Source: Cetobacterium sp. NK01 (GTDB lineage: Bacteria; Fusobacteriota; Fusobacteriia; Fusobacteriales; Fusobacteriaceae). Taken from it: DNA of 64,000 nucleotides. The DNA is taken from assembly GCF_024506395.1 (NCBI RefSeq), contig NZ_JANIBO010000001.1, positions 124,001 to 188,000 on the forward strand, read 5' to 3'. Shown here piece after piece: positions 1 to 64,000 of the stretch. A model generated the notes under the pieces. The model worked only from the letters and a program-made list of their open reading frames with translations, was not told where the DNA came from and searched no databases. The stretch's first letter is position 1. The number at the start of each line of letters is the position of its first letter. The position numbers were made by a program, and so were the translations under genes.

Positions 1-2
1 AT

Positions 3-1232
3 GAACGTGGAGAAAAAGTTGACGATAGAGATAAAACTATTAATGAATTTATAAAGTTTAGTATGCTTAATCCTAATTCCAATATCCAATTTGGAGAGGG
101 AGGAGCTGGAACATATTCAGATGGTAAACTAAACACAAGAGTTAAAAGTGGATATATGAATAAAATATTTTTAGAGTTAGTTGCCAATGGTGCCCAAGAG
201 CAGATTCTTTGGGATTATAAACCGCATGTTGGAACTGATGTTTTAAAAGTAGTTGTTAAAAACTTAAGAGAAAAGATTATAGAGTTAGGTGGAGAGTTTT
301 ATTTTAATACTCTTATAAAAGATGTAGTTATTTTAAATGGAAAAGTCATGGGAATTAAAATCCAAAATGTGAAATCACCTATTGAGGTTGAAGAAACTAT
401 TTTATATGATCATGTGATTTTAGCTATTGGACACTCTTCTAGAGATACTTATAGAATGCTTCATAAAAATGGTGTATTCATGGAAAATAAACCTTTTGCT
501 ATTGGAGCTAGAATAGAGCATCCAAGAGTGGATATTGATTCTATGCAATATGGGAAAATGGCAGACCACCCAAATTTAGAAGCTGCAACGTACAGTTTAA
601 CTTATAATAATAGAGATGAAGAAAGAGGGATATTCTCTTTCTGTATGTGTCCAGGTGGAGTTATTGTAAATGCTGCCTCACAAGAGGGAGGAACCTTAGT
701 TAATGGAATGAGTTATTCTCAAAGAGATGGTAGATTCTCAAACTCTGCTTTAGTTGTTGGAGTTAAAGCCAATGAATTTGGAGATGAGCTTTTCTCTGGA
801 ATGGAATACCAAGATCAACTTGAAAAGAAAACTTATGATATAATTGGAAATTATGGAGCACTATATCAAAATACTCTGGATTTCTTAAAGGGTAAAACTA
901 CTAATAGAAAAATCGAATCTAGCTATGAGATGGAATTAAAAAGTTATGATTTAAATAACCTTTTCCCAGAAGTAATATCTAAAAATATGAAAATGGCTAT
1001 GGGATATTGGGAAAAAACTCAAAGAAACTTTATAAGTGCTCATGCTAATTTAATTGGTCCTGAGACTAGAACTTCCGCTCCTGTAAAAGTTACAAGAAAT
1101 GAGTTTGGAGAATCTATAAATACAAAAGGTCTTTATCCAATAGGAGAGGGAGCTGGATATGCAGGTGGAATCATAAGTGCTGCTATAGATGGATTTAAAA
1201 TAGTGGATTTAGCTTTTACAACTGTAGAATAA
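3..1232 (+). CDS. NAD(P)/FAD-dependent oxidoreductase (COG2509-like), 5' end cut by window edge
   Basis: The reading frame is open from base 3, so the gene starts before the window; the Met codon at 63 is internal. What remains (about 409 codons) matches the C-terminal three quarters of the uncharacterised FAD-dependent dehydrogenases of about 530 residues. It holds the GEGGAGTYSDGKL stretch, a central AIGHSSRDTY motif, and near the C-terminus GEGAGYAGGIISAAIDG, which typically contacts FAD. The N-terminal GxGxxG dinucleotide fold should lie upstream and cannot be seen. It is likely cytosolic, and the substrate is unknown. The family call is firm; the reaction is not. Confidence 0.85.
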   Translation, partial: ERGEKVDDRDKTINEFIKFSMLNPNSNIQFGEGGAGTYSDGKLNTRVKSGYMNKIFLELVANGAQEQILWDYKPHVGTDVLKVVVKNLREKIIELGGEFYFNTLIKDVVILNGKVMGIKIQNVKSPIEVEETILYDHVILAIGHSSRDTYRMLHKNGVFMENKPFAIGARIEHPRVDIDSMQYGKMADHPNLEAATYSLTYNNRDEERGIFSFCMCPGGVIVNAASQEGGTLVNGMSYSQRDGRFSNSALVVGVKANEFGDELFSGMEYQDQLEKKTYDIIGNYGALYQNTLDFLKGKTTNRKIESSYEMELKSYDLNNLFPEVISKNMKMAMGYWEKTQRNFISAHANLIGPETRTSAPVKVTRNEFGESINTKGLYPIGEGAGYAGGIISAAIDGFKIVDLAFTTVE

Positions 1233-1316
1233 AAAGATTATATATTGTAATCTTTACTCAAAAGGTATATAATTAAAGGTAGATTATATTTTAATTTTAG
1301 AATTGGAGAATAAATA

Positions 1317-2525
1317 ATGAAAATATCAAAAAAAGACGCATTAGAGTGGTTTAGTCATTTATCATCACTTTCTGGAGATAAAACAGAAGTGTTTAAAAGA
1401 TTTAGCCCAATTATAGATTCAACTATTAGACAGATTGAACTAGCAGTTAATAAAAAACATCAAGAGATGAAAGATGAGATTGCTGATCTAAAAAATTTAA
1501 AAGGAAGAACATTCTTTGTTGGAGATCAACAGAAATTCCCTAAAGGATGTGTATCATGTTTATTTGGTGACGGTCTTGGTGGAATAAGAAAAACTCACCA
1601 GTGTAATTTACTATGTAAGTTCTGTTACTACCATGACAATATAGATAATCAAGAGCCTATCCCTGATGGAATGTGGGAGATAGGAGAGACTCTTTATTAT
1701 GAAGAGGATATAGACCTATTATTATCTATACAGAAAAAACCAAGTGGAATAGCTTATGTTTATTTAGAGCCGTTCTTAGATATTGAAAAATATTATGGAA
1801 TTATAAAAAAGCTAAGTGAAGCTGGAATTTATCAGCATATGTATACGAATGGTTCTTTATGTACAAGAGAGAACTTACAAAAACTTGGTGAAGCTGGATT
1901 AAATGAATTAAGATTTAATTTAGGTGCTGTTAAATGTAGTGATAAAGTTATTGAAAATATGGCAATAGCAAAAGAGTACATTCCAATGGTTGGAATAGAG
2001 ACTCCAATGACTCCAGAATTTTATGAAGAGTTCCAGGAAAAGAAGGAAAAGATTCTAGCAACAGGTATAGACTTTATAAACTGTGCTGAACTTCACTTTG
2101 GAGAGGACAATATAAATAACTATGTTGGAGAGAGAATGTATATGGCTAGAAGAGGATATATATCTCCACTTTGGTCAAGAGAGATTACATTTAAACTTAT
2201 GAAACAAGCTTGTGATGAGAATTGGCCACTAGTTGTTCACGATTGTTCAAATCATACAAAATACTCAAGAGAGTTAAACAAAAACTCTAAACAAGGACAA
2301 CCTTTTGGTGCAACTACATATGTAAGTGAATTTGATAGATTTTTACCACATCTGTTCCTAGCTGTTTTAGAGGATGAAAACTTTGAGTTCATAGATGAAA
2401 TGGATCTACCAGAAAATCTAAAGTTAGAGAATTGTTTAGATGAGATAGATTTCCTTATAGTTGATGATGAAGATGAGATGTATGAGGATTTCTTTGTTGA
2501 AGAGGATGAGGAAGAAGAGGAGTAG
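1317..2525 (+). CDS. Radical SAM protein of unknown function with acidic C-terminal tail
   Basis: 402 residues. The CX3CX2C [4Fe-4S]/SAM motif is C96, C100, C103 (CNLLCKFC), preceded by a second Cys pair C78/C81 in KGCVSCLFGDG. The middle of the protein reads as a partial TIM barrel (YVYLEPFLD, MYTNGSL). The last ~25 residues are almost purely acidic (ends EEDEEEEE). No auxiliary Cys-rich domain such as SPASM is evident, and the substrate is not recognisable. An AATTGGAG ribosome site precedes the ATG. It lies between a FAD oxidoreductase and a SIMPL-domain gene, which gives no pathway hint. Radical SAM membership is clear. Confidence 0.85.
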   Translation: MKISKKDALEWFSHLSSLSGDKTEVFKRFSPIIDSTIRQIELAVNKKHQEMKDEIADLKNLKGRTFFVGDQQKFPKGCVSCLFGDGLGGIRKTHQCNLLCKFCYYHDNIDNQEPIPDGMWEIGETLYYEEDIDLLLSIQKKPSGIAYVYLEPFLDIEKYYGIIKKLSEAGIYQHMYTNGSLCTRENLQKLGEAGLNELRFNLGAVKCSDKVIENMAIAKEYIPMVGIETPMTPEFYEEFQEKKEKILATGIDFINCAELHFGEDNINNYVGERMYMARRGYISPLWSREITFKLMKQACDENWPLVVHDCSNHTKYSRELNKNSKQGQPFGATTYVSEFDRFLPHLFLAVLEDENFEFIDEMDLPENLKLENCLDEIDFLIVDDEDEMYEDFFVEEDEEEEE

Positions 2526-2567
2526 TATATTACAGTTTCAAAATAATTTTTCAATTAGGAGGATTAT

Positions 2568-3287
2568 ATGAGAAATAGGTTAAATACAAGTTATGGAATT
2601 TTAGGAGTATGTATTTTTCTTGGCCTTTGGATTTTAGGTTACACTTTAGGAGAGAGTTTTATAAAAGCAAAAACAATGGACAGAGTTGTAACTGTAAAAG
2701 GATTAGCTGAAAAAGAGGTTATGGCTGATGTGGTTCTATGGCCAATTGATTTCAAAGTTGCTGGAAATGAGCTTTCAGAAATCTACTCTAATTTAGAAAG
2801 AGATAATGGTAGAATTATTGAATTCTTAAAAGAGAACGGAATAGAAAGCAGTGAGATAACTATTTCAGCACCTACTATTGAAGACAAGATGTTATATCAA
2901 TATGATAATAATGTTGCTGCTTTTAGATATGTAGCAACTCAAACAGTAACTGTTTATTCAACTAAAGTGGATAAGGTATATACTTTAACGAATAAAATTG
3001 GTGAACTTGTTAAAGAAAATATAGCTCTAGGAAATTCAAATCAATATGGAACTACAACTGATTATATCTATACAAAACTTAATGATCTAAAACCTGAGAT
3101 GATAGAGATGGCTACTAAAAATGCTAGAGAGGTTGCTGAAAAATTCGCAAAAGATTCTAATAGTTCTTTAGGAAAAATTAAATCTGCAAATCAAGGACAG
3201 TTTACTATAACTAACAGAGATCAACATAATCCACAGATTAAAAATGTAAGAGTTGTTAGTACAATCGAATACTACCTAGTTGATTAA
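2568..3287 (+). CDS. SIMPL-domain (DUF541) protein with N-terminal membrane anchor
   Basis: 239 residues. A hydrophobic segment (about residues 9-28, GILGVCIFLGLWILGYTLG) acts as signal anchor or uncleaved signal. It is followed by VVTVKGLAEKEVMADVVLWPI, typical of the start of the SIMPL/DUF541 fold (COG2859). The bulk of the protein should sit outside the cytoplasmic membrane. The function of SIMPL proteins is poorly defined; some family members are periplasmic or envelope-associated. The gene starts 42 nt after the radical SAM gene behind TAGGAGG, so co-transcription is possible. A strong terminator follows at 3308-3336. Confidence 0.8.
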   Translation: MRNRLNTSYGILGVCIFLGLWILGYTLGESFIKAKTMDRVVTVKGLAEKEVMADVVLWPIDFKVAGNELSEIYSNLERDNGRIIEFLKENGIESSEITISAPTIEDKMLYQYDNNVAAFRYVATQTVTVYSTKVDKVYTLTNKIGELVKENIALGNSNQYGTTTDYIYTKLNDLKPEMIEMATKNAREVAEKFAKDSNSSLGKIKSANQGQFTITNRDQHNPQIKNVRVVSTIEYYLVD

Positions 3288-3307
3288 AAAATATACTATA
3301 TTATATA

Positions 3308-3340
3308 AAAAGGAGACTTTAATAGAGTCTCCTTTTTATT
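3308..3340. terminator. Bidirectional rho-independent terminator between SIMPL gene and DJ-1 gene
   Basis: An 11-bp perfect stem AAAAGGAGACT / AGTCTCCTTTT with a 7-nt loop is flanked by A- and T-runs, so it can serve the + strand SIMPL gene and the convergent - strand DJ-1 gene. Confidence 0.85.
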
Positions 3341-3351
3341 TACTAATTTTA

Positions 3352-3909
3352 TTATATAAGTTCCATTCCTTTTTTAACTTTAGTTATAACTTCATCATCT
3401 ACAAAAACTTTAGCTAAAGCTAATCCAAACTCAACAGATTTTCCAGCTCCTGGAGAAGTTATTAAATTTTTATCAACTACAACATCTAAATGCATATAGT
3501 TATCGCTTCCCATTTCCTCTTTAACAGATGTGTGGCAAGTAAATTTATAATCTCCAATTAATCCATTTATTCCTAAAGTTGTTGGTCCACCACAGATAGC
3601 TCCAACAAACTTATCGTTACTATTTAAATATTCCTTAACAATCTCAACAACTCTTGAATCGCTTCTTAAGTTAACATATCCAGGGAATCCACCAGGTATA
3701 ACAACCATTACTCCCTCTCCTACGTTAATATCAGAAATATTTATATCAGCAATAACCTTTACTTTTTGAGCTGACTCAACTTCTAAAGTGTTTTCCATAG
3801 TAGATACAGTAACCACATTAAGTCCTGCTCTTCTTAAAACGTCTACTGGTGACATTGCTTCAATCAGTTCAAATCCATTAGCTAACATAACAAAAATTTT
3901 CTTGTTCAT
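3352..3909 (-). CDS. DJ-1/PfpI family protein (putative glyoxalase III / protein deglycase-like)
   Basis: 185 residues, a normal length for the DJ-1 subfamily. The nucleophile elbow AICGGPTTLG places Cys106, and Glu17 in NGFELIEAMSPVDVLRRAG matches the conserved acid (E18 of human DJ-1) that activates this Cys. The C-terminal LITSPGAGKSVEFGLAL is also diagnostic. Members detoxify methylglyoxal or act in oxidative-stress protection; the precise activity here is inferred. It is on the opposite strand to its neighbours and diverges from queH. A GGAGGTG ribosome site precedes the ATG. Confidence 0.88.
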   Translation of the reverse strand: MNKKIFVMLANGFELIEAMSPVDVLRRAGLNVVTVSTMENTLEVESAQKVKVIADINISDINVGEGVMVVIPGGFPGYVNLRSDSRVVEIVKEYLNSNDKFVGAICGGPTTLGINGLIGDYKFTCHTSVKEEMGSDNYMHLDVVVDKNLITSPGAGKSVEFGLALAKVFVDDEVITKVKKGMELI

Positions 3910-3973
3910 AAAACACCTCCGAAAAATAATTAACTTAATTATAGCAGAAACATTAAAAAAACTCCAGGTTATA

Positions 3974-3982
3974 TGATATAAT
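3974..3982 (+). promoter_or_regulatory. Extended -10 promoter for queH
   Basis: TGATATAAT (TG at 3974-3975, TATAAT at 3977-3982) lies about 30 nt before the queH start, with no good -35 hexamer. The same TGATATAAT string precedes yaaA and the DeoR gene in this window. Confidence 0.6.
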
Positions 3983-4012
3983 CATAATATAAATGAAAAA
4001 AGGAATGATAAC

Positions 4013-4663
4013 ATGAAGGTAAATTATGAATTAGAAATGCAAAAAGAGCTAGATAAAATTGGGCTTAATAGCGGAAAAAAACTTTTGATACACTCATGTT
4101 GTGCACCATGCAGTTGTGCTATACTTGAGTATTTAAAAACATATTTAAATATTGATATATATTTTTATAATCCAAATATAACAGAGAAAGAGGAGTACAT
4201 CACTAGATTAAATGAACAATTTACATTTAATGATGCTATGGAATTTGGAATGACTATAATAGAAGGTGAATATAGTCCAGGTAAAGATTTTATAGAAAAA
4301 ATTAAAGGCTTTGAAAAAGAAAAAGAGGGCGGAGCTAGATGTTATAGATGCTATAAACTAAGAATGGATGCTACTGCTAAAAAAGCCAAAGAGTTGGGAT
4401 ATGAATATTTTTCAACTGTTTTAAGTATAAGTCCTATGAAAAATGCTCAGTGGATAAATGAGATTGGGATTGAACTTGAAGAAAAATATGGAGTTAAGTT
4501 TTTAAGAGGAGATTTTAAAAAGAAAAGCAGGTACTTAAGAAGCGTAAATCTATCTAAAGAACATGAATTATATAGACAAGATTACTGTGGATGTATATAT
4601 TCTAAACTTGAGAGAATGGAAAAAGAGAAAGAGAAGGAAAAAGAAAATGGAGAAACACAATAA
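4013..4663 (+). CDS. queH: Epoxyqueuosine reductase QueH
   Basis: 216 residues. QueH (formerly DUF208) reduces epoxyqueuosine in tRNA to queuosine and is the non-orthologous replacement of QueG. The N-terminal IHSCCAPCSC block (C29, C30, C33, C35), the internal CYRCYKLRM and the C-terminal YRQDYCGCIYS supply the Cys set that binds Fe-S and metal in the family; SPMKNAQWINEIG is also typical. It acts in the cytoplasm on tRNAs with GUN anticodons. The 3' end overlaps the start of the next radical SAM gene by 17 nt. No preQ1 riboswitch is visible in the short leader. Confidence 0.93.
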   Translation: MKVNYELEMQKELDKIGLNSGKKLLIHSCCAPCSCAILEYLKTYLNIDIYFYNPNITEKEEYITRLNEQFTFNDAMEFGMTIIEGEYSPGKDFIEKIKGFEKEKEGGARCYRCYKLRMDATAKKAKELGYEYFSTVLSISPMKNAQWINEIGIELEEKYGVKFLRGDFKKKSRYLRSVNLSKEHELYRQDYCGCIYSKLERMEKEKEKEKENGETQ

Positions 4664-5555
4664 CAGAAGATTTTATTCTTTAAATGATTTTTTTAAAGAT
4701 GAATTTAATGATAAGGTATTTAAGGTATCTTTAGATGGAGGATTTACTTGTCCTAATAGAGATGGAAAAGTTGCTCATGGAGGATGTATATTTTGTAGTG
4801 ATGCTGGAAGCGGAGATTTTGCAGGAAATAGAAAAAAAACAATAACTGAGCAGATAGATGAGCAACTTGAATTTTTAAAAGATAAAGTTAAAGATAAAAA
4901 AGTTATAGCTTATTTTCAAAACTTTACAAATACATATGGAGATGTAGAGTATCTTAGAAAGATATATTATGAAGCTTTAAATCACCCAAAAGTTTTAGGG
5001 TTGGCTATTGGAACAAGACCAGATTGTATAGAAGATGATGTTTTAGAACTTTTAAAAGAGATAAATGAAAACCATTTTTTCTGGATAGAATTAGGACTTC
5101 AAACTGTAGATGATAAGGTAGCTAAGATTATAAATAGAGGTTATCCATTATCAACTTACATTGATACTTCTAAGAAATTAAGAGATAACAAAATTAAATT
5201 TGTTACACATATGATTGTTGGATTACCTACGGAGGAGAGAGAGGATATTTTAAAAACAGCTGAGTGTATAGTTAACTCTGGTGCTTGGGGAATAAAAATT
5301 CATTCTCTTCATATTATAAAAGATACTCCATTAGAAAGATTATTTAAAGATAAAAGATTTAAGGTTTTTACATTAGAAGAGTATGTTGATATTGTAGTTA
5401 CGATATTAAAAACTTTACCTAAAAAAATGGTTGTTCACAGAATAACAGGTGATGGAAAAAAAGATGAGGTTATAGAACCTAAATGGAGTCTAAATAAGAG
5501 GAAAGTTTTAAACGAAATTGAAAAAGAATTAAAGAAAAGAGAAAATGAAGAATAA
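4647..5555 (+). CDS. TIGR01212-family radical SAM protein (YhcC-like)
   Basis: 302 residues from the ATG at 4647, which is preceded by GAGAAGG and gives the family's normal N-terminus (NNRRFYSLNDFFKDEFNDKV). The frame stays open upstream within queH, but that stretch is Lys/Arg-rich and has no ribosome site. The radical SAM cysteines are in CPNRDGKVAHGGCIFC, the wide-spaced motif of this family, followed by AYFQNFTNTY, EIGLQT-like and MIVGLPTEERED motifs. The function of YhcC proteins is not settled. It overlaps queH, so translational coupling is likely. Confidence 0.87.
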   Translation: MEKHNNRRFYSLNDFFKDEFNDKVFKVSLDGGFTCPNRDGKVAHGGCIFCSDAGSGDFAGNRKKTITEQIDEQLEFLKDKVKDKKVIAYFQNFTNTYGDVEYLRKIYYEALNHPKVLGLAIGTRPDCIEDDVLELLKEINENHFFWIELGLQTVDDKVAKIINRGYPLSTYIDTSKKLRDNKIKFVTHMIVGLPTEEREDILKTAECIVNSGAWGIKIHSLHIIKDTPLERLFKDKRFKVFTLEEYVDIVVTILKTLPKKMVVHRITGDGKKDEVIEPKWSLNKRKVLNEIEKELKKRENEE

Positions 5556-5573
5556 ATTTGGAGGGTTGATACT

Positions 5574-6431
5574 ATGGGAGGAACACTTATAAAACTAAAG
5601 GAGTTTCAAGAAAGTTTTACTAAAAACGAAAAAAAGATATCATATTATTTATTAGAGAACATCGATGAAATAAAAGTTTTAAATACATATGACTTAGCTG
5701 TTAAATGTGATGTTAGTCAGGCATCTATTGTAAGATTTGCTAAAAAGCTAGGTTTTAAAGGATTTCCAGAATTTAAAATAGCCTTAGCTGGAGATTTGGC
5801 TATGAAGAATAATGAAAAAGAGATTCAAATAATTTATGATGAGATCAGAGTAGATGACACTACAGAAGTTCTTGCTAAAAAAGTTGTTTATGAAAATATA
5901 AAGAGTGTGGAGGATACATATAAAGTTTTGAATTTTCAAGAGATTGAAAAAGCAGTTGAATCTATAGAAAAAGCTGATAGAATTTTTCTTTTAGGTGCTG
6001 GATTTTCAGGAATAATTGCAAGAGATTTTCAATATAAACTTTGGGAGTTAGGAAAAAATGTTATATTTGAAACAGATCAACATATTCAACTTACAAATGC
6101 TTCTACTGCTAAAAAAGGAGATTTAGTTTTTGTAATATCTTACAGTGGACAAACACTAGATATATATCAAACAATTTTAGAGTTTAAAGAAAGAGGTGTA
6201 ACTGTTATAACATTAACTAAATTTGCAACAAACCCTATAAAAGATATAGGAAATATAGCTTTAAGTACGATTGTTGAAAAAAGTAATTTAAGATCAACAT
6301 CTCTTTCATCAAGAATGGCACAATTAACTGTTATTGATATCCTTTATGTTAAATTAATTCAAAGAGACAGAGAGAAGGCAAATAAATTTATTGGGGACGC
6401 TGTAGAGAGTGTAAAAAAATACAAAATGTAA
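5574..6431 (+). CDS. MurR/RpiR family transcriptional regulator
   Basis: 285 residues. The N-terminal RpiR helix-turn-helix (about residues 1-75; CDVSQASIVRFAKKLGFKGF) is followed by a SIS sugar-phosphate-binding domain (about 110-270; ADRIFLLGAGFSGIIARDF, VFVISYSGQTLD). Such regulators sense phosphosugars. It sits immediately upstream of nagB and nagA on the same strand, so it probably controls amino-sugar catabolism (inference). It starts 18 nt after the radical SAM gene behind GGAGGG. A separate promoter-like region lies between it and nagB. Confidence 0.9.
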   Translation: MGGTLIKLKEFQESFTKNEKKISYYLLENIDEIKVLNTYDLAVKCDVSQASIVRFAKKLGFKGFPEFKIALAGDLAMKNNEKEIQIIYDEIRVDDTTEVLAKKVVYENIKSVEDTYKVLNFQEIEKAVESIEKADRIFLLGAGFSGIIARDFQYKLWELGKNVIFETDQHIQLTNASTAKKGDLVFVISYSGQTLDIYQTILEFKERGVTVITLTKFATNPIKDIGNIALSTIVEKSNLRSTSLSSRMAQLTVIDILYVKLIQRDREKANKFIGDAVESVKKYKM

Positions 6432-6480
6432 ATATAATTCATTTTGTTAAAACATTAAAGAAAAAAAGTTTCTAAAAAGA

Positions 6481-6509
6481 TTGACATTTATTAAAATAAA
6501 TGGTAACTT
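6481..6509 (+). promoter_or_regulatory. Putative nagBA promoter with embedded palindrome
   Basis: A consensus TTGACA (6481-6486) is followed after 17 bp by TAACTT (6504-6509) with an upstream TG, a plausible extended -10. The spacer contains the near-palindrome TTTATTAAAATAAA (6487-6500), a possible operator for the adjacent RpiR regulator. The -35 is clear; the -10 and operator are tentative. Confidence 0.45.
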
Positions 6510-6549
6510 TATTATAGAATATGTTAACAAATCAAGGGAGTGATTTTAA

Positions 6550-7380
6550 ATGAGAGTGATTATAACTGAGAAAAATATAGGGGACTGGGCAGCGGTTTAT
6601 GTTGCAAAAAGAATTTTAGATGCAAAACCTACAGCAGAAAAACCATTTGTTTTAGGATTGCCTACTGGGGGAACACCTTTAGCTATGTATAAAAGATTAA
6701 TTCAATTTTATAAAGATGGAATCATATCTTTTGAAAATGTAATTACATTTAACATGGATGAATATGTTGGATTATCTCCAGCTAATGATCAAAGTTACCA
6801 CTACTATATGTACGAAAACTTCTTCAAACATATTGATATGAAAGAAGAAAATATAAATATATTAAACGGATTAGCAACTGATTATAAAAAAGAGTGTGAA
6901 GACTATGAAGCTAAAATTAAATCAGTTGGAGGAATAGATCTTTTCTTAGGTGGAATTGGACCAGATGGACATATCGCTTTTAATGAGCCTGGATCTTCAT
7001 TAAGTTCAAGAACTAGAGATAAAGAATTAACAATGGATACAATAATTGCAAATGCTAGATTCTTTGGTGGAGATATAGATAGAGTTCCTAAGTTATCTTT
7101 AACTGTTGGAGTTGGAACTATTCTTGATGCAAAAGAAGTTTTAATAATGGTTAACGGACATAACAAAGCAAGAGCTTTACACCATGCAGTTGAGGAAGGT
7201 GTAAATCATATGTGGACTATCAGTGCACTTCAATTACATCCAAAAGGAATCATAGTTTCTGATGAAGCTGCTTGTACAGAGTTAAAAGTTGGAACTTACA
7301 GATACTTTAAGGATATTGAAAAGAGTAATTTAGATACAGATTTATTAATAGAAGAGTTATATAAAAGTTGTGGAAAATAG
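6550..7380 (+). CDS. nagB: Glucosamine-6-phosphate deaminase
   Basis: 276 residues. It converts glucosamine-6-phosphate to fructose-6-phosphate and ammonia. The catalytic residues align with E. coli NagB: D70 (FNMDEYVGL), D139, H141 and E146 ([13 protein letters not shown]). The substrate loop [16 protein letters not shown] is intact. It precedes nagA by 15 nt in an amino-sugar operon behind the RpiR regulator. The ribosome site is AAGGGAG. Its length is the usual one for hexameric NagB. Confidence 0.97.
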
Positions 7381-7395
7381 GGAGATGAATTAATA

Positions 7396-8535
7396 ATGAA
7401 GGCTATTGTAAATGGAGAGTTATTTATAGGGAACAAATTTTATACTGGAAAAGTTTTAATAATAGATGGAGAGAGAATAATAGATATTATTCCTCAAGAA
7501 GAGTTAACATCAACTTATGGTAATATTGAAACTATTGATGCTGAAAATGGATATGTAACTCCAGGATTTATAGATTTACAACTAAATGGTTGTGGAGGAG
7601 TTTTATTTAATGACGATATCTCTTTAAAAACTTTAGAAACAATGCATAAAACTAACTTAAAATATGGATGTACATCTTTCACTCCAACACTTATTACAAC
7701 TGGAGATGAAAATATCGAAAAAGCTATTGAGTTAGTAAAAGGTATTGAAAATAAAGGTAAATATGGAGTTGTTGGATTACATATTGAAGGTCCATATATC
7801 TCTTTACAAAAGAAAGGAATTCATAATCCTAAATTTATAAGAAAAGCTGACGAAGCTATGATAGATAAAATGGTTGAAGCTGGAAAAGAAAATGTAAGAA
7901 TAGTTACATTAGCTCCAGAGAATACTGATAAAAATACAATTTCGAAACTAAATGCAGCTGGAATTCATGTGGCAGTAGGGCATTCTAATGCAACTTATGA
8001 GCAAGTGAAAGAAAAAGAAGGTTTCGGAATAACTCTTGCAACTCATCTTTATAATGGAATGTCTTCTTTCAACCATAGAGAACCTGGAGTTGTTGGTGCT
8101 GTATTTGATAGTGATATTAAAGCGGGAGTAATTGCTGATGGATTCCACTGTCACTACTCAGCTATAAAATCAGCTATTAAAATTATGGGAGAAAGATTAT
8201 ACTTAGTTACTGATGCTGTTGCACCAGTTGGAACTGATATGGAATATTTCTACTTTGAAGGAAATAAAGTTTTCTATAAAGATGGAAAATGTTTCGGTGA
8301 AGATGGAACTTTAGGAGGTTCTGCTTTAACTATGGATGCTGGAGTTAGAAACTTAGTAAAATATTGTGATATAACTTTAGAAGAAGCAGTTAGAATGGCA
8401 ACACTATATCCAGCTAAAGCTGTAAATATAGATAATGAATACGGAAAGTTACAACCAGGATACTTTGCAGATGTTGTATTTTTAGATAAACATTTAAGAC
8501 TTAAGAAAGTTATTGCAAAGGGAGAGTTGGTATAG
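7396..8535 (+). CDS. nagA: N-acetylglucosamine-6-phosphate deacetylase
   Basis: 379 residues. An amidohydrolase-fold enzyme that removes acetate from GlcNAc-6-P and so feeds NagB. Family motifs are in order: TPGFIDLQLNGCGG, HIEGPYIS (metal Glu), VGHSNATYEQ and THLYNGMSSFNHREPG (metal His residues), DGFHCHY, and LVTDAVAP with the catalytic Asp. It has the Q-x-N in place of the HxH of other amidohydrolases, as in E. coli NagA. A strong terminator follows directly. Confidence 0.97.
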   Translation: MKAIVNGELFIGNKFYTGKVLIIDGERIIDIIPQEELTSTYGNIETIDAENGYVTPGFIDLQLNGCGGVLFNDDISLKTLETMHKTNLKYGCTSFTPTLITTGDENIEKAIELVKGIENKGKYGVVGLHIEGPYISLQKKGIHNPKFIRKADEAMIDKMVEAGKENVRIVTLAPENTDKNTISKLNAAGIHVAVGHSNATYEQVKEKEGFGITLATHLYNGMSSFNHREPGVVGAVFDSDIKAGVIADGFHCHYSAIKSAIKIMGERLYLVTDAVAPVGTDMEYFYFEGNKVFYKDGKCFGEDGTLGGSALTMDAGVRNLVKYCDITLEEAVRMATLYPAKAVNIDNEYGKLQPGYFADVVFLDKHLRLKKVIAKGELV

Positions 8536-8541
8536 TTTTAC

Positions 8542-8570
8542 ACGAGGTAGAGAAATCTACCTCGTTTTTT
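8542..8570 (+). terminator. Terminator of the nag operon
   Basis: A 10-bp stem ACGAGGTAGA / TCTACCTCGT is closed by a GAAA tetraloop and followed by six T. It is a textbook rho-independent terminator. Confidence 0.92.
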
Positions 8571-8671
8571 ATATAAATTATAAAAAAGAAAAAATAATTT
8601 TTACCGAATAAACTTATACACATATATTGAGTTATACTAAAAATGACTCTTTTAAAAGGAGGGTAAAAATT

Positions 8672-9190
8672 ATGAAAAGAAATTGGATTTTGAAAGGAAT
8701 TTTTCTAGGGAGTGTATTTTTTATATCTATACTTTTAATAAAACCTATAGGAATATCCACACAATTTAGTGTTGTATCTGGAATGATTCAAACGGCACTT
8801 CAAGAGGACATTGTTTACAAAGAGGGAGCAAATTTTTATAGTTTAATTGATTATTATAATCAAGATGGAATAGCTACAAGTATAGTGAATCCTTATAACT
8901 TTGGAATTATTTTTGTTGTAGGTGTTTTCCTAGGTGGTATGTTGGGAAAAATATTTTTTAGAAAAAATGAGGAGTTTATAGAAAAAGAGAGTTTATTAGA
9001 AAAGGATAATATTTCTAGAGTAAAACTTTTCTTCGGTGGAGTACTTTTACTTTTTGGTGCTAGAATGGCAGGTGGATGTACAAGTGGTCATATGATGAGT
9101 GGAGTTATGCAACTTGCTTTAAGTAGTATTATTTTTACAATAGTATTATTTCCGATTGCAATTATTGTAGCTAAAAGGAGTGGTGAGTAA
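8672..9190 (+). CDS. YeeE/YedE family transporter subunit 1
   Basis: 172 residues from the ATG at 8672, chosen because AAGGAGGG lies 8 nt upstream; a TTG at 8627 would add 15 polar residues upstream of that site. It is a membrane protein with the YeeE/YedE signature GARMAGGCTSGHMMSG, whose Cys is the sulfur-relay residue in thiosulfate transporters of the TsuA type. This half and the next gene together make the equivalent of a full-length YeeE, as in the two-gene PmpA/PmpB arrangement. The substrate is probably thiosulfate or another reduced sulfur compound (inference). Confidence 0.85.
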   Translation: MKRNWILKGIFLGSVFFISILLIKPIGISTQFSVVSGMIQTALQEDIVYKEGANFYSLIDYYNQDGIATSIVNPYNFGIIFVVGVFLGGMLGKIFFRKNEEFIEKESLLEKDNISRVKLFFGGVLLLFGARMAGGCTSGHMMSGVMQLALSSIIFTIVLFPIAIIVAKRSGE

Positions 9191-9191
9191 T

Positions 9192-9773
9192 ATGAAAAAT
9201 TTATTCTTTGATAATGTTCCGCTTTTAGGTTTGTTACTAGGAATTTTATTTGGATTGGGATTATATTATGCAGGTGCTACTAATAGAGTTGTCATATCTA
9301 ACATGTTAAAACTTAAAGATTTAACTCTTATGAAAATAATAATTTTTGCAATAGGATTTAGTATGTTTTTACTTTATATTAGTGTATCTTTAAAAATAAT
9401 TCCTATGGATCACTTTAGTATTAAACCTATGAATATTGGTGTTATTTTTGGAAGTGCAATTTTAGCTATTGGATTTGGAATGGTTGGACTTTGTCCTGGA
9501 ACTGCCGTTGCAAGTTTTGGTGCAGGATATTTAAAAAGTATCTATGTTATTTTAGGTGGAATTATCGGTGCTTTTCTTTTTACATTTGCATATCCCATAT
9601 TAAAAAGTATCGGACTTTTTGAAAATGTTCTTGGAGGTAAAACCACTATACTTTATTTGTCTGAAAAATATGGTTTTATTTTCCATGGAACACCTTGGAT
9701 TGGAGTTTTTATAGGATTAATTTTGATAGCTATCTCTATAGTGATTCCATACTCTTTAACAGAAAAAAGATAA
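9192..9773 (+). CDS. YeeE/YedE family transporter subunit 2
   Basis: 193 residues from the ATG at 9192. AAAGGAG at the end of the preceding gene is correctly spaced for this ATG, not for the upstream GTG at 9180. A multi-pass membrane protein with the second YeeE/YedE signature GMVGLCPGTAVASFGAG, containing the conserved Cys. It starts 1 nt after the stop of the first half and surely works with it. It ends in a shared convergent terminator. Confidence 0.85.
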   Translation: MKNLFFDNVPLLGLLLGILFGLGLYYAGATNRVVISNMLKLKDLTLMKIIIFAIGFSMFLLYISVSLKIIPMDHFSIKPMNIGVIFGSAILAIGFGMVGLCPGTAVASFGAGYLKSIYVILGGIIGAFLFTFAYPILKSIGLFENVLGGKTTILYLSEKYGFIFHGTPWIGVFIGLILIAISIVIPYSLTEKR

Positions 9774-9790
9774 ATAATATTTTTCATTTA

Positions 9791-9825
9791 AAAAGAGACA
9801 GAGTTTTTAATACTCTGTCTCTTTT
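9791..9825. terminator. Bidirectional terminator between yeeE-like pair and nnrD
   Basis: A 14-bp perfect stem AAAAGAGACAGAGT / ACTCTGTCTCTTTT with a 7-nt loop. The right arm overlaps the 3' end of the convergent nnrD gene. Confidence 0.9.
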
Positions 9826-10643
9826 ATAATTTTAGGAAGTATATCTAAAATATCTGTAGGTGTTACACAGTAGTGAGTAGCTGAAAAATATTCTCCTGCT
9901 TTTCCATGGAAAAAAGTTCCTAAAATAGTTGCATCTAATGGAGAATACTTTTGACTTATGAAGCTTCCAATTATTCCACTTAAAACATCCCCCATTCCTC
10001 CAGTTGCCATAACACTATCTCCAGTTGTATTTATAAAAATATTCTCTTTGTCCCCCACTAAAGTTCTGTGATCTTTTAGCAATAATATACAGTTGTATTT
10101 TTGTATAAACTCTTTTGCTACTACCTCTCTATTTTTTTTAATATATTCAATATCTAAATTTGTTAATCTTGAAAACTCTCCATAGTGAGGAGTTAAAATT
10201 GTAGGATCTTGTCTATCTTTTAAAAGATCAATATTATTATTTTTAGATAGTATAGTTAACCCATCAGCATCTACCACAATTGGATTTTTATATGTTAAAA
10301 ATAATTCTTTTAATAGATGCTCATTTTTAGGAGTTACTCCAAATCCACTTCCTATAACTATTGATGAAAATTTATCTAAATTTTCTAAGATGTTTATTTC
10401 ATCTAAATTGATCAACATCACTTCATTTAACTTTACAGAAAAAATATTAAATGTATCTCGATAACTTCCTAAAGATGTAAGTCCAGAACCAGATTTTACA
10501 GAACCCATACTTGAAAAAAAACCTGCTCCTACCATCCCTCTACTACCACATAAAATTAAAGTATGCCCAAAATCACCTTTATATGATTCTGGATTTCTAG
10601 GTCTATATATTCCCTTTACATATTCTAAATCTATAAAATTCAT
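9807..10643 (-). CDS. nnrD: ADP/ATP-dependent (S)-NAD(P)H-hydrate dehydratase
   Basis: 278 residues. A ribokinase-like enzyme that repairs damaged NAD(P)H hydrates. Characteristic motifs: ILCGSRGMVGAGFFSS, VVDADGLTIL, LTPHYGEFSRL and the phosphate-binding TGGMGDVLSGIIG, with the catalytic Asp in GMGD. Only the C-terminal YjeF domain is present; the NnrE epimerase domain fused in many bacteria is missing here. It lies downstream of the recombinase gene on the same strand, separated by the palindrome-rich 10.7-kb interval. AGGAGG precedes the ATG. Confidence 0.9.
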   Translation of the reverse strand: MNFIDLEYVKGIYRPRNPESYKGDFGHTLILCGSRGMVGAGFFSSMGSVKSGSGLTSLGSYRDTFNIFSVKLNEVMLINLDEINILENLDKFSSIVIGSGFGVTPKNEHLLKELFLTYKNPIVVDADGLTILSKNNNIDLLKDRQDPTILTPHYGEFSRLTNLDIEYIKKNREVVAKEFIQKYNCILLLKDHRTLVGDKENIFINTTGDSVMATGGMGDVLSGIIGSFISQKYSPLDATILGTFFHGKAGEYFSATHYCVTPTDILDILPKIIKETEY

Positions 10644-10699
10644 AAAAAACCTCCTAAAATTATCAAAAATAATAATTATTTTTAATACCTTAAAAATAA

Positions 10700-10727
10700 A
10701 CTACATATAATGTTAATTATATGTAGT
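10700..10727. other. Candidate dif/Xer recombination site (28-bp, 11-6-11 palindrome)
   Basis: The left arm ACTACATATAA (10700-10710) and right arm TTATATGTAGT (10717-10727) are perfect inverted copies around the 6-bp centre TGTTAA. Symmetry stops exactly after 11 bp. Chromosomal dif sites have this layout: two 11-bp Xer-binding arms, a 6-bp centre, and inner ATAA/TTAT ends. It lies 79 bp downstream of a Xer-type recombinase gene. The stem has only two GC pairs, poor for a terminator, although a T-rich stretch follows on the - strand, so a weak terminator is the alternative. Confidence 0.55.
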
Positions 10728-10733
10728 ACTCTT

Positions 10734-10756
10734 ACGAAAATAACTGTTATTTTCGT
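10734..10756. repeat. Second perfect palindrome beside the dif-like site
   Basis: Arms ACGAAAATAA (10734-10743) and TTATTTTCGT (10747-10756) flank a 3-bp centre CTG. It starts 6 bp after the 28-bp palindrome and shares its inner ATAA/TTAT. It could be an accessory protein-binding site or a transcript-end hairpin of the recombinase gene; no T-run follows on either strand. Confidence 0.5.
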
Positions 10757-10806
10757 TAAAATTATTTTTAATATTGTGTAATTATATAATTAATACTGCA
10801 ATTAAG

Positions 10807-11793
10807 TTAATCATCCATAGATTGTACAGGTATTTTATCAAGCACCTTTTTTTCAATTAATGATTTAGCATTTATATAAACCTCTGTAACTTTAGTGTCT
10901 GAATGCCCTAAAAAGTCTCTAATCTCAATTAAATCTGCTCCGTTTAATGAAAGTTCCGTTGCAATAGCATGACGAATATTATGGGGACTAATCTCTTTGT
11001 TTATAACTTGTCCCATTTCTTGGACTACATTATAAAGTGCTCTATATGAAAGAGGTCTATTTTTTTCAAAAGAACTGCAAAATAAATATCTTTCATCTAA
11101 CTCCTCTTCATCTATTCCATAGACATTAATTAAATAATTTTTATAGTCATCAATCTTATTTATTAAAAAATTATGTAATGGTTTATATTGTTCTCTTCCA
11201 CTTTTAGTTTTTTCCAACTTCACAAAATATTCACCATTTCTTTTTAGTATATGTTTAAATTGTAAAGAGAGAAGTTCTTGGCTTCTCATTCCTGTATAAA
11301 ATAGAGTATGAAGAATAACTGTGTTTCTATATTCTTTCTCTCCATTTATTTTATAATTTTTTAAAATCTCTTTTATATCATCAAAAGACACTTTTAATAT
11401 GTTATCTAAATTTCTTGATGTTTTAAAAAGTCCAATATATTTAAAAGGATTATCATACCCATTTTTTTCTAACTCTTTGTAAAGAGATTTTAAAGATGAG
11501 ATAACTTTGTTCACAGAAGTTTTCTTCATTTCTCTTTCGTTTATAAGATGAGAAAGATAGTCCTCTATATCACTTTTTTCTATTCCTGTCATAAGTTCAA
11601 TTATCTCATCTCCCTCTATAGGAGAATCTCCATCATAAACATAAGTTAAGAAATCTTTTAAATAGAAAAAATAATCTTTCATAGTTTTAGGAGATTTATA
11701 TATTTCAAATATACTTTTCTTTTCCTCTTTATTTTTTCTCTTTCTACGCTGGGTACTTATTTCATGTTTTTCTTTAATAGCTATCTCGTTCAA
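10807..11793 (-). CDS. Tyrosine recombinase, Xer-like
   Basis: 328 residues. The N-terminal SAM-like core-binding domain spans about 30-125, and the catalytic domain about 135-320. All catalytic residues are present: R170 (YTGMRSQELL), K197, H271 and R274 (SPHNIRHAIATEL), H297 (FLGHSDTKVTEVYIN) and Tyr306. No phage-type arm-binding domain is seen. The gene lies 50 nt downstream of rsuA on the same strand, not in a mobile element, which argues for a chromosome-dimer resolvase rather than an integrase. A dif-like palindrome lies just beyond its stop. Whether it is the organism's only Xer cannot be told. Confidence 0.85.
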   Translation of the reverse strand: MNEIAIKEKHEISTQRRKRKNKEEKKSIFEIYKSPKTMKDYFFYLKDFLTYVYDGDSPIEGDEIIELMTGIEKSDIEDYLSHLINEREMKKTSVNKVISSLKSLYKELEKNGYDNPFKYIGLFKTSRNLDNILKVSFDDIKEILKNYKINGEKEYRNTVILHTLFYTGMRSQELLSLQFKHILKRNGEYFVKLEKTKSGREQYKPLHNFLINKIDDYKNYLINVYGIDEEELDERYLFCSSFEKNRPLSYRALYNVVQEMGQVINKEISPHNIRHAIATELSLNGADLIEIRDFLGHSDTKVTEVYINAKSLIEKKVLDKIPVQSMDD

Positions 11794-11843
11794 TGTTCCT
11801 CCTAAAAAGTCCTATCATTTTATTTATGGAAAATTAGTGGAGA

Positions 11844-12524
11844 TTAGATTACATCATCTCTTTCTATCTCTCTAACTTCACACGGTACCATATCTTCTAA
11901 AGTCAATTTTCCAAAAGTCTCTCTTTTAAGATATATAACTTCATTTCCAACAGCTTTCAACATTTTTTTAACCTGATGGAATTTTCCCTCTTTTATATTC
12001 AGAAGAATCTCTTTTGAATTTATCATTTCAGCTTTAGCCTGTTGAGTAATATATCCACCAATATCAACACCTTCTTCTAACTGCTTAAGTTCTCCCTCTC
12101 CTATCTCATCTCTTAGTATAACTCTATAAATTTTATCCACATGTTTTTTTGGAGAAGTAACTTCATGAGCCAGTTTTCCATCATTGGTAAAAAGAAGTAA
12201 ACCTTCAGTATCTTTGTCTAATCTACCAACAGGAAATAAATCTTTTTTATTTACCCACTCTGGCAAAAGTTCCATTACTGTTTTTTCCTTTTTATCTTCA
12301 GTAGCAGTAATGTATCCGTCTATTTTATATAGTTTATAATATCTAAATTCCTTATATATAACTCTTCTACCTTTATATTCTACCACTGTATTTTTCTCGT
12401 CTATGTTTTTGTTGTTATCTTTACAAATATATCCATCTATAGTTATTTCAGCAGAAGATATTAATTTTTTTACCTCGCTTCTACTTCCAATTCCACACTC
12501 TACTAAAAATTTATCTAATCTCAA
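11844..12524 (-). CDS. rsuA: RsuA-family pseudouridine synthase
   Basis: 226 residues. The N-terminal S4 RNA-binding domain (about 1-50, MRLDKFLVECGIGSRSEVKK) is followed by a pseudouridine synthase domain with the catalytic Asp103 in FPVGRLDKDTEGLLLF. The C-terminal block KEGKFHQVKKMLKAVGNEV is typical of the RsuA/RluB/E/F group. Likely substrate is 16S rRNA U516, but other targets of the group cannot be excluded. It is probably co-transcribed with the downstream recombinase. AGGAGG precedes the start. Confidence 0.88.
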   Translation of the reverse strand: MRLDKFLVECGIGSRSEVKKLISSAEITIDGYICKDNNKNIDEKNTVVEYKGRRVIYKEFRYYKLYKIDGYITATEDKKEKTVMELLPEWVNKKDLFPVGRLDKDTEGLLLFTNDGKLAHEVTSPKKHVDKIYRVILRDEIGEGELKQLEEGVDIGGYITQQAKAEMINSKEILLNIKEGKFHQVKKMLKAVGNEVIYLKRETFGKLTLEDMVPCEVREIERDDVI

Positions 12525-12701
12525 TTTTAATCCTCCTAAATAGTAATAATATAATTATAGTTCTTCTAAAATATAAAATCAAGTTTTTATAAATTTAATT
12601 ATTTTTCCCAATGTATAAAAAGTATATGTATAGTATAGAAATGCTTTTTTATAATAAATTACAAATTATATAAAATAATAATTTTTTTCAATTTTTAGTT
12701 G

Positions 12702-12728
12702 TTGAAATAATAAAATCTATGCTATAAT
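12702..12728 (+). promoter_or_regulatory. Promoter of the 12773-13757 gene pair
   Basis: TTGAAA (12702-12707) and an extended -10 TGCTATAAT (TG at 12720-12721, TATAAT 12723-12728), with a 15-bp spacer. It lies 45 bp before the start codon. The 248-bp gap 12525-12772 otherwise holds only AT-rich sequence. Confidence 0.65.
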
Positions 12729-12772
12729 AAGTAGCAAATATTTTAATTCTTATTTTCAGGAGGAGATACACA

Positions 12773-13315
12773 ATGGTTGATTTTAAAAAAATTGATGCTA
12801 TGATAGAGCACATCGAAGAGGGCACTATTCCAGAAGGTAAGAGTTTCAATGAATTTGCAGTAGACTTTTACCTTGAAACTAAAACTCTAACTTTATCTAA
12901 ATATTTAAGATTAAAAGACAAGAGTTCTAAGTTACCTAAAATTATGAATACTAAAAAAGCTGGAGAAGTTATTTTTGAAACAGAAAAAAATGATGAGATG
13001 AGATCTTTTTTATCTAGAAAAGGTTTTAAAATAATTCCAGAACTTAATTATACAGCAGTTATGCTTCTTAGAAAAGTAGATCTTTTTACAAATTGGCAAA
13101 AGCTAGTTTTCTTCTTTGAAGGAGGAAGAACTGTACAAGAGATAAATAGCTCTTTAAAAAAGGAGCTGTTACCTATGGAAATTGAAAAATTAGAAAAATT
13201 TATAAAAGAGGAACTTCGTTTAAACGATCAAGAACTTAACTGGTTTTTAGGAAAAATGGAGAAAGTCGAAAAAGATAAAGCTCTATACAGAGCAATTAGA
13301 AAACTTACTAAATAG
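12773..13315 (+). CDS. Unrecognised protein, 180 residues
   Basis: I do not recognise a family. The protein has no signal peptide or membrane segment and is rich in Lys and Glu. It contains WQKLVFFFEGGRTVQEINSS and a helical C-terminal half (LKKELLPMEIEKLEKFIKEEL). A strong AGGAGG ribosome site and a good promoter upstream support it as a real gene. It is followed 13 nt later by a small exported-protein gene, probably in the same transcript. It is cytosolic by appearance. Confidence 0.8.
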   Translation: MVDFKKIDAMIEHIEEGTIPEGKSFNEFAVDFYLETKTLTLSKYLRLKDKSSKLPKIMNTKKAGEVIFETEKNDEMRSFLSRKGFKIIPELNYTAVMLLRKVDLFTNWQKLVFFFEGGRTVQEINSSLKKELLPMEIEKLEKFIKEELRLNDQELNWFLGKMEKVEKDKALYRAIRKLTK

Positions 13316-13328
13316 GGAGAACAAAAAT

Positions 13329-13757
13329 ATGAAAAAATTATTATGTGGATTTTTATTACTTTCATCTTTAGCTTTTGCATCAGATGTTTCTAAAAAAGAG
13401 GCAAACGCATTAAAAGATAGATTGAAGATGTATACTACTGGATACCAAAAAAGAGCTTTTTCTATGAAAAATCATTTAGGAAAAAGAGAGATTGTTATAG
13501 ATTCTAAATTAAGAGATCTACCTCAAACTTCAAGAACTGCTTTTGGTGATATTAAATATAATAGATCTTCTGACTGGGAAATGAATAGAGAAAAAAGAGG
13601 TATTCAATATTTCTCAGTTCCTGGAACAACTAGAAGAAAAGCTGTACAAAAGATAGATGGAAAATATGTTGTATTCTTCTACAACGCTATTGGAAAAAAT
13701 GATAACATGGTAGAGGATACTTTAGAGGATGTAAAAAAAGCATTAGAGAGAAACTAA
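13329..13757 (+). CDS. Small exported protein of unknown function
   Basis: 142 residues. A clear Sec signal peptide (MKKLLCGFLLLSSLAFA, cleavage expected after ALAFA-S) leads to a basic, mostly polar mature domain of about 125 residues with no recognisable motif. It should be periplasmic. It lies 13 nt downstream of the 180-residue protein and ends at a strong terminator, so the two form a small transcription unit. The function is unknown. Confidence 0.8.
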   Translation: MKKLLCGFLLLSSLAFASDVSKKEANALKDRLKMYTTGYQKRAFSMKNHLGKREIVIDSKLRDLPQTSRTAFGDIKYNRSSDWEMNREKRGIQYFSVPGTTRRKAVQKIDGKYVVFFYNAIGKNDNMVEDTLEDVKKALERN

Positions 13758-13777
13758 TTCTTTCTATAATATATAAG

Positions 13778-13811
13778 AAAAGACACAGGTTTTAATATCT
13801 GTGTCTTTTTT
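13778..13811. terminator. Bidirectional terminator between 13329 gene and nfo
   Basis: An 11-bp stem AAAAGACACAG / CTGTGTCTTTT is followed by further T; it lies between two convergent genes. Confidence 0.88.
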
Positions 13812-13822
13812 ATTAGTTATTA

Positions 13823-14689
13823 TTAGTCTATAAAACTTCTAAGTAGTTCAATCTCTTGTTTCCAAATAGTTTCATCTATAGTTTCCATTACAATTGGAAT
13901 ATTTCTAAATCTATCATCATTCATAAATCTTTTAAAGAAATCTATACCTAAAGTTCCCTCTCCTATACTGTGATGTCTATCTTTTTTACTTCCTACTCCA
14001 AACATAGAATCATTTAAATGAACTCCCTTTAGATATTTAAATCCAACAATGTTTTCAAAAGCATCCATAGTTGCATTATATTCCTCCTCTGTTGAAAGAG
14101 CATATCCCGCTGCTACTGTATGACACGTATCTAAACAAACACCTATTCTACTTTTATCTTCAATAAGATTTATTATATCTCTTAAATGCTCAAACTTATA
14201 TCCCATATTTGATCCTTGTCCAGCTGTATTCTCTAAAACAACTATAACATTTGGAACCTCTTTATGTGCTTTATTTATTGAATCAGCTATAAGTCTAATA
14301 CACTCCTCTTCACTTACTTCTTTCAAGTGACTTCCTGGATGAGTGTTTAGATATATAAGTCCCAACTGATTCACTCTTTCCATCTCATCTAAAAATGCAT
14401 TTAATGATTTCTCTCTCTTTTCTTCATCAGGACTTCCTAAATTTATAAGATATCCATCATGTGGTAAAATCTGCTCTGGAGTAAACTTATATCTTCTCAT
14501 AGCATCTTTAAATTCTAAAATTTCATCCTCTGTATATGGTTTAGCATCCCATCTTCTCTGGTTTTTAACAAACATTCCAAATCCATTTGCATCTATAGCC
14601 ATTGCATTTTTAAAAGCATTAGCTACTCCACCTTGTATAGATACATGAGCACCTAAATATGTATTTTTAATTTTCTCTTCTCTTGTCAT
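13823..14689 (-). CDS. nfo: Endonuclease IV (AP endonuclease)
   Basis: 288 residues, the normal length. A zinc-dependent TIM-barrel enzyme that cuts at abasic sites in base-excision repair. Motifs: YLGAHVSIQGGVANAF at the start, NTHPGSH, VVLENTAGQGSNMG, the family signature VCLDTCHTVAAGY, HLNDS and DRHHSIGEGTLG, which carry the His/Asp/Glu metal ligands. It is on the - strand between two + strand genes. The start is preceded by AGAGGTG. Confidence 0.96.
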   Translation of the reverse strand: MTREEKIKNTYLGAHVSIQGGVANAFKNAMAIDANGFGMFVKNQRRWDAKPYTEDEILEFKDAMRRYKFTPEQILPHDGYLINLGSPDEEKREKSLNAFLDEMERVNQLGLIYLNTHPGSHLKEVSEEECIRLIADSINKAHKEVPNVIVVLENTAGQGSNMGYKFEHLRDIINLIEDKSRIGVCLDTCHTVAAGYALSTEEEYNATMDAFENIVGFKYLKGVHLNDSMFGVGSKKDRHHSIGEGTLGIDFFKRFMNDDRFRNIPIVMETIDETIWKQEIELLRSFID

Positions 14690-14856
14690 ATATACACCTC
14701 TATATAAATTACTTAATAATTCTCTTATCCATTATAGTATATCACAAAGTATACTTTTTGAATAGAGATTTGAAACTTTAAAATAGTTTGTGGAAATAGA
14801 TTGAAATAGTAGGGATATCGTTATAAAATAAAGTATAATAATTTTCAGGAGGAGCT

Positions 14857-15948
14857 ATGATTAAAGTACTATCATGTGTAAAAGAAAAAGAGAATTGGAT
14901 TATAGAAGTAGAATCACATAATCTATATATAGATGGAAAAGGTGGTCAAATAGGAGATCAGGGATATATAGGAAATATAAAATTTTTATCTGTTATAGAT
15001 GATAATAAGATTGTAGTAGAAAACGAGATTATACCAGGAGAGTATACATACTCTATAAATGAAGAGAGAGTTTTCGATATTGGAGTACAACATACAGCTC
15101 AGCATCTTTTCTCAGCTATAGCATATAATGACTATGGATTAAATACTGTTGGATTTAGAATGACTGAAACCTATACAACAGTGGATTTAGATTCTAAAGA
15201 TTTAGATGAAAACTTCGTAGACGAATTAGAAAGAAAAATTAATGGTGCTATAGGAGAGGGAAGAGCTATTTTAGAAAAAATAATGACTAGAGATGAAGCT
15301 AACTCTATTGATACCTTTAGAAAAAAAATAAGTGATAAAGTTACTGGTGATGTTAGAATTATAACTATAGATAATATGGATACAAGTGCTTGTGCTGGAT
15401 ACCATGTTTCTAACATATCAGAGATCAGACTTTTTAAAATTATAAGTTTTGAGAAAATCAAAGGAAATTACACTAGATTTTATTTTTTAAGTGGAGAGAG
15501 AGCTATCGAAGATTTTGTTAAGAAAAATAAAACAATTAAAGAATTAGATAGAATATTTAGTTGTAGAGATAATGAGATAATTTCTATGGTAGAAAAATTT
15601 AATAACGAAAAGAAAGAAGTTGAAAGTAGATTTAAAGAGTTAAATTTAAAATATTGTAATTTCTTATCTAGAGACCTATTAAGTTCAGCTATTGAAAAGG
15701 ATGGTAGAAAATATATAGTATATAAAGATGATAAGGATACAATAATAAACTTAAATAAAATTATACCAGGTGATTATATTTTTATAGGTATTTGGGAAGA
15801 TGCTGGAGTAATATCTAGTAAAACTATTGATTGTGGTGAACTATTAAAAGAGTTCTCTAAAGTACTAAGCATAAAAGGTGGAGGAAAAGGAGAGAGAGCT
15901 AACTTTAAAGGAGAGGTTTCAGTAGCGGAGATTACAAATATATTGTAA
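14857..15948 (+). CDS. Alanyl-tRNA editing protein, AlaX-like (long form)
   Basis: 363 residues. A free-standing relative of the AlaRS editing domain that deacylates Ser-tRNA(Ala). Zinc ligands are HTAQH (about residues 91-95) and C-x3-H in SACAGYHVSN (about 174-178). The N-terminal YIDGKGGQIGDQGYIG resembles the AlaRS editing-domain start. The C-terminal part ends in IKGGGKGERANFKGE, the Gly-rich block of the DHHA1 domain, so this is the long AlaX type. It likely acts in cytosolic translation quality control. The gene stands alone and has an AGGAGG ribosome site. Confidence 0.87.
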   Translation: MIKVLSCVKEKENWIIEVESHNLYIDGKGGQIGDQGYIGNIKFLSVIDDNKIVVENEIIPGEYTYSINEERVFDIGVQHTAQHLFSAIAYNDYGLNTVGFRMTETYTTVDLDSKDLDENFVDELERKINGAIGEGRAILEKIMTRDEANSIDTFRKKISDKVTGDVRIITIDNMDTSACAGYHVSNISEIRLFKIISFEKIKGNYTRFYFLSGERAIEDFVKKNKTIKELDRIFSCRDNEIISMVEKFNNEKKEVESRFKELNLKYCNFLSRDLLSSAIEKDGRKYIVYKDDKDTIINLNKIIPGDYIFIGIWEDAGVISSKTIDCGELLKEFSKVLSIKGGGKGERANFKGEVSVAEITNIL

Positions 15949-15962
15949 AAGTCTGAAATATC

Positions 15963-15971
15963 TGTTATAAT
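15963..15971 (+). promoter_or_regulatory. Extended -10 promoter for rlmN
   Basis: TGTTATAAT lies 37 bp upstream of the rlmN start codon, immediately after the alaX stop; no clear -35 is seen. Confidence 0.5.
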
Positions 15972-16007
15972 GGAAATTAGGTATTTATTAGTAACAATGG
16001 AGGAAAT

Positions 16008-17054
16008 ATGTCAAATAAAATAAATTTACTTAATTTAAACGAACAAGAGCTTACAGACTTTATAGTTTCTTTAGGAATGAAGAAATTTTACGGAAAACAA
16101 ATTTTTACATGGTTAAACCAAAAAATAGTAAGAGATATTAACGATATGACAAATATATCATTAAAGGATAGAGAATTACTTTCTGAGAAAGCTTACATCC
16201 CTTTCTTAAACCTATTAAAACATCAAGTTTCTAAAATTGATAAAACTGAAAAGTTTTTATTTAAATTAGAAGATGGAAATACAATTGAAAGTGTTATATT
16301 AAGACATAAAGATAGAACTACTCTTTGCATTTCATCTCAAGTTGGATGTGCTGTTAAGTGTGGATTCTGTGCTACAGGTCTTGGTGGATTTACAAGAAAC
16401 TTAGATGTACATGAGATCACAAACCAATTCTATACAATAGAAAGAAGATTATTAAAGCAAGGTTTACAAATTAATAACATTGTATTTATGGGTATGGGAG
16501 AACCAATGCTTAACATTGATAATGTTATAAAAGCTATTGATATTTTATCAAGTGAAAAGGGAGTTAACGTTTCTAAGAGAAGAATCACAATTTCTACTTC
16601 TGGAATTATCCCTGGAATTGAGAAATTATTAGAAGAGAGAATTCCAGTGGAGTTAGCTATATCTTTACATAGTGCTATTGATGAAAAGAGAAGCGAGTTA
16701 ATGCCTATTAACACAAAATATCCATTAGAGGATTTATTCCCAATATTACAAGAGTATCAAAGACAAACAAAAAGAAGAATAACTTTTGAGTATATCTTAA
16801 TCAATGACTTTAATGTTTCTGATAATGATATTGCTTATTTAGCTGATTTTGTACACAACTTTGACCATATATTAAATCTTATTCCATGTAACCCAGTGGA
16901 TGGAAAAGATTACCAAAGACCTTCACAAAAGAAAATTGATAAAATCTTCAACTATTTAAAAGATTTTAGAAAAGTAAATGTTACTGTAAGAGGGGAAAAA
17001 GGAACTGATATTGACGGTGCTTGTGGACAGTTAAGACAAAAAAATCTAAAATAA
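16008..17054 (+). CDS. rlmN: 23S rRNA / tRNA adenine-C2 methyltransferase RlmN
   Basis: 348 residues. A radical SAM methylase that forms m2A2503 in 23S rRNA and m2A37 in some tRNAs. The Fe-S motif is C114-x3-C118-x2-C121 (CAVKCGFC). [13 protein letters not shown] and [13 protein letters not shown] follow in order. The methyl-carrying Cys339 sits in [16 protein letters not shown]. It is followed 19 nt later by the PBP1A gene; the two may be co-transcribed. The assignment is secure. Confidence 0.97.
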
Positions 17055-17073
17055 TTAAAAATGGAGATATTTT

Positions 17074-19284
17074 ATGAAATGGAAAATTCTTAAGTATGTT
17101 GCCATATTTATTATATCTTTAGGTATTGTTGGAGGGATTGGTGCTGGTCTTTTAGTTAATAAATACTATAAGGAGCTACCTAATGTTTCAGAGTTAGTTG
17201 AAAATTATAGTCCTCCTGTTCCTACTACAATTTATGATAGAAATGGACAAGTAATTGACGTTATTTCAAAAGAAACAAGAGAACCTGTGGATATAGAACA
17301 TATACCACAAAATTTACAAAATGCTTTTATAGCCATAGAGGATAGACAGTTTTTGACACACTATGGAATTGATCCATTTAGAATTTTAGGTTCTGCTATA
17401 GTTAACTTAAAATCTGGAAGAGCAGCTCAGGGTGGAAGTACAATAACTCAGCAATTAGCTAGAAATGCTTTTCTATCTCATGAAAAAAAATTCTCTAGAA
17501 AAATAAAAGAGATTATAATCACATTTGAAATTGAAAGAAAATATACAAAAGATGAGATTATGGAGAAATACCTAAATGAAATCTATTTTGGTTCAGGATC
17601 TTATGGAGTTAAAACAGCAGCTTATAACTTTTTTAGAAAAGATGTTAAAAATGTAAATTTAGCTGAATCTGCTCTTTTAGCAGGAATACCAAATAGGCCA
17701 AATATGTATAATCCAAGAACGAACTTAGAAAGATCTTTAGTTAGACAAAAGTTAATATTAAAACAAATGCTTAAATTTGGCTTAATAACTGAAGCTGAAT
17801 ATAATGAAGCTTTAAATCATAAATTTGTAAATGAATCTAAAGCTTCATCTCAAGATTATAAAGATAAGAATACTACAATTGTTTATGGAGCACTTGATAA
17901 AAAAATTGAGTTTAACGCTCCAGATTTTACAGATTTAGTTGAAAAGTTTTTATTTGAAAATTTCGAAGAAAAGCAGATTTATAATGATGGTTTAACTGTT
18001 GAAACTACTTTAGATCTAAATATTCAAAAAGTAGCTAAAGATAAGTTTGAAAACTATCCTCGTTTAAAAAATGATAAAAAGCTTCAAGGAGCTATGGTGA
18101 CAATAGATGCTAAAAATGGAGAGGTTATAAGTATTATAGGTGGTAAAAACTTTAAAACTGGTAATTTCAACAGAGCTGTTCAAGCTAAGCGTCAAGTTGG
18201 ATCATCTTTTAAACCATTTATTTATTATACAGCTTTAGAAAAAGGATTTGAAGAAAATCTAGTAGTTGAAGATTCAAGAATTGTATTTGGAACATGGGCT
18301 CCTAGAAACTTTGGAGAGAGATACTATAATGGTATGACATTAATGCAAGGTTTTGATAAATCTCAAAATATAGTTTCTATAAAACTTTTAAATAAAGTTG
18401 GAATTCCAGCTCTTATGGATACAATGAAAAAGATAGATGCTGGATTTGTAGTTCCTAATAACTTAACTGCTGCACTTGGAACAACAGAGGGAACTCCTCT
18501 TCAAGTTGCACAATCATATGCTGTATTTGCCAATGGAGGATACTCTGTAAAACCATTTTTTGTAATGAAAGTTACAGATAAATTTGGTAATATACTATAC
18601 GATGGTAAACCTCAAATAGAACAGAAATTTAATAGTGCAGATATTGCTCTTATGACTAATATGATGAAAAACTCTGTTAAGCAGGGGACAAGTAAAAGTG
18701 CTCAAGTAAAAATAAATAATATTCCTATTGAGCAGGGAGGAAAAACTGGTACTACAAATAACTCTAGAACAGTTTGGTACTCTGGTATGACACCTGACTA
18801 CGTTACAACAATATATGTTGGATATGATAATAACGATCCTTTATATAAAGCAACAGGAGGAGGAGTCGCAGCACCTCTTTGGAAAAATTTCTATCAAGAA
18901 ATTATAGAAAAAGGTTATTACACTCCTACAACATTTACATTCTTAGATAATCATGTTAAAAATGGTGATTTAGCTTATCAAGAGTTAGATCCTTTATCAG
19001 GATTACTAAGTGGAGGTCCTTCTGATAAAACTTTCTTATTAAGAAGAGGAAGAATTGCAGTGGAGAGAGATGGAAAATACAGCAATGGAATTGCTGGTGT
19101 TTTAGGTTACTATGTACCTACTCAAGAAACAACTTCTAAAAATGAAGCTGTGTCTTCAGATGAAGTTACTGGTCCTGCACCACAACAAGTAGCTCAACCA
19201 CCTCAACAAAACCAACAAAAAAATACTCCTCAACAAAAGAAAGAGGAGAAAAAAGGCTTCTTCCAAAGACTATTTAATTTCTAA
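17074..19284 (+). CDS. Penicillin-binding protein 1A (transglycosylase/transpeptidase)
   Basis: 736 residues. The N-terminal membrane anchor is at about 8-28. The GT51 glycosyltransferase domain (about 50-230) has the catalytic Glu in AFIAIEDRQFLTHYGID and the GGSTITQQLARN motif. The transpeptidase domain (about 340-620) has the SxxK serine in VGSSFKPFIYY, SQN, and the KTGT triad in GGKTGTTNNSRT. The C-terminal tail of about 50 residues is Gln/Pro-rich and ends in a basic-aromatic segment. It builds and crosslinks peptidoglycan in the periplasm. A strong terminator follows. Confidence 0.95.
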   Translation: MKWKILKYVAIFIISLGIVGGIGAGLLVNKYYKELPNVSELVENYSPPVPTTIYDRNGQVIDVISKETREPVDIEHIPQNLQNAFIAIEDRQFLTHYGIDPFRILGSAIVNLKSGRAAQGGSTITQQLARNAFLSHEKKFSRKIKEIIITFEIERKYTKDEIMEKYLNEIYFGSGSYGVKTAAYNFFRKDVKNVNLAESALLAGIPNRPNMYNPRTNLERSLVRQKLILKQMLKFGLITEAEYNEALNHKFVNESKASSQDYKDKNTTIVYGALDKKIEFNAPDFTDLVEKFLFENFEEKQIYNDGLTVETTLDLNIQKVAKDKFENYPRLKNDKKLQGAMVTIDAKNGEVISIIGGKNFKTGNFNRAVQAKRQVGSSFKPFIYYTALEKGFEENLVVEDSRIVFGTWAPRNFGERYYNGMTLMQGFDKSQNIVSIKLLNKVGIPALMDTMKKIDAGFVVPNNLTAALGTTEGTPLQVAQSYAVFANGGYSVKPFFVMKVTDKFGNILYDGKPQIEQKFNSADIALMTNMMKNSVKQGTSKSAQVKINNIPIEQGGKTGTTNNSRTVWYSGMTPDYVTTIYVGYDNNDPLYKATGGGVAAPLWKNFYQEIIEKGYYTPTTFTFLDNHVKNGDLAYQELDPLSGLLSGGPSDKTFLLRRGRIAVERDGKYSNGIAGVLGYYVPTQETTSKNEAVSSDEVTGPAPQQVAQPPQQNQQKNTPQQKKEEKKGFFQRLFNF

Positions 19285-19290
19285 ATACAT

Positions 19291-19328
19291 AAAAGGAGAG
19301 AGAAACTTAAGTTCTCTCTCCTTTTTTT
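19291..19328. terminator. Bidirectional terminator between PBP1A gene and HAD gene
   Basis: A 14-bp perfect stem AAAAGGAGAGAGAA / TTCTCTCTCCTTTT is followed by more T; the genes on either side converge. Confidence 0.9.
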
Positions 19329-20124
19329 ATAAGAATAATTCTTGAAGTTTTTTTGCAACTCCATTTTCTGCATTAGTTTTTATTACTTCATTTTCTGGAA
19401 GTAAAGCTTTTAATCTAGGACTTCCATTTCCCATAATAAATCCTTTTCCAACAGATGATAACATCTCTAAGTCGTTTAATCCATCACCAAATGCAATTGT
19501 TTCCTTAAGGTCTATTCCTTCCTCTTTTAAAACCTCTTCTATTGCACTAGCCTTAGAAACTCCTTCTCTCATTACTTCTAAACATGAGCCTAATGAAAGT
19601 GTGATATTAAGACCCTCATGGAATTTTTTTCTTAATTTTTGCTCTAACTCAGAGATATGCTCTTCATCATCACAAATAAAGAAAAATTTAGTAATATCTT
19701 TTCCAACTAAAGATTGGAAAGGAGCTATAACATGATGAAATCCTGATTCTTTGTGAAAAACCATAGCTTCCTCTAAAGGAGTTTCAGCAATCCACTCTTC
19801 ATCTAAGTATACATTTTTATGTAATTTTTCATTGTAGTTATAATTTAATAACTCCTTGGCTAAATTAGCTGGTATATTGTGAGAAATTATCTCTTTGTTA
19901 TTATAATCATGTACTTTAGCACCATTTGAAGTTATAAGAAAACTATCTAATCCTAGCATATCTTTAAATGTCATTGCATCATTATGATGTCTTCCAGTTG
20001 CTATTATGAATTTCACTCCAGAATTTACAACTTTTTTAATAGTTTCTTTTGTTTCTTCAGATATAGTGTGATGCTCATTTAATAGTGTCCCATCTAAATC
20101 ACATATAATTGCTTTGTATTTCAT
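19327..20124 (-). CDS. Cof-type HAD-IIB family phosphatase
   Basis: 265 residues. The haloacid dehalogenase nucleophile motif is ICDLDGTLLNEHH near the N-terminus, ATGRH is motif II, and GDGLNDLEMLSSVGKG is the motif IV Asp pair. A C2B cap domain lies between. Such enzymes dephosphorylate sugar phosphates or flavin/cofactor phosphates; the substrate is not readable. It is the last gene of a - strand series that begins with the M29 peptidase, 19 nt after the mipA-like gene. Confidence 0.9.
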   Translation of the reverse strand: MKYKAIICDLDGTLLNEHHTISEETKETIKKVVNSGVKFIIATGRHHNDAMTFKDMLGLDSFLITSNGAKVHDYNNKEIISHNIPANLAKELLNYNYNEKLHKNVYLDEEWIAETPLEEAMVFHKESGFHHVIAPFQSLVGKDITKFFFICDDEEHISELEQKLRKKFHEGLNITLSLGSCLEVMREGVSKASAIEEVLKEEGIDLKETIAFGDGLNDLEMLSSVGKGFIMGNGSPRLKALLPENEVIKTNAENGVAKKLQELFL

Positions 20125-20143
20125 TTGTTCTCCTTAAACTTTT

Positions 20144-20905
20144 CTAGAAGTAATATTTTGCACCTACTCCTACTAAATATAAAACTCCATCTTCAACAAT
20201 AGGTGAGTCCGAAATCTCACTTGAGAATTTCTCTACACCTAAAAATGCCATAAGAGCTACATTATCAGTTAATCTATAATCTGCTGCTAAATTAAGACCA
20301 ATTGAATATGCTGCATCAGCTTTATAAGCTCTATCAATTTTACTATTTCTTCTAGCTTCATCTGAAGTTACACCGAAATAATAATCTGTATAATCTCCTG
20401 AATAACCCTTTACATGGATAGATGGTACTATTGTAAGTTTATCATCTACTTTATAAGCTTTAAACGCACTTATCTTTCCCTCTCCTCCATGCTCTCCAAC
20501 TTGCGCTAACAGTCCAGTTCTAACTCCGTAGAATCCAGTATCAGCATCTAATCTAATTCCAAACATAGCTTGGAACTTTCTATCATCAATATTATCGTAT
20601 CCTTTTGCTAAGTCTGCACCATCTACTGCAAATCCAGCCAATGGATCAATAAATAGTGAAGCTGCAAATGCATCATCTTTATAGAATTGATATCCTACTG
20701 TTATTCCTTTTACATATAAATCATAGTAGTTAATATCTAATAATGGCATTGGATAAGCTTTATCGTCAGCACCTTTATAAATACTATCAGAAACCCCTAT
20801 TCCTGCCCCAATTCCAAATTTATTTTCACTTGCAGATGTAGCCGAATCAGCTAAAGCTATAGCTGAAACTGTTAATGCTAATAACCCCATTAATATTTTT
20901 TTCAT
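20144..20905 (-). CDS. MipA/OmpV family outer-membrane protein
   Basis: 253 residues from the start at 20905, preceded by AGGGAGG; the frame is open 10 codons further up, but that overlaps the ribosome site. The signal peptide is MKKILMGLLALTVSAIALA. The mature part is a beta-barrel with alternating aromatic strands and the terminal aromatic residue (YLVGVGAKYYF) expected of outer-membrane porins. MipA/OmpV proteins act in murein-enzyme scaffolding or as porins; the role here is unknown. Its presence implies a Gram-negative envelope. Confidence 0.85.
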   Translation of the reverse strand: MKKILMGLLALTVSAIALADSATSASENKFGIGAGIGVSDSIYKGADDKAYPMPLLDINYYDLYVKGITVGYQFYKDDAFAASLFIDPLAGFAVDGADLAKGYDNIDDRKFQAMFGIRLDADTGFYGVRTGLLAQVGEHGGEGKISAFKAYKVDDKLTIVPSIHVKGYSGDYTDYYFGVTSDEARRNSKIDRAYKADAAYSIGLNLAADYRLTDNVALMAFLGVEKFSSEISDSPIVEDGVLYLVGVGAKYYF

Positions 20906-20921
20906 ATTAATCCTCCCTAAG

Positions 20922-22724
20922 TTACTTTTTCCCATAACTTTTTTCTTCTCTTTTAACTTTTATAAAGTTATACTTACCTGAAACTTTTCTTTTAAAATTA
21001 AAAAGATTATTTGTTGGGAATATCCCAATTCTTCTTATTTCAAATAGATCATCAGAAAAAACAATGCTTCCAGAATCAGTTGCTACAGCAAATCGATAAC
21101 CTGTCTCTTGAGGTATTTTTTTAACCTCCTCATTTAAACTACCATATGGATATGCAAATGATAATAGCTCTTTTCCAATAATCTTTTCTATATTATTTTT
21201 AGAATTAGATATCTCTTTTTCTGCCATATCTATTTTTAGTTCAGCAAGTCTAGGATGAGAAGATGTGTGTCCTCCAAACTCTATCCCGTATTTTTGCATC
21301 TCTAATAGCTCATCTTGATTCATAAGAGTAAATCTTTTTTCAGGATTTCCTGGATTGTCTACATCCCATTTATTATAATCTATTCCATCTAATATGTATA
21401 TAATACCTTTAAAATCATATTTTTTCAAGATAGGAAAAGCATTTTCATAGTTATCTTTATAACCATCATCAAACGTAAGCATAATCCATTTCTTATCTTT
21501 ATCAAATCTGTTTTTATACCCATTATTTAGCATATCTTTAAATGTAACAGTTTCGTATCCTTTCTTTTTTAGATATTTCATCTGCTCTTCAAATTGTTCT
21601 ACAGTTACATAAGTTCCGTGAACTCCCTTTTCACTTTCATCTTTTATAACTCTATGATACATAATAACAGGCATTTCATACTTTCTCTTCTTTACAATCT
21701 CTCTTTGATATACTTTCTCAATATTCTCTACAATATTATCTAAAGAAAACTCTTCAATTACTTTTTCCCTTAAGCTTTTAAGTTCATCTTTATTCATATT
21801 GAACCCTTTATCAATTTCAGGAATCACATCTGTCCATCTAAAAAGAGGAGTTTGATTTAAAGAGATATCTCCAAAGTTAGATTTTAGAGCTGTTTTTAAT
21901 CTGTCATTAGTTACAATTCCAACAGATTCAGCTTCTCCAATTGCCAAAACTGGAACTTCACAAAGTATTGCTTCAACTGCTACTCTTCCCGCTCCTATAA
22001 CAATAGATGACTCTCTTATTTTTTCAGAAACATTATTCACATATCCTAAGAACTCAACATTTCCTGTAAATTTTTTAAATCTTTGTGGTACCTCTTTTCC
22101 TCCTATAACTTGGATTTTAAAATCCTTTCTTCTATGTAATATATCAAGTAAGTTATATGTTACATCTCCTTTAGGTCCAGAAAGTCTTCCAATTATAGAG
22201 ATAACCTTTTCATTTTTATCAACATTATCTAATACACTTTTTTGATACTCTTTTGTATTGATCATATTTCTAAGGACAGTTATATTTTCAGGTTTTACCT
22301 TTAAATCATTAACCACATGATCTCTTATATTCTCACAAACACTTAAAGAGTAATCTCCAAATGCTTTAACTAACTTTCTGCTTAGGTGTACTGGTTGTCT
22401 CCCATGTATCGTTGTTACAAGTGGGATTTTTGCTATTCTACAAGCTATAGCACAACTCCAAGAAGATGCTCTTGAATGAGCATGAACAACTTGGATATCT
22501 TTTTCTCTGATTATTTTTAAAAGTTTTCTAACTTGACTAACTCTATCTTTAAGTTTTCTCTTATTAAACTCTATTTTCTCATATTGTGCGTTTGTAGGTT
22601 TAGTTAAAGTATCTGAAACTATATAAACCTTATTCCCTCTCCTAATAAGTTCATCACTTAGAACTGTTCCGTACACCTCAGCACCAGTTACTTCTAACTG
22701 CGAAAGTGCCATAAGTATATTCAT
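20922..22724 (-). CDS. Glycosyltransferase (GT4-like) fused to polysaccharide deacetylase
   Basis: 600 residues. The N-terminal part (about 1-330) is a GT-B glycosyltransferase: MNILMALSQLEVTGAEVYG, VVHAHSRASSWS, TTIHGRQP and a donor-site region with IIGRLSGPKGD and AVEAILCEVPVLAIGE. The C-terminal part (about 350-585) is a NodB-type deacetylase: MPVIMYHRV, MLTFDDGYKDN (catalytic Asp pair), HTSSHPRL (metal His residues) and SFAYPYGS. No break is visible between the two. It probably makes and deacetylates a cell-surface glycan in the cytoplasm or at the membrane; no signal peptide is seen. The fusion is unusual. It starts 15 nt after the M29 peptidase gene. Confidence 0.88.
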   Translation of the reverse strand: MNILMALSQLEVTGAEVYGTVLSDELIRRGNKVYIVSDTLTKPTNAQYEKIEFNKRKLKDRVSQVRKLLKIIREKDIQVVHAHSRASSWSCAIACRIAKIPLVTTIHGRQPVHLSRKLVKAFGDYSLSVCENIRDHVVNDLKVKPENITVLRNMINTKEYQKSVLDNVDKNEKVISIIGRLSGPKGDVTYNLLDILHRRKDFKIQVIGGKEVPQRFKKFTGNVEFLGYVNNVSEKIRESSIVIGAGRVAVEAILCEVPVLAIGEAESVGIVTNDRLKTALKSNFGDISLNQTPLFRWTDVIPEIDKGFNMNKDELKSLREKVIEEFSLDNIVENIEKVYQREIVKKRKYEMPVIMYHRVIKDESEKGVHGTYVTVEQFEEQMKYLKKKGYETVTFKDMLNNGYKNRFDKDKKWIMLTFDDGYKDNYENAFPILKKYDFKGIIYILDGIDYNKWDVDNPGNPEKRFTLMNQDELLEMQKYGIEFGGHTSSHPRLAELKIDMAEKEISNSKNNIEKIIGKELLSFAYPYGSLNEEVKKIPQETGYRFAVATDSGSIVFSDDLFEIRRIGIFPTNNLFNFKRKVSGKYNFIKVKREEKSYGKK

Positions 22725-22739
22725 TATTAAATCCTCCTA

Positions 22740-23867
22740 CTACTTTAAATTTTCTGGATTTAATACTTCTAACTCTTCAATTACAAAGATTCCATCTTTT
22801 CTAATTAAAACATCATCAAACCAAATCTCTCCACCACCAAAATCTGGTCTTTGAATTAGAACTAAATCCCAATGTATAGCTGATTTATTTCCATTATCAG
22901 CTAACTTATATGCTTGTCCTGGAGTAAAATGAATACTTCCAGCTATTTTCTCATCAAACAATGTATCTTTCATAGGTTTTAAGATATATGGATTTACACC
23001 AATAGCAAACTCACCTATATGTCTTGCACCGTCATCTGTATTTAAAATTTCATTTAATCTTTCTGTATTGTTAGATGTTGCCTCTACAATTTTTCCATTT
23101 TCAAATCTAAAACAAACATTTTCAAATGTAGTCCCTTGATATACAGAAGGAGTATTATAAGTTATAACTCCATTTATAGAGTCTCTAACTGGAGCTGAGT
23201 AAACCTCTCCATCTGGTATATTTCTAAGTCCGCAACATTTTACTGATGGAATATCTTTTATTGAAAATGATAGATCTGTTCCAGGACCAACAATTCTTAC
23301 TTTGTCTGTTCTATCTAAAAGAGCTGTTAATGAATCCATTGCTCTACTCATTTTAGAGTAATCTAAATTACAAACATTGAAGTAGAAATCTTCAAAAGAC
23401 TCTAAAGATGTATTTGCAAGTTGAGCCATTGAATTATTCGGATATCTAAGTACAACCCATTTAGTGTTATTTACTCTTTCTGCTAGGTGTACAGGTTTCA
23501 TAAAGTGATCTGTATATATCTTCATTTTAGCTGAATCTATGTCTGATAATTCTGAAGCATTTTCAGAACCTCTAATAGCAATGTAAGCATCCATGTCTTT
23601 CATTCTTTCTAACTCATATTTTGCCATTAACTCTGCTTGTGTTTGGTCCATTCCTTTTAAAAGTTCTCTCGTAACGCTTTGATCTTTTATTGTTACAAAA
23701 GGATGCCCTCCAGCAGCATATACTTCTTTTACTAAAGCTTTAACTAAGTTTTTAGAATCCTCTCCTATAGACTCAATTAAAACTTTTTCTCCTTTTTCTA
23801 CTCTACATGAGTAAGTAACTAAATTTTTTGCTAGTATTTCAATTCTTTGATCCACGGTAACCTCCAT
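22740..23867 (-). CDS. M29 family aminopeptidase
   Basis: 375 residues, slightly shorter than the usual ~410. The family pattern is clear: YSCRVEKGEKVLIES at the N-terminus, NIPDGEVYSAPV with a metal-binding Glu, EFAIGVNP with another Glu, SIHFTPGQAY and IHWDLVL with the His/Asp ligands near the C-terminus. It binds two divalent metals and removes N-terminal residues from peptides in the cytosol. It is the first gene of the - strand series down to 19327 and diverges from yaaA. Confidence 0.9.
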   Translation of the reverse strand: MEVTVDQRIEILAKNLVTYSCRVEKGEKVLIESIGEDSKNLVKALVKEVYAAGGHPFVTIKDQSVTRELLKGMDQTQAELMAKYELERMKDMDAYIAIRGSENASELSDIDSAKMKIYTDHFMKPVHLAERVNNTKWVVLRYPNNSMAQLANTSLESFEDFYFNVCNLDYSKMSRAMDSLTALLDRTDKVRIVGPGTDLSFSIKDIPSVKCCGLRNIPDGEVYSAPVRDSINGVITYNTPSVYQGTTFENVCFRFENGKIVEATSNNTERLNEILNTDDGARHIGEFAIGVNPYILKPMKDTLFDEKIAGSIHFTPGQAYKLADNGNKSAIHWDLVLIQRPDFGGGEIWFDDVLIRKDGIFVIEELEVLNPENLK

Positions 23868-23936
23868 TTAATCACATATTATATTCTATAATTATACAAT
23901 GAAAAGCTAGAAATATACAGTTAATTTTTTAAAAAA

Positions 23937-23945
23937 TGATATAAT
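23937..23945 (+). promoter_or_regulatory. Extended -10 promoter for yaaA
   Basis: TGATATAAT lies 27 bp before the yaaA start codon, with no good -35. It is identical to the elements upstream of queH and the DeoR gene. Confidence 0.55.
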
Positions 23946-23971
23946 AGGTATATACAAGTAGGAGGGATTAT

Positions 23972-24712
23972 ATGAAACTATTTTTTTCCCCTAGCAAGGG
24001 GATGAATTATAAAAATTGTAAGTACAATATAGAGAATCTAGAATTAGATCAAAATTTTAAGGATAAAGCAGATTACTTAGTATCTGTTTTAAAAAGTTTC
24101 TCAAAAGAGGAGACTGGTAAGAAATTGAAAATCAAAGATAAAATACTCGATGATGTTTATGATCTTTATCAGAATTTTTATGAGAAAAAGGAGAGAGAAG
24201 CTATCTGTCTTTATGATGGCGTTAGTTATAAACAAATCCATGTGGAAAATTTTTCAGAAAAAAAATTTGAGTATATGAAAGAAAATGTATTTATATTTTC
24301 AGCCCTATACGGGGTTATGAATGCTACAACTTTGATAAGACCTTATCGTCTTGATATGACAAACAAAATACTACCTATTTCACCTTACGAATTTTGGAAA
24401 AATGAAGTTGAAAACTATTTATCTAAATTCAAAGATGATATCTTTATCAATCTAGCTTCTAATGAATTTTCAAAAATATTAAATAAAAAACTTTTTAACA
24501 TTATAGATATAGAGTTTAGACAACTTGATAGAGATAAAGTTAAAAATATCAGTACAGAAGCCAAAAAAGCTAGAGGATCTCTATTGAATTATATTATAGT
24601 AAATGAAATTCATAACCTTGAAGACATTAAAAAATTTGATCTTTTAGATTACAGTTTCTCTCAAGAATTTTCCTCAGAAAAAAGCATGTTTTTTATAAAA
24701 AAAATAGGTTAG
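23972..24712 (+). CDS. yaaA: Peroxide-stress protein YaaA (DUF328/UPF0246)
   Basis: 246 residues. It starts KLFFSPSKGMNY, the YaaA signature with the conserved SP-K-M pattern. It retains ALYGVMNATTLIRPYRLDM, FINLASNEF and KKARGSLLNYIIVN, all family motifs that line a DNA-binding helix-hairpin-helix-like cavity in E. coli YaaA. In E. coli it lowers free iron under H2O2 stress; this function is inferred here. Single gene; its 3' end overlaps the terminator shared with the convergent CrtI-like gene. Confidence 0.9.
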   Translation: MKLFFSPSKGMNYKNCKYNIENLELDQNFKDKADYLVSVLKSFSKEETGKKLKIKDKILDDVYDLYQNFYEKKEREAICLYDGVSYKQIHVENFSEKKFEYMKENVFIFSALYGVMNATTLIRPYRLDMTNKILPISPYEFWKNEVENYLSKFKDDIFINLASNEFSKILNKKLFNIIDIEFRQLDRDKVKNISTEAKKARGSLLNYIIVNEIHNLEDIKKFDLLDYSFSQEFSSEKSMFFIKKIG

Positions 24713-24729
24713 ATTTTTCTAACCTATTT
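24702..24729. terminator. Bidirectional terminator overlapping the ends of yaaA and the CrtI-like gene
   Basis: An 11-bp stem AAATAGGTTAG / CTAACCTATTT with a 6-nt loop contains the yaaA stop codon in its left arm and the stop of the opposing gene in its right arm. Confidence 0.8.
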
Positions 24730-26220
24730 ATCCTTTGTTTCAATTAAATCAGCTGCTATTTTAGCAGAACCATAAATAGTTGGAAGCCCACTTCCTGGAT
24801 GTGTTCCTCCTCCAACTAAAAATAGATTTTTATATCCTTCAAGCTCATTGTGAGGTCTAAACCACAGCATTTGCATAACATCATGGGATAAATTAAAAAC
24901 TGCTCCTTTATATACATCATAATCTATTTCCCAATTGTTTGGAGTTATCACTTTTAACTCTTCAATATGATCTCTAATACCTTTAAACTCACCTATTTTT
25001 TCTAATTTATCTAAAACAAGCTGAGTAAAATCATCTTTTTCTATTTCCCAATCTATATTTGATTTATTATTAGCAACTGGAACTAAAACATATACAGAAG
25101 ATTTACCTTTAGGTGCCAATGTACTATCAGTTACAGATGGATTTTGAACATAAAAAGAAAAATCTCCTCCCACATCTTTATTTTCAGATATCTTTTTAAC
25201 ATTTTTTCTATAGTCCTTTGCAAAAATAACACTATGATGAGGTATGTTTTTATAAATTTTGTCGACTCCTAAATACAACATAAATGTTGAACATGAATAC
25301 CTTTTGTTTTCTAAATTTTTATTTGAATATTTTTTTCTTAAATTTTCAGGTACAAGATTTTTCATAGCTGTTGCAAAATCTGCATTTATAACTATGTAAT
25401 CTCCCTCTATTTTTTCATTATTTTCTAAAATTATACCTTTTGCTACTTTTTTATTATCGAATAAAATCTCTTTCACAGAAGTATTTAAAACAACTTTACC
25501 TCCTCTTTTTTCTATAAGTTCTTTCATTAATTTAGAAGCTTGGTTTAAACCACCTTCAATATGAAAAATTCCATATTTATGTTCTAGATATGAGATAATA
25601 GAAAATGTTCCTGGAGCAATCCAAGGTGACATTCCTATATATTTAGCTTGAAAAGTAAATGCCAGTTTTAATTCATTCTCCTTATAGTAACTACCTAAAA
25701 CATCATATATAGATTTATGGGCATCTAAATATGGTAATGCTCTTAAAAAGTTAGGTTTTAAATAATCACTTAAAGATAAATACGGTACTTTTAAACAAGG
25801 CTCTAGTTTAGAGAATTTTTTTTCCTCATCTCTTATATAATCATCATAGGCTTTTGAACTATATGGAAAAATCTTTTCCATCTCTCCATACATAAGGAAT
25901 TTTTTACTGTGAGAGTATGGATTAAAATCATCTAATCCATAAAACTTTAACCTGTACATAGGATTTATCTCTATTAAATTTAGATGTTCATCTAGTCTTT
26001 CTCCAGATTCTATAAATATATCTTCCAGTATTTTAGGCATTAAAAAAAATGTTGGCCCTAAGTCAAAAGTATACTCTCCTAATTTAAAAGATGAATTTCG
26101 TCCCCCAACATATGGTTTTTTTTCATATATAGTAACATCGTAACCTTTACTTGATAAAAGTAACCCTGTGGCTAATCCTCCAGGACCCGCTCCAATAATT
26201 ATAACTTTTTTATTTTTCAT
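24724..26220 (-). CDS. Phytoene desaturase family (CrtI/CrtN-like) FAD oxidoreductase
   Basis: 498 residues, the normal CrtI length. The N-terminal FAD fold is VIIIGAGPGGLATGLLLSSKG followed by YEKKPYVGGRNSS, and the C-terminal carotenoid-desaturase signature is LFLVGGGTHPGSGLPTIYG. Carotenoid desaturases and related isoprenoid or retinol-type oxidoreductases share this architecture. No phytoene or dehydrosqualene synthase gene is nearby, so the substrate is uncertain. It diverges from a DeoR-type regulator across a 140-bp spacer with tandem repeats. Confidence 0.87.
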   Translation of the reverse strand: MKNKKVIIIGAGPGGLATGLLLSSKGYDVTIYEKKPYVGGRNSSFKLGEYTFDLGPTFFLMPKILEDIFIESGERLDEHLNLIEINPMYRLKFYGLDDFNPYSHSKKFLMYGEMEKIFPYSSKAYDDYIRDEEKKFSKLEPCLKVPYLSLSDYLKPNFLRALPYLDAHKSIYDVLGSYYKENELKLAFTFQAKYIGMSPWIAPGTFSIISYLEHKYGIFHIEGGLNQASKLMKELIEKRGGKVVLNTSVKEILFDNKKVAKGIILENNEKIEGDYIVINADFATAMKNLVPENLRKKYSNKNLENKRYSCSTFMLYLGVDKIYKNIPHHSVIFAKDYRKNVKKISENKDVGGDFSFYVQNPSVTDSTLAPKGKSSVYVLVPVANNKSNIDWEIEKDDFTQLVLDKLEKIGEFKGIRDHIEELKVITPNNWEIDYDVYKGAVFNLSHDVMQMLWFRPHNELEGYKNLFLVGGGTHPGSGLPTIYGSAKIAADLIETKDK

Positions 26221-26259
26221 CTTTCACCTCCCGCTAAAACTTATTAAAGTATAAGTTTA

Positions 26260-26280
26260 TATACTATTTGTATACTATTT
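26260..26280. repeat. Tandem 11-bp repeat between CrtI-like and DeoR genes
   Basis: TATACTATTT occurs at 26260-26269 and again at 26271-26280, an 11-bp period (one helical turn). Its place between divergent genes makes it a candidate operator, for example for the DeoR protein. Confidence 0.4.
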
Positions 26281-26314
26281 AAACTCAACTTTCTTTTTAA
26301 AAAAGATTTTTTTA

Positions 26315-26323
26315 TGATATAAT
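26315..26323 (+). promoter_or_regulatory. Extended -10 promoter for the DeoR-family gene
   Basis: TGATATAAT lies 38 bp before the start codon at 26361; no clear -35 is seen. It is identical to the elements before queH and yaaA. Confidence 0.5.
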
Positions 26324-26360
26324 TTTTTAGAAGTTTTTGTACTATAGGAGGTTTTACAAC

Positions 26361-27125
26361 ATGTTTGTGGAAGAAAGAAAACAAAAAATTTTAAATATAT
26401 TAAAACAAAAAGAAAAAGTATCTGTGAATGAATTAAGCGATCTTTTTTCTATTAGTAAAGTTATTATTAGAAAAGATTTATGTCAAATGGAGGAGGAAAA
26501 TCTTTTAACTAGAACCCATGGAGGCGCTATTTTAAAAAGAAAAATTGTGGACAATATTATTTTGAAAGATATTGCTAAAGATGATTTAGAAGAAAAAACT
26601 CTTTTGGCTGAAAAAGTGGTTTCATTAATTCAGGAGGGAGATATTGTTTTTTTAGATGACTCAACTATTACTATTATTGTAGCTGCTCTTTTACAAAAGA
26701 AAAAGATAAAAATATCTGTTATAAGCAATATGCTTGAAATTCAAAAAATATTATCTGAAAATAAAAATATCGAGATTATATCTTTAGGTGGTATTTACAA
26801 TTCTAGAACTGATTCTTTTATTGGAGAGATGGCAAGGGAAAATTTAGAATTATTTAATCCAAATAAAGTTTTCATTGAAATTGGTGGTATAAATGTAGAT
26901 AAAATGCAATTAAGCACTGGTTCAATTGATGAAGGGAAATTTAAAAGTACTGCTTTAAAAGTTGGACAAGAATGTTACATTATAACTCAAAGTAAAAAAT
27001 TCTATCAAGATTCTATTTTTAACTTCTCTAAGATTAAAGAGGGAATGACTATAATTACAGATAATAATATTCTTAAAGATTTTGAAGATAAACTTATTGA
27101 AAATAATGTTAAAATAATAAAATAA
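26361..27125 (+). CDS. DeoR/GlpR family transcriptional regulator
   Basis: 254 residues from the ATG at 26361, which has TAGGAGG 9 nt upstream. The N-terminal DeoR helix-turn-helix (about 1-60) is EERKQKILNILKQKEKVSVNELSDLF, with the ENLLTRTHGGAIL signature. The C-terminal DeoR sensor domain (about 75-235) contains VFLDDSTITIIVAALL, ISLGGIYN and FIEIGGINV. These repressors respond to phosphorylated sugars. It diverges from the CrtI-like gene; its target is unknown. Confidence 0.9.
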   Translation: MFVEERKQKILNILKQKEKVSVNELSDLFSISKVIIRKDLCQMEEENLLTRTHGGAILKRKIVDNIILKDIAKDDLEEKTLLAEKVVSLIQEGDIVFLDDSTITIIVAALLQKKKIKISVISNMLEIQKILSENKNIEIISLGGIYNSRTDSFIGEMARENLELFNPNKVFIEIGGINVDKMQLSTGSIDEGKFKSTALKVGQECYIITQSKKFYQDSIFNFSKIKEGMTIITDNNILKDFEDKLIENNVKIIK

Positions 27126-27149
27126 AAAAGACTGAATTCAGTCTTTTTT
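27124..27149. terminator. Bidirectional terminator after the DeoR gene
   Basis: AAAAAAGACTG and CAGTCTTTTTT form an 11-bp stem with an AATT loop between two convergent genes; the right arm reaches the stop codon of the ABC ATPase gene. Confidence 0.85.
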
Positions 27150-27828
27150 ATTTTAGGTTAATTATTTCTCCATCTGAAATTTCAATAACTCTATCACACA
27201 TTAAAGCTATTTCTGGATTATGCGTTACAACTAAGAAGGTTGTTTCATACTTTTTATTAATCTCTCTTAATAAATCATAAATTTGTTTACTAGTTTTTGA
27301 ATCTAAATTACCTGTAGGTTCATCGGCTAAAACTATCTGTGGTTTATTTAAAAGAGCTCTTGCTATAGCAACTCTTTGCTGTTGACCACCAGAAATACTT
27401 TGTGCATCTCTATATGCAATTTCTTCCAAGTCCATATACCTTAAAATTTTTAGCGCTTCATCTTTTTTGTTATAAGAGTAATTTGACTTTTCTATCCAAC
27501 TTGGGATTAATATATTTTCTAAAACATTAAATTGAGATAGTAAAAAATGGAATTGAAAAATAAATCCAATATTTTTATTTCTAAAAGTTGCTCTCTCTTT
27601 TGAAAGATAATTAGATATATTTTCTCCAGAAAAATATATTTCACCTTTCGTTGGTGTATCAAGGGCACCTATTATATTTAGCAGGGTACTTTTCCCACTT
27701 CCACTCTGACCAATTATAGCTATAAATTCTCCTCTATTTATCTTTAAATTTATATTTTTTAAAACCATATCTTTTCCATTATAAGATTTAAACACATTTT
27801 TTAATTCTAATATTGGGATATTATTCAC
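27148..27828 (-). CDS. ABC transporter ATP-binding protein (MacB/LolD type)
   Basis: 226 residues. Walker A is GQSGSGKSTLLN, the signature is SISGGQQQR and Walker B is IVLADEPTGNLDS, the exact form of the MacB/LolD/FtsE branch. The start is a GTG at 27828, for which GAGG in the upstream gene is correctly spaced; it overlaps the permease gene by 8 nt. It forms the cytoplasmic motor for the permease (27821) and adaptor (29004). Confidence 0.95.
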   Translation of the reverse strand: MNNIPILELKNVFKSYNGKDMVLKNINLKINRGEFIAIIGQSGSGKSTLLNIIGALDTPTKGEIYFSGENISNYLSKERATFRNKNIGFIFQFHFLLSQFNVLENILIPSWIEKSNYSYNKKDEALKILRYMDLEEIAYRDAQSISGGQQQRVAIARALLNKPQIVLADEPTGNLDSKTSKQIYDLLREINKKYETTFLVVTHNPEIALMCDRVIEISDGEIINLK

Positions 27829-29014
27829 CTTTTATCACCTCAATAGGATCTAATTTCATAGATTTTTTTCCAGGAATATATGCAGCTATAACTCCTGATA
27901 TAGTTGAGAAAAGCAAAATTCTTAAAATTAATATTGCTCTAAGTTCTATTATGAAACTAGGTTTTGCTCCCCATTCAAATATTTTTATTAAAAATAAACC
28001 AATTATACATCCCAAAAGAGCTCCTAAAAATCCAACAATAGCTCCTTGAAATAAAAAAATAAATCCTATTGAAAAATCTGTAGCACCAATAGCTTTTAAT
28101 ATTCCGATCTCTTTCGTTTTTTGAACTACAGTTATATATAAAACGCTTGCTATACTTAAAGTGGTTGATAATAAAATCACTCCTTGGATAACTGTGGTAG
28201 ATACTGTTTGAGATCTCAAAGCATTTAAAAGCTGTTTTCCATCCTTCATCCAAGAAGTTACTTTTAAATCAGGAAAGTTCTTCTCTATATCTAAAGCTAT
28301 ACTTTCTCCTAAAAAAATATTATTTAATTGAATGTTAATTCTATTTACATATCCTTTTTTATTAAAAATTCTTTGAGCTCTTTGTATATCCATATAAACT
28401 AATCCATTATTAAATTGCTGATTTTCTAAATCAAAAATTCCATTTATTCTAAATTTTTCTTTATCTCCTGTTGGTAAAGTTATGTTCATTATGTCTTTAG
28501 GAGAGAGATTAAAATCCTCGCTTATTCTTTTACCTATAAGAATTTTATCTGAATCAACAGATTTATCTCCTAGGTATATTTTTTCTTTTACTTTAAACAT
28601 CGAATCTCCAACATTTAAATCAACACCTCTAATTTGTAAAGCTACTGATTTTCCTTGTCTTTCATATAAAACATTCCCTTCTAAAGTTGGAACTATATTT
28701 TTGATCTCTTTTTTTGATTTTAGTAAATCTATTAAATTTTCGTAGTTAGATATTTTATCTCTTTCATTACTAAAGTTTCCATAGTTATATATGTTTTCTT
28801 TTTTTATAAGAGAGTCTCTAGTATTTCCGTCTTCGATTACAATATGAGGAATATTTCCAAGAACTGTATCTATTATGCTATTTTGAAGAGAAACAATTAA
28901 AGATGAAATAAAAACTTGAACAGCTACTCCCGTGGCTATTGCTGTTAGAAGAAAAAGAGTTTGACCTTTAGATTTAGCTAAAAAGTTATACGCTATTTTA
29001 ATTTCATATCTCAT
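27821..29014 (-). CDS. ABC transporter permease (FtsX/MacB/LolCE type)
   Basis: 397 residues. An N-terminal membrane helix (about 17-40) is followed by a large extracytoplasmic MacB-type domain (about 45-260) and three C-terminal helices (about 275-300, 320-345, 360-385), with the PGKKSMKLDPIEVIKGE ending typical of FtsX-domain permeases. It overlaps the ATPase gene by 8 nt and the adaptor gene by 11 nt. It probably extrudes a lipoprotein-like or amphipathic substrate (inference). Confidence 0.92.
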   Translation of the reverse strand: MRYEIKIAYNFLAKSKGQTLFLLTAIATGVAVQVFISSLIVSLQNSIIDTVLGNIPHIVIEDGNTRDSLIKKENIYNYGNFSNERDKISNYENLIDLLKSKKEIKNIVPTLEGNVLYERQGKSVALQIRGVDLNVGDSMFKVKEKIYLGDKSVDSDKILIGKRISEDFNLSPKDIMNITLPTGDKEKFRINGIFDLENQQFNNGLVYMDIQRAQRIFNKKGYVNRINIQLNNIFLGESIALDIEKNFPDLKVTSWMKDGKQLLNALRSQTVSTTVIQGVILLSTTLSIASVLYITVVQKTKEIGILKAIGATDFSIGFIFLFQGAIVGFLGALLGCIIGLFLIKIFEWGAKPSFIIELRAILILRILLFSTISGVIAAYIPGKKSMKLDPIEVIKGE

Positions 29015-30191
29015 ACCTTATCTTTTCTCCCTCTTTTAAATTTTTAGGATTTAAAAGAATTATATTCTCTCCCAATTCTAAATTATTTGTTATAACATAT
29101 CCATCTAAAACTTTGACTCCTTCTACTTTTTTTTCGAAAGATTTTCCATCTTTCTCAGTCATAATATAATATTGGTTATCTTTTATTATTAAGTAATCTT
29201 TAGGTACATGTATTCCATTTTTAATCTCTTTTCCATTAACTTCAACATTCACAGTACTTCCATATATAAATTTTTCTAAATTTTCATTCATACTTCCTTT
29301 TATTTTAACTGTTCCATTTTTTTCATTAACACTATTGCTTATAAAAAATATCTCTCCTGAACTTTTAATATCGTTATCTCCATAAGAGTAGATATTTATT
29401 TTGTCGCCATTTTTTATCTTTTCAAAATACTTTTCATCTAACTCTATTTCTACAATTTTATTACCAATAGAAGATATTAAAAATAAAGATGTATACGGAG
29501 CTACTGTTTCTCCTAAATCAACATATTTTTCTCTAATATATGAATCGTATGGAGTTGTAACAAAATATTTTTTTAGTTGTTCTTTTTCAAATTCTAACTC
29601 TTCATTTTTACTTTTTAAATTTGTTAAAATTAATTTTCTATTTGGACCATTTTTTATAGAGTTTAAATCATTAAGTGCATTTTTTGCTTTAACCTCTTTT
29701 TCAGCCAAATTATTTCTTTTTTCATTTAACTCTAAAACATTTATATATCCATTGCTATATAGTTTGGAATACTTTTCAAATTCATTTAATGCATTCTTAT
29801 ATTCAATATTTGAGTTAAAAAAAAGTTGATTAGCATTTGATAATAATACTGTTTCAAGTTTTTCTAATTCAGTTTGCATATTTAATAGCTCAGCTTCTTT
29901 TTGTCTTACATTTGCTTCTATGTCTTTTGAATTAAATTTAATAAGTAAATCTCCTTTTTTTGTAAACTCTCCTTCTTTAAAATAAATTTTTTCAATTGTT
30001 CCATTTATTTCGCTAGAAAGCGTTGAATTTTCAATTCCAGTGATTACTCCTGAAACTAAGATTTTCTCAACAAAATCCTTTTTTATAACTTTAATAGCTT
30101 CAACTTTTTTTCTTTGAAAAAACAATATATATACACCTATTAAAATAAGAATAATTACAAAAATAAAAATCCAAATTTTTTTCTTTTTCAT
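29004..30191 (-). CDS. Periplasmic adaptor subunit of ABC exporter (HlyD/MacA type)
   Basis: 395 residues. A signal anchor (about 5-25, IWIFIFVIILILIGVYILFF) precedes a biotinyl-lipoyl-like half motif (GVITGIENSTLSSEINGTIEKIYFKEGEFTKKG, about 50-85). A long coiled-coil hairpin (about 95-200) and a beta-barrel domain follow. This is the membrane-fusion protein of the tripartite exporter; no TolC-like gene is nearby. It is first in a three-gene operon with overlapping genes. Confidence 0.92.
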   Translation of the reverse strand: MKKKKIWIFIFVIILILIGVYILFFQRKKVEAIKVIKKDFVEKILVSGVITGIENSTLSSEINGTIEKIYFKEGEFTKKGDLLIKFNSKDIEANVRQKEAELLNMQTELEKLETVLLSNANQLFFNSNIEYKNALNEFEKYSKLYSNGYINVLELNEKRNNLAEKEVKAKNALNDLNSIKNGPNRKLILTNLKSKNEELEFEKEQLKKYFVTTPYDSYIREKYVDLGETVAPYTSLFLISSIGNKIVEIELDEKYFEKIKNGDKINIYSYGDNDIKSSGEIFFISNSVNEKNGTVKIKGSMNENLEKFIYGSTVNVEVNGKEIKNGIHVPKDYLIIKDNQYYIMTEKDGKSFEKKVEGVKVLDGYVITNNLELGENIILLNPKNLKEGEKIRYEI

Positions 30192-30211
30192 AAGTACTCC
30201 TTTAGATTAAT

Positions 30212-30257
30212 AAAATCCTCCTAATAATAAGATTTAATCTTTTATTAGGAGGATTTT
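30212..30257 (-). terminator. Terminator of the mechanosensitive-channel gene
   Basis: A 16-bp stem AAAATCCTCCTAATAA / TTATTAGGAGGATTTT with a 14-nt loop lies directly after the stop at 30262; T-rich sequence follows on the - strand. Confidence 0.8.
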
Positions 30258-30261
30258 TTAG

Positions 30262-31743
30262 TTAATCTTCTTTTTTATCGTTTTCTGTTTTTTCATCTTT
30301 TTTACAACAATTTAGCTTCTGTAATTTTTCTTTTGCTAAATCTTTTCCACCTATTCCAAAAGCTATTGCAAAAGCTACCGCTAAAGCTCCAACTGTAAAT
30401 CCGAAAGCTAAGTTTATAATTTCATTTGCTATTCCCATTTGTCTAAGTCCCATAGCACCTACAAAAACTATAATAGCTATTTTTGCTATATTAGCAATTT
30501 GCTCTTTATTATCTAGCTCTGTATTTTTAATTATTTTAGCTACATAATTGGCTATTATAATTCCAATTGCTATAACAATAACTCCTAGTAAAATATCTCC
30601 TAAAAGAAGTGTTAGTTTTAAGCTTAAATCTTGTAAAGATCCAAAATTTAATATTTCTATTGATTGAATAATAGCAAAATATATTATCAAAATTTTTGAA
30701 CATTTTCCAACTAATTTTGAATAATTATTCTCTACAGTTTTTAATCCAGCCTTTTCAAGATATGAATCAAACTTTAATCCAATCAATAAATTAGTAATAA
30801 TATTTTCTATAATTCTTCCGAAATAAAGAGCAATTAATAAAACTAATGCTACTCCAACAACATTAGGTACATAGTTAAATAAAATATTTAACATGCTTAT
30901 AACTGGAGATATTATCACATCTAATCCTAAATAATTTAAAGAAGCTGAAAATACTGGAATTAAAACTAAGATGTATACTATATTAGCTATTATACTTGAT
31001 AATTTTCCTTCAAATAACACTCTTCCATCAACACTTAATTTATCATCTAATTTAAAAGAATCTAAAACGCCTTTTAAAATATCTCTTAATTTAGAAGCAA
31101 TAAACCATCCAACTATTAAAACTAAAACTGCTGCAACTAAACTTGGAATATAATTTAAAAATTTAGTTAACATATCAGTTATAGGTATTAATATTTTATC
31201 TAACTTTAACGCTGCTAAAACTCCTGGTAATATAAGTATAAAAACAACTAAAGAGATTATTTCGCTAAATACTTTTGATAAAGATACACTATTTTCTTTA
31301 GAGTGAATCTTTTCATCTATTTTTAGTTTAATGAAAAATAATTCTGAAAACTTTTGAGACAATTTTGCTAAAACAATTGCAATTATTAGCAATATAATTC
31401 CACCTAAAACATTAGGAATATAAGAGAATATTGGATCAAGAAGATTTAATATTGGATTTACTAATCTACTAAATCCTAATTTTTCCATTATTATTCCAAT
31501 AATAAATATTACAAAAATATAGTATATAAATTTGAGTAATATTTTTATTGCAGAAGTACTTGTGCCACCTTCTTTGCCTGTGATTTCGTGTTCTAAATTA
31601 GAGAATAATTTTGTTTTTGTTAATATATGTTCTAGTTTACTCACAATAACTGAAGCCAGTGCTAACCCCACCAATAAAATAATAATTGATGCAATAATGT
31701 TAAGAGTAACATTATTTAAAATTAAAAGCTTAATTTCTTCCAT
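30262..31743 (-). CDS. Mechanosensitive-channel-like protein with repeated TM_helix domains
   Basis: 493 residues, highly hydrophobic. The conserved TM_helix unit repeats along the chain, for example PIFSYIPNVLGGIILLIIAI, FLNYIPSLVAAVLVLIVGWF and LFNYVPNVVGVALVLLIALY. The protein ends in a glycine/alanine-rich helix (TVGALAVAFAIAFGIGGKDLAK) that resembles the MscS pore helix. No large C-terminal MscS beta domain is present. It resembles CmpX-type small-conductance channels of the inner membrane, probably for osmotic or envelope stress. A single-gene unit. Confidence 0.85.
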   Translation of the reverse strand: MEEIKLLILNNVTLNIIASIIILLVGLALASVIVSKLEHILTKTKLFSNLEHEITGKEGGTSTSAIKILLKFIYYIFVIFIIGIIMEKLGFSRLVNPILNLLDPIFSYIPNVLGGIILLIIAIVLAKLSQKFSELFFIKLKIDEKIHSKENSVSLSKVFSEIISLVVFILILPGVLAALKLDKILIPITDMLTKFLNYIPSLVAAVLVLIVGWFIASKLRDILKGVLDSFKLDDKLSVDGRVLFEGKLSSIIANIVYILVLIPVFSASLNYLGLDVIISPVISMLNILFNYVPNVVGVALVLLIALYFGRIIENIITNLLIGLKFDSYLEKAGLKTVENNYSKLVGKCSKILIIYFAIIQSIEILNFGSLQDLSLKLTLLLGDILLGVIVIAIGIIIANYVAKIIKNTELDNKEQIANIAKIAIIVFVGAMGLRQMGIANEIINLAFGFTVGALAVAFAIAFGIGGKDLAKEKLQKLNCCKKDEKTENDKKED

Positions 31744-31959
31744 TTTACCACCCTCCGATTTCTATTATTTTGTTTATAATCAAGTAAATTATAAATAACG
31801 CTATTAAACTCATAATTGGGAAAATCATAATTAATCTCACCTCATTAATGTTTTATTTTATAACTTTTTTTACTATCATTTTTTTGATTTTCTTTTTTTA
31901 ATGTTTACTTTTTTAGGTTTTTTATGGTATTACTTTAATATAAGGAGGTGTATTTATTT

Positions 31960-32517
31960 ATGAATTTTTTTTATAAGAAATTTTATCTTTTTGTTTTTTT
32001 ATTATTTATGATTATCGGATGTTCAAATACTAATTATAAATGGCAATCAACTCAAACAGCTATTTCTAATTCATATAAACTTCAAACCGGTGATATTATT
32101 GTTAAAGATAAACTTATTACTGATCCAATGTCATGGTTAGGGCATAGTTCTGTTATGATAAGCGATACTCATATTGGAGATTTTCCGATGCCAGGAAGTG
32201 AATATTATACTATTAGCGTTAATGCTTGGTTAAATGAACCTAATAGAGAAGTTATTGTTTTAAGATACCCATATTTTAATCAAAAATTTAAAGAAGCTTT
32301 TTTAAAAAATGTAGAAAAATATGGTCATGGAAAATATAAAACATCTTTTTTTAAACAAAAGGATAGTGATTTTTATTGTTCTAAATTTGTTTGGTTTTTA
32401 TATTATAAAACTGCAAAAGATTTAGGATATACATTAGATTTAGATTCTAACAAAGGAATTATTGTTTTTCCATATAACTTTTTAAATTCTCCTCATTTAA
32501 AGCAAGTTAATTTATAA
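31960..32517 (+). CDS. YiiX/YebB-like lipoprotein, permuted papain-fold hydrolase
   Basis: 185 residues from the ATG at 31960, with AAGGAGG upstream. A lipoprotein signal peptide ends in a lipobox-like MIIGC-SN. After it come LQTGDIIVKDK, GHSSVMI (His) and DFYCSKFVWFLYY (Cys), the order seen in circularly permuted NlpC/P60-type enzymes of the YiiX_YebB group. It is probably a cell-envelope amidase or lipid-modifying hydrolase; the substrate is unknown. It diverges from the channel gene. Confidence 0.8.
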   Translation: MNFFYKKFYLFVFLLFMIIGCSNTNYKWQSTQTAISNSYKLQTGDIIVKDKLITDPMSWLGHSSVMISDTHIGDFPMPGSEYYTISVNAWLNEPNREVIVLRYPYFNQKFKEAFLKNVEKYGHGKYKTSFFKQKDSDFYCSKFVWFLYYKTAKDLGYTLDLDSNKGIIVFPYNFLNSPHLKQVNL

Positions 32518-32531
32518 TTTACTTTAATTTA

Positions 32532-32560
32532 TTGACCTCTTTTTTTAAAAGGTGTATAAT
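32532..32560 (+). promoter_or_regulatory. Sigma-70-type promoter for the 32595 gene
   Basis: TTGACC (32532-32537), a 17-bp spacer and TATAAT (32555-32560) lie 34 bp before the start codon. Confidence 0.75.
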
Positions 32561-32594
32561 TATAAGAAGTTTTATTTAATAAAAGGAGAAGTTA

Positions 32595-33167
32595 ATGGAT
32601 AGGCAAGTTACAATTGAATCAGTTAAACTAATGGAGAAACTGAAAAAAATATTTCCTAAGGATGGTTATTGTCTTATTAGTTTACAAGAAAAATTTTACA
32701 TCTGGAAAAATCATATGAATATATCTAAGGAAAAACCTATAGAGGAATACGATAGTGGAGTTAGAACAAGTGATTTATTAAATCCTAGTGAGAAAATTTT
32801 TTTTGAAAATCTATATGGAAATATTAAGCCTGAAAATCTTATCAGATTTAATTTAAAACCAAAATTTGTTGAAAATAATGATGAGATTATGAGTAAAACA
32901 TTAATTTTAGGTGAAGATTTTATTAATAATAAAAATCAAAGAGTTTTAAAATTTACATTTTTAAATTTTAGAGATTATACTTCTGAAGAATTAAAGATAA
33001 AAAAACTTTCTGAAAATGATTTTATAGATTCTTTAGTTAGTAGTTTTCATCCCTCAATAGAAACTGAAATAGAAGATTCTAAATCAAATTATTATTTATT
33101 TGAAACTGAAAAAATTGTAGTTCCAGGTATAATAATATTAGTTTCTTCTATATTATATATGGTATAA
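32595..33167 (+). CDS. Unrecognised protein, 190 residues
   Basis: No family recognised. The protein has no signal peptide and a hydrophobic C-terminal end (about 172-190, VVPGIIILVSSILYMV), so it may be tail-anchored. It contains mixed charged helices and the stretch YDSGVRTSDLLNPSEKIFF. A near-consensus promoter lies upstream and AAAGGAG precedes the ATG, which supports expression. It heads a run of three small unknown genes. Confidence 0.7.
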   Translation: MDRQVTIESVKLMEKLKKIFPKDGYCLISLQEKFYIWKNHMNISKEKPIEEYDSGVRTSDLLNPSEKIFFENLYGNIKPENLIRFNLKPKFVENNDEIMSKTLILGEDFINNKNQRVLKFTFLNFRDYTSEELKIKKLSENDFIDSLVSSFHPSIETEIEDSKSNYYLFETEKIVVPGIIILVSSILYMV

Positions 33168-33234
33168 ATTTTTTAAAGGATTTATTTTATATTTGGGTAT
33201 ATAACATATATAAATATATTTTGGAGGTTTTATT

Positions 33235-33537
33235 ATGTATTACAGAGAATATTTTTTCTATTTAAAAGAGAGACTGCCAGAAAAATGCTATGAGGTGCTT
33301 AAAGAGTGTTATAAAACACAGAAAAATGATATAGAAAATAATTTTAATTTATTACAAAATTCTAAAGAAGAAACTAAAACTATAGATATTTTACTTCCTA
33401 TAAAAGACACTTTTTATCCAATGGATTATGAAATACTTTTGAGAGAAGAACTAATTATAAAAGCTGAATCTAGAGAAAATCGTTATAAATTAGATCGATT
33501 TGGTATTTATCTTTTACACTATATAAATTTAAAGTAA
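33235..33537 (+). CDS. Unrecognised small protein, 100 residues
   Basis: No family recognised. It is rich in Tyr, Glu and Lys, with no signal peptide. It has a GGAGG ribosome site. The 3' end lies 11 nt before the start of the next small gene, whose ribosome site overlaps this stop codon, so the two are probably translated from one transcript. Confidence 0.65.
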   Translation: MYYREYFFYLKERLPEKCYEVLKECYKTQKNDIENNFNLLQNSKEETKTIDILLPIKDTFYPMDYEILLREELIIKAESRENRYKLDRFGIYLLHYINLK

Positions 33538-33548
33538 TGGAGGCACAC

Positions 33549-33803
33549 ATGAAAGATGCAAAGAACTTTGCAGAAACATTATATCTTTTAATGGAGGATT
33601 TTGAATACACTATTGCGGAGCTAGAAGATGATATTTTCTCACTTTTGCGTGATGATTTTCAATTAACATTAACAGAAGAGGATAACCATTGTTATTTTCT
33701 TTTAGAAAGCCCTAATTTAGATCAAAATATTAAATTAAATGTTGAAAGAGCAGAATACGATGGTGAAGAGTTCTTTCTTGTGTCATCTGTAAAAGTAGCA
33801 TAA
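33549..33803 (+). CDS. Unrecognised small acidic protein, 84 residues
   Basis: The ATG at 33549 is chosen because TGGAGG lies 5-10 nt upstream; an in-frame ATG at 33537 overlaps the previous stop and has no ribosome site. The protein is acidic (ELEDDIFSLLRDDF) with an apparent alpha-helical start and beta C-terminus. Its overall plan loosely resembles the acidic protein at 56993, but I cannot show homology. A terminator follows. Confidence 0.65.
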   Translation: MKDAKNFAETLYLLMEDFEYTIAELEDDIFSLLRDDFQLTLTEEDNHCYFLLESPNLDQNIKLNVERAEYDGEEFFLVSSVKVA

Positions 33804-33832
33804 AAAAGAGAGTAACTATACTCTCTTTTTTA
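33802..33832. terminator. Bidirectional terminator after the 33549 gene
   Basis: A 13-bp stem AAAAAAGAGAGTA / TACTCTCTTTTTT with a 4-nt loop lies between convergent genes. Confidence 0.88.
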
Positions 33833-34406
33833 TATATTCTAATTTTAAAAGAATTTTTTCAATCTCTTTATCATCTAAACTTTCAAACTTTAAAAGTTCA
33901 TTATATGGATTCCCTTTTAATTTTAAAACTCTTGCAAAAGCTGGTTCTGTTTTCATTCCTGCTTTTTTTAATCTTATTATTTCTTTTTTAAAGCTCTTAT
34001 TAGCAATTTTTAAAATTCTTTCCTCTACAATCATATGCTTATATCCATTAGTTAAAATTGAATCTAATTGAGATGCATAAATTTCAATTTCTATATCTTT
34101 AACAAAAAAATTAATTACTAATACATGGTTATCTATAAAAGTATCTTTCAAATTAAAATTTTTAAACTTTGAAAACTTTTTTATTACAATCTCTTTAAAC
34201 TCTTTTAAATTTTGGTGATTAATTTTGCAAACTATATCTAAATCACTTTTATCTATATCAATACCAATGGGAATTGTTCCAACTAAAATAGGATAAAACT
34301 CTTTTAAAGCATTAAAAATATTTATTTCTTTTAATATCATATAACTTTTTTGTTGTTTTGAATTTCCATTTTTTAAATATTCTATATTTTTAAAATTTTT
34401 TTGCAT
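33816..34406 (-). CDS. DUF4269-like nucleotidyltransferase-fold protein
   Basis: 196 residues. The motif LVGTIPIGIDIDKSDLDIVC resembles the G(T/S)-x-D-x-D core of minimal nucleotidyltransferases, and the following ETE-like acidic segment (DIEIEIYAS) supplies a third acid, as in DUF4269 proteins. It ends with a helical region containing KTEPAFARVLKLKGNPYNEL, also typical. The function is unknown. It is a single gene facing the small unknown gene cluster; AGGAGTG precedes the start. Confidence 0.78.
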   Translation of the reverse strand: MQKNFKNIEYLKNGNSKQQKSYMILKEINIFNALKEFYPILVGTIPIGIDIDKSDLDIVCKINHQNLKEFKEIVIKKFSKFKNFNLKDTFIDNHVLVINFFVKDIEIEIYASQLDSILTNGYKHMIVEERILKIANKSFKKEIIRLKKAGMKTEPAFARVLKLKGNPYNELLKFESLDDKEIEKILLKLEYIKKRV

Positions 34407-34491
34407 AGCACTCCTTTTTTGTTTATTTATAGACTTTAAATATCTATTTTAAAACATTAATCATTTTTTTGTTTACTATAAAAAAACATAT

Positions 34492-34520
34492 TTGACATTT
34501 TTATTCATTTATAGTACCAT
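34492..34520 (+). promoter_or_regulatory. Orphan promoter for candidate small RNA
   Basis: Consensus TTGACA (34492-34497), a 17-bp spacer and TACCAT (34515-34520). No start codon with a ribosome site follows for 200 bp; instead three hairpins and a terminator follow. Confidence 0.55.
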
Positions 34521-34526
34521 AATATT

Positions 34527-34648
34527 GAGACCGAATTTGATTGAATAGATCTATATACCCCCCAAAAATCTATTTTAATCTTTTTTATTTTTAACACTCC
34601 CCCGTGTTAATAAAAAACTCCTTTTCCCCAAAAGGAGTTTTTTTTATT
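34527..34648 (+). ncRNA. Candidate small RNA with three C-loop hairpins
   Basis: The 321-bp gap 34407-34727 holds no gene but shows a promoter followed by three hairpins. H1 has arms 34539-34550 and 34568-34580 (12 bp, one bulge) and a 17-nt loop containing CCCCCC. H2 has arms TTAACAC/GTGTTAA (34591-34610) and a TCCCCC loop. H3 has arms AAAACTCCTTTT/AAAAGGAGTTTT (34614-34641), a CCCC loop and eight T, a strong terminator. Exposed C-runs could pair with AGGAGG ribosome sites, as in RsaE/LhrC-type regulators. A leader of the 34728 gene with an attenuator is the alternative. Confidence 0.55.
34614..34648 (+). terminator. Terminator ending the candidate small RNA
   Basis: A 12-bp stem AAAACTCCTTTT / AAAAGGAGTTTT with a CCCC loop and a run of eight T. 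An A-run on the left side would also allow termination in the other direction. Confidence 0.85.
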
Positions 34649-34727
34649 CTAATTTTATCATAAAAAAGGAAATAAAAAAAATTTAAGAATAATACTTTTG
34701 AAGTTATAAAATTAGGAGGTTTTATAT

Positions 34728-35096
34728 ATGAAAAAATTACTTTTAAGCTTAACGGTTTTATTATCAGTTACAGCACTTGCTAATTCTAAAGAGGATATGA
34801 TTGAAATGGGGCTAATGAATAAATATCCTGCTTTAACAGATGGAAAAACAACTATAAATGTTCATGAATATGATGTTGATTTAGATCATCATAAAATTGA
34901 GTTAAAAATTGAATTAAAAGGTGATGCTTCAAAAACTGAATATGATAAATTAGATAAAGCTAAATTAGAAGAATTAGCTTCTGAAATGGCAAAATATACA
35001 CAAACTGAATCTGGAAAAAATCTACCAGTTTCTCTTGAAATAGAAGTAGATAGAGATATGCTTCCAGATGAAATTCTTTATAAGAATACTTTCTAA
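34728..35096 (+). CDS. Small exported protein of unknown function
   Basis: 122 residues. The signal peptide MKKLLLSLTVLLSVTALA should be cleaved before NSKED. The mature part (about 104 residues) is acidic/basic mixed, contains VHEYDVDLDHHKIELKIELKG, and has no known motif. It is likely periplasmic. ATTAGGAGG precedes the start. It lies 80 bp downstream of the candidate small RNA and ends at a terminator whose loop also carries CCC. Confidence 0.75.
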   Translation: MKKLLLSLTVLLSVTALANSKEDMIEMGLMNKYPALTDGKTTINVHEYDVDLDHHKIELKIELKGDASKTEYDKLDKAKLEELASEMAKYTQTESGKNLPVSLEIEVDRDMLPDEILYKNTF

Positions 35097-35101
35097 AAAC
35101 T

Positions 35102-35148
35102 AAAAAGGCAACTTCCAATGTCCCATCATTGAAGTTGCCTTTTTTTTA
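35102..35148 (+). terminator. Terminator of the 34728 gene
   Basis: A long stem AAAAAGGCAACTTC / GAAGTTGCCTTTTT is extended by AATG/CATT across a bulged C, with a TCCCAT loop and a run of T. Confidence 0.9.
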
Positions 35149-35154
35149 AAATCT

Positions 35155-35168
35155 AATACCCCCGTATT
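35155..35168. repeat. Short hairpin AATAC-CCCC-GTATT
   Basis: A 5-bp stem with a CCCC loop, immediately after the terminator of the 34728 gene. It resembles the C-loop hairpins at 34591 and 34614. It is small and may be chance. Confidence 0.3.
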
Positions 35169-35230
35169 TATATATATAATATCACATTTTTCAACTAATT
35201 TCAAGTTTTTTGTTCATTTTTTGTAAGTTT

Positions 35231-35662
35231 TCACTCAAAATCATCTATTAAAAAATTCTTTTTTATCCTATCTGATATTTGATCAAAATAAATAGACTTA
35301 TCTATATAATGATCTATAAATTCTTCATTTAAAATATTATAATTTTCTAATCCTTCGATTAAATCTGAACGATTTATAATCAATTTATCTTTAAAAATTT
35401 CATTGATATATTTTTTTATATCTTTTGCAGAAAATATAGATATATATCTATCAAAAAATAGATGAAGACTATTTTTCGTATAATTTTCATAAGTTTCTAA
35501 AGCATCTGCATGATTTTTTATATAGTTTATATTATCGACATACTTTTTAAACTCATCAATTGGAATTACAGATCCTGAGATATAAAATATACTGTCTATA
35601 TAAACTAGATATGGCTGTATCTTATAAATTGTTTTTAACTTTTCGTCTATTAAGTTACTCAT
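35231..35662 (-). CDS. Unrecognised protein, 143 residues
   Basis: No family recognised. It is a charged, helix-rich protein with many Tyr, Asp and Ile, and no signal peptide or membrane segment. GGAGGAG precedes the ATG. It is downstream of murI on the same strand, but murI has its own terminator (35750-35779), so it is probably transcribed separately. Confidence 0.6.
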   Translation of the reverse strand: MSNLIDEKLKTIYKIQPYLVYIDSIFYISGSVIPIDEFKKYVDNINYIKNHADALETYENYTKNSLHLFFDRYISIFSAKDIKKYINEIFKDKLIINRSDLIEGLENYNILNEEFIDHYIDKSIYFDQISDRIKKNFLIDDFE

Positions 35663-35749
35663 TTCTCTCCTCCTTTTTATCCCACATCTGTTAGTATATA
35701 CTACTAAAAAGTTTCTCTATTTCTTTTTTTTGACTAAAATTTTATAAAA

Positions 35750-35779
35750 AAAAGTAATGGCACAAATGCCATTACTTTT
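35750..35779 (-). terminator. Terminator of murI
   Basis: A 13-bp stem AAAAGTAATGGCA / TGCCATTACTTTT with a CAAA loop; a T-run follows on the - strand just past the murI stop. Confidence 0.88.
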
Positions 35780-35785
35780 GATATA

Positions 35786-36583
35786 CTATCCTATTAAAGG
35801 TTGATATATATTTGAAAGTTTTTCTCCTAAAAATCTTTCTCCAACCTCTTTAAATTTATTAACATCTCCTGTTATAAAGTAATCTATACTTATCTTTTCT
35901 TTTCTACTCTTTTTTACACCTTTTTTTAAAGCTAACCTATTTAATTCAAATAATACATGCATAGCTGTTTCTTCTGCTGGATCTACTATTTTTTTATCTA
36001 CTACTTTCTCAATTTCCTCTCTTATTAATGGATAATGAGTACAGCCTAAAATTAAAGTATCTATCTCATCAGGAAGTTGATTTATATATGACTTTAAAAT
36101 CTCTGTATTTTTCTCACTACTTTCCCAGCCTTTTTCAATCATTGGACACAATAAATCACATCCTTTTTGAAAAACATCATACTTTGGATTTAACCCCTTT
36201 ATTGCTTTTTCATAAACTCCACTTTTAGCTGTTAAAGGAGTTGATATAACTCCTATTTTTTTGTTTTTACTCTGCTTAATAGCCATTGTTGCTCCTGGTT
36301 GAACCACTCCAACTATTGGCACACTTGTAAATCGTTCTCTCAAAGTCTCTAAAGCTGCTGCTGTTGCAGTATTACAAGCTATAACTATTATATTAACTTG
36401 GTTATCAATTAGAAACTCCCCAATTTTTAAACATAACTCTTGTATCTCTTCTATACTTTTATTTCCGTAAGGAGAATTTATACTATCACCATAGTAAATT
36501 ACATCTGCAAAGTCTATTTTTTCTTTTATTTTTTTTAAAACACTTAATCCGCCAACGCCAGAATCAAAAACACCTATTTTCAC
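35786..36583 (-). CDS. murI: Glutamate racemase
   Basis: 265 residues. It supplies D-glutamate for peptidoglycan. The two catalytic cysteines are in IIACNTATAAAL and LILGCTHYPLI. The N-terminus IGVFDSGVGGLSVLKK and YYGDSINSPYGNKS are family signatures. The start is GTG at 36583 behind GGAGGG. It follows gltS by 31 nt on the same strand; pairing a glutamate importer with a glutamate racemase is functionally sensible, though co-regulation is inferred. Confidence 0.96.
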   Translation of the reverse strand: MKIGVFDSGVGGLSVLKKIKEKIDFADVIYYGDSINSPYGNKSIEEIQELCLKIGEFLIDNQVNIIVIACNTATAAALETLRERFTSVPIVGVVQPGATMAIKQSKNKKIGVISTPLTAKSGVYEKAIKGLNPKYDVFQKGCDLLCPMIEKGWESSEKNTEILKSYINQLPDEIDTLILGCTHYPLIREEIEKVVDKKIVDPAEETAMHVLFELNRLALKKGVKKSRKEKISIDYFITGDVNKFKEVGERFLGEKLSNIYQPLIG

Positions 36584-36614
36584 TTTGCCCTCCTTTTTTC
36601 TAGATTAAATTATT

Positions 36615-37814
36615 TTATTTTCCAAATATGTTTATAAAAACGGTTATTAAAGAAGCATTTGTAAAATCTATAAACAATGCTCCAACTAATGGTAAAACAA
36701 AGAACGCTGTAGGAGAAGGTCCATTTGCTGCTGTAAATGATTCCATATTAGCCATTGCATTTGGTGTTGCTCCCATTCCAAATCCACAGTGCCCTGAAGC
36801 CATAACAGCTGCATCATAATCTTTCCCCATAATTCTAAATGTTACAAAATAAGCATATAATGCCATTACAACTGTTTGAACTAATAAAATTACAACTAAT
36901 GGAATTGCTAACGCTGCTAATTCCCATAACTTCATTGACATTAACGCCATTGCTAAGAACAGTTGTAAAGAGATGTTTCCAACTACATTTATTGTGTGTA
37001 AAGGTAATTCTGTATCTTTATTATCTATAACGTTTCTTATAATAGCTGCAACTAACATTGGACCAATATATGCTGGTAAAACTACTCCAACCTTTTTAGA
37101 AAGAGGTATTAATAGCCCTCCAATACCCATAGAAATAACTATATAAACAATTGCATGGAATAAATTTTCTTCTGTTATTTGTTCTTTTACAACGTCTTTT
37201 GAATCCTCTTCTGGAATTAAAAACTCCTCTTCTTTATGTCCAACTAGTCCATAACGTTGCATTAATCTTTTTGCAACTGGTCCACCTATCATACATCCTG
37301 CAACTAATCCAAATGTTGCTGAGGCTATAGCAACTGACATAGCTCCTGTGGCTCCTGCTGCTTCAAGAACTGGTCCAAACGCTCCAGACGTTCCATGTCC
37401 ACCAGTTAGTGGAACTGATCCTGCTGCAATTCCTAGTAATGGATTTAGACCAAAGAATTTAGCTAAAGTTACTCCTACAAAATTTTGTATAATAACTAGC
37501 AAACTTGCTACACACAAAAATATAAATACCTGTATTCCACCCTTTTTTAATAATTTTAAACTTGCTAAAAATCCAATTGTTGTAAAGAATGCTATCATTA
37601 AAAGGTCTTTTAATGCGCCATCAAATGAGAATGTAAATGTTTGTGATAATCTACCAATTAATGTAAATACCGAAAATATTACTCCACCAATTACTGGAGC
37701 TGGAATAAAAAACTTTTCAAAAAAATTAACTTTTTTCTTAATCCATCTTCCAAGTAATAATAAAACAACTGCTACTGCTAAAGTTTCTGCCATATTAAAT
37801 TGATATTCAAACAT
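36615..37814 (-). CDS. gltS: Sodium/glutamate symporter GltS
   Basis: 399 residues, the usual length. About ten membrane helices. The family motifs PLTGGHGTSGAFGPVLE (first re-entrant loop) and ASGHCGFGMGATPNAMANM (second) are intact. It imports glutamate with Na+ across the inner membrane. AGGAGGG precedes the ATG. A near-consensus promoter lies upstream at 37855-37883. It is probably co-transcribed with murI. Confidence 0.96.
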   Translation of the reverse strand: MFEYQFNMAETLAVAVVLLLLGRWIKKKVNFFEKFFIPAPVIGGVIFSVFTLIGRLSQTFTFSFDGALKDLLMIAFFTTIGFLASLKLLKKGGIQVFIFLCVASLLVIIQNFVGVTLAKFFGLNPLLGIAAGSVPLTGGHGTSGAFGPVLEAAGATGAMSVAIASATFGLVAGCMIGGPVAKRLMQRYGLVGHKEEEFLIPEEDSKDVVKEQITEENLFHAIVYIVISMGIGGLLIPLSKKVGVVLPAYIGPMLVAAIIRNVIDNKDTELPLHTINVVGNISLQLFLAMALMSMKLWELAALAIPLVVILLVQTVVMALYAYFVTFRIMGKDYDAAVMASGHCGFGMGATPNAMANMESFTAANGPSPTAFFVLPLVGALFIDFTNASLITVFINIFGK

Positions 37815-37854
37815 AAAATCCCTCCTATATATTTTTGTACTTCATCTTGGCACA

Positions 37855-37883
37855 AGTATACTTCTCAAAAAGCACATTTTCAA
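37855..37883 (-). promoter_or_regulatory. Promoter of gltS-murI
   Basis: On the - strand TTGAAA (37883-37878), a 17-bp spacer and TATACT (37860-37855), about 40 bp before the gltS start. The remainder of the 293-bp gap 37815-38107 is AT-rich without other recognised signals. Confidence 0.65.
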
Positions 37884-38107
37884 ATATATAAATAATATAT
37901 ATTTTATGATTTATATATATACACATTTTATAAACTGTCTTCGATAGAGCTTTTGTATCAATTTATAGTTTCTTTTTAAGAAATATTTTTTTAAAATAAA
38001 TACAAATTGAAATTAAATTTTACACTAAAAAATTTTTAAAGGATATTTATACTTTTAACAGAACAATAACTGTAGAAGATAGTTTTAATTTCAAGGAGGG
38101 ATTTTTT

Positions 38108-38647
38108 ATGCAAGAGTTTAATAAAAAAATTTTTACCTATCTTTTAGTAACAGGAATTCTATTTAGTTTAGTTGGAATTTTTGGAATTTTTAGTCCTACT
38201 ATATTTTCAATATATCTTGTTGATATTTTGGCTGCATTTTTCTTAGTTAGTGGAGTTAAAAATTTTACTAAAGGATTTCAATTTAGAAAGGTACCAAACT
38301 TTCATTGGGGGCTTTATATTTTCATAGGTGTTTTAGAAGTTATTATCTCTATTTCACTATTTAGTACTCCTTTTGCAAGTCAAATATATATGATTATATA
38401 TGCTGGTATTTTTATGGTATTTAAAGGAATTTTCATAGTATTAAATATTTTATTTAATAGAAAAATATTTCCAAGTTTAGTTGACTTTAGTTTAGGTTCT
38501 GGAATTATAGATTTGTTATTTGGTATTCTTTTAGTAGCATTACCATTTTTCTCACAACAATTTATATTCCTATGTATAGCTTGGTATATATTATTTAGTG
38601 GAGCAAATCTTATACTATCTGCTTTCTACTTTAAAAGATCACAGTAA
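38108..38647 (+). CDS. HdeD-like (DUF308) membrane protein
   Basis: 179 residues. Six hydrophobic helices in three pairs, the plan of the HdeD/DUF308 family, with GILFSLVGIFGIFSPTIFS at the start and a repeated GI-x-D/L-x2-G pattern (GSGIIDLLFGILLVALPF). HdeD in E. coli is linked to acid resistance; most family members are uncharacterised. AAGGAGGG precedes the ATG. Single gene with its own terminator. Confidence 0.85.
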   Translation: MQEFNKKIFTYLLVTGILFSLVGIFGIFSPTIFSIYLVDILAAFFLVSGVKNFTKGFQFRKVPNFHWGLYIFIGVLEVIISISLFSTPFASQIYMIIYAGIFMVFKGIFIVLNILFNRKIFPSLVDFSLGSGIIDLLFGILLVALPFFSQQFIFLCIAWYILFSGANLILSAFYFKRSQ

Positions 38648-38672
38648 TAAATTTTTTCAACCAAATATAATA

Positions 38673-38704
38673 AAAGAGGGTAGAACTTATATTCTACCCT
38701 CTTT
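38673..38704. terminator. Bidirectional terminator after the HdeD-like gene
   Basis: A 13-bp stem AAAGAGGGTAGAA / TTCTACCCTCTTT with a 6-nt loop between convergent genes. Confidence 0.88.
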
Positions 38705-38705
38705 G

Positions 38706-39605
38706 TTATTTTCTAACTATTATTTTTTCTTTTTCTCCATCCAACTCTATTGTTTTTCCAAATTCCAAAGTTAGCATTGGAGTACAATGACCAGATTTTA
38801 AATTATAGCATACTGGTTTTTTCAAAGTTTTAAAATGATTATCAAAAACATCCTTTAAAGACATGTCGTCATCACTAGATTTTTCACAATTAGCAAAATC
38901 TCCTAAAATAACTCCTGAAACTTTATTAAAAATATCTAAATTCTTTAACTGCCACAGCATTCTATCAATTTTATATGTTGACTCTCCAATATCCTCTAAA
39001 AACAAGATCTTATTGTTGTAATCTATATCATATTCTGTTCCCAAACTAGATACTAATACAGCTAAATTTCCTCCTACTAACTGTCCTATTCCTTTTAAAT
39101 TATTATAAAAATATATCTTTTCATCAAAGTTTTTTACTTCATAGTTATCATCGCTATCCATAACTTTAAGAAAATCATTTAAAGTTTCTAGATTATACTC
39201 TTTTGAAAAGTTGCTTACTGCCATTGGTCCATGATATGTTTGAAGTTCACATTTTTTTAAAAAAGCCATATGTAACGATGTAATATCACTATATCCTATA
39301 AAAGGTTTTGGATTTTTCTTAATATTTTCATAATCAAGAAGAGAAAGTATTCTAATACCTCCATATCCTCCTCGAACACACATTATAGCATCTACACTTT
39401 CATCTTTAAAAAACTCATTGATATCATTTGCTCTTTCATCATCTGTTCCAGCAAAAGAATACCAAACTTCTTCAACACTTTTTCCAACCTTTATATTAAA
39501 TCCTAACTCTTTTAAGTTTCTAATAGCATCTTTTAACTTTTCTTTATTTACACTGCTTGCAGGAGCTACTAAACCTATTGTATCTCCTTTTTTTAGTTTT
39601 TTCAT
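38706..39605 (-). CDS. S66 family LD-carboxypeptidase
   Basis: 299 residues. The nucleophilic Ser is in FIGYSDITSLH, preceded by CVRGGYGGIRIL. The C-terminal part holds LFLEDIGESTYKIDRML (Glu) and LKSGHCTPMLTLEFG (His), completing the Ser-Glu-His triad of LdcA/MccF. It trims tetrapeptides in peptidoglycan recycling, or cleaves microcin-like compounds. No signal peptide, so cytosolic. It is last in the long - strand series, 11 nt after spmB. Confidence 0.9.
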   Translation of the reverse strand: MKKLKKGDTIGLVAPASSVNKEKLKDAIRNLKELGFNIKVGKSVEEVWYSFAGTDDERANDINEFFKDESVDAIMCVRGGYGGIRILSLLDYENIKKNPKPFIGYSDITSLHMAFLKKCELQTYHGPMAVSNFSKEYNLETLNDFLKVMDSDDNYEVKNFDEKIYFYNNLKGIGQLVGGNLAVLVSSLGTEYDIDYNNKILFLEDIGESTYKIDRMLWQLKNLDIFNKVSGVILGDFANCEKSSDDDMSLKDVFDNHFKTLKKPVCYNLKSGHCTPMLTLEFGKTIELDGEKEKIIVRK

Positions 39606-39616
39606 AGCATCACCTT

Positions 39617-40156
39617 TTAACTAAACATAAGATTACAAATCCATACTGCTGCTAAGATTCCAGCTATGTCAGCTAAAAGTCCTGCAACAACAGCATGTCT
39701 TGTTTTTCTAATACTAACAGCTCCAAAATATACTGCTAAAACATAAAACGTTGTTTCTGTAGACCCCATCATAACTGACGCCATTCTTCCTATCATTGAA
39801 TCTGGACCATGAGTTATAAAAATATCATTTAAAATTCCTGTTGATCCTCCACCTGAAAGAGGTCTCATTATAGCCATTGGTAAAACCTCTCCTGGCATAC
39901 CTATAAACTCTAAAATAGGATTAATATATTTTATTATTACATCAATAGCTCCTGAACTTCTAAAAACTCCAATAGCCACTAACATAGCAACTAAAAATGG
40001 AATAATTCTAATTGCTGTTGAAAACCCCTCTTTTGCTCCATCACAAAATACCTCATACACTTTGACTTTTTTCACAAAATAAGCATAAGAAACTATAAAT
40101 AATATAATCACAGGAATTGCATACAGTGATATTTTTTCCATTATTAATGTAAACAT
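39617..40156 (-). CDS. spmB: SpmB-like nucleoside-recognition membrane protein
   Basis: 179 residues. A multi-pass membrane protein with the SpmB pattern FCDGAKEGFSTAIRIIPFLVAM and PLSGGGSTGILNDIF plus MGSTETTFYVLAVYFGAV. It contains one nucleoside-recognition (Gate) domain. SpmA and SpmB are needed for spore-core dehydration in Bacillus, but homologues occur in many non-sporulating bacteria with unknown role. It overlaps spmA by 1 nt (TAATG), so they are translated together. Confidence 0.88.
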   Translation of the reverse strand: MFTLIMEKISLYAIPVIILFIVSYAYFVKKVKVYEVFCDGAKEGFSTAIRIIPFLVAMLVAIGVFRSSGAIDVIIKYINPILEFIGMPGEVLPMAIMRPLSGGGSTGILNDIFITHGPDSMIGRMASVMMGSTETTFYVLAVYFGAVSIRKTRHAVVAGLLADIAGILAAVWICNLMFS

Positions 40157-40782
40157 TATTTATCTCCTCCTGTACTATCTGATTTTAAAATCGTTTCTCT
40201 TTTAAAAGTTGGTAATTTTTGTAAAACTTTACATGATATAACTGCAACTACGGTTGATATAGCCGTCGCTATAATTGTAGGAGCAATTATTTCAGTTACA
40301 TTAGCAGAGTTTGCTGCTGCTCTATAAGCTATTACACTTGAAGAGATAAGAGTAACTGATGATGTATTTATTGCTAAAAATAATACCATTGCATTTGTAG
40401 CTTCCTCTTTGTTATCATTTAGCTCTTGTAACTCTTGCATCGCTTTTATTCCTAAAGGTGTTGCTGCATTCCCAAGTCCAAAAAAGTTTGCAGCTACATT
40501 GGCAACAATACTTCCAACTGCTGGGTGATCCTCTGGAATTTCAGGAAATAATCTTTTCATTATTGGTCTTAGACCTCTCCCTAAAGCTCTTACTAATCCA
40601 GCCTCTTCTGCAACTTTCATCAACCCTAACCAAAAGGACATTATTCCAATAAGTCCAATTGCTATCTCTACTGCTGTTTTTGATGATGATATAACAGAAT
40701 CTGTTACTGCTTGTACATTTCCTGTAAACATAGAAATGATAATTCCAATTAATATAAGTCCTAACCATATCGCGTTTATCAT
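40156..40782 (-). CDS. spmA: SpmA-like nucleoside-recognition membrane protein
   Basis: 208 residues. A membrane protein with GLIGIMSFWLGLMKVAEEAGL and the family's ANFFGLGNAATPLGIKAM, NTSSVTLI signatures. It pairs with SpmB, encoded next and overlapping by 1 nt. The gene starts 15 nt after the thiamine-type permease behind GGAGGG. No sporulation gene is in the window. Confidence 0.88.
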   Translation of the reverse strand: MINAIWLGLILIGIIISMFTGNVQAVTDSVISSSKTAVEIAIGLIGIMSFWLGLMKVAEEAGLVRALGRGLRPIMKRLFPEIPEDHPAVGSIVANVAANFFGLGNAATPLGIKAMQELQELNDNKEEATNAMVLFLAINTSSVTLISSSVIAYRAAANSANVTEIIAPTIIATAISTVVAVISCKVLQKLPTFKRETILKSDSTGGDK

Positions 40783-40797
40783 AGTTATCCCTCCCTC

Positions 40798-42303
40798 TTA
40801 TTCTTTTTCTGTAATTTTATTTGATAAATAAAATAATACAACAACTATTATAATATTTACAGAGGAAAGTGCGGCTCCCTCTAAAAGTTTTTTATCTGAA
40901 AAAAGTGAGTAGTTTACTAAAGCAATTGTTGGAAAATCTCTTCCCAATTGCATAGAATATGATATTGTAAACTCCCCTAAAATTATTGCAAATATTTGCA
41001 AATAAGTTCCTAAAAATATATTTTTTAAAATTGGACACTCTACTAATAAAAATGTTTTTAAAGGAGATAGTGCGTCAATCTTAGCTAAATCTAATATATC
41101 TTTTGGAAACTCTCTCACATATTGATACATAAATGAGTATGCCACTGGAACTGTAACTAAAAAATATCCTATAACTAAAAGTATCCACAATTTTATATCA
41201 TAAAGTATATTTATATATATCAAAGCTATACCTAAAAATGCACTTGAAAATCCCATAGTTGAAAATACAATAGCGCTAGTTACTTTAGTAAAATTTTTAA
41301 GTAATAAATAGGTAAATATAATCACAAATATAGGTGTTATCGATGCTAGAAGCAATGAGTTTCTAATTCCTTGTAACACTGGATAATAAATATTAAAATC
41401 CTCTGAAAAAAGTCTATAAAAACCTTCTAAAGAAAACTTCCCAATATAATAGTTATAAAAGCCATAAAATATCCCCATCAAAACAACTGAACACTCTAAA
41501 ACTAAATAAACAACAGAGAAGATAGATGTCATTAAAGATACTTTTTTCTCTCTATATTCATCCCTTAATTCATAAGGGGGATAGATATCTCCCATTAGAT
41601 TTAAGACAATTAAAAAGAAAAATTGAATCATACCTAAAACAAGTGCTTTTGAAAAATTTGCATCTCTTAAAAGTGTATTAGCTATTTCAACCTCTAAATT
41701 AGAGTATCTAATACCTCCTAATGCAAGAACTATTCCAAAAGAAGCAAAAGTATATATAAAAACTAAAAACATTCCTCTAAAAACTTGTGGAAACATTAAT
41801 GGTAATTTAATCTTAAAAAAAATTCCAATTTCATTTAAACCATCTATTTTTCCCGCCTCAATAATATTTTTAGGAATATTTCTCATACCTTCACTTAAAT
41901 ACTTTATCATGATCGGACTATTATAAAAAATATTTGCACATATTATAGCTTTTAAAGTGTATAAAATACTAAAGTGCTTAAAAATTGGTAAATTAAATAT
42001 TAGTGTAAATGCAACTACTGTAGATATTGTAGGAAAGAAAAATGGAATAAATATCAATCCCTCTAACATCTTAGTAAAGAAGTTTTTCTTATAACTCATA
42101 TAATACGCAGGTATTATAGCTATTATTGTAGAAAAAATAACTGATAATATACCTTGAGTAAATGAAATCTTAAAAAGTTGAAAATATTCGTAAAATTCTA
42201 AACTTCTGATTTCTTCAAAATGAAAAAAATCCTTTATAAAAAATATTAGAGGGATTACCCATAGAATAAGATATATATAACTATAGGCTCTATTCTTTTT
42301 CAT
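40798..42303 (-). CDS. thiP: Fused ABC transporter permease, ThiP/FbpB type
   Basis: 501 residues with about 12 membrane helices, two consecutive permease domains each with a binding-protein-dependent transport EAA loop (about residues 150-175, EAGKIDGLNEIGIFFKIKLP; and 388-415, DLAKIDALSPLKTFLLVECP). This fused plan is found in ThiP (thiamine) and FbpB (iron) systems. The neighbouring binding protein is ThiB-like, which favours thiamine. It overlaps the binding-protein gene by 1 nt. No ATPase gene (ThiQ) is nearby. Confidence 0.85.
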   Translation of the reverse strand: MKKNRAYSYIYLILWVIPLIFFIKDFFHFEEIRSLEFYEYFQLFKISFTQGILSVIFSTIIAIIPAYYMSYKKNFFTKMLEGLIFIPFFFPTISTVVAFTLIFNLPIFKHFSILYTLKAIICANIFYNSPIMIKYLSEGMRNIPKNIIEAGKIDGLNEIGIFFKIKLPLMFPQVFRGMFLVFIYTFASFGIVLALGGIRYSNLEVEIANTLLRDANFSKALVLGMIQFFFLIVLNLMGDIYPPYELRDEYREKKVSLMTSIFSVVYLVLECSVVLMGIFYGFYNYYIGKFSLEGFYRLFSEDFNIYYPVLQGIRNSLLLASITPIFVIIFTYLLLKNFTKVTSAIVFSTMGFSSAFLGIALIYINILYDIKLWILLVIGYFLVTVPVAYSFMYQYVREFPKDILDLAKIDALSPLKTFLLVECPILKNIFLGTYLQIFAIILGEFTISYSMQLGRDFPTIALVNYSLFSDKKLLEGAALSSVNIIIVVVLFYLSNKITEKE

Positions 42304-43265
42304 TATTTTTTCAATACCTCAATTAGTTGCTTTTTCCAATTTTCCATATTTTTATTTACATACTCAGCATCTAATCTAACTATTTTATTTGTTGTTGGTA
42401 CATATTTATAATCTTCTGGAAGTTTATAATTTATAACAGGAAACATATAATTTTTTTCAAGAGCTAACTTTTGAAATTCTGGTTCTAAAACAAAATTTAA
42501 AAACTCTTCTGCTGATTTTTTAATTTCTTTTTTATTTACTAAGGCAGCTCCTTCTAAATATACATATCCTCCCTCTTCTGGGATGTAACTTTTATACTTG
42601 TTTTCGTTTCCATCTTGATAGAAATATATAGAACTTGATGCGTACCCACTCATTATAGCTCCCTCTCCAACTGAGAATTTAGCAAAAGAATCAGACCATC
42701 CAGAAGAAACAGTTAAAATACTTGGTTTTAAACTTTCCCAGAATTTTAACCAGTCCTCTCCATAAACTCCTATAGTCCAAAGCATAAATGCTTCACCTGT
42801 AAAACTTCTTGGATCTTGAACCAGTAGTTCTTTTGGATAATTTTTTAATTCTTCAAAAGTTTTTAAATCTTTATTTATCTTATCGTAGTTATAATTTAAT
42901 GCTAACATTCCATAATCAATTGGAGTTACAGACCACTCTTTATCTATAACAAACTCTTCTTTTGCTATATTTCCAGCTGTTATTGGTTTATAATTTTTTA
43001 TAAGACCATCTTTTTTCGCTTCTAAATAATTGATATCTGTTAACCCTACAACTACATCTGCTTTTGGATTTCTTTTTTCTAATTTCATTCTAGGTATAAC
43101 TCCATCTATGGGAATATACTTTATACTTGTTCCTGTTTTCTCTTTAAACATCTCTCCAGCTGAAGTTTCTATCCACTTCATTGACTCTGGACCATAAATT
43201 ACAATCTCTTCCCCAAATGACACTAAACTCATTAAAAATAATCCTGTTAAAACTGTTTTCTTCAT
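42303..43265 (-). CDS. thiB: Thiamine-type ABC transporter substrate-binding protein
   Basis: 320 residues. The signal peptide is MKKTVLTGLFLMSLVSFG. The mature protein aligns with ThiB along its length: ADVVVGL near the N-terminus, IDYGMLALNY, LLVQDPRSFTGEAFMLWTI, VYGEDWLKFWESLKP and SSGWSDSFAKFSVGE, typical of the thiamine-binding branch. It probably captures thiamine or its phosphates in the periplasm. No TPP riboswitch precedes it; it follows addA by 26 nt, so it depends on upstream transcription or an unseen promoter. Confidence 0.85.
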   Translation of the reverse strand: MKKTVLTGLFLMSLVSFGEEIVIYGPESMKWIETSAGEMFKEKTGTSIKYIPIDGVIPRMKLEKRNPKADVVVGLTDINYLEAKKDGLIKNYKPITAGNIAKEEFVIDKEWSVTPIDYGMLALNYNYDKINKDLKTFEELKNYPKELLVQDPRSFTGEAFMLWTIGVYGEDWLKFWESLKPSILTVSSGWSDSFAKFSVGEGAIMSGYASSSIYFYQDGNENKYKSYIPEEGGYVYLEGAALVNKKEIKKSAEEFLNFVLEPEFQKLALEKNYMFPVINYKLPEDYKYVPTTNKIVRLDAEYVNKNMENWKKQLIEVLKK

Positions 43266-43291
43266 TTCATCCCCTCTTTAATAGTTAATTT

Positions 43292-46200
43292 TTATAGTTT
43301 AATTTCTAAAAACTCACCAGATATATTGTAATTTTCTATCTCATCTAATCTTGAAAGATGATTTTTTATAATTTCAATATACTCATCTAATTGAGCTTGG
43401 TTTATTCCTCCAGTTTTATAATCTACTACAAGAATTTTTCCATTGCTACTTGGTGTTGGTTTTTTTATCATAATTCTATCTATTCTTTTTAATTGTCCTT
43501 CATCATATATTTCATATTCTGGGTATATAAAATCCCACTCTTCTGAGAAAATAATAGGGTTATCTTGGAAGAATTTTTTAAAACTATCTCCATCAAGGAT
43601 ATTTTTCAATCTTTCCTCTCCTATTATAGATGCATATTTTGAATAAGTTCTTATTCTCGCTTCTTTATGTTCATCTAAACTATTATTTATAATAAACTCT
43701 AAATAATAGTGAATGGCATTTCCTACTCTTCTCTTTTCCTCAGTTACTATATCTACTAATAGAGCTCTATTAGGTTGTTCACACTCATCAACACCTTTTT
43801 CAATAAAATCTATTGAATTTAAAAGTTCTATATTTTTTAGTCTTTCTGCATTCTCATTTTTTTCAGTTCTACTAATTTTACCACACTTTACATGAAATAG
43901 TCCATCTATTGAGTTCTTTAAATATTTATTTTCATTTTCACCCATAACTAAAAATAGATTTTTTTTAGCTCTAGTTAATGCAACATAAATATTATTTATC
44001 TCTTCTTGCTCCTGTTTTATTTCTAACTCTTTTAAAAAATTATATTCATCTCCTAAATAATTTAAAACTTTTTCATATTTTTTATCTACAAATATAAAAT
44101 TTTCTATTTCAATAAATGGTGATTTAAAATCTATATGAAATTGTACTCCACTTTCTAACCCTTTTCTTTGTCCTTGGTGAAAATAATAAACTGTTTCAAA
44201 CTCTAATCCTTTTGATTTATGTATACTTAAAAGAGTTATCGCTTTTTCCTCTTCTAAAGACACCTGTTTAAACTTAGGATTTTCTTTTTCATCTATCAAC
44301 GTATTATAAAAATCAAATATATTTTCGTATTCCTTAGACATTTCAAAAAATTGAAAGATATTTTTTAGATCTGATTTTCCAGAAAAAATTTGACCTATAT
44401 TAAACTCCTCTACAATATCTAAAACAAAATTTCTATTTACTAATCCTTTATCAACTATCTTTTTTACTCTATTTAAAACATTTAAAAGGGTATCAAAATT
44501 ATTTTCTAAAATAACCTCTTCTTTTAGAAAAAGATATTTCTCTACTGTCTCTTTATTTTCTAAAATATTCTTAAGTTCAATATTTCCTATTTTAACAACA
44601 TCACTTCTTAAAAATTCAAGAAAAGAAAATATATCTCTATTGACAATAAATTTTAAAAATTTAAATATTGGATTAACTGCTCTATGAAAAATTATAGAAT
44701 CACTAGAATCTATAACAAATGGAATTTTTCTATCACTTAAAGCTGTTGCAATCTCATTTAACTGTTTATTGCTTCTTGCAATAATTCCAATTCCTCCATA
44801 GTTCCCTTGGAAATTATTCTCTATTGAATCAACCATAGTTTCTACCATGTTTTCTTCTTCTTCAACTTCGTCTTCTTCTAGTTCTTGTTTTCTTATGACT
44901 TCAAAATATCCAAGTTCATCACTCTTTCCGTCTACAGGAGTAAATTCCCATTTATAAGAATGGTTTTCTAAATTTGCTATCTCTTCATATGTTTCAGCTA
45001 CTCCATTAAAAACCCCATTTGTAAAATCAACTATATTTTTACAACTACGGTAAGAAACACTCATTGTCTCCTCTTTTACTCCAATTATATTTGGTAAATT
45101 TTCAAAAAGAGATTTCTCTCCCCCTCTCCAACCATATATACTTTGCTTTTCATCACCTACACAAATAAGATTTTCACAGCTATTTATAAGTCCTTTTAGA
45201 ATTCTCCATTGAAGAACACTTGTATCTTGAAATTCATCTATAAATACTGTTTTAAATTCACTATCAAATATATCTTTGAAATATTGAGTTATACATCCAT
45301 CTTTTATAAGATTTATATCCTCTTTATCTATATACTGAAACATATAGCTACTTATATCCAAGTGTGTAAATCGCTTTTCAGTAAATTTTATATCATCATA
45401 TATCGAATATAGGTTTTCAATAAAATATAATATCTCTTTTTCAAAAGTTAAGATTTCTCTATTAAAAACTTCTTTTGATATCTCTTCTTTTAACTGTATA
45501 AAAGCCTTTTGTAGAATTTCAATTTCACAATCTAGATCAACTTTAGATGTTGTTTTTACTCTACGTCCATCCCAACACTTATCACTTTTAATAATCTCAT
45601 TCCAATTATCAATAGCATAATCTATATGATTTGATTTATCCTTTTCTAAAATCCATTTTATAACTTTATTCATATAATCAGATAGATCTTTTCCATCTTT
45701 TTTCTTCTCTTTTATAGATAAAAATGCATCTGTAAGATGTTTAATTAACTTATCAATAGTTATATCTCCATTTTGCTCATTTTTACTATTTAAACTTTGA
45801 GATTGACCTATTAATATAAGTTTCCATCTATTATCAATTAGCTTTTTTAATATATCTAAATAATTTTCTATGTTACGTTCTGTTCTATTTTGTAAAAAAA
45901 TCTTAAATCGATCAAATTCATTTTTATTTTCTACAATTTTTTCAAAACACTTTAATAAAATCTCTGTATTTTCCGTGTCGTCTATAATTTCATACGAAAA
46001 TATATTTAAATATGGAGCTATAACATTTTTAAATATATTATTTATAAAACCATCTATTGTTGATATTTTAAGTCTATCTTTATTATCTAAAACTTCATAA
46101 TAAACTTTTCTAATATTTTCAAAAGAAAGATCTATCTCAGGATATAGTTTCTTTAAATTTTCATATAAGCTAGATTCTGTATCTCTATACATCTCCTCTA

Positions 46201-46366
46201 AAAATAGAATTACCCTCTCTTGAATTTCAGAAGTAGCCTTCTTTGTAAAAGTCATTACTAAAATATTTTTATAATTTTCCCCTTTTAAAAGAGCAGCTAA
46301 ATATTCTAAAGATAGTCTATATGTTTTACCTGTTCCAGCACTTGCTTTTAAAACTATCCCTTTCAT
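43292..46366 (-). CDS. addA: AddA-like helicase-nuclease (UvrD superfamily + PD-(D/E)XK)
   Basis: 1024 residues. Walker A is ASAGTGKTYRLS at the N-terminus. UvrD motifs follow: VFIDEFQDTSVLQW, CVGDEKQSIYGWRGG, SVSYRS and TLLSIHKSKGLEFETVYY, then VALTRAKKNLFLVMGE. The C-terminal RecB-like nuclease has HYYLEFIINN and ILVVDYKTGGINQAQLDEY. With AddB it repairs double-strand breaks. It begins directly at the addB stop (TAGATG). It is shorter than Bacillus AddA (~1230 residues). Confidence 0.9.
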   Translation of the reverse strand: MKGIVLKASAGTGKTYRLSLEYLAALLKGENYKNILVMTFTKKATSEIQERVILFLEEMYRDTESSLYENLKKLYPEIDLSFENIRKVYYEVLDNKDRLKISTIDGFINNIFKNVIAPYLNIFSYEIIDDTENTEILLKCFEKIVENKNEFDRFKIFLQNRTERNIENYLDILKKLIDNRWKLILIGQSQSLNSKNEQNGDITIDKLIKHLTDAFLSIKEKKKDGKDLSDYMNKVIKWILEKDKSNHIDYAIDNWNEIIKSDKCWDGRRVKTTSKVDLDCEIEILQKAFIQLKEEISKEVFNREILTFEKEILYFIENLYSIYDDIKFTEKRFTHLDISSYMFQYIDKEDINLIKDGCITQYFKDIFDSEFKTVFIDEFQDTSVLQWRILKGLINSCENLICVGDEKQSIYGWRGGEKSLFENLPNIIGVKEETMSVSYRSCKNIVDFTNGVFNGVAETYEEIANLENHSYKWEFTPVDGKSDELGYFEVIRKQELEEDEVEEEENMVETMVDSIENNFQGNYGGIGIIARSNKQLNEIATALSDRKIPFVIDSSDSIIFHRAVNPIFKFLKFIVNRDIFSFLEFLRSDVVKIGNIELKNILENKETVEKYLFLKEEVILENNFDTLLNVLNRVKKIVDKGLVNRNFVLDIVEEFNIGQIFSGKSDLKNIFQFFEMSKEYENIFDFYNTLIDEKENPKFKQVSLEEEKAITLLSIHKSKGLEFETVYYFHQGQRKGLESGVQFHIDFKSPFIEIENFIFVDKKYEKVLNYLGDEYNFLKELEIKQEQEEINNIYVALTRAKKNLFLVMGENENKYLKNSIDGLFHVKCGKISRTEKNENAERLKNIELLNSIDFIEKGVDECEQPNRALLVDIVTEEKRRVGNAIHYYLEFIINNSLDEHKEARIRTYSKYASIIGEERLKNILDGDSFKKFFQDNPIIFSEEWDFIYPEYEIYDEGQLKRIDRIMIKKPTPSSNGKILVVDYKTGGINQAQLDEYIEIIKNHLSRLDEIENYNISGEFLEIKL

Positions 46367-48895
46367 CTAAAACTCCCTCCTACAGATATTTTCATATTCA
46401 CAATATAAACATCCACTTTTTTTCTCACTTAATGAATATATAGAACTTTTAAAAAACTCTATTAGTCTTTCTTTTAAAAGCTCTTTAGTTAATTTTATTT
46501 TATCTTGATTCTCCATATTACCTTCAAAAGCATTGTATATAGATTTTAATGCATTAGTTTCATCTCCGTATAGCATAATAGTATAAAAATCTAACTGATT
46601 ATCTATTTTATTTCCCGTTTTAAAATCTATAATATGATTATTTGTTGTTGTTTCAATAACTAGGTCAACTCTACCATTTAAGGTAACTTCTACATCCCCT
46701 TTTAAAAAAGGCTCTTTTTTACTATTTTTTTCACTTTCTATACGTTTAACTTTCTTTTCAATATACATATTCTCTATCTCTTTATAAAATTTTAGAACAT
46801 TTCTTGTAAAACGAGGTATCAATATCTGAATAAAATAATTATCTAAATAAATTGGTATTCTTTTTCTGTTGGCATAAAAACTTTTATATAACAACTCCTC
46901 AACTTCTTCAGAAGTAATTGAATAATCCGATACATTTAATATTTTTTTCCACATTTTATCTGTTAGTTTTTCAAATACCTCATGGACGTAAGTTCCTAAA
47001 AATTTAAGTGATATCCCTAAAGAATCCTCTTTTTCAAATGAGTTTAAACCACAAACTTTATTTAAATAAAATCGATATTCACACTTCATTAAAATATCAT
47101 AGTCATAAGGCCCTAAATTTAACTGTCTATTTTTAAAATCATCTCTATTTTTAAATAGCTCACTTTGCACAAAACTTTGTATCTCAGCAGATCTAAACTC
47201 TTTTAATTTTTCTAAAATATCTTCACTATAAACTGTTTTTTCAAGCTTTTGTATTTTATATCTATTTAGAACTTCAGAAAGTATTGGTGATATTCCCTCA
47301 CCGCTATTTTCATTTTTTATATAAATAATTGTATTAAACCTGTTTTTTAAAATATTTTGATAAAATCGATATTTCTCCTCTTTTCTTTCCTTTTCGTAAT
47401 ATGGAAATCCATTATCTTTTTTTTGTTTCTCTGTCAAATAAAGAGTATCTCTTTTTGTTCTTGGAAGATACCTTGTACTCAAGTTTATAAAAATTGATTC
47501 TCTTGATGGTATAACTTTACAATTTTCCATTGGTTTTATAAGATATTTTCCATCACTATTATCATTTCTTATAATCTCAACATTATTAAAGTATTGAAGT
47601 AAAAACTTCAATATATCTCCACCATTTTTAAAACAACTTTTTATCTCTTTTTCTTCTAACATTATCTCTGTAGTTTTTGCATAGCCCATATATTCTTGTA
47701 GTTTATCGTAAAAATCCACATAGATCTTTTCTCTAAACAGTTCTAAAGATAACAATTCATTAAAGTAAGTAATAAACTTATCTATATTTTCAATTTTAGA
47801 TACTTTTATAATATCTTCATAAATCTGAGATATTTTCTCGTTACTTTCTTGACCAATATATTTATAATCCCAATCTATTTGATTATAAATATACTCCATA
47901 TCCTCTTTTGATATATTATAATACTCTTGCATCTCTAAATTTTTAATTCCATTTAAAAATTTTTTAATAGGAATAAGATTATCCATTCTAGGTTCCATAG
48001 CTCCTATAAGTTCACTTTGAGCATTTAAAAATTTAAAAAATTTTGTATCATTTAAAGTATAAAAACTTCCTCTCATAAAGTTGTTTGGAAAAATTTTAGA
48101 ATATTCATTTGTCTCAGCTTCTGGAGAAAATATATTAGTCATATGATTTTTCATCTTCATAATATCTAAAAGATTTCCCACTAATTCTAATTCATCTTGA
48201 ACCTCTAATATAGAAATATCTACTTTTTGAGTTTTTGGAAGATATACATCTTTTAATTCTAATTTTTCTTCATCAAAAACCCCTATATCTCCCTGAATAC
48301 GAATAACAACTTCAATAAACTCCTCTAATTTTGAAATTATATGTTTATCTAAAGGAGTAAAATTAACTATATCAACAAAAACTATTTTCTTATATTTCTT
48401 AAATGTTGAAAGGTCTAGATATCTTATATCCTCAACCCAATCTTTTGGAATATAACCTCTCTCTTTTAAAAAAATATCATACTTTGATTTAAACCTTGTA
48501 AAGATATCAAAATATTTTTTTTGCCACTCTTCTAATACTATTTCATCGCTGCATAAACTTCTATTTAAATCAGTGTAATATTTAAAAAATTTATCTGAAA
48601 ACTCAATTGATTCAAAATAATTATTTATATTTATCTCTGAGAACTCTTTTTTCATATAATTATATAAACTTACAAACCTCTTAGCTTCGCTTAAAATTAT
48701 TTTATCAGTACTAAAAGCTATACTTTTAAATTCATCTATTGTTAAGTAAAGAGGATCTGGTTCAAAAATATTTCTCTTACTCTCTTTTCTCTGACTATTT
48801 TTTAAGGGATAATCAGAGAATACGTACACAACAGAGGGATCTTTTTTCAATCCCTGAATTAAAGACCCCCCATAGCTTATATATTCAAATTTCAT
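46367..48895 (-). CDS. addB: AddB-like PD-(D/E)XK nuclease subunit
   Basis: 842 residues. The C-terminal nuclease domain (about 600-842) holds YEFRFYLNKVCG-like CEYRFYLNKVCGLNS, GTYVHEVFEKL (metal His), RVDLVIETTTNNHIIDFKTG (Asp-Lys) and the terminal CLYCEYENICRREF, whose cysteines with C~609 can hold the 4Fe-4S staple of AddB. The N-terminal part is a divergent inactive helicase-like domain. It is smaller than Bacillus AddB. It is immediately followed by addA; GGAGGATT precedes its start region. Confidence 0.85.
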   Translation of the reverse strand: MKFEYISYGGSLIQGLKKDPSVVYVFSDYPLKNSQRKESKRNIFEPDPLYLTIDEFKSIAFSTDKIILSEAKRFVSLYNYMKKEFSEININNYFESIEFSDKFFKYYTDLNRSLCSDEIVLEEWQKKYFDIFTRFKSKYDIFLKERGYIPKDWVEDIRYLDLSTFKKYKKIVFVDIVNFTPLDKHIISKLEEFIEVVIRIQGDIGVFDEEKLELKDVYLPKTQKVDISILEVQDELELVGNLLDIMKMKNHMTNIFSPEAETNEYSKIFPNNFMRGSFYTLNDTKFFKFLNAQSELIGAMEPRMDNLIPIKKFLNGIKNLEMQEYYNISKEDMEYIYNQIDWDYKYIGQESNEKISQIYEDIIKVSKIENIDKFITYFNELLSLELFREKIYVDFYDKLQEYMGYAKTTEIMLEEKEIKSCFKNGGDILKFLLQYFNNVEIIRNDNSDGKYLIKPMENCKVIPSRESIFINLSTRYLPRTKRDTLYLTEKQKKDNGFPYYEKERKEEKYRFYQNILKNRFNTIIYIKNENSGEGISPILSEVLNRYKIQKLEKTVYSEDILEKLKEFRSAEIQSFVQSELFKNRDDFKNRQLNLGPYDYDILMKCEYRFYLNKVCGLNSFEKEDSLGISLKFLGTYVHEVFEKLTDKMWKKILNVSDYSITSEEVEELLYKSFYANRKRIPIYLDNYFIQILIPRFTRNVLKFYKEIENMYIEKKVKRIESEKNSKKEPFLKGDVEVTLNGRVDLVIETTTNNHIIDFKTGNKIDNQLDFYTIMLYGDETNALKSIYNAFEGNMENQDKIKLTKELLKERLIEFFKSSIYSLSEKKSGCLYCEYENICRREF

Positions 48896-48904
48896 TAAAT
48901 CCTC

Positions 48905-49408
48905 CTATTTTTTAATAGGTGTTGCACACTCTACAGCTGCACCTTTTAATATTTCAATTCCATGAACTAATGCGTCTATTACAAAATTTAAATTTTCAGT
49001 AGCTCCTTTTGGACTTCCTGGAAGATTTAAGATTATACTTCCTTTTCTTATTCCACATCTTGCTCTACTTAACATAGCTTTTGGTGTTATTTCAAAAGAT
49101 TTAGCTCTCATATATTCAGCTACTCCTTGAGCCTCTCTCTCAATTACTGCAAGAGTAGCTTCTGGAGTTACATCTCTTTTAGAAAATCCAGTTCCTCCAT
49201 TGGTAACTATTAAATCAGCTATATCCTCATCTGCCAATTTTTTTAACTCTTCACAAATCTCTTCGTAAGTATCAGGAAGCATATTGTAGTAAACCGTTTC
49301 GTAACTTAAATGTTTTTCAAATATCTCTTTCAACTTTTGACCAGTTACGTCTACTCTCTCTCCTCTTGATCCTTTGTCACTTAGTGTTACTATAGCTACT
49401 CTTATCAT
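48905..49408 (-). CDS. mog: Molybdopterin adenylyltransferase-like (MogA/MoaB)
   Basis: 167 residues. The MoCF-binding fold with VTLSDKGSRGERVDVTG, LIVTNGGTGFSKRDVTPEAT and the C-terminal LNLPGSPKGATENLNFVI. Mog adenylylates molybdopterin before metal insertion. No other molybdenum-cofactor gene is in the window, so the pathway link is from family knowledge. It ends 9 nt before addB; co-transcription is likely. AAGGAGGAG precedes the ATG. Confidence 0.92.
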   Translation of the reverse strand: MIRVAIVTLSDKGSRGERVDVTGQKLKEIFEKHLSYETVYYNMLPDTYEEICEELKKLADEDIADLIVTNGGTGFSKRDVTPEATLAVIEREAQGVAEYMRAKSFEITPKAMLSRARCGIRKGSIILNLPGSPKGATENLNFVIDALVHGIEILKGAAVECATPIKK

Positions 49409-49417
49409 AACTCCTCC

Positions 49418-50839
49418 TTATAATATTGGTGCCATCAATTTTGATATAGATTCAAGCACTCTATCTTTTTTACCTCTATTTTTATAATCCTCTAAAGTTA
49501 CTTTTTTAGAGTTTAATATATCATTTTCAATTCTATTTTCTAGTTCAGTTATATTGTTTCCTAAGATTAAAAGACTTATTTCAAAATTTTGATACATACT
49601 TCTATAATCAAAATTTGCTGTTCCTATAAAAGCAATCTCCCCATCTATAACAACTAATTTACTATGTATAAATCCATACTTATACTTATATATCTCAGCT
49701 CCAAGTTCTATTAACTCTCCATAAAAATACTGATTAGCCCAATATACAAAAGCATGATCACCTACGCTTGGAATAATAATTTTAACTTTTATGCCTGATA
49801 CTAAAGCTACTTTTAAAGCATCTAAAATCGGTTCATCAGGTATAAAATAAGGTGTTTCTATATGAATACTTTTTTCTGCTTTTACGATAAGGCTCAAAAA
49901 CGTATCTTTTATAGTATGAAATTCATAGTTTGGCCCTGAACTTACAACTTGAATCGGAGTTACATTGTGATCATTCTTATCAAAAGTTATTGTTTGAAAT
50001 ATATCTGTGGTATCCTTTTTTAAAAATTTCCAACTTCTTTCAAACTCATGAAGATAATCTATTATAGCTTCTCCTTTTAAAGAGAATCCTATATCTTGCC
50101 AATTTCCTAAACGTCCTTTTCCTACATAGTCTTTACCTATATTTAATCCGCCAGAAAAACATATTTTATTATCGATAAGAGCAATTTTTCTATGATCTCT
50201 ATAGTTTGCTCTTAGATTTCCAACTTTTACAAAAGGAAAGTACGAAGGAAAGAAAACTTCAAACATTATTCCTGATTCTCTCAATTGTTTAATTCTTTTT
50301 TTTGAGACTCCTCTTGTTCCTGCCCCATCAACAATTATTTTTATTTCTATCCCTTCTTTAACTTTTTCTAAAAGTAAATCATATATAGGTTTTCCAACCT
50401 CGTCATCATCAAATATATAATACTCCATATATATAGATTTTTTTGAATTTTTTATAGCCAGAGTTAAACTTTCAAAATAATACTTAGCTTCAGGATAAAA
50501 TGTAAAACTATTGTTATGTGTCATCTTACCTAAAAGAACACCATCTAAATATCTGCTTAATCCTATCCATTTTTTAATACTAACCATAGATTTTTTATTT
50601 AAATTTTTTAAATAATCATGACTATTTTTAAGGTAATATTTTGATAAAGCTCTACGTTTTTTAAAGCTAATACCAAAAAATAGATACATTATAAATCCAA
50701 AATAAGATGTTAACAATAATATTGTTATCCAAAACAACGTAAAAACAGGTCTTCTTCTTTCAAAAAATATAACGATACATGCAAATACAATATTAACAAA
50801 ACCTAAGTAGTCCTTTAATGCTATGAATATCTCTTTCAT
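49418..50839 (-). CDS. cls: Cardiolipin synthase
   Basis: 473 residues. Two N-terminal membrane helices (about 12-30, 38-58) and two HxKxxxxD motifs: HRKIALIDNKICFSGG (about residue 218) and HSKLVVIDGEIAFIGTANFD (about 395). This is the bacterial phospholipase-D type cardiolipin synthase that condenses two phosphatidylglycerols at the inner membrane. It heads the downstream series mog-addB-addA; a terminator separates it from the preceding alarmone-synthetase-like gene. Confidence 0.94.
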   Translation of the reverse strand: MKEIFIALKDYLGFVNIVFACIVIFFERRRPVFTLFWITILLLTSYFGFIMYLFFGISFKKRRALSKYYLKNSHDYLKNLNKKSMVSIKKWIGLSRYLDGVLLGKMTHNNSFTFYPEAKYYFESLTLAIKNSKKSIYMEYYIFDDDEVGKPIYDLLLEKVKEGIEIKIIVDGAGTRGVSKKRIKQLRESGIMFEVFFPSYFPFVKVGNLRANYRDHRKIALIDNKICFSGGLNIGKDYVGKGRLGNWQDIGFSLKGEAIIDYLHEFERSWKFLKKDTTDIFQTITFDKNDHNVTPIQVVSSGPNYEFHTIKDTFLSLIVKAEKSIHIETPYFIPDEPILDALKVALVSGIKVKIIIPSVGDHAFVYWANQYFYGELIELGAEIYKYKYGFIHSKLVVIDGEIAFIGTANFDYRSMYQNFEISLLILGNNITELENRIENDILNSKKVTLEDYKNRGKKDRVLESISKLMAPIL

Positions 50840-50864
50840 TTAGTCACCTCTAACTTTTTTAGAA

Positions 50865-50892
50865 AAAAAGAAGAGTCGAAACTCTTCTTTTT
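50865..50892 (-). terminator. Terminator of the SIR2-like/alarmone-synthetase unit
   Basis: A 12-bp stem AAAAAGAAGAGT / ACTCTTCTTTTT closed by CGAA; T-run on the - strand directly after the stop at 50891. Confidence 0.88.
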
Positions 50893-51679
50893 ATTTGAAT
50901 TTTAAATCCAACTCTCTAAAATTATCTTCTAAACCTTTTCCATTAGAAAACTCTTTTTTTATTTTTTTTATAAACATCCCCATTTCATCAGCACTTCCAA
51001 CTATTCTATTAAATATACCTAAGTATTCAGTTATAATTGGATTATCTACATCGTAAGGATATCTCATTAAATGATCAATCTCACTCCAAGCTTCTTCAAA
51101 AACTGTTCTTACTTGAATTTCAACAAGTACTTCATCTTGCTTTGTAACTGGAACTCCTATTAAGTAGTGTATCGATCTATAACCGTGATCTCTAACTATA
51201 ATCTCACAATCTAAATCTTGAATTGTATTTTTGAGATCTTGGATATTATAATCCCCTCGTCTAATATTTATTTGAGGAGTTTCTTTTGTATCCCATAATT
51301 TTGTTATTTCACAATGAATTCCACGCCAGTCATCTTTAAATAAATGTAGCACACGTATTCCAATAAGATCAGTTATAATCTCCTTGTAATTCTCTACATT
51401 TATTCCACGATCTGCGTATTTTCTACCTTTTCTTATGATTTTTTCAATAAGATGTGTTGCTCTTTTTACTCTTCTTCTAACTGAGTGAACTCCTTCACTA
51501 TCAATTAATTTAGATACTATGTGTTCAGCTTCTTTTTCTAAATAAGGAACTAATTTTATATAGTCAGCATAAATTTTCATAAGCTCATCCCAGTTAAGAC
51601 CAGTTGAGTGAAAATACTCCTCTGTTATACAGAAAGCTTTAAAAAATTCTTCTCTGTCTATTGTATTATCTAATATCAA
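50891..51679 (-). CDS. RelA/SpoT-domain (p)ppGpp synthetase-like protein, small form
   Basis: 262 residues from a TTG at 51679, for which AAAGAGG is 8 nt upstream; a GTG at 51688 directly abuts that site and is less likely. The synthetase fold is clear: ITDLIGIRVLHLFKDDW, RDHGYRSIHYLIGVP and VEIQVRTVFEEAWSEIDHLM with the catalytic Glu. There is no HD hydrolase, TGS or ACT domain, so it is of small-alarmone-synthetase size. It is the last gene of a unit with the SIR2-like and frameshift ORFs. Whether it makes (p)ppGpp or modifies RNA like toxic SAS enzymes is open. Confidence 0.85.
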   Translation of the reverse strand: MILDNTIDREEFFKAFCITEEYFHSTGLNWDELMKIYADYIKLVPYLEKEAEHIVSKLIDSEGVHSVRRRVKRATHLIEKIIRKGRKYADRGINVENYKEIITDLIGIRVLHLFKDDWRGIHCEITKLWDTKETPQINIRRGDYNIQDLKNTIQDLDCEIIVRDHGYRSIHYLIGVPVTKQDEVLVEIQVRTVFEEAWSEIDHLMRYPYDVDNPIITEYLGIFNRIVGSADEMGMFIKKIKKEFSNGKGLEDNFRELDLKFK

Positions 51680-51695
51680 ATTAAACACCTCTTTA

Positions 51696-52472
51696 TTATT
51701 TTCTAGGTATCTTCTCTAATGAAATTTCACAAGTTTTTCTATAAGCTACTGCTTCAGTAGTTTTTATCTCTCTTTTTTCTACTGATGTAAGTGTAACTAT
51801 TTTCTCTCTAATATTAAAGTCATTTCCTTTAATAATGTGAATTCTTTCAACAGATATTCTATCTCCTTCAATTAACTGAACTTTATCTAAGTTACATCTA
51901 AAGTTTACCCAACTTTGAAGTGTTGGAGTTTTATCAATAAGATTTAATAAAGCAAGAGAATACAAAGAGTTTTCTTCTTGTAATAACTTCTCTTTTTTTA
52001 TTTCCTCTAATCCTAAAATCTCTTTTTCTAATAAATCTAACTTCATAATTTCTATTCTATTCTCAAAAGATACCTTCCCTGTAACCAATTTTCCAGTTAG
52101 CTGGATAAGATGTCCCATAAAGATCTCTTTTAAAAATCTTATATTGAACATAAATCTTTTGATATTACTGCATTGATATATCTTGTAATAGTAATTATTT
52201 ATTACTGTATTAAAAGATCCATCCTCTTTTAAATCAATCTCTAAACCTAATTTAAACTCTCTGTTTTTTAGTTCTAAATATTTTTTTCTGTTTATTTCAA
52301 CTATTCTACTATGACAGTCTTTTATATGTAGTTCCTCAACTTTTAAATCGGTAACCCCAAAAGTTTTTATTAGGTTTTGATTTTTCATATCTTTTATCGT
52401 AGAAAATTCAATTGGTAACCTATCCAATTTTAAAGAGCTATACCTTATTTCTAAGGCACTCTCTAGAATCAT
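51696..52472 (-). CDS. Unrecognised C-terminal domain, probably translated by -1 frameshift from the SIR2-like gene
   Basis: 258 residues from the first in-frame ATG, but the frame is open further upstream to beyond 52676 and codes an acidic, gene-like linker (E/D/T-rich, for example TTEILEIRTESEENTDIST). Between the slippery site and 52472 there is no ATG, GTG or TTG codon in frame, and the ATG at 52472 lacks a ribosome site, unlike nearly all genes here. The domain appears beta-rich with no recognised family. Most likely it is the C-terminal part of a 596-residue fusion (51696-53485). A true frame-disrupting mutation or sequence error is the alternative. Confidence 0.7.
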   Translation of the reverse strand: MILESALEIRYSSLKLDRLPIEFSTIKDMKNQNLIKTFGVTDLKVEELHIKDCHSRIVEINRKKYLELKNREFKLGLEIDLKEDGSFNTVINNYYYKIYQCSNIKRFMFNIRFLKEIFMGHLIQLTGKLVTGKVSFENRIEIMKLDLLEKEILGLEEIKKEKLLQEENSLYSLALLNLIDKTPTLQSWVNFRCNLDKVQLIEGDRISVERIHIIKGNDFNIREKIVTLTSVEKREIKTTEAVAYRKTCEISLEKIPRK

Positions 52473-52657
52473 AAAATCTTCATTCTTAACATCTAATACT
52501 TTTGGATCTCTTATTTCATCTTGTTTCTCTTCTTCTGTTGAAATATCTGTATTTTCTTCAGATTCTGTTCTAATCTCTAAAATCTCTGTAGTCTCTTCAT
52601 TAACTACTTCCTCTTTTAAAAATACTTCATCTACTATTTCATCAGAATTTTCTGAAG

Positions 52658-53485
52658 TTACCGAAAGAGCTTTTTTCCAATATATGCCTCTTTTAATTCA
52701 GATTCATCCATTGAGTTTGAACATAAATATCCTTTTAGTTCTTTAAAAAACTCCTCTTCACTATGCGGCAGAAGTTTTACTCCTAGCTCATTTAATCTTT
52801 CAATTGTTTTTGTTTTTAAAACATTTGAATTACTTACAGCGTAAATAACATCTTTAGTATTTACATCTGTTAATACAGCCTCTAGCATATCTATAAAATC
52901 TGAGTTATTTAAGTCTAATCCTAAAATTAGCGTTGGATAATTTTCTATATCCTCTTTAATACCTCTAAAAAAGTTTTTGTAGAAATCTAAAACTTTTAAC
53001 TTTCTAAAGTCTTGGATAGAAACAAAAATCTTCTCGTGTCTATTCACATCCCCAAGGATTTTGTAATGCTTAACCTCTCCATTCGATGCCATTGCCAACT
53101 CTTCATCTGTCGGTAGTATTTTAACTACTTTGTTTGAATTTATATCATCTAAAACTATATCATAATCTGTTGAAAAAACAGCATTAATCTTATTACTTTC
53201 AGAGAAAATATTTAGTACCTCTGCAGTTTCTCTGTTTGTTTCGTACAAATTTTTGATTTTTTTCAATAATGAACTTCTACTGCTAACAACTCCATCTAAG
53301 TAAACTTGGCTAACTTGAAATAAAGAATTTTCATCTCTTATATAACCTTTTATATTTTCTTTCATATCTTTCATTAACAGTTTTGCTAACTCTCTTCTTG
53401 TTGGATATCCAGCGTTTCTTACTAAAAAATCACCTAAAAAAAGATTAATTTTATCTGTATCATTAAATTTATTGAAAAAACTCAT
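52658..53485 (-). CDS. SIR2-like domain protein with degenerate active site
   Basis: 275 residues. The plan fits SIR2_2-type domains: NLFLGDFLVRNAGYPT near the N-terminus in place of GAG-x-S, FSTDYDIVLDD (about 104-114) in place of TTNYD, YKILGDVN (141-148) in place of K-x-HGD, PTLILGLDLNNSDF (184-197) in place of the lfiGyS-D strand, and a C-terminal YAVSNSN/LGVKLLPHSEEEF. The catalytic Asn is Asp107 and the catalytic His is Leu144, so NAD hydrolysis is doubtful. The gene ends GGA AAA AAG CTC TTT CGG TAA, with a -1 slippery site. A SIR2 fold is my inference from motif order. Confidence 0.75.
   Translation of the reverse strand: MSFFNKFNDTDKINLFLGDFLVRNAGYPTRRELAKLLMKDMKENIKGYIRDENSLFQVSQVYLDGVVSSRSSLLKKIKNLYETNRETAEVLNIFSESNKINAVFSTDYDIVLDDINSNKVVKILPTDEELAMASNGEVKHYKILGDVNRHEKIFVSIQDFRKLKVLDFYKNFFRGIKEDIENYPTLILGLDLNNSDFIDMLEAVLTDVNTKDVIYAVSNSNVLKTKTIERLNELGVKLLPHSEEEFFKELKGYLCSNSMDESELKEAYIGKKLFR
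52670..52692 (-). promoter_or_regulatory. Putative programmed -1 ribosomal frameshift site (A AAA AAG with upstream SD)
   Basis: On the - strand the heptamer A AAA AAG (52676-52670) lies in the zero frame of the SIR2-like gene, four codons before its TAA. AAGAGG (52692-52687) ends exactly 10 nt upstream, the spacing and type of the dnaX stimulator in E. coli. Slippage by -1 joins AAA AAA GCT CTT TCG GTA to the open downstream frame. A weak hairpin (TCAGA/TCTGA) starts about 14 nt downstream. Confidence 0.65.
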
Positions 53486-53531
53486 AGTAACACCTCTCTT
53501 TCTTTAAAAAATAAAACACTTTGGCAATATA

Positions 53532-53560
53532 AGTATATCTTAATTTTATCTATTTAACAA
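53532..53560 (-). promoter_or_regulatory. Promoter of the SIR2-like unit
   Basis: On the - strand TTGTTA (53560-53555), a 17-bp spacer and TATACT (53537-53532), 46 bp before the start codon and just after the mnmA terminator. Confidence 0.6.
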
Positions 53561-53579
53561 GTATATTATTAAAAAAAAG

Positions 53580-53617
53580 TAAAAAAAAGCCTGTAAATAA
53601 TAGTTTATTACTTACAG
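53580..53617 (-). terminator. Terminator of mnmA
   Basis: Arms CCTGTAA (53589-53595) and TTACAGG (53611-53617) with further AT pairs inside; a run of T follows on the - strand. It separates mnmA from the SIR2-like unit. Confidence 0.75.
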
Positions 53618-53628
53618 GTCATAAAATT

Positions 53629-54684
53629 CTATTTAATTATGAAAGAACTTGCGATAACTTTTCCATCCTCAGTATATAAAACTGCTCCTTGTCCTGGAGT
53701 AACAGCTCTTACGTTATCCTCTGTAAATAAAATCTCTATTGTATCTTTATCCACTACTTTTACTTTACATGGATGTAATTTATCTCTAGAACGAGCTTTT
53801 ACAAAACAATCCATTCCATCTAACTCTTTTACATCCTCTACTAAAAATAGGTTCAGTTGATTTGCAATTAGAGTATTCTTCATAAGATCTTCGTTACTTC
53901 CAACAATGACTCTGTTATTTTTTCTGTCTAACTCTATAACATAAAGTGGGTTTGCTGATGCTATTCCCAATCCTTTTCTTTGTCCTATTGTGTAGAATGC
54001 TAATCCATTGTGTTTTCCTAAAACTTTCCCTTTTAGATTAACAATTTGTCCTGGCTTTCCAATTTTTCCACCAGTTTTTTCCATTAAAAACTCTTTTAAC
54101 TTTCCATCTTCAACAAAACATATCTCTTGAGAATCTTTTTTTGCATAAACTCTTACACCTAAATCTTTAGCTAATTCTCTAACAGATGGCTTCTCCATTT
54201 TTCCAATAGGAAAAATGATATATTTTAAATTCTCTTTTTTTATTTGCGATAAGAAATAAACTTGATCTTTATTCATATCATCACCAATAGCTAATGTACC
54301 ATCAATGATATTTGCATAGTGACCAGTTGCTAGTGCTTCTGCTCCTAACTCTTTTGCAAACTCGATAAGTTTTCCAAATTTTATTTTTCTGTTACAAACC
54401 ATACACGGATTTGGAGTTCTTCCTGAGCTATATTCATCTACGAAATAGTCAATAACTTCTTTCCCAAAATCCTCTGTTACATCTAAAAGATAGTGTTCGA
54501 TACCTAAATCATCACATATTCTTTTAGCATCCTTATCCTCTTCTCCACAAGTTTTCATTGTTACACCAAAAATTTTGTAACCTTGTTTTTTTAAAAGGTA
54601 AGCCACTGTAGACGAATCTACTCCTCCACTCATAGCCACTGCTATAACCTTGTTTTCGTTTTCTTTATTAAACTCTAAGTTCAT
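53629..54684 (-). CDS. mnmA: tRNA 2-thiouridine(34) synthase MnmA
   Basis: 351 residues from the ATG at 54684, correctly spaced from AAGGA; an ATG four codons upstream abuts this site. The PP-loop is VAMSGGVDSSTVAYLL. The catalytic Cys pair is in NPCMVCNRKIKFG and SQEICFVEDG. It thiolates U34 of Lys, Glu and Gln tRNAs. The C-terminal beta-barrel ends VTPGQGAVLYTEDGKVI, as usual. A dedicated sulfur donor gene (iscS/nifS) is not adjacent. Confidence 0.96.
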   Translation of the reverse strand: MNLEFNKENENKVIAVAMSGGVDSSTVAYLLKKQGYKIFGVTMKTCGEEDKDAKRICDDLGIEHYLLDVTEDFGKEVIDYFVDEYSSGRTPNPCMVCNRKIKFGKLIEFAKELGAEALATGHYANIIDGTLAIGDDMNKDQVYFLSQIKKENLKYIIFPIGKMEKPSVRELAKDLGVRVYAKKDSQEICFVEDGKLKEFLMEKTGGKIGKPGQIVNLKGKVLGKHNGLAFYTIGQRKGLGIASANPLYVIELDRKNNRVIVGSNEDLMKNTLIANQLNLFLVEDVKELDGMDCFVKARSRDKLHPCKVKVVDKDTIEILFTEDNVRAVTPGQGAVLYTEDGKVIASSFIIK

Positions 54685-54717
54685 AAATATTACCATCCTT
54701 AATAAAATATTCTATTA

Positions 54718-55329
54718 TTATTTGTAGAAGGCAAATATAATAGTTGCAATTCCAAAGATTAGAATTATAAGCCCTGAAAGTTTGCTTAGTTTTAAAAGAA
54801 TATCCATAGTTACTTTCTTTTTAAAATGATATATTAAAAAGATTGTTGTAAACCAAAGTGATGCTCCTCCAATTCCAATTCCAGTTCCTAACTCTAATAC
54901 TGTCATCTCTCTAATAGGACTATCTAATATCCCAAGTAACGTGTAAATCCCTGCTATTACAAGAATTGATGAGATATTAAATATTGCTAATAAAAAAGTT
55001 TCAAAATAATCTTGAACTAAAGTAAAGTTGTCGTCTTCAACCTCTTTAACTTTTGGTTTTCCAAAAAACTTTTTACTTCCTACGAAGATTAAAAATACAC
55101 TTATCAATACTTTTAGCGGAGTTTCAAATTTAATAACATAACTTTCAACTCTACTTATAAATAGAAATGATATGATTCCATAGATTATATCTACAGTTAC
55201 CATTCCTAGCGCTGATACATACGCTTTTTTCTCTCCCTCGATCATGGCCTTTTCCATACAATAAATGCCAACTGGTCCAAAGGGAAGTGATAATATTAAA
55301 CCTGTTATAATCCCTTTCAAAAAAATCAT
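54718..55329 (-). CDS. LysE-family-like transporter
   Basis: 203 residues from the ATG at 55329, with GAGGAG 8-13 nt upstream; the TTG at 55344 overlaps this site. Six hydrophobic segments. The N-terminal GIITGLILSLPFGPVGIYCMEKAM is the LysE/RhtB signature (SLPFGPVGI). It probably exports an amino acid or similar metabolite. It lies upstream of mnmA with a 33-nt spacer on the same strand. Confidence 0.82.
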   Translation of the reverse strand: MIFLKGIITGLILSLPFGPVGIYCMEKAMIEGEKKAYVSALGMVTVDIIYGIISFLFISRVESYVIKFETPLKVLISVFLIFVGSKKFFGKPKVKEVEDDNFTLVQDYFETFLLAIFNISSILVIAGIYTLLGILDSPIREMTVLELGTGIGIGGASLWFTTIFLIYHFKKKVTMDILLKLSKLSGLIILIFGIATIIFAFYK

Positions 55330-55429
55330 GATTTTTCTCCTCAAAAGTGTATTTCTATAAATGTTTTTTCATTTATCAATTCTAGCATAATTCTACTGAA
55401 ATAGAAAGCAATTTCCTTTAATTGGGAGC

Positions 55430-56047
55430 TTACAGGTTTAGTTCTTTTAATTTAGCTTTAACTATATCAAAAAATAATTTTCTATCCTTTTCATTATCTC
55501 TTATATCCATATTATCTATATTTATCTTTAAAACAACTGATCCATTATACTCATCAAAAAAATTAGAATATTCTTCATTTAAAGAGTTCCAGTATTCCTT
55601 TTCCACTCCAAGTTCAAAATCTCTTCCTCTTTCATGTATTTTTCTTACAGCATTGTCAACACTCGTTTCTAAATAAATAATTAATAAAGGATTAGTTCTA
55701 GCTGATATCAGTTTTTCCCAAAAAGATTGATACAGTGAAAATTCATCCTCTGTCATAAATCCATTTCTTAAATGCATCTTAGCAAATAAATAATCACCAT
55801 AGATACTTCTATCCATTATACAACCATTGAATTTAGAAGCTTCCTCTATAATCTCTATTCTTTTATTTAAAAAGTACATTTGACTCAATAAAGAGTATCT
55901 CTCTTTATTTGAATAGAATTTGTCTAAAAAAGGGTTATCTATATAAGGTTCTTGAAAAAACTCTATAGATAATTCTTTAGCTAATAACTCTCCTAAAGTT
56001 GTTTTTCCAGCTCCAACAACTCCTTCTATACAGATAACATTTTTCAT
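55430..56047 (-). CDS. Deoxynucleoside kinase family protein
   Basis: 205 residues. The P-loop is EGVVGAGKTTLGELL. The dNK signature has catalytic Glu in FFQEPYIDNPFLDKFY and the ERS-type motif MDRSIYGDYLFAKM, and the lid is RGRDFE. It phosphorylates deoxynucleosides for salvage, with specificity not readable from sequence. It starts 4 nt after the udk stop, forming a nucleoside-salvage pair. Confidence 0.92.
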   Translation of the reverse strand: MKNVICIEGVVGAGKTTLGELLAKELSIEFFQEPYIDNPFLDKFYSNKERYSLLSQMYFLNKRIEIIEEASKFNGCIMDRSIYGDYLFAKMHLRNGFMTEDEFSLYQSFWEKLISARTNPLLIIYLETSVDNAVRKIHERGRDFELGVEKEYWNSLNEEYSNFFDEYNGSVVLKINIDNMDIRDNEKDRKLFFDIVKAKLKELNL

Positions 56048-56051
56048 AATT

Positions 56052-56684
56052 TTATCCTAACACTCCTTTTTGAAGGAATCTTTTTAAATTACTTGTTACC
56101 ATTCCAATAGCAACTTTGTTTTCTCCACCTCTTGGAATTATAACATCTGCATATCTCTTGCTTGGCTCACAAAACTCTAAATACATTGGTTTTACAGTTT
56201 TTAAATATTGATTTTTAACAGATTCAAAACTTCTTCCTCTCTCTGTCATATCTCTTTCAATTCTTCTTAAAATCATCTCATCTGCATCTGTATCTACGAA
56301 TATTTTAACATCGAAAAGTTCTCTAATTTCAGGCACTGCAAAAATAAGAATTCCTTCAACTATTATTATTTTTGATGGATGAATTTTTACGCATCCCTCT
56401 TTTCTAGAGTGTGTTGTAAAATCATATATTGGTCTATCTATTGATTCTCCATTTACAAGCTTTGTTAAATGCTCTTTTAATAAATCAAACTCTATTGAAT
56501 TTGGATGGTCAAAGTTAACAGCTGCTTTTTCTTCTAATGTTAAGTTAGTTAGCTCTTTATAATAAGCATCTTGCTCAACTAGTACTGCATCTTCTGATTT
56601 GAAAGCCTTTACTAAATTATGTGCTACTGTAGTTTTTCCGCTTCCACTTCCTCCAGCTACTCCGATCAATATGCAATTTTTCAT
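56052..56684 (-). CDS. udk: Uridine kinase
   Basis: 210 residues. The P-loop is GVAGGSGSGKTTVAHNL; NFDHPNSIEFDLL, PIYDFTTHSR and VEGILIFAVPEIRELFD are uridine/cytidine kinase signatures. It salvages uridine and cytidine to UMP and CMP. Followed after 4 nt by the deoxynucleoside kinase gene. GGAGGAAAAC precedes the start. Normal length. Confidence 0.96.
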   Translation of the reverse strand: MKNCILIGVAGGSGSGKTTVAHNLVKAFKSEDAVLVEQDAYYKELTNLTLEEKAAVNFDHPNSIEFDLLKEHLTKLVNGESIDRPIYDFTTHSRKEGCVKIHPSKIIIVEGILIFAVPEIRELFDVKIFVDTDADEMILRRIERDMTERGRSFESVKNQYLKTVKPMYLEFCEPSKRYADVIIPRGGENKVAIGMVTSNLKRFLQKGVLG

Positions 56685-56845
56685 TTTTTGTTTTCCTCCT
56701 TAAGTGTTACTGCTTACATTTTTTTATATCTTGTATATTATAGCACACTTTTTAAAAAAAAATAAATTATAATATAAATATAGACTATATATTTTTTTTG
56801 ATGTATACTTTACGATATAGTTGTTTTTAAAGGAGAAGATTTTTT

Positions 56846-56983
56846 ATGAGTATGACTGAAAAAGAGATTGACCTTCAGATGAAAAAAGCATTGGAAAAGG
56901 TTCCCTTTGAAATAAAAAAAATTAAATTTGTGCTGTCTTTATTAAAGATTGCGAAACGAGTTAAAAGAATTTTTAAATTTTAG
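56846..56983 (+). CDS. Small basic peptide, 45 residues
   Basis: This short gene reads MSMTEKEIDLQMKKALEKV and continues to a strongly cationic C-terminal half (about residues 24-45: nine Lys/Arg, no acid, alternating with Ile, Leu, Val and Phe; ends KRVKRIFKF). Net charge is about +8. AAAGGAG lies 12 nt before the ATG. The stop codon overlaps the ribosome site (TAGGAGGA) of the following acidic-protein gene, so translation is coupled. An amphipathic cationic helix suggests RNA, membrane or partner binding; no family recognised. Confidence 0.65.
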   Translation: MSMTEKEIDLQMKKALEKVPFEIKKIKFVLSLLKIAKRVKRIFKF

Positions 56984-56992
56984 GAGGAAGAT

Positions 56993-57274
56993 ATGACAGA
57001 AGAGTTAATGAAAAAAATAGATAGAATAAACGAGGAATTTGAAAAAAGAGATTTCTTTATAAAAGAGGATATTCTTGAACTTTTCGAGCAAAGAGAAGAT
57101 TTAAGAGACAAATTAGATGCTATTAAGTTTAAAAAAATAGAGTTTTTTACTGTTGAAGATGAGAATTGTGTTGGATTTACTTTAGAAGACGTTCAAGTTA
57201 ACTTCTTTATCGAGTTTGGAGAGGATGAAGAGGGTGAGTGGTACGAAGCTACTGCTGAAATAATCTCTTTCTAA
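56993..57274 (+). CDS. Small acidic protein, 93 residues
   Basis: No family recognised. Strongly acidic: a helical N-terminal half (EELMKKIDRINEEFEKRDFF) and a C-terminal half with EDENCVGFTLEDVQ and FGEDEEGEWYEATAEI. The ATG follows the stop of the 45-residue basic peptide by 9 nt behind TAGGAGGA. The opposite charges of the two products and their coupling suggest that they interact. A terminator follows. Confidence 0.75.
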   Translation: MTEELMKKIDRINEEFEKRDFFIKEDILELFEQREDLRDKLDAIKFKKIEFFTVEDENCVGFTLEDVQVNFFIEFGEDEEGEWYEATAEIISF

Positions 57275-57300
57275 TAGTAAAACCTAATGAAAGAAAAATA

Positions 57301-57331
57301 AAACCAAGGATTAATTTTCCTTGGTTTTTTT
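57301..57331. terminator. Bidirectional terminator between the acidic-protein gene and rnmV
   Basis: A 10-bp stem AAACCAAGGA / TCCTTGGTTT with a 7-nt loop and T-run; the neighbouring genes converge. Confidence 0.88.
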
Positions 57332-57874
57332 TATATTATCTATTGCTGCTAAAAATTGATCCATAGTTATTCCATATCTATTTAATTTAGATAGAAACTG
57401 CTTTGCATTAGAATATCCTATTCTTAACTCTGTTCCAAGCTTTTCTCTTAACTCCTTAGACTCAGTAAATCCTGAAAGTTTATGGTCCATTAAAATCTCC
57501 ATAGTAAATATAGCTTCTGTATTTTGTACTACTTCGCATTTTGCATTTTCTAAAGCTTTTATAATTGCTTCTGGATTTGCATTTTCGACACCAATATCTC
57601 CATCTTTAGTTCCTTCTCTTCTGCTTATATAAGCTTGTTTTGCTTCTGGAAAAAATTTTAAAATATATTTTCTTAACTCTTCACCAACAAAATCTGGATC
57701 AGTCAAAACTATTATTCCTTTATTTTCATAAGCAACTCTTAATTTTTCTATATTTCCTTTTTTTCTAATAGCAAAACCATTAGTTTGTATAATCTCAGCA
57801 TCTACTGCTGCTTTTACTGCAGATATATCGTCTCTTCCTTCAACTACGATAACTTCTTTAATTGTCTTTTTCAT
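57311..57874 (-). CDS. rnmV: Ribonuclease M5
   Basis: 187 residues from the ATG at 57874, which has GAGAGGA upstream. The Toprim domain begins KEVIVVEGRDDISAVKAAV (Glu) and continues ITDPDFVGEELRKYI-like VLTDPDFVGEELR (Asp pair), both needed for catalysis. It matures 5S rRNA precursor. The C-terminal DUF4093-like half contains KLSGFTESKELREKLG and GIGYSNAKQFL-like RIGYSNAKQFLSKLNRYGI. The usual neighbour rsmA is absent here. Confidence 0.93.
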   Translation of the reverse strand: MKKTIKEVIVVEGRDDISAVKAAVDAEIIQTNGFAIRKKGNIEKLRVAYENKGIIVLTDPDFVGEELRKYILKFFPEAKQAYISRREGTKDGDIGVENANPEAIIKALENAKCEVVQNTEAIFTMEILMDHKLSGFTESKELREKLGTELRIGYSNAKQFLSKLNRYGITMDQFLAAIDNIKKTKEN

Positions 57875-58007
57875 AAATTTATATCCTCTCAAACTTTAAA
57901 CATGAATTTTATATTTAATTGTAACATTTTTTTATAGGTAATACTATTTTTTTATTTTTATATGATTATAGGTCTTTTCACTTGTGATTAAATTATTTAA
58001 TTATAAG

Positions 58008-58037
58008 TTGACACACCTTCCCTTTATATGCTAGAAT
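58008..58037 (+). promoter_or_regulatory. Promoter of guaA
   Basis: TTGACA (58008-58013) and extended -10 TGCTAGAAT (TG at 58029, TAGAAT 58032-58037) with an 18-bp spacer. The predicted start of transcription is about 58044, just before the riboswitch. Confidence 0.75.
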
Positions 58038-58059
58038 GTTGCAAAAGTAAATATATTCA

Positions 58060-58122
58060 TTCGTATAAGTTGCAAATATGGTGCAGCGTCTCTACAACTA
58101 ACCGTAAATTAGTTTCTATGAA
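58060..58122 (+). promoter_or_regulatory. Purine (guanine-class) riboswitch upstream of guaA
   Basis: All purine-aptamer parts are present: P1 TTCGTA/TATGAA (58060-58065, 58117-58122), TATAA at the J1/2 side, P2 GTTGCA/TGCAGC around loop AATATGG, J2/3 TCTCTAC, and P3 AACTAA/TTAGTT around loop CCGTAAA. The specificity position in J3/1 is C (TCTATG), which predicts guanine rather than adenine. It should reduce guaA expression when guanine is plentiful. Sequence 58123-58200 includes two T-runs (58152-58158, 58177-58183) and a short AGAG/CTCT hairpin, a possible terminator that I cannot fold with confidence. Confidence 0.87.
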
Positions 58123-58203
58123 AAAGATAAAAGGGATTAGTCTACCTTCTGTTTTTTTATAGAGTAAGATTGTCTCTTTTTTTATTATATTTTGGAGGTT
58201 TTT

Positions 58204-59742
58204 ATGAAGAAAAATAGCATCATTATTCTTGACTTTGGTTCTCAGTATAACCAGTTAATAGCAAGAAGAGTAAGAGAAATGGGAGTTTACGCTGAGGTTG
58301 TTCCTTATTTCGAACCGTTAGAAGATATTTTAGCTAGAGAGCCTAAAGGTATTATCCTTTCTGGTGGACCTGCTTCAGTTTATTTAGATGGATCACCAAC
58401 AATTGAAAAGGCATTATATGAGCAAGGAATTCCAGTTTTAGGAATCTGCTACGGAATGCAATTAACTTCTCAATTATTAGGTGGAACTGTTGAAAGAGCT
58501 GATAAGCAAGAGTTTGGAAAAGCTGAGCTTATTATTGACGAATTAGAAAGTCCATTATTCAAAGATGTTCCTAACTTAAACCAAGTTTGGATGAGTCATG
58601 GAGACCACGTAACAGTATTACCAGAAGGATTTAAGCAAATCGCTCACACAGATTCTTGTATAGCTGCTTCTGCTAATGTTGAAAAAAATATCTACTGTAT
58701 CCAATACCACGCTGAGGTTACTCACTCTGAGTATGGAGCAAAGATGTTAGAGAACTTCGTATTCGGAGTTGCTAAATGTGAAAAGAACTGGTCAATGGGT
58801 AACTACATTGAAGAAACAGTTAAATCTATAAAAGAAACTGTAGGAGATAAGAAAGTTTTACTTGGACTTTCTGGAGGAGTTGACTCTTCTGTTGCTGCTG
58901 CATTAATACACAAAGCTATTGGAGATCAATTAATCTGTATTTTCGTTGATACAGGACTTCTTAGAAAAGACGAAGCTAAAAACGTAATGGAAATCTACGG
59001 AGAGAACTTCCACATGAATATTAAATGTGTTGATGCTGAAGAGAGATTCCTAAGCAAATTAGCTGGAGTATCTGATCCTGAAGCTAAGAGAAAAATAATC
59101 GGAAAAGAGTTCGTTGAAGTATTCAATGATGAGGCATCTAAATTAACTGATGTTAAATTCCTTGCTCAAGGAACAATCTATCCAGACGTAATAGAGTCTC
59201 AATCTGTAAAAGGGCCTTCTGCTACAATTAAATCTCACCACAACGTTGGAGGACTTCCTGAGGATATGCAATTTGAATTGTTAGAACCTTTAAGAGAGTT
59301 ATTCAAAGATGAGGTTAGAGCTGTTGGAAGAGAGTTAGGAATTCCTGCTCACATGGTTGACAGACACCCATTCCCAGGTCCAGGACTTGGAATCAGAATC
59401 TTAGGAGAAGTTGATAAAGAGAAAGCTGATATTTTAAGAGAAGCTGACGATATCTTTATTAAAGAGTTAAGAGCTGCTGATTTATATAAAGAGGTTAGCC
59501 AAGCTTTCGTTGTACTTTTACCTGTTAAATCAGTTGGAGTTATGGGAGACGAAAGAACTTATGAGTACACTGCTGTTTTAAGATCAGCTAACACTATTGA
59601 CTTTATGACTGCTACATGGTCTAGATTACCATATGAGTTCTTAGATAAAGTTTCTAATAGAATCATAAATGAGGTTAAGGGAATCAACAGATTAACTTAC
59701 GATATCTCATCTAAGCCACCTGCTACAATAGAATGGGAGTAG
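58204..59742 (+). CDS. guaA: GMP synthase (glutamine-hydrolysing)
   Basis: 512 residues from the ATG at 58204, with GGAGG upstream; an in-frame TTG at 58192 overlaps that site. The N-terminal GATase domain has catalytic Cys in [15 protein letters not shown] and His/Glu in [11 protein letters not shown]. The central ATP-pyrophosphatase loop is [17 protein letters not shown] and the C-terminal dimerisation domain contains [17 protein letters not shown] and ends KPPATIEWE. It converts XMP to GMP. It is controlled by the guanine riboswitch upstream. The guaA 3' end is a known island-integration hotspot in other bacteria. Confidence 0.98.
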
Positions 59743-59753
59743 GATTATAATAC

Positions 59754-59793
59754 AAAACACCTTGATTACAAATAGTTTTCAAGGTGTTTTTTT
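59754..59793 (+). terminator. Terminator of guaA
   Basis: An 11-bp stem AAAACACCTTG / CAAGGTGTTTT with a 15-nt loop and further T. Confidence 0.85.
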
Positions 59794-59801
59794 AGTTGCT
59801 C

Positions 59802-60284
59802 TTAAAGTATCTCTATTTTATTTTTTATAACATAAATTATTCCATCAACAGATATTAAAGTTACTACTTTATCCATTTCTGACAATTGTTGATATTTTTC
59901 ATTTTTCTCTAAGTCACCTTTTATTTTTTCACTTAGTTGATCTAATGTTATATCTATTAAAATTGCTCTTAAATCCTCTATTATATTTTCTTTTTTTAAA
60001 ATTTTATTATATATTTCTAATATATTTTTTAATTGCTTATTTATTTTAATTATATTTTTTAAGAAATTATAAATATTAGCGTATTCACCTCTTTTTAAAC
60101 TAGGCTTTAATATTCCAGTAAACACATTATAATTTTCATCATTAAAATATTTTTTATAATCATTAGATTTGCTTAAAATGTTAAAATTATTTTTCCTTAA
60201 ATAACCAAAAGGACAATTTTTAAATCTATAACGATTATTTCTAAAAAAACATGTTAATTTATATTGATTATATTCACAAAACAT
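59802..60284 (-). CDS. Unrecognised accessory protein, 160 residues
   Basis: No family recognised. The N-terminal part is basic and aromatic (YKLTCFFRNNRYRFKNCPFG), with three Cys in the first 25 residues; the rest is helical and Lys/Ile/Asn-rich. GAGGGGG lies 8 nt before the ATG, so this is likely a real gene. It lies between guaA and an integrase and has more extreme AT content than guaA, consistent with an acquired region. Confidence 0.6.
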   Translation of the reverse strand: MFCEYNQYKLTCFFRNNRYRFKNCPFGYLRKNNFNILSKSNDYKKYFNDENYNVFTGILKPSLKRGEYANIYNFLKNIIKINKQLKNILEIYNKILKKENIIEDLRAILIDITLDQLSEKIKGDLEKNEKYQQLSEMDKVVTLISVDGIIYVIKNKIEIL

Positions 60285-60291
60285 GTTAATT
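60246..60291. repeat. 14-bp direct repeat near the start of the 59802 gene
   Basis: AAAACATGTTAATT occurs at 60246-60259 and 60278-60291, 32 bp apart; the core AACATGTT is palindromic. The second copy includes the start codon. It could be a regulator site or chance in AT-rich sequence. Confidence 0.35.
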
Positions 60292-60644
60292 CCCCCTCTT
60301 TTATTTTGAATACTAATAATTTATATACCCAATTTTTTTTTAAAATCAAATTTACTTTAGTTTCAAACAACTTATTTTTCTACTTTATTACTAAACATAT
60401 AGTAATAGATTTAGAAAATGAATATAAAATAGAACCTTTTATCCAAAAGGAAACTAAGAAATGTGTTAGTTATAAAAACTTTGAAAAGTTAAGAAAAAAT
60501 ATATCTAATATGGATTTAAAACAAATATCTCAAGTTGAAAAAGAGATTGATCTATTCGAAAAATATATTAAAGAATTGAAGAAATCTTTAGCTGATAGAA
60601 GTTTAGATTTTGATAATAAAAATAATATTAAGTTAATTGGATAG
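60264..60644 (+). pseudogene. Open frame of doubtful coding status, possible gene remnant
   Basis: The frame stays open for 126 codons but has no ATG with a ribosome site: it begins at a TTG within the 5' end of the opposing gene, and its first ~45 residues look like translated AT-rich spacer. Only the C-terminal half (ISNMDLKQISQVEKEIDLFEKYIKELKKS in part) looks protein-like, an amphipathic helix. It may be the remaining 3' part of a gene lost on integration. Between 60285 and 60696 I see no other gene. Confidence 0.3.
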
Positions 60645-60696
60645 GTAATTATTAAATACAATTTTAAATTTATAAATTATAATTAGGAGGATTGCT

Positions 60697-60876
60697 ATGT
60701 CTACTATGATAACGGTTGAAGAAGTTGCTAAACTTTGCAATGTTGGAAATGGTAAAGCTTATCAAATAATTAGAGAAGTTAATAAGGAAATGAAAGAAAA
60801 AGGCTATCTAATAATTAGAGGTAGAGTTAATAAACTTTATTTGTTAGAGAGATTTGGAATAGAGAAAGGAGATTAA
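60697..60876 (+). CDS. Small HTH DNA-binding protein, excisionase-like
   Basis: 59 residues. It begins MSTMITVEEVAKLCNVGNG and continues KAYQIIREVNKEMKEKG, a short MerR/HTH_17-like helix-turn-helix followed by an LIIRGRVNKLYLLERFG wing, the form of excisionase-like proteins found just upstream of integrase genes. TTAGGAGG is 6 nt before the ATG. Its end carries the ribosome site of the integrase gene 2 nt away, so the two are co-translated. A role as excisionase is inferred from place and fold. Confidence 0.75.
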   Translation: MSTMITVEEVAKLCNVGNGKAYQIIREVNKEMKEKGYLIIRGRVNKLYLLERFGIEKGD

Positions 60877-60878
60877 TT

Positions 60879-61946
60879 ATGCCTGCAACTAAGGATAAGA
60901 ACGGGACTTGGGTGTCCCGTTTCTATTATGTAGATTATCAAGGAAATAGATTAAGAACTTTTAAGAGAGGTTTTAAAACTAAAAGGGATGCTCTTGAATA
61001 TGAAAGAGAGTTTTTATCTAAGTATAAATTTGAAGTTACTATGACATTTAAAAGCCTATATGAACTTTATATAGATGATTTAAGTCATAGATTAAGAGAA
61101 CATACTATCATAAACAAAAAATATATAATTGAAATGAAAATTCTACCATTTTTTAAAAATATGAAACTTAATGATATTACTCCAGTTATAGTTAGAAAAT
61201 GGCAAAACGAACTTTTAAAAGCTATAAACCCAAGCAGTGGAAATCCATATAGTCAAACCTATATTAAAACTATTCACAATCAACTTACAGCTATTTTTAA
61301 CTATGCTATTAAGTTTCATTCATTACAAGAAAACCCTTGCCATAAAGCTGGAAGTATTGGAAAGAAACATGCTGAGGAAATGAATATCTGGACTCCAGAA
61401 GAATTTAAATTATTTATTGAAACTCTTAAGGATCACCCCGCTGCTTATGTAGGATTTAATATTTTGTTCTGGTGTGGTCTTAGAGTTGGAGAGCTCCTAG
61501 CTCTTGAAATAAAAGATATTGATTTTGAAAATGAAACTTTAAATATTAATAAGTCTTATCAGAGATTAAATAAAGAGGATGTAATTACTGAGCCTAAGAC
61601 TCCTAAGAGTAAAAGAATCATCGAAATGCCTTCTCAGTTAATTCCTGTACTAAAGGATTATCTCAAGACACTTTATAAACCAAAACCTAGTACAAGATTG
61701 ATTCCTCATACTAAATATATTTTTGAACATGCTATGAAAAAATATTCAGAAATTGCTGGAGTAAAAAAAATAAGGATACATGATCTTAGACATTCACATG
61801 CATCCTTACTTATTCATTTAGGTGTTAATCCTCTTACTATTGCTAGAAGATTGGGGCACGAAAAGGTTGAAACAACCTTAAATACTTACTCTCATCTATT
61901 TCCTAATAGCAATAAGGAGATGATGGAGCTGCTGAAAAGGATATAA
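60879..61946 (+). CDS. Phage/ICE-type tyrosine integrase
   Basis: 355 residues. The N-terminal arm-binding domain (about 1-50, KDKNGTWVSRFYYVDYQGN) is of the AP2-like kind, with a SAM-like core-binding domain at about 55-155 and a catalytic domain at about 170-345. Catalytic residues are all present: R202 (CGLRVGELLAL), K243, H301 and R304 (IHDLRHSHASLL), H327 (RRLGHEKVETT) and Tyr337. Together with the excisionase-like gene it marks a mobile element. It reads away from guaA. No complete attachment repeat is visible in the window. Confidence 0.95.
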   Translation: MPATKDKNGTWVSRFYYVDYQGNRLRTFKRGFKTKRDALEYEREFLSKYKFEVTMTFKSLYELYIDDLSHRLREHTIINKKYIIEMKILPFFKNMKLNDITPVIVRKWQNELLKAINPSSGNPYSQTYIKTIHNQLTAIFNYAIKFHSLQENPCHKAGSIGKKHAEEMNIWTPEEFKLFIETLKDHPAAYVGFNILFWCGLRVGELLALEIKDIDFENETLNINKSYQRLNKEDVITEPKTPKSKRIIEMPSQLIPVLKDYLKTLYKPKPSTRLIPHTKYIFEHAMKKYSEIAGVKKIRIHDLRHSHASLLIHLGVNPLTIARRLGHEKVETTLNTYSHLFPNSNKEMMELLKRI

Positions 61947-61975
61947 GGGACTTTAATAAAAAGTTCCTTATATTT
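61944..61975 (+). terminator. Terminator of the integrase gene
   Basis: TAAGGGACTT / AAGTTCCTTA form a 10-bp stem with one G-T pair and loop TAATAAA, followed by T-rich sequence; the stop codon is in the left arm. Confidence 0.65.
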
Positions 61976-61987
61976 AATTTATACCTT

Positions 61988-62536
61988 TTAAACTATTTCA
62001 ATCAATTTGTTAAAAATTTCTACTGTTTTTTCAATATCTCCCATTGCTGTATGTCTATTTTCAAAAGAAATATTAAAATATTTAATAGCATCATCCAATG
62101 AATTAATTTGTTCATTTTTAAATTTTCCTGCTATAGTTAAAAATCTGAAAATACTTGCCGTATCTAACGATCTATAAGAAATAAATTCTTCATAATTTTT
62201 TCCAACTTTATTATATAACTCTTTTATAAATCTAATATCAAAGTTAACATTGTGTCCACAAATAACGGCTTTTTCTTCTTTAAAATTTTTAATAATAAAG
62301 TCATTAATTTTTTTTACTGCTTCTTCTTTTTTTATTCCAGCTTTTTTTACTACTTCTAAATTTAATTGATTAATTTCCATAGCTTTTTCTGTCACATTAT
62401 AGCTTTCTTCTTTTATGAAAAATTCTAATCTGTCTACCACTAATTTATCGTTCCAACAAATCAATGCTACACTTAATAAACTATTTTCTTTTTCGTTAAT
62501 TCCGCCTGTTTCTGTATCAATAAATAATAATTTCAT
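61988..62536 (-). CDS. DEDDh 3'-5' exonuclease domain protein
   Basis: 182 residues, only the exonuclease domain. ExoI motif LLFIDTETGGINEKENS (Asp-Glu), ExoII CGHNVNFDIRFI (Asp) and ExoIII RHTAMGDIEKTVEIF (His-Asp) are complete, as in DnaQ/epsilon and RNase T-like enzymes. It probably degrades single-stranded DNA or RNA. The 5' end overlaps the membrane-protein gene by 20 nt, so the two are coupled, in the region after the integrase. GGAGG precedes its ATG. Confidence 0.92.
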   Translation of the reverse strand: MKLLFIDTETGGINEKENSLLSVALICWNDKLVVDRLEFFIKEESYNVTEKAMEINQLNLEVVKKAGIKKEEAVKKINDFIIKNFKEEKAVICGHNVNFDIRFIKELYNKVGKNYEEFISYRSLDTASIFRFLTIAGKFKNEQINSLDDAIKYFNISFENRHTAMGDIEKTVEIFNKLIEIV

Positions 62537-63359
62537 TTTTTTTAACCTCCGATTTTAAGACTATTTTATAATATAATCCAACTAAAGTTTCATTACCACA
62601 TAACGAGTAATATTTTTTATACTTTATATGAAATGTTAACCAACTAATAAACATCATCAATAAAAAAATTCCTGTAGGTATTTTCATTTTAACTTCAGTT
62701 AAATAATCATCTTTAAAAACCAACAAACAAAAATTAATAAAGAAAATAAATGATAAAGATCTATATAATGTGTATTTTGCTAAGAATGTTGAACTTAAAG
62801 ATTTTATATTTTCATTATCCTCATAAAATTTACTTATTTTATAAATACTATACCACTCTTTTTTTAAAGAAGTTTTTTTTTCTTTATTAATTTTTTCTAT
62901 TATTTCCTCAATCATAAATTGATTTTCAGGAAAATATTTGGGAGCTTTAAAATAAAAAATATATCTTAAGTAATCTCTTAAAAATTTAGCTACGGGCCAT
63001 TTTTCTTCTTCTACAATTTTTCTAGAAAAACATAGAAAACATTTAATTATACCGCCACTTTCTTTACATTCATATTTTTTTAATATCCACTTATCAAATA
63101 AACTTGAAAAAAAATCATAAAATATTTGTGAAGCAATTTTAATAACATTTCCAACTAAATATAAGCATATACATATTCCTAAAAATAACCACCCTTTTTC
63201 AACTTTATGATCTTTCATAAAATCAAACAGTTTCTTTAAACTGATTGATAATTCTAAATCAAAGGTGTAGCATAGCATAACTGTAAATAACGTACCTGGT
63301 AAAATTAAGCCCAGTGTGTCATATGACCAATATTTTATTTTTTCAAGCCATTTTTCCAT
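62517..63359 (-). CDS. Membrane protein of unknown function
   Basis: 280 residues from the ATG at 63359, which has GAGGGGGA upstream; the frame is open 10 codons further. Hydrophobic helices lie at about 14-34 (SYDTLGLILPGTLFTVMLC), 55-75 (GWLFLGICICLYLVGNVI), 205-225 and 235-255. Between them is a cytosolic, Lys-rich stretch with a Cys pair (CFLCFSRKI). The YDTLGLILPGTLF start resembles a group of unknown membrane proteins common in accessory regions. It is encoded just before the DEDD exonuclease. Confidence 0.7.
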   Translation of the reverse strand: MEKWLEKIKYWSYDTLGLILPGTLFTVMLCYTFDLELSISLKKLFDFMKDHKVEKGWLFLGICICLYLVGNVIKIASQIFYDFFSSLFDKWILKKYECKESGGIIKCFLCFSRKIVEEEKWPVAKFLRDYLRYIFYFKAPKYFPENQFMIEEIIEKINKEKKTSLKKEWYSIYKISKFYEDNENIKSLSSTFLAKYTLYRSLSFIFFINFCLLVFKDDYLTEVKMKIPTGIFLLMMFISWLTFHIKYKKYYSLCGNETLVGLYYKIVLKSEVKKNEIIIY

Positions 63360-63375
63360 TTGATCCCCCTCATAT

Positions 63376-63410
63376 AAAAAGACTATCATGTTAAAATGGA
63401 TAGTCTTTTT
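63376..63410. terminator. Terminator of the 63521 gene
   Basis: A 12-bp stem AAAAAGACTATC / GATAGTCTTTTT with an 11-nt loop, T-runs on both sides. Confidence 0.85.
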
Positions 63411-63520
63411 TATGTTTTATTTTATTTTTTTAATATTTTTATATTTATTTAGTATCATATTTTTATCCCTAAGAAAGATTATATTATAACTTTTTCTTAA
63501 TGTCAATTCGCTACTATATA

Positions 63521-63988
63521 TCAACTTACTTTTATTTTTTCAAATGCGATTTTATAATATATTGCAATATAGCCTACTGTGAACATAAGCTCTTGCTCAG
63601 TATAATTGTGTTTTGAATTTTTTTGAACATAACCTATTATACTGTTGGCTTTTTGATGAACTTCTTCTGACATTTGGTATGTATTTCTTTTTGCATTCAA
63701 AACTTTTAATCCTGATGCTAAAACAGAACTCATATACGGTGTTCCAGTTTCAGTATCACAAAGATCAGCACAATGACTTTCCATATTTTTTAGTTCTGAG
63801 CTATAACTTCTTAAAAAACATACCAACTGTTCTTTGCTATAACTCTCTAATTTTTTAATAATTTCAGTATAATTTTTTCTTAATTTTTTCAAGTTGACTC
63901 CTTGCTTTTTCCAAGCATACAAAATAAGATAAAAAACTATTTCAATAGTACCATGTTGTAAATATTTTAGTTTTTTATTTGAATTCAA
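63521..63988 (-). CDS. Unrecognised accessory protein, 155 residues
   Basis: No family recognised. Helix-rich, with IIKKLESYSKEQLVCFLRSYSSELKNM in part and two Cys near CADLCDTETG; no signal peptide. The only start in frame before the window edge is a TTG at 63988, and AGGAGGT lies just 2 nt upstream of it, too close for the usual spacing, so the true start is uncertain. It has its own terminator. It probably belongs to the integrase-linked region. Confidence 0.6.
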   Translation of the reverse strand: MNSNKKLKYLQHGTIEIVFYLILYAWKKQGVNLKKLRKNYTEIIKKLESYSKEQLVCFLRSYSSELKNMESHCADLCDTETGTPYMSSVLASGLKVLNAKRNTYQMSEEVHQKANSIIGYVQKNSKHNYTEQELMFTVGYIAIYYKIAFEKIKVS

Positions 63989-64000
63989 ATACCTCCTAGA

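What the first reader, a model, noticed from the sequence alone, without database searches (positions are those of the whole stretch)
10700..10727. Candidate dif site in perfect 11-6-11 form beside a Xer-type recombinase gene
Seen: 11-bp perfect inverted arms (ACTACATATAA and TTATATGTAGT) around TGTTAA, symmetry ending exactly at 11 bp, with inner ATAA/TTAT as in E. coli dif; located 79 bp past the stop of a full-length tyrosine recombinase lacking an arm-binding domain. Known: XerCD and single-Xer systems act on 28-bp sites of this layout, and some single-Xer genes lie next to their site. Inference: this is the chromosome-dimer resolution site, perhaps of a single-recombinase system, since perfect symmetry suits a homotypic pair.
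Basis: partly seen in the sequence, partly recalled or inferred. Interest (0 to 1): 0.75.

Follow-up and report, generated by a model that had tools for sequence, protein, structure and literature searches.

The report
One-enzyme chromosome-separation site lacking FtsK
This is the DNA site and the single enzyme with which Fusobacterium-like bacteria most likely untangle joined chromosomes before dividing; they appear to do it without the motor protein FtsK that most bacteria use, and with their two older enzymes left behind in inactive form.

Summary
The 28-mer occurs once in the host genome, at the terminus GC-skew switch, 79 bp past a tyrosine recombinase. Orthologous recombinases occur in 55 of 61 Fusobacteriaceae genomes and 0 of 37 other Fusobacteriota, and the site accompanies most of them. 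The tools added: (1) ancestral XerC- and XerD-like proteins persist in Fusobacteriaceae but have mostly lost catalytic residues (RHRHY kept in 8 of 41 and 0 of 39; in other families 10 of 10 and 10 of 10), while the new recombinase is intact in 52 of 52; (2) no credible FtsK in 61 Fusobacteriaceae genomes, against 37 of 37 others; (3) the site exceeds 28 bp: TAAnnnTTA dyads sit at -22 (32 of 43 sites) and +22/+23 (31 of 43), moving with the site, not the gene; (4) one genome carries a 9.1-kb phage-like element inserted exactly at the site. Best reading: a single-Xer dif system independent of FtsK, like archaeal XerA/dif but bacterial, that replaced XerCD-FtsK. Recombination itself is not shown. 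New variant of a known kind.

The parts
10700..10710 (+). left recombinase-binding arm, ACTACATATAA
   Evidence: inner ATATAA invariant in 24 of 24 distinct sites, a set selected on that core
10711..10716 (+). central 6-bp strand-exchange region TGTTAA (TTAACA on the gene strand), the only asymmetric part of the 28-mer, so it would set crossover polarity
   Evidence: TTAACA in 25 of 36 sites found within 600 bp of the gene; role inferred from Cre/lox and Xer logic
10717..10727 (+). right recombinase-binding arm, TTATATGTAGT
   Evidence: inner TTATAT invariant in 24 of 24 distinct sites (same selection)
10741..10749 (.). accessory dyad TAACTGTTA at -22 in TTAACA orientation; inner part of an 11-1-11 palindrome, 10735-10757
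   Evidence: TAAnnnTTA at exactly -22 in 32 of 43 sites
10670..10678 (.). accessory dyad TAATAATTA at +22 in TTAACA orientation
   Evidence: TAAnnnTTA at +22 or +23 in 31 of 43 sites
10807..11793 (-). single Xer-type tyrosine recombinase gene, 328 aa, catalytic R170 K197 H271 R274 H297 Y306

Best explanation
The 28-mer is the chromosome-dimer resolution (dif) site of a Cetobacterium-like member of Fusobacteriaceae, and the adjacent 328-aa Xer is its sole active recombinase. Two identical monomers bind the two identical arms. Two bound sites on a dimeric chromosome pair, and strands are exchanged around the asymmetric 6-bp centre (the only feature of the 28-mer that gives polarity, as in Cre/lox), turning a dimer into two monomers. 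The system replaced an ancestral XerC/XerD/FtsK-gamma system: FtsK is gone from the family and the XerC/XerD descendants survive as mostly inactive proteins. FtsK cannot supply alignment and activation here, so control is probably local, through the conserved dyads about three and four helical turns from the site centre, which would bind an accessory protein. Shown: anatomy, single copy, position, conservation, catalytic residues, absence of FtsK domains, flanking dyads, an element inserted at the site in a relative. Inferred: binding, exchange, independence from FtsK in vivo, role of the dyads.
For: Uniqueness: one copy in the host and exactly one in each of the 17 of 98 matching genomes. Position: host site at 134.7 kb, skew switch 132-144 kb. 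In G037 site and gene are 22 kb apart and the lasting skew change falls at the site. Conservation: site within 600 bp of the gene in 36 of 52 loci, 24 distinct sequences; paired changes in both arms, such as ACCAC/GTGGT and ACTAA/TTAGT. Named genome: Fusobacterium vincentii SB055 has a perfect 11-6-11 site. Recombinase: ortholog in 55 of 61 Fusobacteriaceae and 0 of 37 other Fusobacteriota; R-K-H-R-H-Y in 52 of 52. Replacement: XerC-like and XerD-like proteins keep RHRHY in 10 of 10 and 10 of 10 sampled genomes of other families, but in 8 of 41 and 0 of 39 Fusobacteriaceae loci, and they fall inside the ancestral clades. FtsK motor in 37 of 37 others against 0 of 61 credible; gamma domain 37 of 37 against 1 of 61. 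Site use: a 9.1-kb element in G054 between a half-site and an intact site, with the empty site in G059. Dyads.
Against: No binding or recombination assay. In 16 of 52 loci no site lies within 600 bp. Six of those are cut by contig ends (53-266 bp available). In six the site was found farther off, on another contig, altered or split by an element (G002, G036, G037, G043, G020, G054). G033, G038, G041 and G053 have no convincing site. Eight of 41 XerC-like proteins in Fusobacteriaceae keep RHRHY, so a partner cannot be excluded in those genera. The 24-of-24 core invariance is partly by selection, since sites were picked by that core. On the minus strand the palindrome is followed by TTTATTTTT, as a terminator would be. 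The host assembly is a draft whose two arms look unequal (about 0.9 against 2.2 Mb); the skew of contigs C2-C8 was sampled only sparsely.
Confidence: 0.88

Rival explanations
1. The palindrome is an intrinsic transcription terminator of the recombinase gene (minus strand) and only looks like dif.
For: An 11-bp stem followed by TTTATTTTT on the minus strand; the window holds seven other 11-6-11 palindromes, most of them terminator-like by eye.
Against: What is conserved is sequence, not pairing: the inner core and the would-be loop TTAACA persist while the outer stem is broken in several genomes (7 or 8 of 11 pairs in G032, G030, G034). The distance to the gene runs from 67 to 556 bp, and to 4.3 kb and 22 kb in G002 and G037. 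In F. vincentii the site is flipped relative to the gene. One copy per genome at the terminus.
Confidence: 0.05
2. The gene and site are a domesticated or resident mobile-element integrase and its attachment site, not the housekeeping dimer-resolution system.
For: Gene and site adjacent, as in integrating elements; gene restricted to one family; below the curated XerC, XerD, XerS and XerA cut-offs.
Against: Present in 55 of 61 genomes of the family (the six lacking it are drafts of 62-94% completeness), one clade in the tree, no arm-binding domain, position at the skew switch, and loss of catalysis in the two other Xer proteins. A remote mobile ancestry is not excluded: the branch to this group is long.
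Confidence: 0.05
3. A two-recombinase system: the new Xer acts on one arm and the XerC-like protein on the other.
For: The XerC-like protein is retained under purifying selection (four pairs, dN 0.03-0.11, dS 0.53-0.97) and keeps RHRHY in 8 of 41 loci.
Against: Identical arms in the host and compensated arm changes in relatives; in this genome the XerC-like protein has lost the first catalytic arginine (GIT for GLR) and the aligned lysine.
Confidence: 0.07
4. A refinement of the best explanation rather than a denial of it: FtsK-free control works through an accessory protein bound to the TAAnnnTTA dyads, possibly the inactive XerC/XerD descendants acting as architectural proteins.
For: Dyads at fixed spacing on both sides in 28 of 43 sites, kept with the site when it is flipped in F. 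vincentii, and present at the same offset (-31) on the element side of the intact site in G054; purifying selection on the inactive proteins. FtsK-less archaea also show conserved AT-rich flanks and inverted repeats at dif (PMC2958812, passages read).
Against: No protein known to bind the dyads; sites of g3, g8 and g12 lack one or both; shared ancestry of neighbouring rows inflates counts within a genus.
Confidence: 0.4

Closest known systems
Archaeal XerA/dif (Thermococcales, Sulfolobales)
   Same: Single recombinase, 11-6-11 site at the terminus, no FtsK in the genome, conserved AT-rich flanks and inverted repeats around the site (PMC2958812, passages read); best sequence and fold matches in the PDB.
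   Different: Bacterial; score 122.7 against cut-off 220 for the XerA model; site beside the gene in most genomes; derived by replacing an XerCD/FtsK system whose remains persist.
XerL/dif of Legionellales
   Same: Single recombinase; long uninterrupted inverted arms (10 and 12 bp); mobile element integrates at the site (PMC9765430, abstract, one section and passages read).
   Different: In L. pneumophila gene and site are more than 400 kb apart; an FtsK homologue is present there, role undetermined (same source). Kinship of XerL with the window protein was not tested.
XerS/difSL of streptococci and lactococci
   Same: Single recombinase beside its site (PMC5357621, passages).
   Different: 31-bp site with an 11-bp centre, XerS 356 aa, FtsK-dependent (PMC3025954, passages); window protein scores 78.2 against cut-off 267.
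XerH/difH of Helicobacter and Campylobacter
   Same: Single recombinase near its site (PMC5357621); fold match.
   Different: 354-362 aa, FtsK-dependent according to the review; sequence match to the catalytic half only.
cer and psi plasmid sites with XerCD, PepA and ArgR/ArcA
   Same: Works like it in one respect: accessory sequences beside the core could replace FtsK (PMC5357621).
   Different: Plasmid sites, two recombinases, accessory DNA of about 180 bp; no PepA or ArgR site shown here.

Membership tests
dif site | 28 bp, two 11-bp arms and a 6-bp centre, inner ATAA/TTAT | tested here: met
dif site | one copy per chromosome | tested here: met
   17 of 17 matching genomes have one copy
dif site | located at the terminus / GC-skew switch | tested here: met
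   host, G037, G015 and G025 by sampled skew
dif site | recombined by Xer in vivo or in vitro | not testable with these tools
   indirect only: element integrated at the site in G054
single-recombinase Xer system | one catalytically complete Xer-type protein | tested here: met
   for the host: window protein complete, XerC-like and XerD-like proteins incomplete. Besides these three, one search lists four more Phage_integrase matches in the host: an integrase-like protein in the window and three in short frames not examined. In 8 of 41 Fusobacteriaceae loci the XerC-like protein keeps RHRHY.
single-recombinase Xer system | gene linked to site | tested here: met
   within 600 bp in 36 of 52 loci; 22 kb apart in G037
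canonical XerCD/dif/FtsK system | XerC and XerD both active, FtsK with gamma domain | tested here: not met
   window protein below XerC and XerD cut-offs
XerS (NF003462) | curated score 267; 31-bp difSL | tested here: not met
   78.2 bits; 28-bp site
XerA (NF040815) | curated score 220 | tested here: not met
   122.7 bits
XerA-like mode of action | no FtsK in the genome | tested here: met
XerH | full-length similarity to XerH | tested here: inconclusive
   PDB profile match to residues 134-307 only; no XerH model appears in the NCBIfam scan
XerL (Legionellales) | orthology to XerL | not tested
   no XerL sequence was compared; one Legionellales MAG hit at 24% identity was not followed

The most novel reading that the evidence does not exclude
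Fusobacteriaceae resolve chromosome dimers without any FtsK-type translocase, using one Xer on an extended dif whose two flanking dyads, spaced about three and four helical turns from the centre, bind an accessory protein that replaces FtsK as the filter for productive synapses. The catalytically inactive XerC and XerD descendants, still under purifying selection, would be natural candidates for that protein.
Probability: 0.3. Interest if true: 0.88.

Novelty: new variant of a known kind. Interest (0 to 1): 0.78.

Why it matters
A whole bacterial family, with human and fish commensals and pathogens in it, appears to have dropped FtsK and disabled XerC/XerD while keeping a dif site. That opens a direct test of how dimer resolution is controlled without a septal DNA motor, of how a two-enzyme system decays after a one-enzyme system takes over (intermediate stages are visible in living genera), and of whether bacteria and archaea converged on accessory sequences when FtsK is absent. 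The site is also a landmark for the terminus and a target for integrating elements.

Tried and rejected
Viral contigs: the exact 28-mer gave no match; the 18-bp core gave 6, none with symmetric outer arms, judged chance. The recombinase itself was not found in viral contigs, had only a 29.5% match in phage records, and its one close match among plasmids is a 2.1-Mb F. vincentii record labelled plasmid that I take for the chromosome. G053 has a relative of the G054 element's 492-aa protein but no site within the 20 kb read there. For G084 (other family) the 200 kb read showed no lasting skew switch, so no canonical dif could be placed; for G092 the best canonical-like candidate, AAGTCCGATAATGTATCTTATGTAATTT at 656394, sits at the skew switch: one genome of two tried. 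The AlphaFold model (mean pLDDT 82.9, pTM 0.69) finds XerA, XerH, integron integrase and Cre but adds nothing on mechanism. A search for the host's dnaA as an origin marker failed because none was found. Literature: no paper naming a fusobacterial dif was found (search listings), nor in the main texts of PMC3025954 and PMC5357621 by term search; two further listed papers, PMC8138268 and PMC13342612, mention Fusobacteria only in other contexts (passages); supplements could not be read.

Full report
Observation. Symmetry by itself is weak evidence: eight perfect 11-6-11 palindromes occur in this window, and most of the other seven look by eye like terminator hairpins. The evidence that matters is comparative.

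Identity of the host. The window lies on a 1.91-Mb contig of a 3.10-Mb, 8-contig genome. Public records closest to its recombinase are titled Cetobacterium (76-93% identical), and the wider group is Fusobacteriaceae: Fusobacterium gastrosuis, F. mortiferum, Propionigenium maris, Psychrilyobacter. Outside the family only one record exceeds 35% identity, a 3.5-kb contig binned as Aliarcobacter (L342, 41%), which groups inside the family's clade and is probably misbinned.

The recombinase. It is 328 aa, with a SAM-like core-binding domain and a Phage_integrase domain and no arm-binding domain. It reaches no curated equivalog cut-off: XerA 122.7 of 220, XerD 120.4 of 329.6, XerC 114.5 of 335.2, XerS 78.2 of 267. 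Orthologs at E <= 3.3e-61 occur in 55 of 61 Fusobacteriaceae genomes and in none of the 37 other Fusobacteriota, where the best hits are about 30% identical. The six Fusobacteriaceae without one are drafts of 62-94% completeness. R-K-H-R-H-Y is intact in 52 of 52 loci examined, of the 55. In a 52-row tree the group is one clade (support 100/100) apart from both older Xer lineages.

The site in relatives. In 36 of 52 loci a site with the exact core ATATAA-N6-TTATAT lies within 600 bp of the gene; because that core was the selection rule, its invariance is not an independent result. Independent results are these. The full 28-mer with up to 3 mismatches is found once and only once in each of 17 of 98 genomes. 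The centre is TTAACA in 25 of the 36. The outer arms change in a paired way in several genera. F. vincentii SB055, a closed record deposited as a plasmid, has ACTGCATATAATGTTAATTATATGCAGT about 0.36 kb from the gene, flipped relative to it, and it is the only exact core in that 2.1-Mb record. Of the 16 loci without a nearby site, 6 are cut by a contig end (for one of them, G040, a site was found on another contig); G002, G037 and G043 have it farther away, G036 on another contig, G020 has an altered 29-bp inverted version, and G054 carries an element there; G033, G038, G041 and G053 have no convincing site.

Position. Sampled GC skew places the terminus switch of the host between 132 and 144 kb of the contig, with the site at 134.7 kb and the opposite switch near 1.0 Mb. 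In closed relatives the site is about half-way from the origin switch: G037 about 49%, G015 about 50%, G025 about 57%. G037 separates gene and site by 22 kb; skew is near zero at 1122-1142 kb and mostly negative from 1145 kb, so the switch follows the site at 1143 kb and not the gene at 1165 kb, though one 5-kb bin beside the gene is positive. The host assembly is a draft and its arms look unequal, which I could not resolve.

What was lost. The host has an Xer between trmFO-like and GTPase genes (X2) and one between recN-like and era genes (X8), names given by me from the translations; relatives of both were found across the phylum. In 10 of 10 sampled genomes of other families both have R-K-H-R-H-Y. 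In Fusobacteriaceae X2 keeps RHRHY in 8 of 41 and the aligned lysine in 2 of 41, and X8 keeps RHRHY in 0 of 39. In the tree the decayed proteins sit inside the X2 and X8 clades, so they are vertical descendants. They are not drifting: dN is 0.03-0.14 against dS 0.52-1.0 in eight pairs. FtsK: the motor domain is found at E <= 1.4e-40 in 37 of 37 other genomes. Among 61 Fusobacteriaceae the only comparable hit is a 1639-aa frame in G002, which I take, from size alone, for a type VII secretion ATPase; the rest are at 4.9e-9 or weaker. The gamma domain is in 37 of 37 against 1 of 61, a partial 31-bit match in G044. So the gain of the new Xer, the decay of XerC/XerD and the loss of FtsK coincide at the family level.

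Accessory dyads. Aligning 43 sites by the orientation of the centre shows a TAAnnnTTA dyad starting at exactly -22 in 32 of 43, and at +22 or +23 in 31 of 43; 28 have both. In letter-shuffled flanks a given position matches in 0.24 of 35 rows on average, at most 3. Column information exceeds the largest of 300 row-shift permutations at several upstream positions of the dyad. Rows within a genus are related, so these are not independent events; but the -22 dyad spans g1, g2, g4, g5, g6 and g11 and F. vincentii, where gene and site are flipped against each other and the dyads stay with the site. In g14 the dyad is at -31 in 3 of 3, including G054, where that flank is DNA of the inserted element. 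Distances from dyad centre to site centre are about 31.5 and 40 bp, roughly three and four helical turns (computed from the coordinates). FtsK-free archaea were reported to have conserved AT-rich sequences of about 23 bp and inverted repeats beside dif (PMC2958812, passages read), a suggestive parallel.

An element at the site. In G054 the recombinase-proximal site has a normal left arm and centre but a foreign right arm, and a perfect site stands 9.14 kb farther on; the relative G059 has the single empty site. None of nine ORFs of 92 aa or more between them matches a recombinase; one matches DUF1353. This is the layout of integrative elements that exploit Xer, and the best indirect evidence that the site recombines.

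Reading. The site and gene form a single-recombinase dif/Xer system. It works like Cre/lox in its symmetry (identical arms, asymmetric centre) and like archaeal XerA/dif in lacking FtsK. It is not a member of the XerS, XerA, XerC or XerD families by curated score; XerL and XerH kinship is untested or inconclusive. Perfect arms have a precedent in Legionellales (PMC9765430). I found no report of a fusobacterial dif or of the FtsK loss in the searches named under Tried and rejected. The control of the reaction without FtsK is the open question, and the dyads are the place to look.

Noticed in passing
host genome G000 and 60 other Fusobacteriaceae genomes: No DnaA: PF00308 hits of E < 1e-40 in 36 of 37 other Fusobacteriota genomes but in 0 of 61 Fusobacteriaceae (only weak hits of 3.4e-12 or worse, mostly short frames of the size of IstB/DnaC-like ATPases). 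How these bacteria start replication is an open question; whether this is in print was not settled (search listings).
   Followed up: partly
   Followed up: partly
L105:1260-1560 against L038 (G020 and G021): Two near-identical genomes (98.6-99% over this region) differ by inversion of a 46-bp stretch holding the site; in G020 the centre is 7 bp (ATTTTAA), possibly a disabled site.
   Followed up: partly
L008:1411-2202 and L002:1156-2058, with orthologs: Catalytically inactive Xer descendants kept under purifying selection; their present function is unknown.
   Followed up: partly
window 60879-61946: A second full-size tyrosine recombinase (355 aa, integrase-like with an N-terminal extension) 50 kb from the site, probably of an integrated element.
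   Followed up: no
window 58041-58138: Purine riboswitch, 60.7 bits.
   Followed up: no
window 24702, 27123, 33803, 34614, 35751, 38675, 50865: Seven further perfect 11-6-11 palindromes, most of them terminator-like by eye.
   Followed up: no

What the first reader, a model, noticed from the sequence alone, without database searches (positions are those of the whole stretch)
34492..34648. Intergenic candidate sRNA with three successive C-rich loops
Seen: TTGACA-17-TACCAT, no ORF, then three hairpins whose loops contain CCCCCC, TCCCCC and CCCC, the last followed by eight T. C-runs are otherwise rare in this AT-rich sequence. Known: Firmicute sRNAs such as RsaE/RoxS and LhrC expose C-rich motifs that pair with ribosome sites. 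Inference: a translational repressor of AGGAGG-bearing mRNAs. It should be compared with known fusobacterial sRNAs such as FoxI.
Basis: partly seen in the sequence, partly recalled or inferred. Interest (0 to 1): 0.75.

Follow-up and report, generated by a model that had tools for sequence, protein, structure and literature searches.

The report
Multicopy C-loop small RNA, Cetobacterium
The spot holds one copy of a previously unannotated small RNA that fish-gut Cetobacterium bacteria keep in up to five copies on chromosome and plasmids; its three C-rich loops look built to block ribosome-binding sites of mRNAs, and about 450 bases away lies a complementary G-rich RNA that may mop it up.

Summary
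Window 34492-34646(+) has a sigma-70-type promoter, a conserved +1 region at 34527, hairpins with CCCCCC, UCCCCC and CCCC loops, and an intrinsic terminator (~119 nt, no ORF; fold z -5.6). It belongs to a family absent from Rfam: five copies in this genome (two on the chromosome, three on other contigs). Named C. somerae strains carry copies on a 665-705-kb plasmid and smaller plasmids. Thirty-eight copies align, in four Fusobacteriaceae genera only. The block TTTTAACACTCCCCCGTGTT is invariant in all but one truncated copy; hairpin 1 covaries; loops 1 and 2 always keep C5-6; the terminator C-loop is lost in outgroups. Promoters, neighbours and orientations differ among copies, so it acts in trans. 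Best model: an Hfq-independent, LhrC-like repressor pairing with G-rich Shine-Dalgarno sites; mlaA (GGGGGU(A/G)UU before its start in 10 Cetobacterium genomes) is the best candidate target. Extra find: an oppositely oriented ~70-nt G-loop RNA (35102-35169, minus) with its own promoter and terminator, its first 22 nt nearly invariant in 10 genomes, with a 15-bp match to the plasmid-type copies: a possible RosA-like sponge. No expression data exist.

The parts
34492..34520 (+). promoter TTGACA-17 nt-TACCAT
   Evidence: hexamers and spacing conserved at the aligned copies
34527..34646 (+). C-loop small RNA gene, type A copy (about 119 nt; 5' end inferred from -10 spacing and from where homology begins, GAGACC)
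34539..34580 (+). hairpin 1 (GATTGAATAGAT / ATCTATTTTAATC) with loop ...UAUACCCCCCAAAA
   Evidence: 98.3% of cells paired, 3 pairs with changes on both sides
34589..34610 (+). hairpin 2, invariant TTTTAACACTCCCCCGTGTT (loop UCCCCC)
   Evidence: identical in all copies except the truncated G005 copy
34612..34646 (+). intrinsic terminator with CCCC loop (C-loop 3)
   Evidence: loop C-run lost in outgroups L012, L014-L018
35176..35204 (-). promoter of the G-loop RNA, TTGAAA-17-TATTAT
   Evidence: promoter-like in all 10 genomes, including G005 where the upstream gene differs
35102..35169 (-). G-loop small RNA (AAAUACGGGGGUAUUAGAUUUU plus terminator), candidate partner or sponge
35107..35139 (-). 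terminator of the G-loop RNA (stem GGCAACTTC/GAAGTTGCC), probably shared with the 122-aa gene on the + strand

Best explanation
34527-34646 encodes a ~119-nt trans-acting small RNA, one of a multicopy family of Fusobacteriaceae centred on Cetobacterium. Shown: gene anatomy, copy number, conservation, covarying hairpin 1, invariant C-loops, independence of neighbouring genes, no detectable Hfq, presence of KhpA/KhpB-type KH proteins. Inferred: the loops UAUACCCCCC, CUCCCCCG and, in Cetobacterium, the terminator loop act as redundant anti-Shine-Dalgarno seeds. They would pair with mRNAs whose ribosome-binding site holds GGGGG (mlaA is the best conserved candidate) and block initiation without Hfq, as Listeria LhrC does. 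Several copies with different promoters would let different signals, or each replicon, feed one regulon. More tentatively, the G-loop RNA at 35102-35169 (minus) pairs with the C-loops and titrates them, as RosA does for RoxS.
For: Multicopy, conserved, syntenic B locus and dispersed plasmid copies. Conserved island: 0.95-1.00 column identity in the RNA against 0.39-0.54 just upstream of the B promoter and about 0.57 after its terminator. Structure: 0 of 500 shuffles reach the observed pairing or covariation score. C-runs unpaired in the Cetobacterium copies. GGGGG 2-10 nt before ATG: 196 sites against 106 for the reversed pattern in this genome. mlaA keeps GGGGGT(A/G)TT before ATG in 10 of 10 Cetobacterium genomes in which the gene was found. 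No Hfq match; KhpA/KhpB-family KH proteins present. G-loop RNA: near-invariant 22-nt 5' part in 10 genomes, 15-bp contiguous match to type C, p about 0.0003 against flank shuffles. Precedents: PMC4132741 (LhrC), PMC8216469 (RosA), PMC11005410 (FoxI/FoxJ).
Against: No transcript or target has been measured. G-rich Shine-Dalgarno sequences would be complementary to any C-run, so target assignment is weak. The G-run before mlaA overlaps the end of the upstream reading frame in this genome and may be kept as Gly-Gly codons. The match of the G-loop RNA to types A and B beyond the G-run is only marginal (p 0.07-0.10), the plasmid-type G-loop RNAs show no excess, and the G-loop RNA was not found outside Cetobacterium although the C-loop RNA exists there.
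Confidence: 0.75

Rival explanations
1. It is a cis-acting leader or attenuator of the 122-aa secreted-protein gene at 34728.
For: The gene starts about 80 nt downstream on the same strand and this arrangement is kept in 7 genomes.
Against: The other paralogues face or leave unrelated genes, often on the opposite strand (lrgB, an 83-aa ORF, plasmid genes). G002 keeps the 122-aa gene without a type-A copy. The terminator hairpin is fully formed, with no alternative antiterminator seen.
Confidence: 0.05
2. It mainly binds a protein: the invariant C-loop hairpins are ligands for a KH-type protein (KhpA/KhpB) or another C-binder, and the RNA works as a decoy.
For: Hairpin 2 is invariant in sequence, stem included, more than structure alone requires. 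KhpA/KhpB homologues exist and Hfq was not found.
Against: Loop complementarity to Shine-Dalgarno G-runs and to a conserved G-loop RNA is explained directly by base pairing. Protein binding would not exclude pairing.
Confidence: 0.15
3. The C-loop RNA is itself the sponge: its job is to titrate a G-rich regulatory RNA such as 35102-35169 (minus).
For: Mutual complementarity, up to 15 bp; more C-loop copies than G-loop copies per genome.
Against: The C-loop RNA exists in genera where no G-loop RNA was found.
Confidence: 0.1

Closest known systems
LhrC1-5 of Listeria monocytogenes (PMC4132741)
   Same: about five homologous copies per genome, each with three redundant C-rich motifs in loops or single strand including the terminator loop; pairing to G-rich Shine-Dalgarno regions is shown there, inferred here
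   Different: no sequence homology found; copies here are spread over chromosome and plasmids; motif is C4-7 rather than CUCCC; LisRK control not expected
FoxI and FoxJ of Fusobacterium nucleatum (PMC11005410)
   Same: same phylum, cytosine-stretch seed, envelope proteins as targets (candidate mlaA here)
   Different: sigma-E dependent there; here a TTGACA-17-TATACT-type promoter; multicopy; no significant covariance-model match outside four Fusobacteriaceae genera
RosA sponge of RoxS/FsrA in Bacillus subtilis (PMC8216469) and RsaI of Staphylococcus aureus
   Same: stand-alone G-rich small RNA complementary to C-rich regions of another small RNA
   Different: the Cetobacterium G-loop RNA is about 70 nt with one G-run and no known homology; pairing untested
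RsaE/RoxS and other C-rich small RNAs of low-GC bacteria
   Same: C-rich seed against Shine-Dalgarno
   Different: no Rfam family reached its gathering score at this locus

Membership tests
LhrC family | sequence/structure homology to LhrC | tested here: inconclusive
   Rfam scan of the window and a permissive scan of the locus give no match at gathering score, but I did not check that Rfam holds an LhrC model and did not align LhrC itself.
LhrC family | several copies per genome | tested here: met
   5 copies in G000 and in G009
LhrC family | three redundant C-rich motifs | tested here: met
   three C4-C7 runs, mostly unpaired, in nearly all Cetobacterium copies; only two exposed in outgroups
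LhrC family | represses targets by Shine-Dalgarno pairing | not testable with these tools
   needs reporter assays
FoxI/FoxJ | sigma-E promoter | tested here: not met
   promoters read TTGACA-17-TATACT/TACTAT, sigma-70 type; by sequence only
FoxI/FoxJ | homology to FoxI/FoxJ | tested here: inconclusive
   R1 finds nothing significant in the other Fusobacteriaceae genera, but the FoxI and FoxJ sequences were not at hand
RosA-type sponge (for the G-loop RNA) | stand-alone RNA with G-rich region complementary to C-rich seeds | tested here: met
   own promoter and terminator by sequence; 15-bp match to type C, 10-bp to loop 2
RosA-type sponge (for the G-loop RNA) | binds the C-rich RNA and relieves repression in vivo | not testable with these tools
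   experiment needed

The most novel reading that the evidence does not exclude
A two-sided RNA circuit across replicons: plasmids and the large second replicon of Cetobacterium carry their own C-loop small RNAs acting on host mRNAs, while the chromosome carries a G-loop RNA with a 15-nt match to exactly the plasmid type, which keeps them in check.
Probability: 0.2. Interest if true: 0.8.

Novelty: new variant of a known kind. Interest (0 to 1): 0.62.

Why it matters
Little is known of small-RNA regulation in Fusobacteriota, and no Hfq was found in this genome. This family, unannotated in the plasmid records searched and absent from Rfam, shows an LhrC-like design (many copies, three C-rich motifs) in a distant phylum, spread onto plasmids and apparently accompanied by a conserved complementary RNA. 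Its strong conservation and cultured hosts (C. somerae, a fish-gut bacterium) make it directly testable.

Tried and rejected
Cis leader for the 122-aa gene: rejected because paralogues lie beside unrelated genes. Small protein: no ORF. Phage origin: no match in phages or viral contigs. Known Rfam family: none at gathering score; permissive hits look like chance terminator matches. A claim that plasmid-type G-loop RNAs covary with plasmid-type C-loops was tested and not supported (p 0.35-0.93). Operon-wide targeting of oppBCD: in the own genome oppC has an ordinary AGGAGG site, so not claimed. Weak R2 matches outside Cetobacterium look like terminators and were not taken as homologues. Pattern hits in G001, G003:C27, G040, G042 and G054 lack the promoter-terminator anatomy and appear to be chance.

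Full report
Observation. The RNA folds far better than dinucleotide shuffles (z -5.64, 0 of 200). No ORF of 60 aa or more overlaps it. Rfam finds only a purine riboswitch elsewhere in the window.

A family, not a singleton. A DNA search of 100 genomes gave five strong matches in the own genome and one to five in nearly every congener. A covariance model (R1) finds the RNA in 20 of 98 Fusobacteriota genomes at E <= 0.1, one of them (G079) a weak E 0.03 match. The significant matches are in 11 of 12 Cetobacterium genomes, both genomes of genus g10 (which includes Cetobacterium sp. 2A), three genomes of genus g13 and three of g11. An exact-pattern scan of the collection of 84,980 species found it only in Fusobacteriaceae records. 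No phage or viral contig has it. Six Cetobacterium plasmid records, 128 to 705 kb, carry it with no annotated feature under the match.

Three locus types in Cetobacterium. Type B sits between an 80-aa gene and lrgB/lysS and is syntenic also in g10, so it is probably ancestral. Type A (the window copy) lies beside the 122-aa gene in seven genomes. Type C is on the second replicon and plasmids with changing neighbours. Promoter sequences differ by type but are TTGACA-like with 17-nt spacers, and homology starts at GAGACC/GAAACC, the expected +1. These facts argue for trans action.

Conservation. In type B the RNA stands at 0.95-1.00 column identity against 0.39-0.54 in the DNA upstream of the promoter and 0.57 after the terminator. 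TTTTAACACTCCCCCGTGTT is invariant in all but one copy (G005, where hairpin 2 is replaced by another terminator). Hairpin 1 shows GC-to-AU and AU-to-UG exchanges; no shuffle reaches the observed pairing (98.3%) or covariation score. Hairpin 2 never varies, so it gives no covariation evidence. C-loop 3 is kept in Cetobacterium (one copy, L010, has only CCC) and in L011, and absent or moved into the stem in L012 and L014-L018.

Mechanism. The own genome has no Hfq match, while control genomes such as E. coli and B. subtilis ring. Two matches over the cut-off to the KhpA/KhpB KH domain exist. GGGGG shortly before ATG occurs 196 times against 106 for the reversed pattern. Candidate genes with such sites include mlaA, eutH, an aldehyde dehydrogenase, a metQ-like lipoprotein and a rex-like repressor (names are mine, by sequence resemblance). 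All ten Cetobacterium mlaA genes found keep GGGGGT(A/G)TT before the start, though in the own genome the run also codes for the end of the upstream ORF. This supports but does not prove a Shine-Dalgarno-blocking model like that of LhrC, which has five copies and three redundant CU-rich motifs (PMC4132741). FoxI and FoxJ also use a C stretch (PMC11005410).

The G-loop RNA. On the minus strand at 35102-35169 lies AAAUACGGGGGUAUUAGAUUUU followed by a terminator, with TTGAAA-17-TATTAT upstream. Ten Cetobacterium genomes keep it, three of them without a type-A copy, and in G005 the upstream gene is different, so it is probably its own unit. Columns 2-22 are invariant. It can form 15 contiguous pairs with type C loop 1 (p about 0.0003) and 10 with loop 2 (p about 0.07). 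Four diverged paralogues with promoter and terminator exist, one on plasmid NZ_CP092521; they show no excess complementarity. RosA of B. subtilis is the nearest functional precedent (PMC8216469).

Verdict. A real, unannotated RNA family of a known functional kind, with an unusual copy distribution and a possible RNA antagonist. Expression, targets and sponge action are inferred.

Noticed in passing
window 35102-35204 (minus): Conserved stand-alone G-loop RNA with promoter and terminator in 10 Cetobacterium genomes; possible sponge of the C-loop RNA.
   Followed up: yes
L254, L255, L256, L258: Diverged paralogues of the G-loop RNA (GGGGATATTAAATTTT or GGGGATTATTAAATTTT), one on plasmid NZ_CP092521.
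   Followed up: partly
L013 (G005:C4:92727-92817): A copy of the C-loop RNA whose hairpin 2 is replaced by an unrelated terminator, leaving one C-loop.
   Followed up: no
L031, L008-L010 upstream of type B: AGAACA...TGTTCT...GTGTTCT repeats around the type B promoter, perhaps an operator; the G-loop RNA promoter has GAAC upstream of its -35.
   Followed up: no
window 60292 and 63365 (minus): Two ORFs on the minus strand whose start is preceded by AGGGGG, hence candidate targets within the window.
   Followed up: no
window 58041-58138: Purine riboswitch (RF00167, 60.7 bits).
   Followed up: no

What the first reader, a model, noticed from the sequence alone, without database searches (positions are those of the whole stretch)
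50865..53560. Self-contained unit: SIR2-like/frameshift fusion plus small alarmone-synthetase-like enzyme
Seen: a TTGTTA-17-TATACT promoter, the SIR2-like gene, the frameshift ORF, a RelA/SpoT-type synthetase without hydrolase or regulatory domains, and a strong terminator at 50865, isolated from mnmA by another terminator. Known: SIR2 domains and small alarmone synthetases both appear as effectors in bacterial defence and toxin-antitoxin systems. Inference: the unit may be an undescribed stress, toxin or defence module. The housekeeping surroundings could equally mean a conserved core operon.
Basis: partly seen in the sequence, partly recalled or inferred. Interest (0 to 1): 0.75.

Follow-up and report, generated by a model that had tools for sequence, protein, structure and literature searches.

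The report
Frameshifted dead-sirtuin gene beside alarmone synthetase
A gene that databases split in two (a sirtuin-like part and a part of unknown fold) is, in this Cetobacterium-type bacterium and across its family, most likely one gene read through by a programmed ribosome slip just upstream of a stress-signal (alarmone) synthetase; the sirtuin part has lost its catalytic residues, so this looks like a conserved control unit rather than a phage-defence toxin.

Summary
The unit is real: a SIR2-like ORF (53485-52658, minus strand), a 324-codon region open only in the -1 frame (52670-51699), and a small RelA/SpoT-type synthetase (51679-50891) 16 nt further on. The SIR2 ORF carries A_AAA_AAG three sense codons before its stop. 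In 32 genomes (8 genera, own included) with the SIR2 and C-terminal (CT) parts in separate frames, CT is always in the -1 frame; 28 have an in-frame slippery heptamer in the overlap. Fifteen relatives carry one fused ORF, one joined at exactly this A-run with the same residues. All tRNA-Lys genes found are UUU. Best reading: one gene with programmed -1 frameshifting, giving 275-aa and 596-aa proteins.

The defence/NADase idea is not supported: the SIR2 domain folds like ThsA/DSR2 but lacks the catalytic His in all 50 readable homologues and the GxGxS loop; the gene is near-universal in one family (CT in 50 of 61 genomes, 0 of 37 other Fusobacteriota), with no viral relative found. The synthetase keeps its catalytic residues. 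SIR2-CT and synthetase are neighbours in 36 genomes but apart in others. CT function is unknown; a regulatory role is inferred. No protein product was tested.

The parts
53532..53560 (-). promoter-like TTGTTA-17-TATACT upstream of the SIR2-like gene
   Evidence: such matches are as frequent in shuffles, so weak
52658..53485 (-). SIR2-like ORF, 275 aa plus TAA stop; domain with degenerate catalytic site (LGDFL for GxGxS, STDYD for TxNYD, YKILGD for K-x-HG)
   Evidence: Pfam SIR2_2 E 5e-10; fold Z about 20-22 to ThsA/DSR2 for the homologue L042; motifs in homologues
52687..52691 (-). Shine-Dalgarno-like AGAGG, 10 nt 5' of the slip site; GAG codon invariant in the 9 genus genomes compared
   Evidence: stimulatory role inferred from known bacterial -1 frameshift signals (PMC4066793)
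52670..52676 (-). slip site A_AAA_AAG in frame with the SIR2 ORF, three sense codons before the 0-frame stop
   Evidence: the 5 tRNA-Lys genes found in the own genome are all UUU
51696..52670 (-). CT region in the -1 frame: 324 codons plus stop; linker of about 51 low-confidence residues, then a conserved alpha/beta domain of about 270 aa
   Evidence: AlphaFold mean pLDDT 80.8; no Pfam or PDB sequence relative
50891..51679 (-). small alarmone (RelA/SpoT-type) synthetase, 262 aa, TTG start, 16 nt after the CT stop; SYNTH residues kept
   Evidence: Pfam RelA_SpoT E 1.2e-20; closest solved structure 6ewz, GTP pyrophosphokinase, E 7e-13; ortholog in 52 of 61 family genomes
50865..50892 (-). hairpin/T-run terminator after the synthetase (palindromic; the scan lists it on the + strand)
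53590..53618 (-). terminator of the upstream mnmA gene, separating it from the unit

Best explanation
One transcription unit encodes (i) a single SIR2-CT gene expressed through -1 programmed frameshifting and (ii) a small alarmone synthetase. Ribosomes translate the SIR2 part; those that do not shift stop three sense codons after A_AAA_AAG and release a 275-aa SIR2-only protein, while a fraction slip back one base and make a 596-aa SIR2-CT protein (sequence evidence strong; products not seen). The SIR2 domain is an inactive relative of ThsA/DSR2-type NADases, so its role should be binding or assembly, not NAD+ cleavage (inferred from lost residues). Because the CT stop lies 16 nt from the synthetase start (11-27 nt in most neighbours, overlapping in genus g7), ribosomes that shift should help synthetase translation, so slip frequency would set both the long:short ratio and synthetase output (inferred). 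The most likely job is conserved stress or nucleotide-state regulation in Fusobacteriaceae, with CT as the specific partner or ligand domain (inferred, weak).
For: Frame: CT is in the -1 frame in 32 of 32 complete split loci from 8 genera, never +1; 28 of 32 have an in-frame A_AAA_AAG or A_AAA_AAA heptamer in the overlap, mostly 16 nt before the stop. Fused product: 15 relatives carry SIR2 and CT in one ORF; L042 (g10) is fused at an A10G run and reads ALSVTS, the residues the window reads in its -1 frame. The tree needs about 5 changes between split and fused, 4 forced by well-supported branches. Window control: -1 frame open 324 codons against a median of 5 at 17 such sites. Reduced synonymous variation in the last 12 codons (1 of 8 against 66% overall; P 0.003, relatedness uncorrected), and a conserved CGG Arg codon that is otherwise almost unused nearby. 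All tRNA-Lys genes found are UUU, the situation in which A_AAA_AAG is highly shift-prone in E. coli (PMC5009743). Strong hairpins 3' of the site in g5, g8 and part of g13 (z about -2 to -5). No consistent start with an SD-like site in the CT frame: 6 of 32. SIR2 catalytic His absent in 50 of 50 readable homologues. CT-synthetase gaps.
Against: No protein or ribosome-profiling data. In the window's own genus there is no significant 3' hairpin (z -0.03 for the window). g5 and g8 lack a heptamer, so the frame change there needs another explanation. Runs of 9-10 A in g14, g4, L116, L117 and L042 could act by RNA polymerase slippage instead. Nothing links SIR2-CT to synthetase activity except position, and the two genes are separated in several genera.
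Confidence: 0.77

Rival explanations
1. Two separate genes: a SIR2-like protein, and CT translated from its own start (or by termination-reinitiation), as databases annotate it (SIR2 family protein plus hypothetical protein in Ilyobacter).
For: Ilyobacter annotation; a GTG or ATG overlaps the SIR2 stop in some g13, g5 and g7 genomes, and 6 of 32 loci have an SD-like site before a start codon in the linker.
Against: The CT frame is open back into the SIR2 overlap in all 32 loci although an independent start would not require it; three loci have no start codon at all before the domain; starts are not conserved in position; 15 natural fusions exist.
Confidence: 0.1
2. Frame change by RNA polymerase slippage on the A-run rather than by the ribosome (same fused product, other mechanism).
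For: A9-A10 runs in g14, g4, L116, L117 and L042; bacterial slippage on runs of 9 A or T is documented (PMC5009743).
Against: Only A6 in nine of ten window-genus genomes with a complete locus; in most lineages the run keeps the exact A_AAA_AAG codon phase.
Confidence: 0.12
3. Defence or toxin-antitoxin module: SIR2 NADase effector and/or toxic alarmone synthetase controlled by SIR2-CT.
For: SIR2 fold closest to ThsA/DSR2; L042 hits the ThsA PADLOC model at 3e-14; a diverged 427-aa synthetase homologue sits in a prophage-like locus (L062) and PHROG 2211 matches the window synthetase.
Against: SIR2 catalytic residues lost in all homologues; near-universal in one family and in conserved housekeeping neighbourhoods; no relatives in viral contigs; synthetase nearest to RelP/RelQ-type structures; the pair is not obligate.
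Confidence: 0.1
4. Random pseudogene or sequencing error in the SIR2 gene.
For: The frame is broken by common annotation standards.
Against: The same break and frame occur in 32 genomes, with CT conserved across 8 genera.
Confidence: 0.01

Closest known systems
dnaX-type -1 programmed ribosomal frameshifting (A_AAA_AAG)
   Same: Same heptamer, upstream SD-like site at 10 nt, only tRNA-Lys UUU found; hairpin downstream in several lineages; long and short product from one gene
   Different: Here the shift makes the long product and the 0-frame stop the short one (in E. coli dnaX the shift makes the short one); no clear hairpin in the window's genus; this gene family is not named in the recoding papers I could read
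ThsA / DSR2 SIR2-domain NADases (Thoeris, DSR)
   Same: SIR2 fold: VIA Z 22.1 (rmsd 2.9, 251 aligned) to 7uxt and 20.2 to 8wyc, for homologue L042
   Different: Catalytic His and GxGxS loop absent in every homologue; CT in place of the SLOG or DSR2 C-terminal parts; near-universal family gene rather than patchy defence gene
Small alarmone synthetases RelP/RelQ; fpRel group noted for Fusobacteria (PMC3153485)
   Same: SYNTH domain only; conserved motifs align with RelP, including GYRS-H and EIQ-RT
   Different: NCBIfam YjbM score 41 against cut-off 320, so not that equivalog; operon partner SIR2-CT not reported in the papers found
toxSAS toxin-antitoxin / CapRel
   Same: SYNTH-domain enzyme next to another gene
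   Different: Not patchy; no small antitoxin gene; the neighbour is a large pseudo-sirtuin protein and is absent in some genomes that keep the synthetase

Membership tests
-1 programmed ribosomal frameshift gene (dnaX type) | In-frame X_XXY_YYZ slippery heptamer within the frame overlap | tested here: met
   A_AAA_AAG at 52676-52670; 28 of 32 split loci
-1 programmed ribosomal frameshift gene (dnaX type) | -1 frame encodes a conserved extension | tested here: met
   CT profile matches 50 of 61 family genomes, always -1 when split
-1 programmed ribosomal frameshift gene (dnaX type) | Sole tRNA-Lys UUU decoding AAG | tested here: met
   All 5 tRNA-Lys genes found are UUU; no CUU among the tRNA genes scanned; assembly 98% complete
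-1 programmed ribosomal frameshift gene (dnaX type) | Stimulatory 3' structure | tested here: inconclusive
   z about 0 in the window, strong in g5, g8 and part of g13; sites against controls P 0.007, relatedness uncorrected
-1 programmed ribosomal frameshift gene (dnaX type) | Two protein products made | not testable with these tools
   Needs expression data
SIR2 NADase defence effector | SIR2 fold | tested here: met
SIR2 NADase defence effector | Catalytic His (K-x-HG) and GxGxS NAD loop | tested here: not met
   His replaced in 50 of 50 readable homologues; loop degenerate
SIR2 NADase defence effector | Patchy presence, link to defence or mobile loci | tested here: not met
   CT in 50 of 61 family genomes, 0 of 37 others in the phylum, none found in viral contigs
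Small alarmone synthetase | SYNTH (RelA_SpoT) domain without HD, TGS or ACT | tested here: met
Small alarmone synthetase | Catalytic residues present | tested here: met
   Alignment to RelP 6ewz
Small alarmone synthetase | Makes (p)ppGpp | not testable with these tools
   Needs assay
fpRel subgroup | Falls in the fpRel clade of Atkinson 2011 | not tested
   Reference sequences not at hand; the paper lists fpRel in Fusobacteria
toxSAS toxin-antitoxin | Toxic synthetase neutralised by adjacent antitoxin | not testable with these tools
   Distribution argues against; no assay

The most novel reading that the evidence does not exclude
A catalytically dead sirtuin made in two lengths by programmed frameshifting acts as a sensor or scaffold that controls the neighbouring alarmone synthetase, with frameshift frequency itself (sensitive to Lys-tRNA charging or ribosome load) gating alarmone output: a recoding-based input to the stringent response.
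Probability: 0.15. Interest if true: 0.85.

Novelty: new variant of a known kind. Interest (0 to 1): 0.6.

Why it matters
Well-documented chromosomal -1 frameshift genes in bacteria are few outside mobile elements (dnaX, copA and cso2 are discussed in PMC5009743). This would add one kept through much of a bacterial family, hidden because databases call it two genes, and it offers natural comparisons (split, fused, heptamer lost) for studying how recoding signals evolve. It also shows that a SIR2 domain of the defence-NADase type is not by itself evidence for a defence gene, and it gives a testable link between translation state and an alarmone synthetase in Fusobacteriaceae.

Tried and rejected
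CT function by homology: no convincing Pfam, PHROG, PADLOC or PDB sequence relative; Foldseek best E 0.013 at probability 0.09 and VIA best Z 3.2, i.e. no informative match; a missing match does not prove a new fold. Viral-contig scans for CT and the synthetase found no relatives. Papers joining Fusobacterium or SIR2 with programmed frameshifting: none held; the GeneTack survey text names no SIR2 family, but its supplements were not open to me. Considered and rejected: pseudogene or error (32 genomes agree); NADase effector (dead site); independent CT start. The 3' hairpin cannot be claimed for the window itself. Promoter match not above chance. One genome-contig scan returned only four Cetobacterium MAGs because its pattern was narrow. 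The own dnaX gene was located but not analysed for a shift.

Full report
What is there. On the minus strand between two terminator hairpins (53618-53590 after mnmA; 50865-50892) lie a SIR2-like ORF (53485..52658, 275 aa), a region open only in the -1 frame relative to it (from 52670, stop at 51698..51696, 324 codons), and a small RelA/SpoT-type synthetase (51679..50891, TTG start behind AAGAGG) 16 nt downstream. Pfam: SIR2_2 E 5e-10; RelA_SpoT E 1.2e-20; nothing for CT (all 20 CT rows). The promoter TTGTTA-17-TATACT exists, but the number of such matches equals shuffle expectation.

Frameshift. The SIR2 ORF ends GGA AAA AAG CTC TTT CGG TAA: a dnaX-type A_AAA_AAG in the zero frame, with AGAGG 10 nt upstream. 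A -1 slip continues as ALSVTSENS... into CT, giving 272 + 324 = 596 aa. Control: of 17 in-frame A_AAA_AAG sites in open frames of at least 100 codons in the window, this one leads into a -1 frame open for 324 codons; the next is 31, the median 5. I collected relatives by whole-genome search, fetched the loci and located SIR2 and CT by profile. Among complete loci, 32 are split (own genome included) and 15 are fused in one ORF (in 14 both profiles match the same ORF; in L133 the fused reading rests on the 693-aa open frame and on the SIR2 profile running into the CT part). In all 32 split loci CT is in the -1 frame, and 28 have an in-frame A_AAA_AAG or A_AAA_AAA in the overlap. Two g10 species show the link directly: G020 is split at A7G, G031 is fused at A10G at the same place, reading KKKALSVTS. 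The tree of SIR2 domains needs about 5 split/fused changes, 4 forced by well-supported branches, and split loci occur on both sides of the midpoint root.

Signal quality. Within nine genus genomes the last 12 SIR2 codons vary synonymously at 1 of 8 testable columns, against 66% overall (P 0.003, relatedness not corrected), and the conserved CGG Arg codon is otherwise nearly unused in the neighbouring genes. All five tRNA-Lys genes found have anticodon UUU, the condition under which A_AAA_AAG is very shift-prone in E. coli (PMC5009743). Three-prime hairpins are strong in g5, g8 and part of g13 (z -2 to -5) but absent as a significant feature in the window's genus (window z -0.03); sites against controls overall P 0.007, relatedness uncorrected. 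In g5 and g8 (and in Fusobacterium vincentii, L203, which resembles g8) no heptamer exists although the split, frame and a strong hairpin persist; that part is unexplained. CT has no conserved own start: 6 of 32 loci have a start with an SD-like motif in the linker and three have no start codon at all. RNA polymerase slippage remains possible where the run is A9-A10, less so at A6.

SIR2 domain. A model of the naturally fused homologue L042 (mean pLDDT 86, pTM 0.50) matches ThsA (7uxt Z 22.1, rmsd 2.9, 251 aligned) and DSR2 (8wyc Z 20.2) over residues 1-261; the sequence profile reaches ThsA 8wc0 at E 0.0008. In that alignment the HG motif of ThsA (YKMHGD) lines up with YKILGD. Across 50 readable homologues the position is never His, and the GxGxS loop is replaced by forms such as LGDFL, LGEE or TENF. 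By established SIR2 enzymology this should be catalytically dead (inference; not assayed).

CT. AlphaFold gives a confident mostly-beta domain after a disordered linker. No PDB match is informative.

Synthetase. RelP (6ewz) is the nearest solved sequence, E 7e-13, and the SYNTH motifs are conserved in the alignment. The genome also has a long Rel (726 aa ORF) and a third, 305-aa RSH synthetase. Atkinson et al. list Rel plus fpRel for Fusobacteria (PMC3153485); I could not test fpRel membership.

Distribution. In 61 family genomes the synthetase ortholog is in 52 (E <= 1e-100), the SIR2 profile matches 52 and the CT profile 50; CT is in none of the other 37 Fusobacteriota genomes. Synthetase and CT are neighbours in 36 genomes from g1, g2, g5, g7, g8, g10 and g13, with gaps of 11-27 nt in most and overlaps in g7. 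Ilyobacter carries them apart, SIR2-CT next to lon and annotated as 'SIR2 family protein' plus 'hypothetical protein'. No relative was found in viral contigs.

How it most likely works. Shown by sequence: one conserved gene in two frames; shift site; dead SIR2 site; intact synthetase; tight spacing. Inferred: ribosomal -1 shift producing two proteins; coupling of CT translation to synthetase translation; a regulatory role. A precedent for a slippage event altering expression of the next gene is Shigella spa13/spa32 (described in PMC5009743). I put about 0.77 on the frameshift explanation, about 0.35 on a functional link to the synthetase, and 0.1 on a defence role.

Verdict. Observation confirmed; interpretation shifted from a defence module to a family-conserved recoded pseudo-sirtuin gene with a frequently adjacent alarmone synthetase.

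Noticed in passing
L043, L044, L203 (Fusobacterium sensu stricto-like clade): SIR2/CT split in the -1 frame without any slippery heptamer, but with a shared GGTGATG...TATGCC-stop motif and a strong hairpin directly after the stop (L203 GGTGAGGAC-N7-GTCCTCACC). How CT is reached there is unexplained.
   Followed up: partly
L062 (G033:C4:34151-34876): 427-aa diverged homologue of the synthetase (41% identity) with a long C-terminal extension, downstream of an XRE/LexA-like repressor: looks prophage-borne. PHROG 2211 also matches the window synthetase (E 7e-54).
   Followed up: no
L129-L131 (g11): SIR2 and CT joined in single ORFs of 943-1154 aa with a long middle region; these genomes lack the small synthetase ortholog.
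   Followed up: no
L147 (G000:C2:579326): Third RelA/SpoT synthetase in the own genome, 305 aa with a C-terminal extension.
   Followed up: no
window 49418-50839 and relatives: A phospholipase-D/cardiolipin-synthase-like gene is the neighbour of the unit in most genera that keep it, on changing sides and strands.
   Followed up: no
G061 contigs C42 and C65 (L110, L109): Assembly breaks fall at the shift motif/linker region, so this species could not be classed as split or fused.
   Followed up: no

Follow-up and report, generated by a model that had tools for sequence, protein, structure and literature searches.

A programmed −1 ribosomal frameshift of the dnaX type very likely (probability about 0.85) operates in a non-mobile chromosomal gene of Cetobacterium sp. 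NK01 and of its relatives in one family of the Fusobacteriota; no expression data are available, and the efficiency of slippage is inferred. The gene is located in a 64,000-nucleotide stretch (positions 124,001 to 188,000 of contig NZ_JANIBO010000001.1), hereafter the window, from the first letter of which all positions are counted, and the features of the locus are all on the minus strand. In the proposed mechanism, in-frame reading would stop three codons past the heptamer A_AAA_AAG and yield a SIR2-like protein of 275 amino acids, and a −1 slip would extend it by an acidic linker followed by a second domain, giving a product of 596 amino acids.

The 0-frame ORF of the short form (52658..53485), with a SIR2_2-like (ThsA-like) domain recognised by domain match, is preceded by the Shine-Dalgarno sequence GAGAGG (53493..53498), which is located 7 nt 5′ of the ATG and is kept within the genus. 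The ORF ends with the codons GGA AAA AAG CTC TTT CGG TAA, in which the slippery heptamer A_AAA_AAG (52670..52676) is in the slippage phase, and its TAA stop (52658..52660) is within the 5′ arm of the RNA helix described below. Upstream, an internal Shine-Dalgarno-like AAGAGG (52687..52692), a putative 5′ stimulator, is separated from the heptamer by exactly 10 nt (CATATATTGG). The −1 frame is open through to 51696, and the earliest ATG or other standard start codon in it is at 52472, without a ribosome site. This frame comprises the acidic linker (52458..52670), which is of variable length and has 71 codons here, as delimited by comparison within the genus, and a conserved distal domain of no known family (51696..52457), which ends at the fusion stop. 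The shifted product would thus consist of 272 + 324 = 596 amino acids, with a predicted junction-spanning peptide containing YIGKKALSVTSEN. These observations, on which the sequence-only reading had based a dnaX-like shift with two products of 275 and 596 residues, held on re-examination, including both lengths, and it is only the production of the two forms that remains inferred.

ARAGORN, run on every tRNA region located in the genome, gave five tRNA-Lys genes, all with the anticodon UUU and none with CUU; in Escherichia coli, the slipperiness of A_AAA_AAG has been tied to a single tRNA-Lys of this type (PMC5009743). The earlier likeness to dnaX therefore held for the heptamer, the spacing of the upstream Shine-Dalgarno element and the tRNA-Lys set. 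On codon statistics restricted to the window genes and the retrieved loci, not the whole genome, the in-phase heptamer was present in 15 of 202 Lys-Lys pairs of the window genes. Since by itself it is no rarity in such an AT-rich genome, the argument must be carried by conservation.

The gene was present in 11 of the 12 genomes of the genus, and all ten complete loci keep the heptamer, a stop three codons beyond it and an open −1 frame; the most divergent member (L012, 55% identity) retains the slip-site arrangement as well. Linker length ranged from 29 to 266 codons over these loci, with no conserved start codon. Among nine close loci, the codon varied at 115 of 175 invariant residues, and AAG was fixed in a single Lys column, that of the heptamer. 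A GAGG was found at the matching upstream place in 9/9 close loci; the Shine-Dalgarno-like element was weak or absent in L012, in L072 and in genus g8, and is thus not universal across the family. The expectation of the sequence-only reading, that heptamer and Shine-Dalgarno element would be conserved while synonymous sites vary, was accordingly fulfilled for the heptamer, and for the Shine-Dalgarno element in the close loci only. It had also named two outcomes that would refute it: a run of seven A on re-sequencing, and close relatives with an intact fused frame and no slippery heptamer. Neither was met, as the independent genomes all have six A, and the close relatives retain the heptamer and include no plain in-frame fusion. 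The programmed frameshift is supported on firmer evidence than had been claimed, without wet-lab proof.

The sole nearby in-frame case was genome G014 of the sister genus, with an A9 run at the same place and near-identical context after it. Its junction (L067) reads TTA AAA AAA AAA GCT CTC TCG GTA ACT, by which the gene is put in frame and the short-form ending is left in another frame; this could represent a slippery arrangement in inverted form or a difference of one base in the assembly.

Over the phylum, 98 Fusobacteriota genomes were searched (genera are labelled with g-numbers, g1 and g2 being Cetobacterium and its sister genus), and relatives were confined to one family. Where a split locus showed both parts, the second was in the −1 frame in 32 of 32 cases and never in +1, and 28 of the 32 had an in-phase A_AAA_AAG or A_AAA_AAA located 16–22 nt, mostly exactly 19 nt, before the end of the stop. 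Two g6 genomes (L089, L090) have C CAA AAA CAG instead of the heptamer, which may be an A_AAA tetramer slip site, together with a strong hairpin at the stop. No recognisable slip site and no A-rich site was found in two g3 genomes, despite the C-terminal part being in the −1 frame; these loci (L068:3743-3877:+ and L069:4111-4245:-) share GGTGATGC and TATGCCTRA, followed by a strong hairpin, and the g3 locus L070 is truncated at a contig end. A single fused ORF with a long linker was present in part of g5 and in g11, g12 and g14, from which it follows that the fusion is a real protein and that the shift is its expression route elsewhere. Frameshifted genes were placed on both sides of the midpoint in a tree of the first domain, and the shift may be as old as the family, depending on the root.

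In addition to this family-wide occurrence, the sequence-only reading had missed the nature of the 3′ element, in Cetobacterium a helix with a distant partner strand in place of a local hairpin. The first 20 nt downstream of the heptamer were scanned against distant sites, with 27 control segments. The sequence UCGGUAACUUC, which starts 5 nt past the heptamer and includes the stop, pairs with GGRRUUACCGA, i.e. the GVTD or GITD codons of the distal domain. In the window, the 5′ arm UCGGUAACUUCAGA (52651..52664) begins 5 nt after the heptamer, and the 3′ arm UUUGGGGUUACCGA (52348..52361) is located in FGVTD codons of the distal domain, both arms being defined by partner scan, pairing table and folding. 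The top-scoring partner was the same site in 11 of the 12 g1/g2 genomes; L005 has the expected partner, but an alternative at 789 nt scores better. None of the 27 control segments performed as well in any of the 12 genomes. The complementarity itself was present in 12/12 genomes of Cetobacterium and the sister genus, with an arm distance of 152–899 nt that tracks the length of the linker.

Over the 14 pairs, 95.7% of cells were standard pairs, against at most 56% with a slid register, and compensatory changes were found: C-G, U-G and U-A alternate at one pair, A-U is changed to U-A in the sister genus, and two genomes combine a GTT-to-ATT (Val-to-Ile) change in the 3′ arm with a matching C-to-U change in the 5′ arm. 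Thermodynamic prediction with flanks of 150–200 nt gave pair probabilities of 0.87–0.999 in all 12 genomes. When the 3′ site alone was recoded synonymously, a probability of >0.9 was retained in only 3–20% of trials; protein sequence thus explains part of the complementarity, not its consistency. At the 3′-arm site the Thr codon ACC is fixed in 12/12 genomes, whereas it accounts for 3 of the 166 Thr codons in the rest of the region, and in other genera the codon at the homologous site is nearly always different (ACT, ACA, TCA, GCT etc.), ACC being present in L090 only. On the 5′ arm, CGG is fixed and is the sole CGG among the window genes sampled, and amino acids do not explain the G of this arm, as in the −1 frame it ends a TCG, ACG or CAG codon. 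The helix is a conserved RNA complementarity shown computationally; its effect on slippage is inferred.

A second, weaker complement, GATARGTTACCAATTG (GATARGTTACC), in LDRLPIE or LDKLPIE codons roughly 60 nt 5′ of the main partner, was present in some loci (L002, L004, L005, L006 and L008), not all, and could possibly compete with the long-range helix.

A local 3′ hairpin in Cetobacterium was considered and rejected, the TTCAG..CTGAA stem being weak and its z-score not significant in most loci. In genus g4, a local hairpin (GGUAGUAU..AUACUACC or GGUAAUAUC..GAUAUUACC) starts 5–7 nt past the heptamer, with a shuffle z of about −3 to −4 and three pairs altered in both strands, one of them divided as A-U 5, G-C 5. 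Similar hairpins were found in two g5 loci and in both g6 loci. Local folding and the distant-partner scan gave no convincing 3′ helix at the g8 and g13 slip sites, and there was no Rfam match at the site. That the position of the helix is kept while the partner is local or distant is the strongest hint of an action on the ribosome at the slip site, which is itself an inference.

The first domain was matched by PF13289 (SIR2_2) in 23 of 23 members, and the family profile of this domain retrieved ThsA (6lhx, E = 2e-12) and KomC (5e-7), so that the SIR2-like assignment made earlier held. What had been missed is the loss of the catalytic histidine: the His of the ThsA motif YKMHGD is replaced by L, F, M, N or Y in 23/23 members, and in Cetobacterium the TNYD motif has Asp in place of its Asn; no PADLOC defence model matches. 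These His and Asn residues are the catalytic residues of ThsA-type NADases, and with their loss NAD hydrolysis is unlikely. The first domain is thus inferred from sequence to be a catalytically dead ThsA-like SIR2 domain, and both its lack of activity and the function of the fusion are inferences. For the distal domain, no credible match was found in Pfam, NCBIfam, PADLOC or the PDB. AlphaFold confidence was low for the two domains (pLDDT 31 and 42), because only few sequences were aligned.

The next gene (50891..51688) was identified by domain match as a RelA/SpoT-type small alarmone synthetase, which is the neighbour also in g1–g6 and g11; the downstream neighbours in g8 and g12–g14 are other genes. 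In the g8 locus L091, a Lon protease gene is located just upstream and a glutamine synthetase III gene downstream in place of the alarmone synthetase, and L092, L093 and L100 are similar loci. A functional link of the gene with the synthetase is possible.

By inference from what is known of dnaX, AAA AAG would occupy the P and A sites and tRNA-Lys(UUU) would re-pair one base back, while the ribosome would be held by the upstream AAGAGG and by the helix beginning 5 nt past the heptamer, so that a fraction of ribosomes would slip and the rest terminate. The short and long forms would have an oligomerising SIR2-like scaffold in common, by analogy with gamma and tau, and may co-assemble at a set ratio in which only some subunits carry the distal domain; there are no data on oligomerisation. 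More speculatively, as the 3′ arm is located in a region read only after the shift, ribosomes on the distal domain might open the helix and lessen further slippage in a self-limiting feedback. Two caveats apply to the helix: co-transcriptional translation could block a helix of 300–900 nt for the leading ribosome, and the protein constraint on GVTD supplies part of the 3′-arm complementarity for free.

Among the rival explanations, the one that survives best, yet is unlikely, accepts the frameshift and denies stimulation: the long-range complementarity would serve mRNA stability or control of termination at the stop in the 5′ arm, or reflect protein and codon constraint. In its favour, the GVTD codons give part of the complementarity, the arms are separated by hundreds of nucleotides of translated RNA, and the g8 and g13 slip sites lack such a helix. 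Against it are the rare codons on both arms, the compensatory changes, the dnaX-like 5-nt spacing and the local hairpin of g4 at the equivalent place. Transcriptional slippage on the A run, as in Thermus dnaX, is very unlikely. A9-type runs do occur in G027, G028, g8, g13 and G014, and homopolymer slippage substitutes for ribosomal slippage in some dnaX genes (PMC3711429); however, in the window and most relatives the run stops at A6 before a G and has stayed A AAA AAG without extension, and the −1 direction, the Shine-Dalgarno spacing and the helices fit ribosomal slippage. Two separate proteins, the second made by translational coupling or reinitiation downstream of the stop, are likewise very improbable: part of g4 and L087 do have a −1-frame GTG or ATG close to the stop, but no start codon is conserved, the first one in the window comes 62 codons after the stop and lacks a ribosome site, the linker varies from 29 to 266 codons, and fused homologues exist. 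A sequencing error, pseudogene or phase-variable gene is all but excluded, since numerous independent assemblies from different species and genera share the arrangement and both parts are conserved as protein, even though homopolymers are error-prone and G014 differs by one A.

Ribosomal frameshifting of the dnaX type thus remains the preferred reading, and it adds a shift kept across a bacterial family to the conserved frameshifts in non-mobile chromosomal genes, which a major review called few (PMC5009743). The natural alternatives (in-frame fusion, A9 run, local hairpin and long-range helix) show the evolution of such signals, and the shift explains why gene callers would split the gene. 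It also reveals an unstudied dead-SIR2 protein, inferred as such, usually adjoining a small alarmone synthetase. The GeneTack survey covered only four Fusobacteria genomes, and SIR2 is not in its main text (PMC3711429). Distant-acting recoding features have been named for luteoviruses, HIV, herpesvirus mutants and yeast antizyme (PMC5009743), and stimulation by a distant helix is known from plant viruses; no bacterial long-range frameshift stimulator was found in the literature searched, outside which most subscription journals fall, so absence is unproven. A bolder reading, to which we incline by a narrow margin, is that a long-range stimulator acts here on a cellular −1 frameshift, the first such case, in which a helix over 150–900 nt of coding sequence would set the ratio of two dead-SIR2 forms and couple slippage to ribosome occupancy of the distal region, related genera using a local hairpin.

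Compared with known systems, the slip mechanism is familiar from dnaX and csoS2, and what is new is the long-range helix in 12/12 genomes of Cetobacterium and its sister genus. The features of a dnaX-type signal, i.e. a conserved in-phase X_XXY_YYZ heptamer, a Shine-Dalgarno element about 10 nt upstream, the position of the 3′ helix and tRNA-Lys(UUU) as the single tRNA-Lys type, are all met. E. coli dnaX (gamma/tau) has the same A_AAA_AAG, a Shine-Dalgarno-like element 10 nt upstream, only tRNA-Lys(UUU), a helix about 5 nt downstream and two products with a common N-terminal part; it differs in being an unrelated gene, whereas here the shift would give the long form and the 3′ helix of Cetobacterium is long-range. 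In some bacterial dnaX genes the long form is made by the shift, in the orientation proposed here (PMC5009743). The carboxysome gene csoS2 is likewise a non-mobile bacterial gene from which two forms of a scaffold-like protein are made by −1 slippage (PMC5009743), but its shift gives the short form, its 3′ structure is local, no Shine-Dalgarno stimulator is apparent, and the protein is unrelated. The first domain is homologous to ThsA of Thoeris (PF13289, SIR2_2), unlike which it lacks the catalytic His in all members and, in Cetobacterium, the TNYD Asn. In Barley yellow dwarf virus, efficient −1 slippage needs an RNA interaction 4 kb downstream (PMC7618472), in a viral and eukaryotic setting where the partner of the distant site is a local stem-loop; the corresponding feature, distant pairing with covariation just 3′ of the slip site, is met here in a bacterial mRNA by a direct helix of 11–14 bp with a partner 152–899 nt away, the stimulation of slippage being inferred only.
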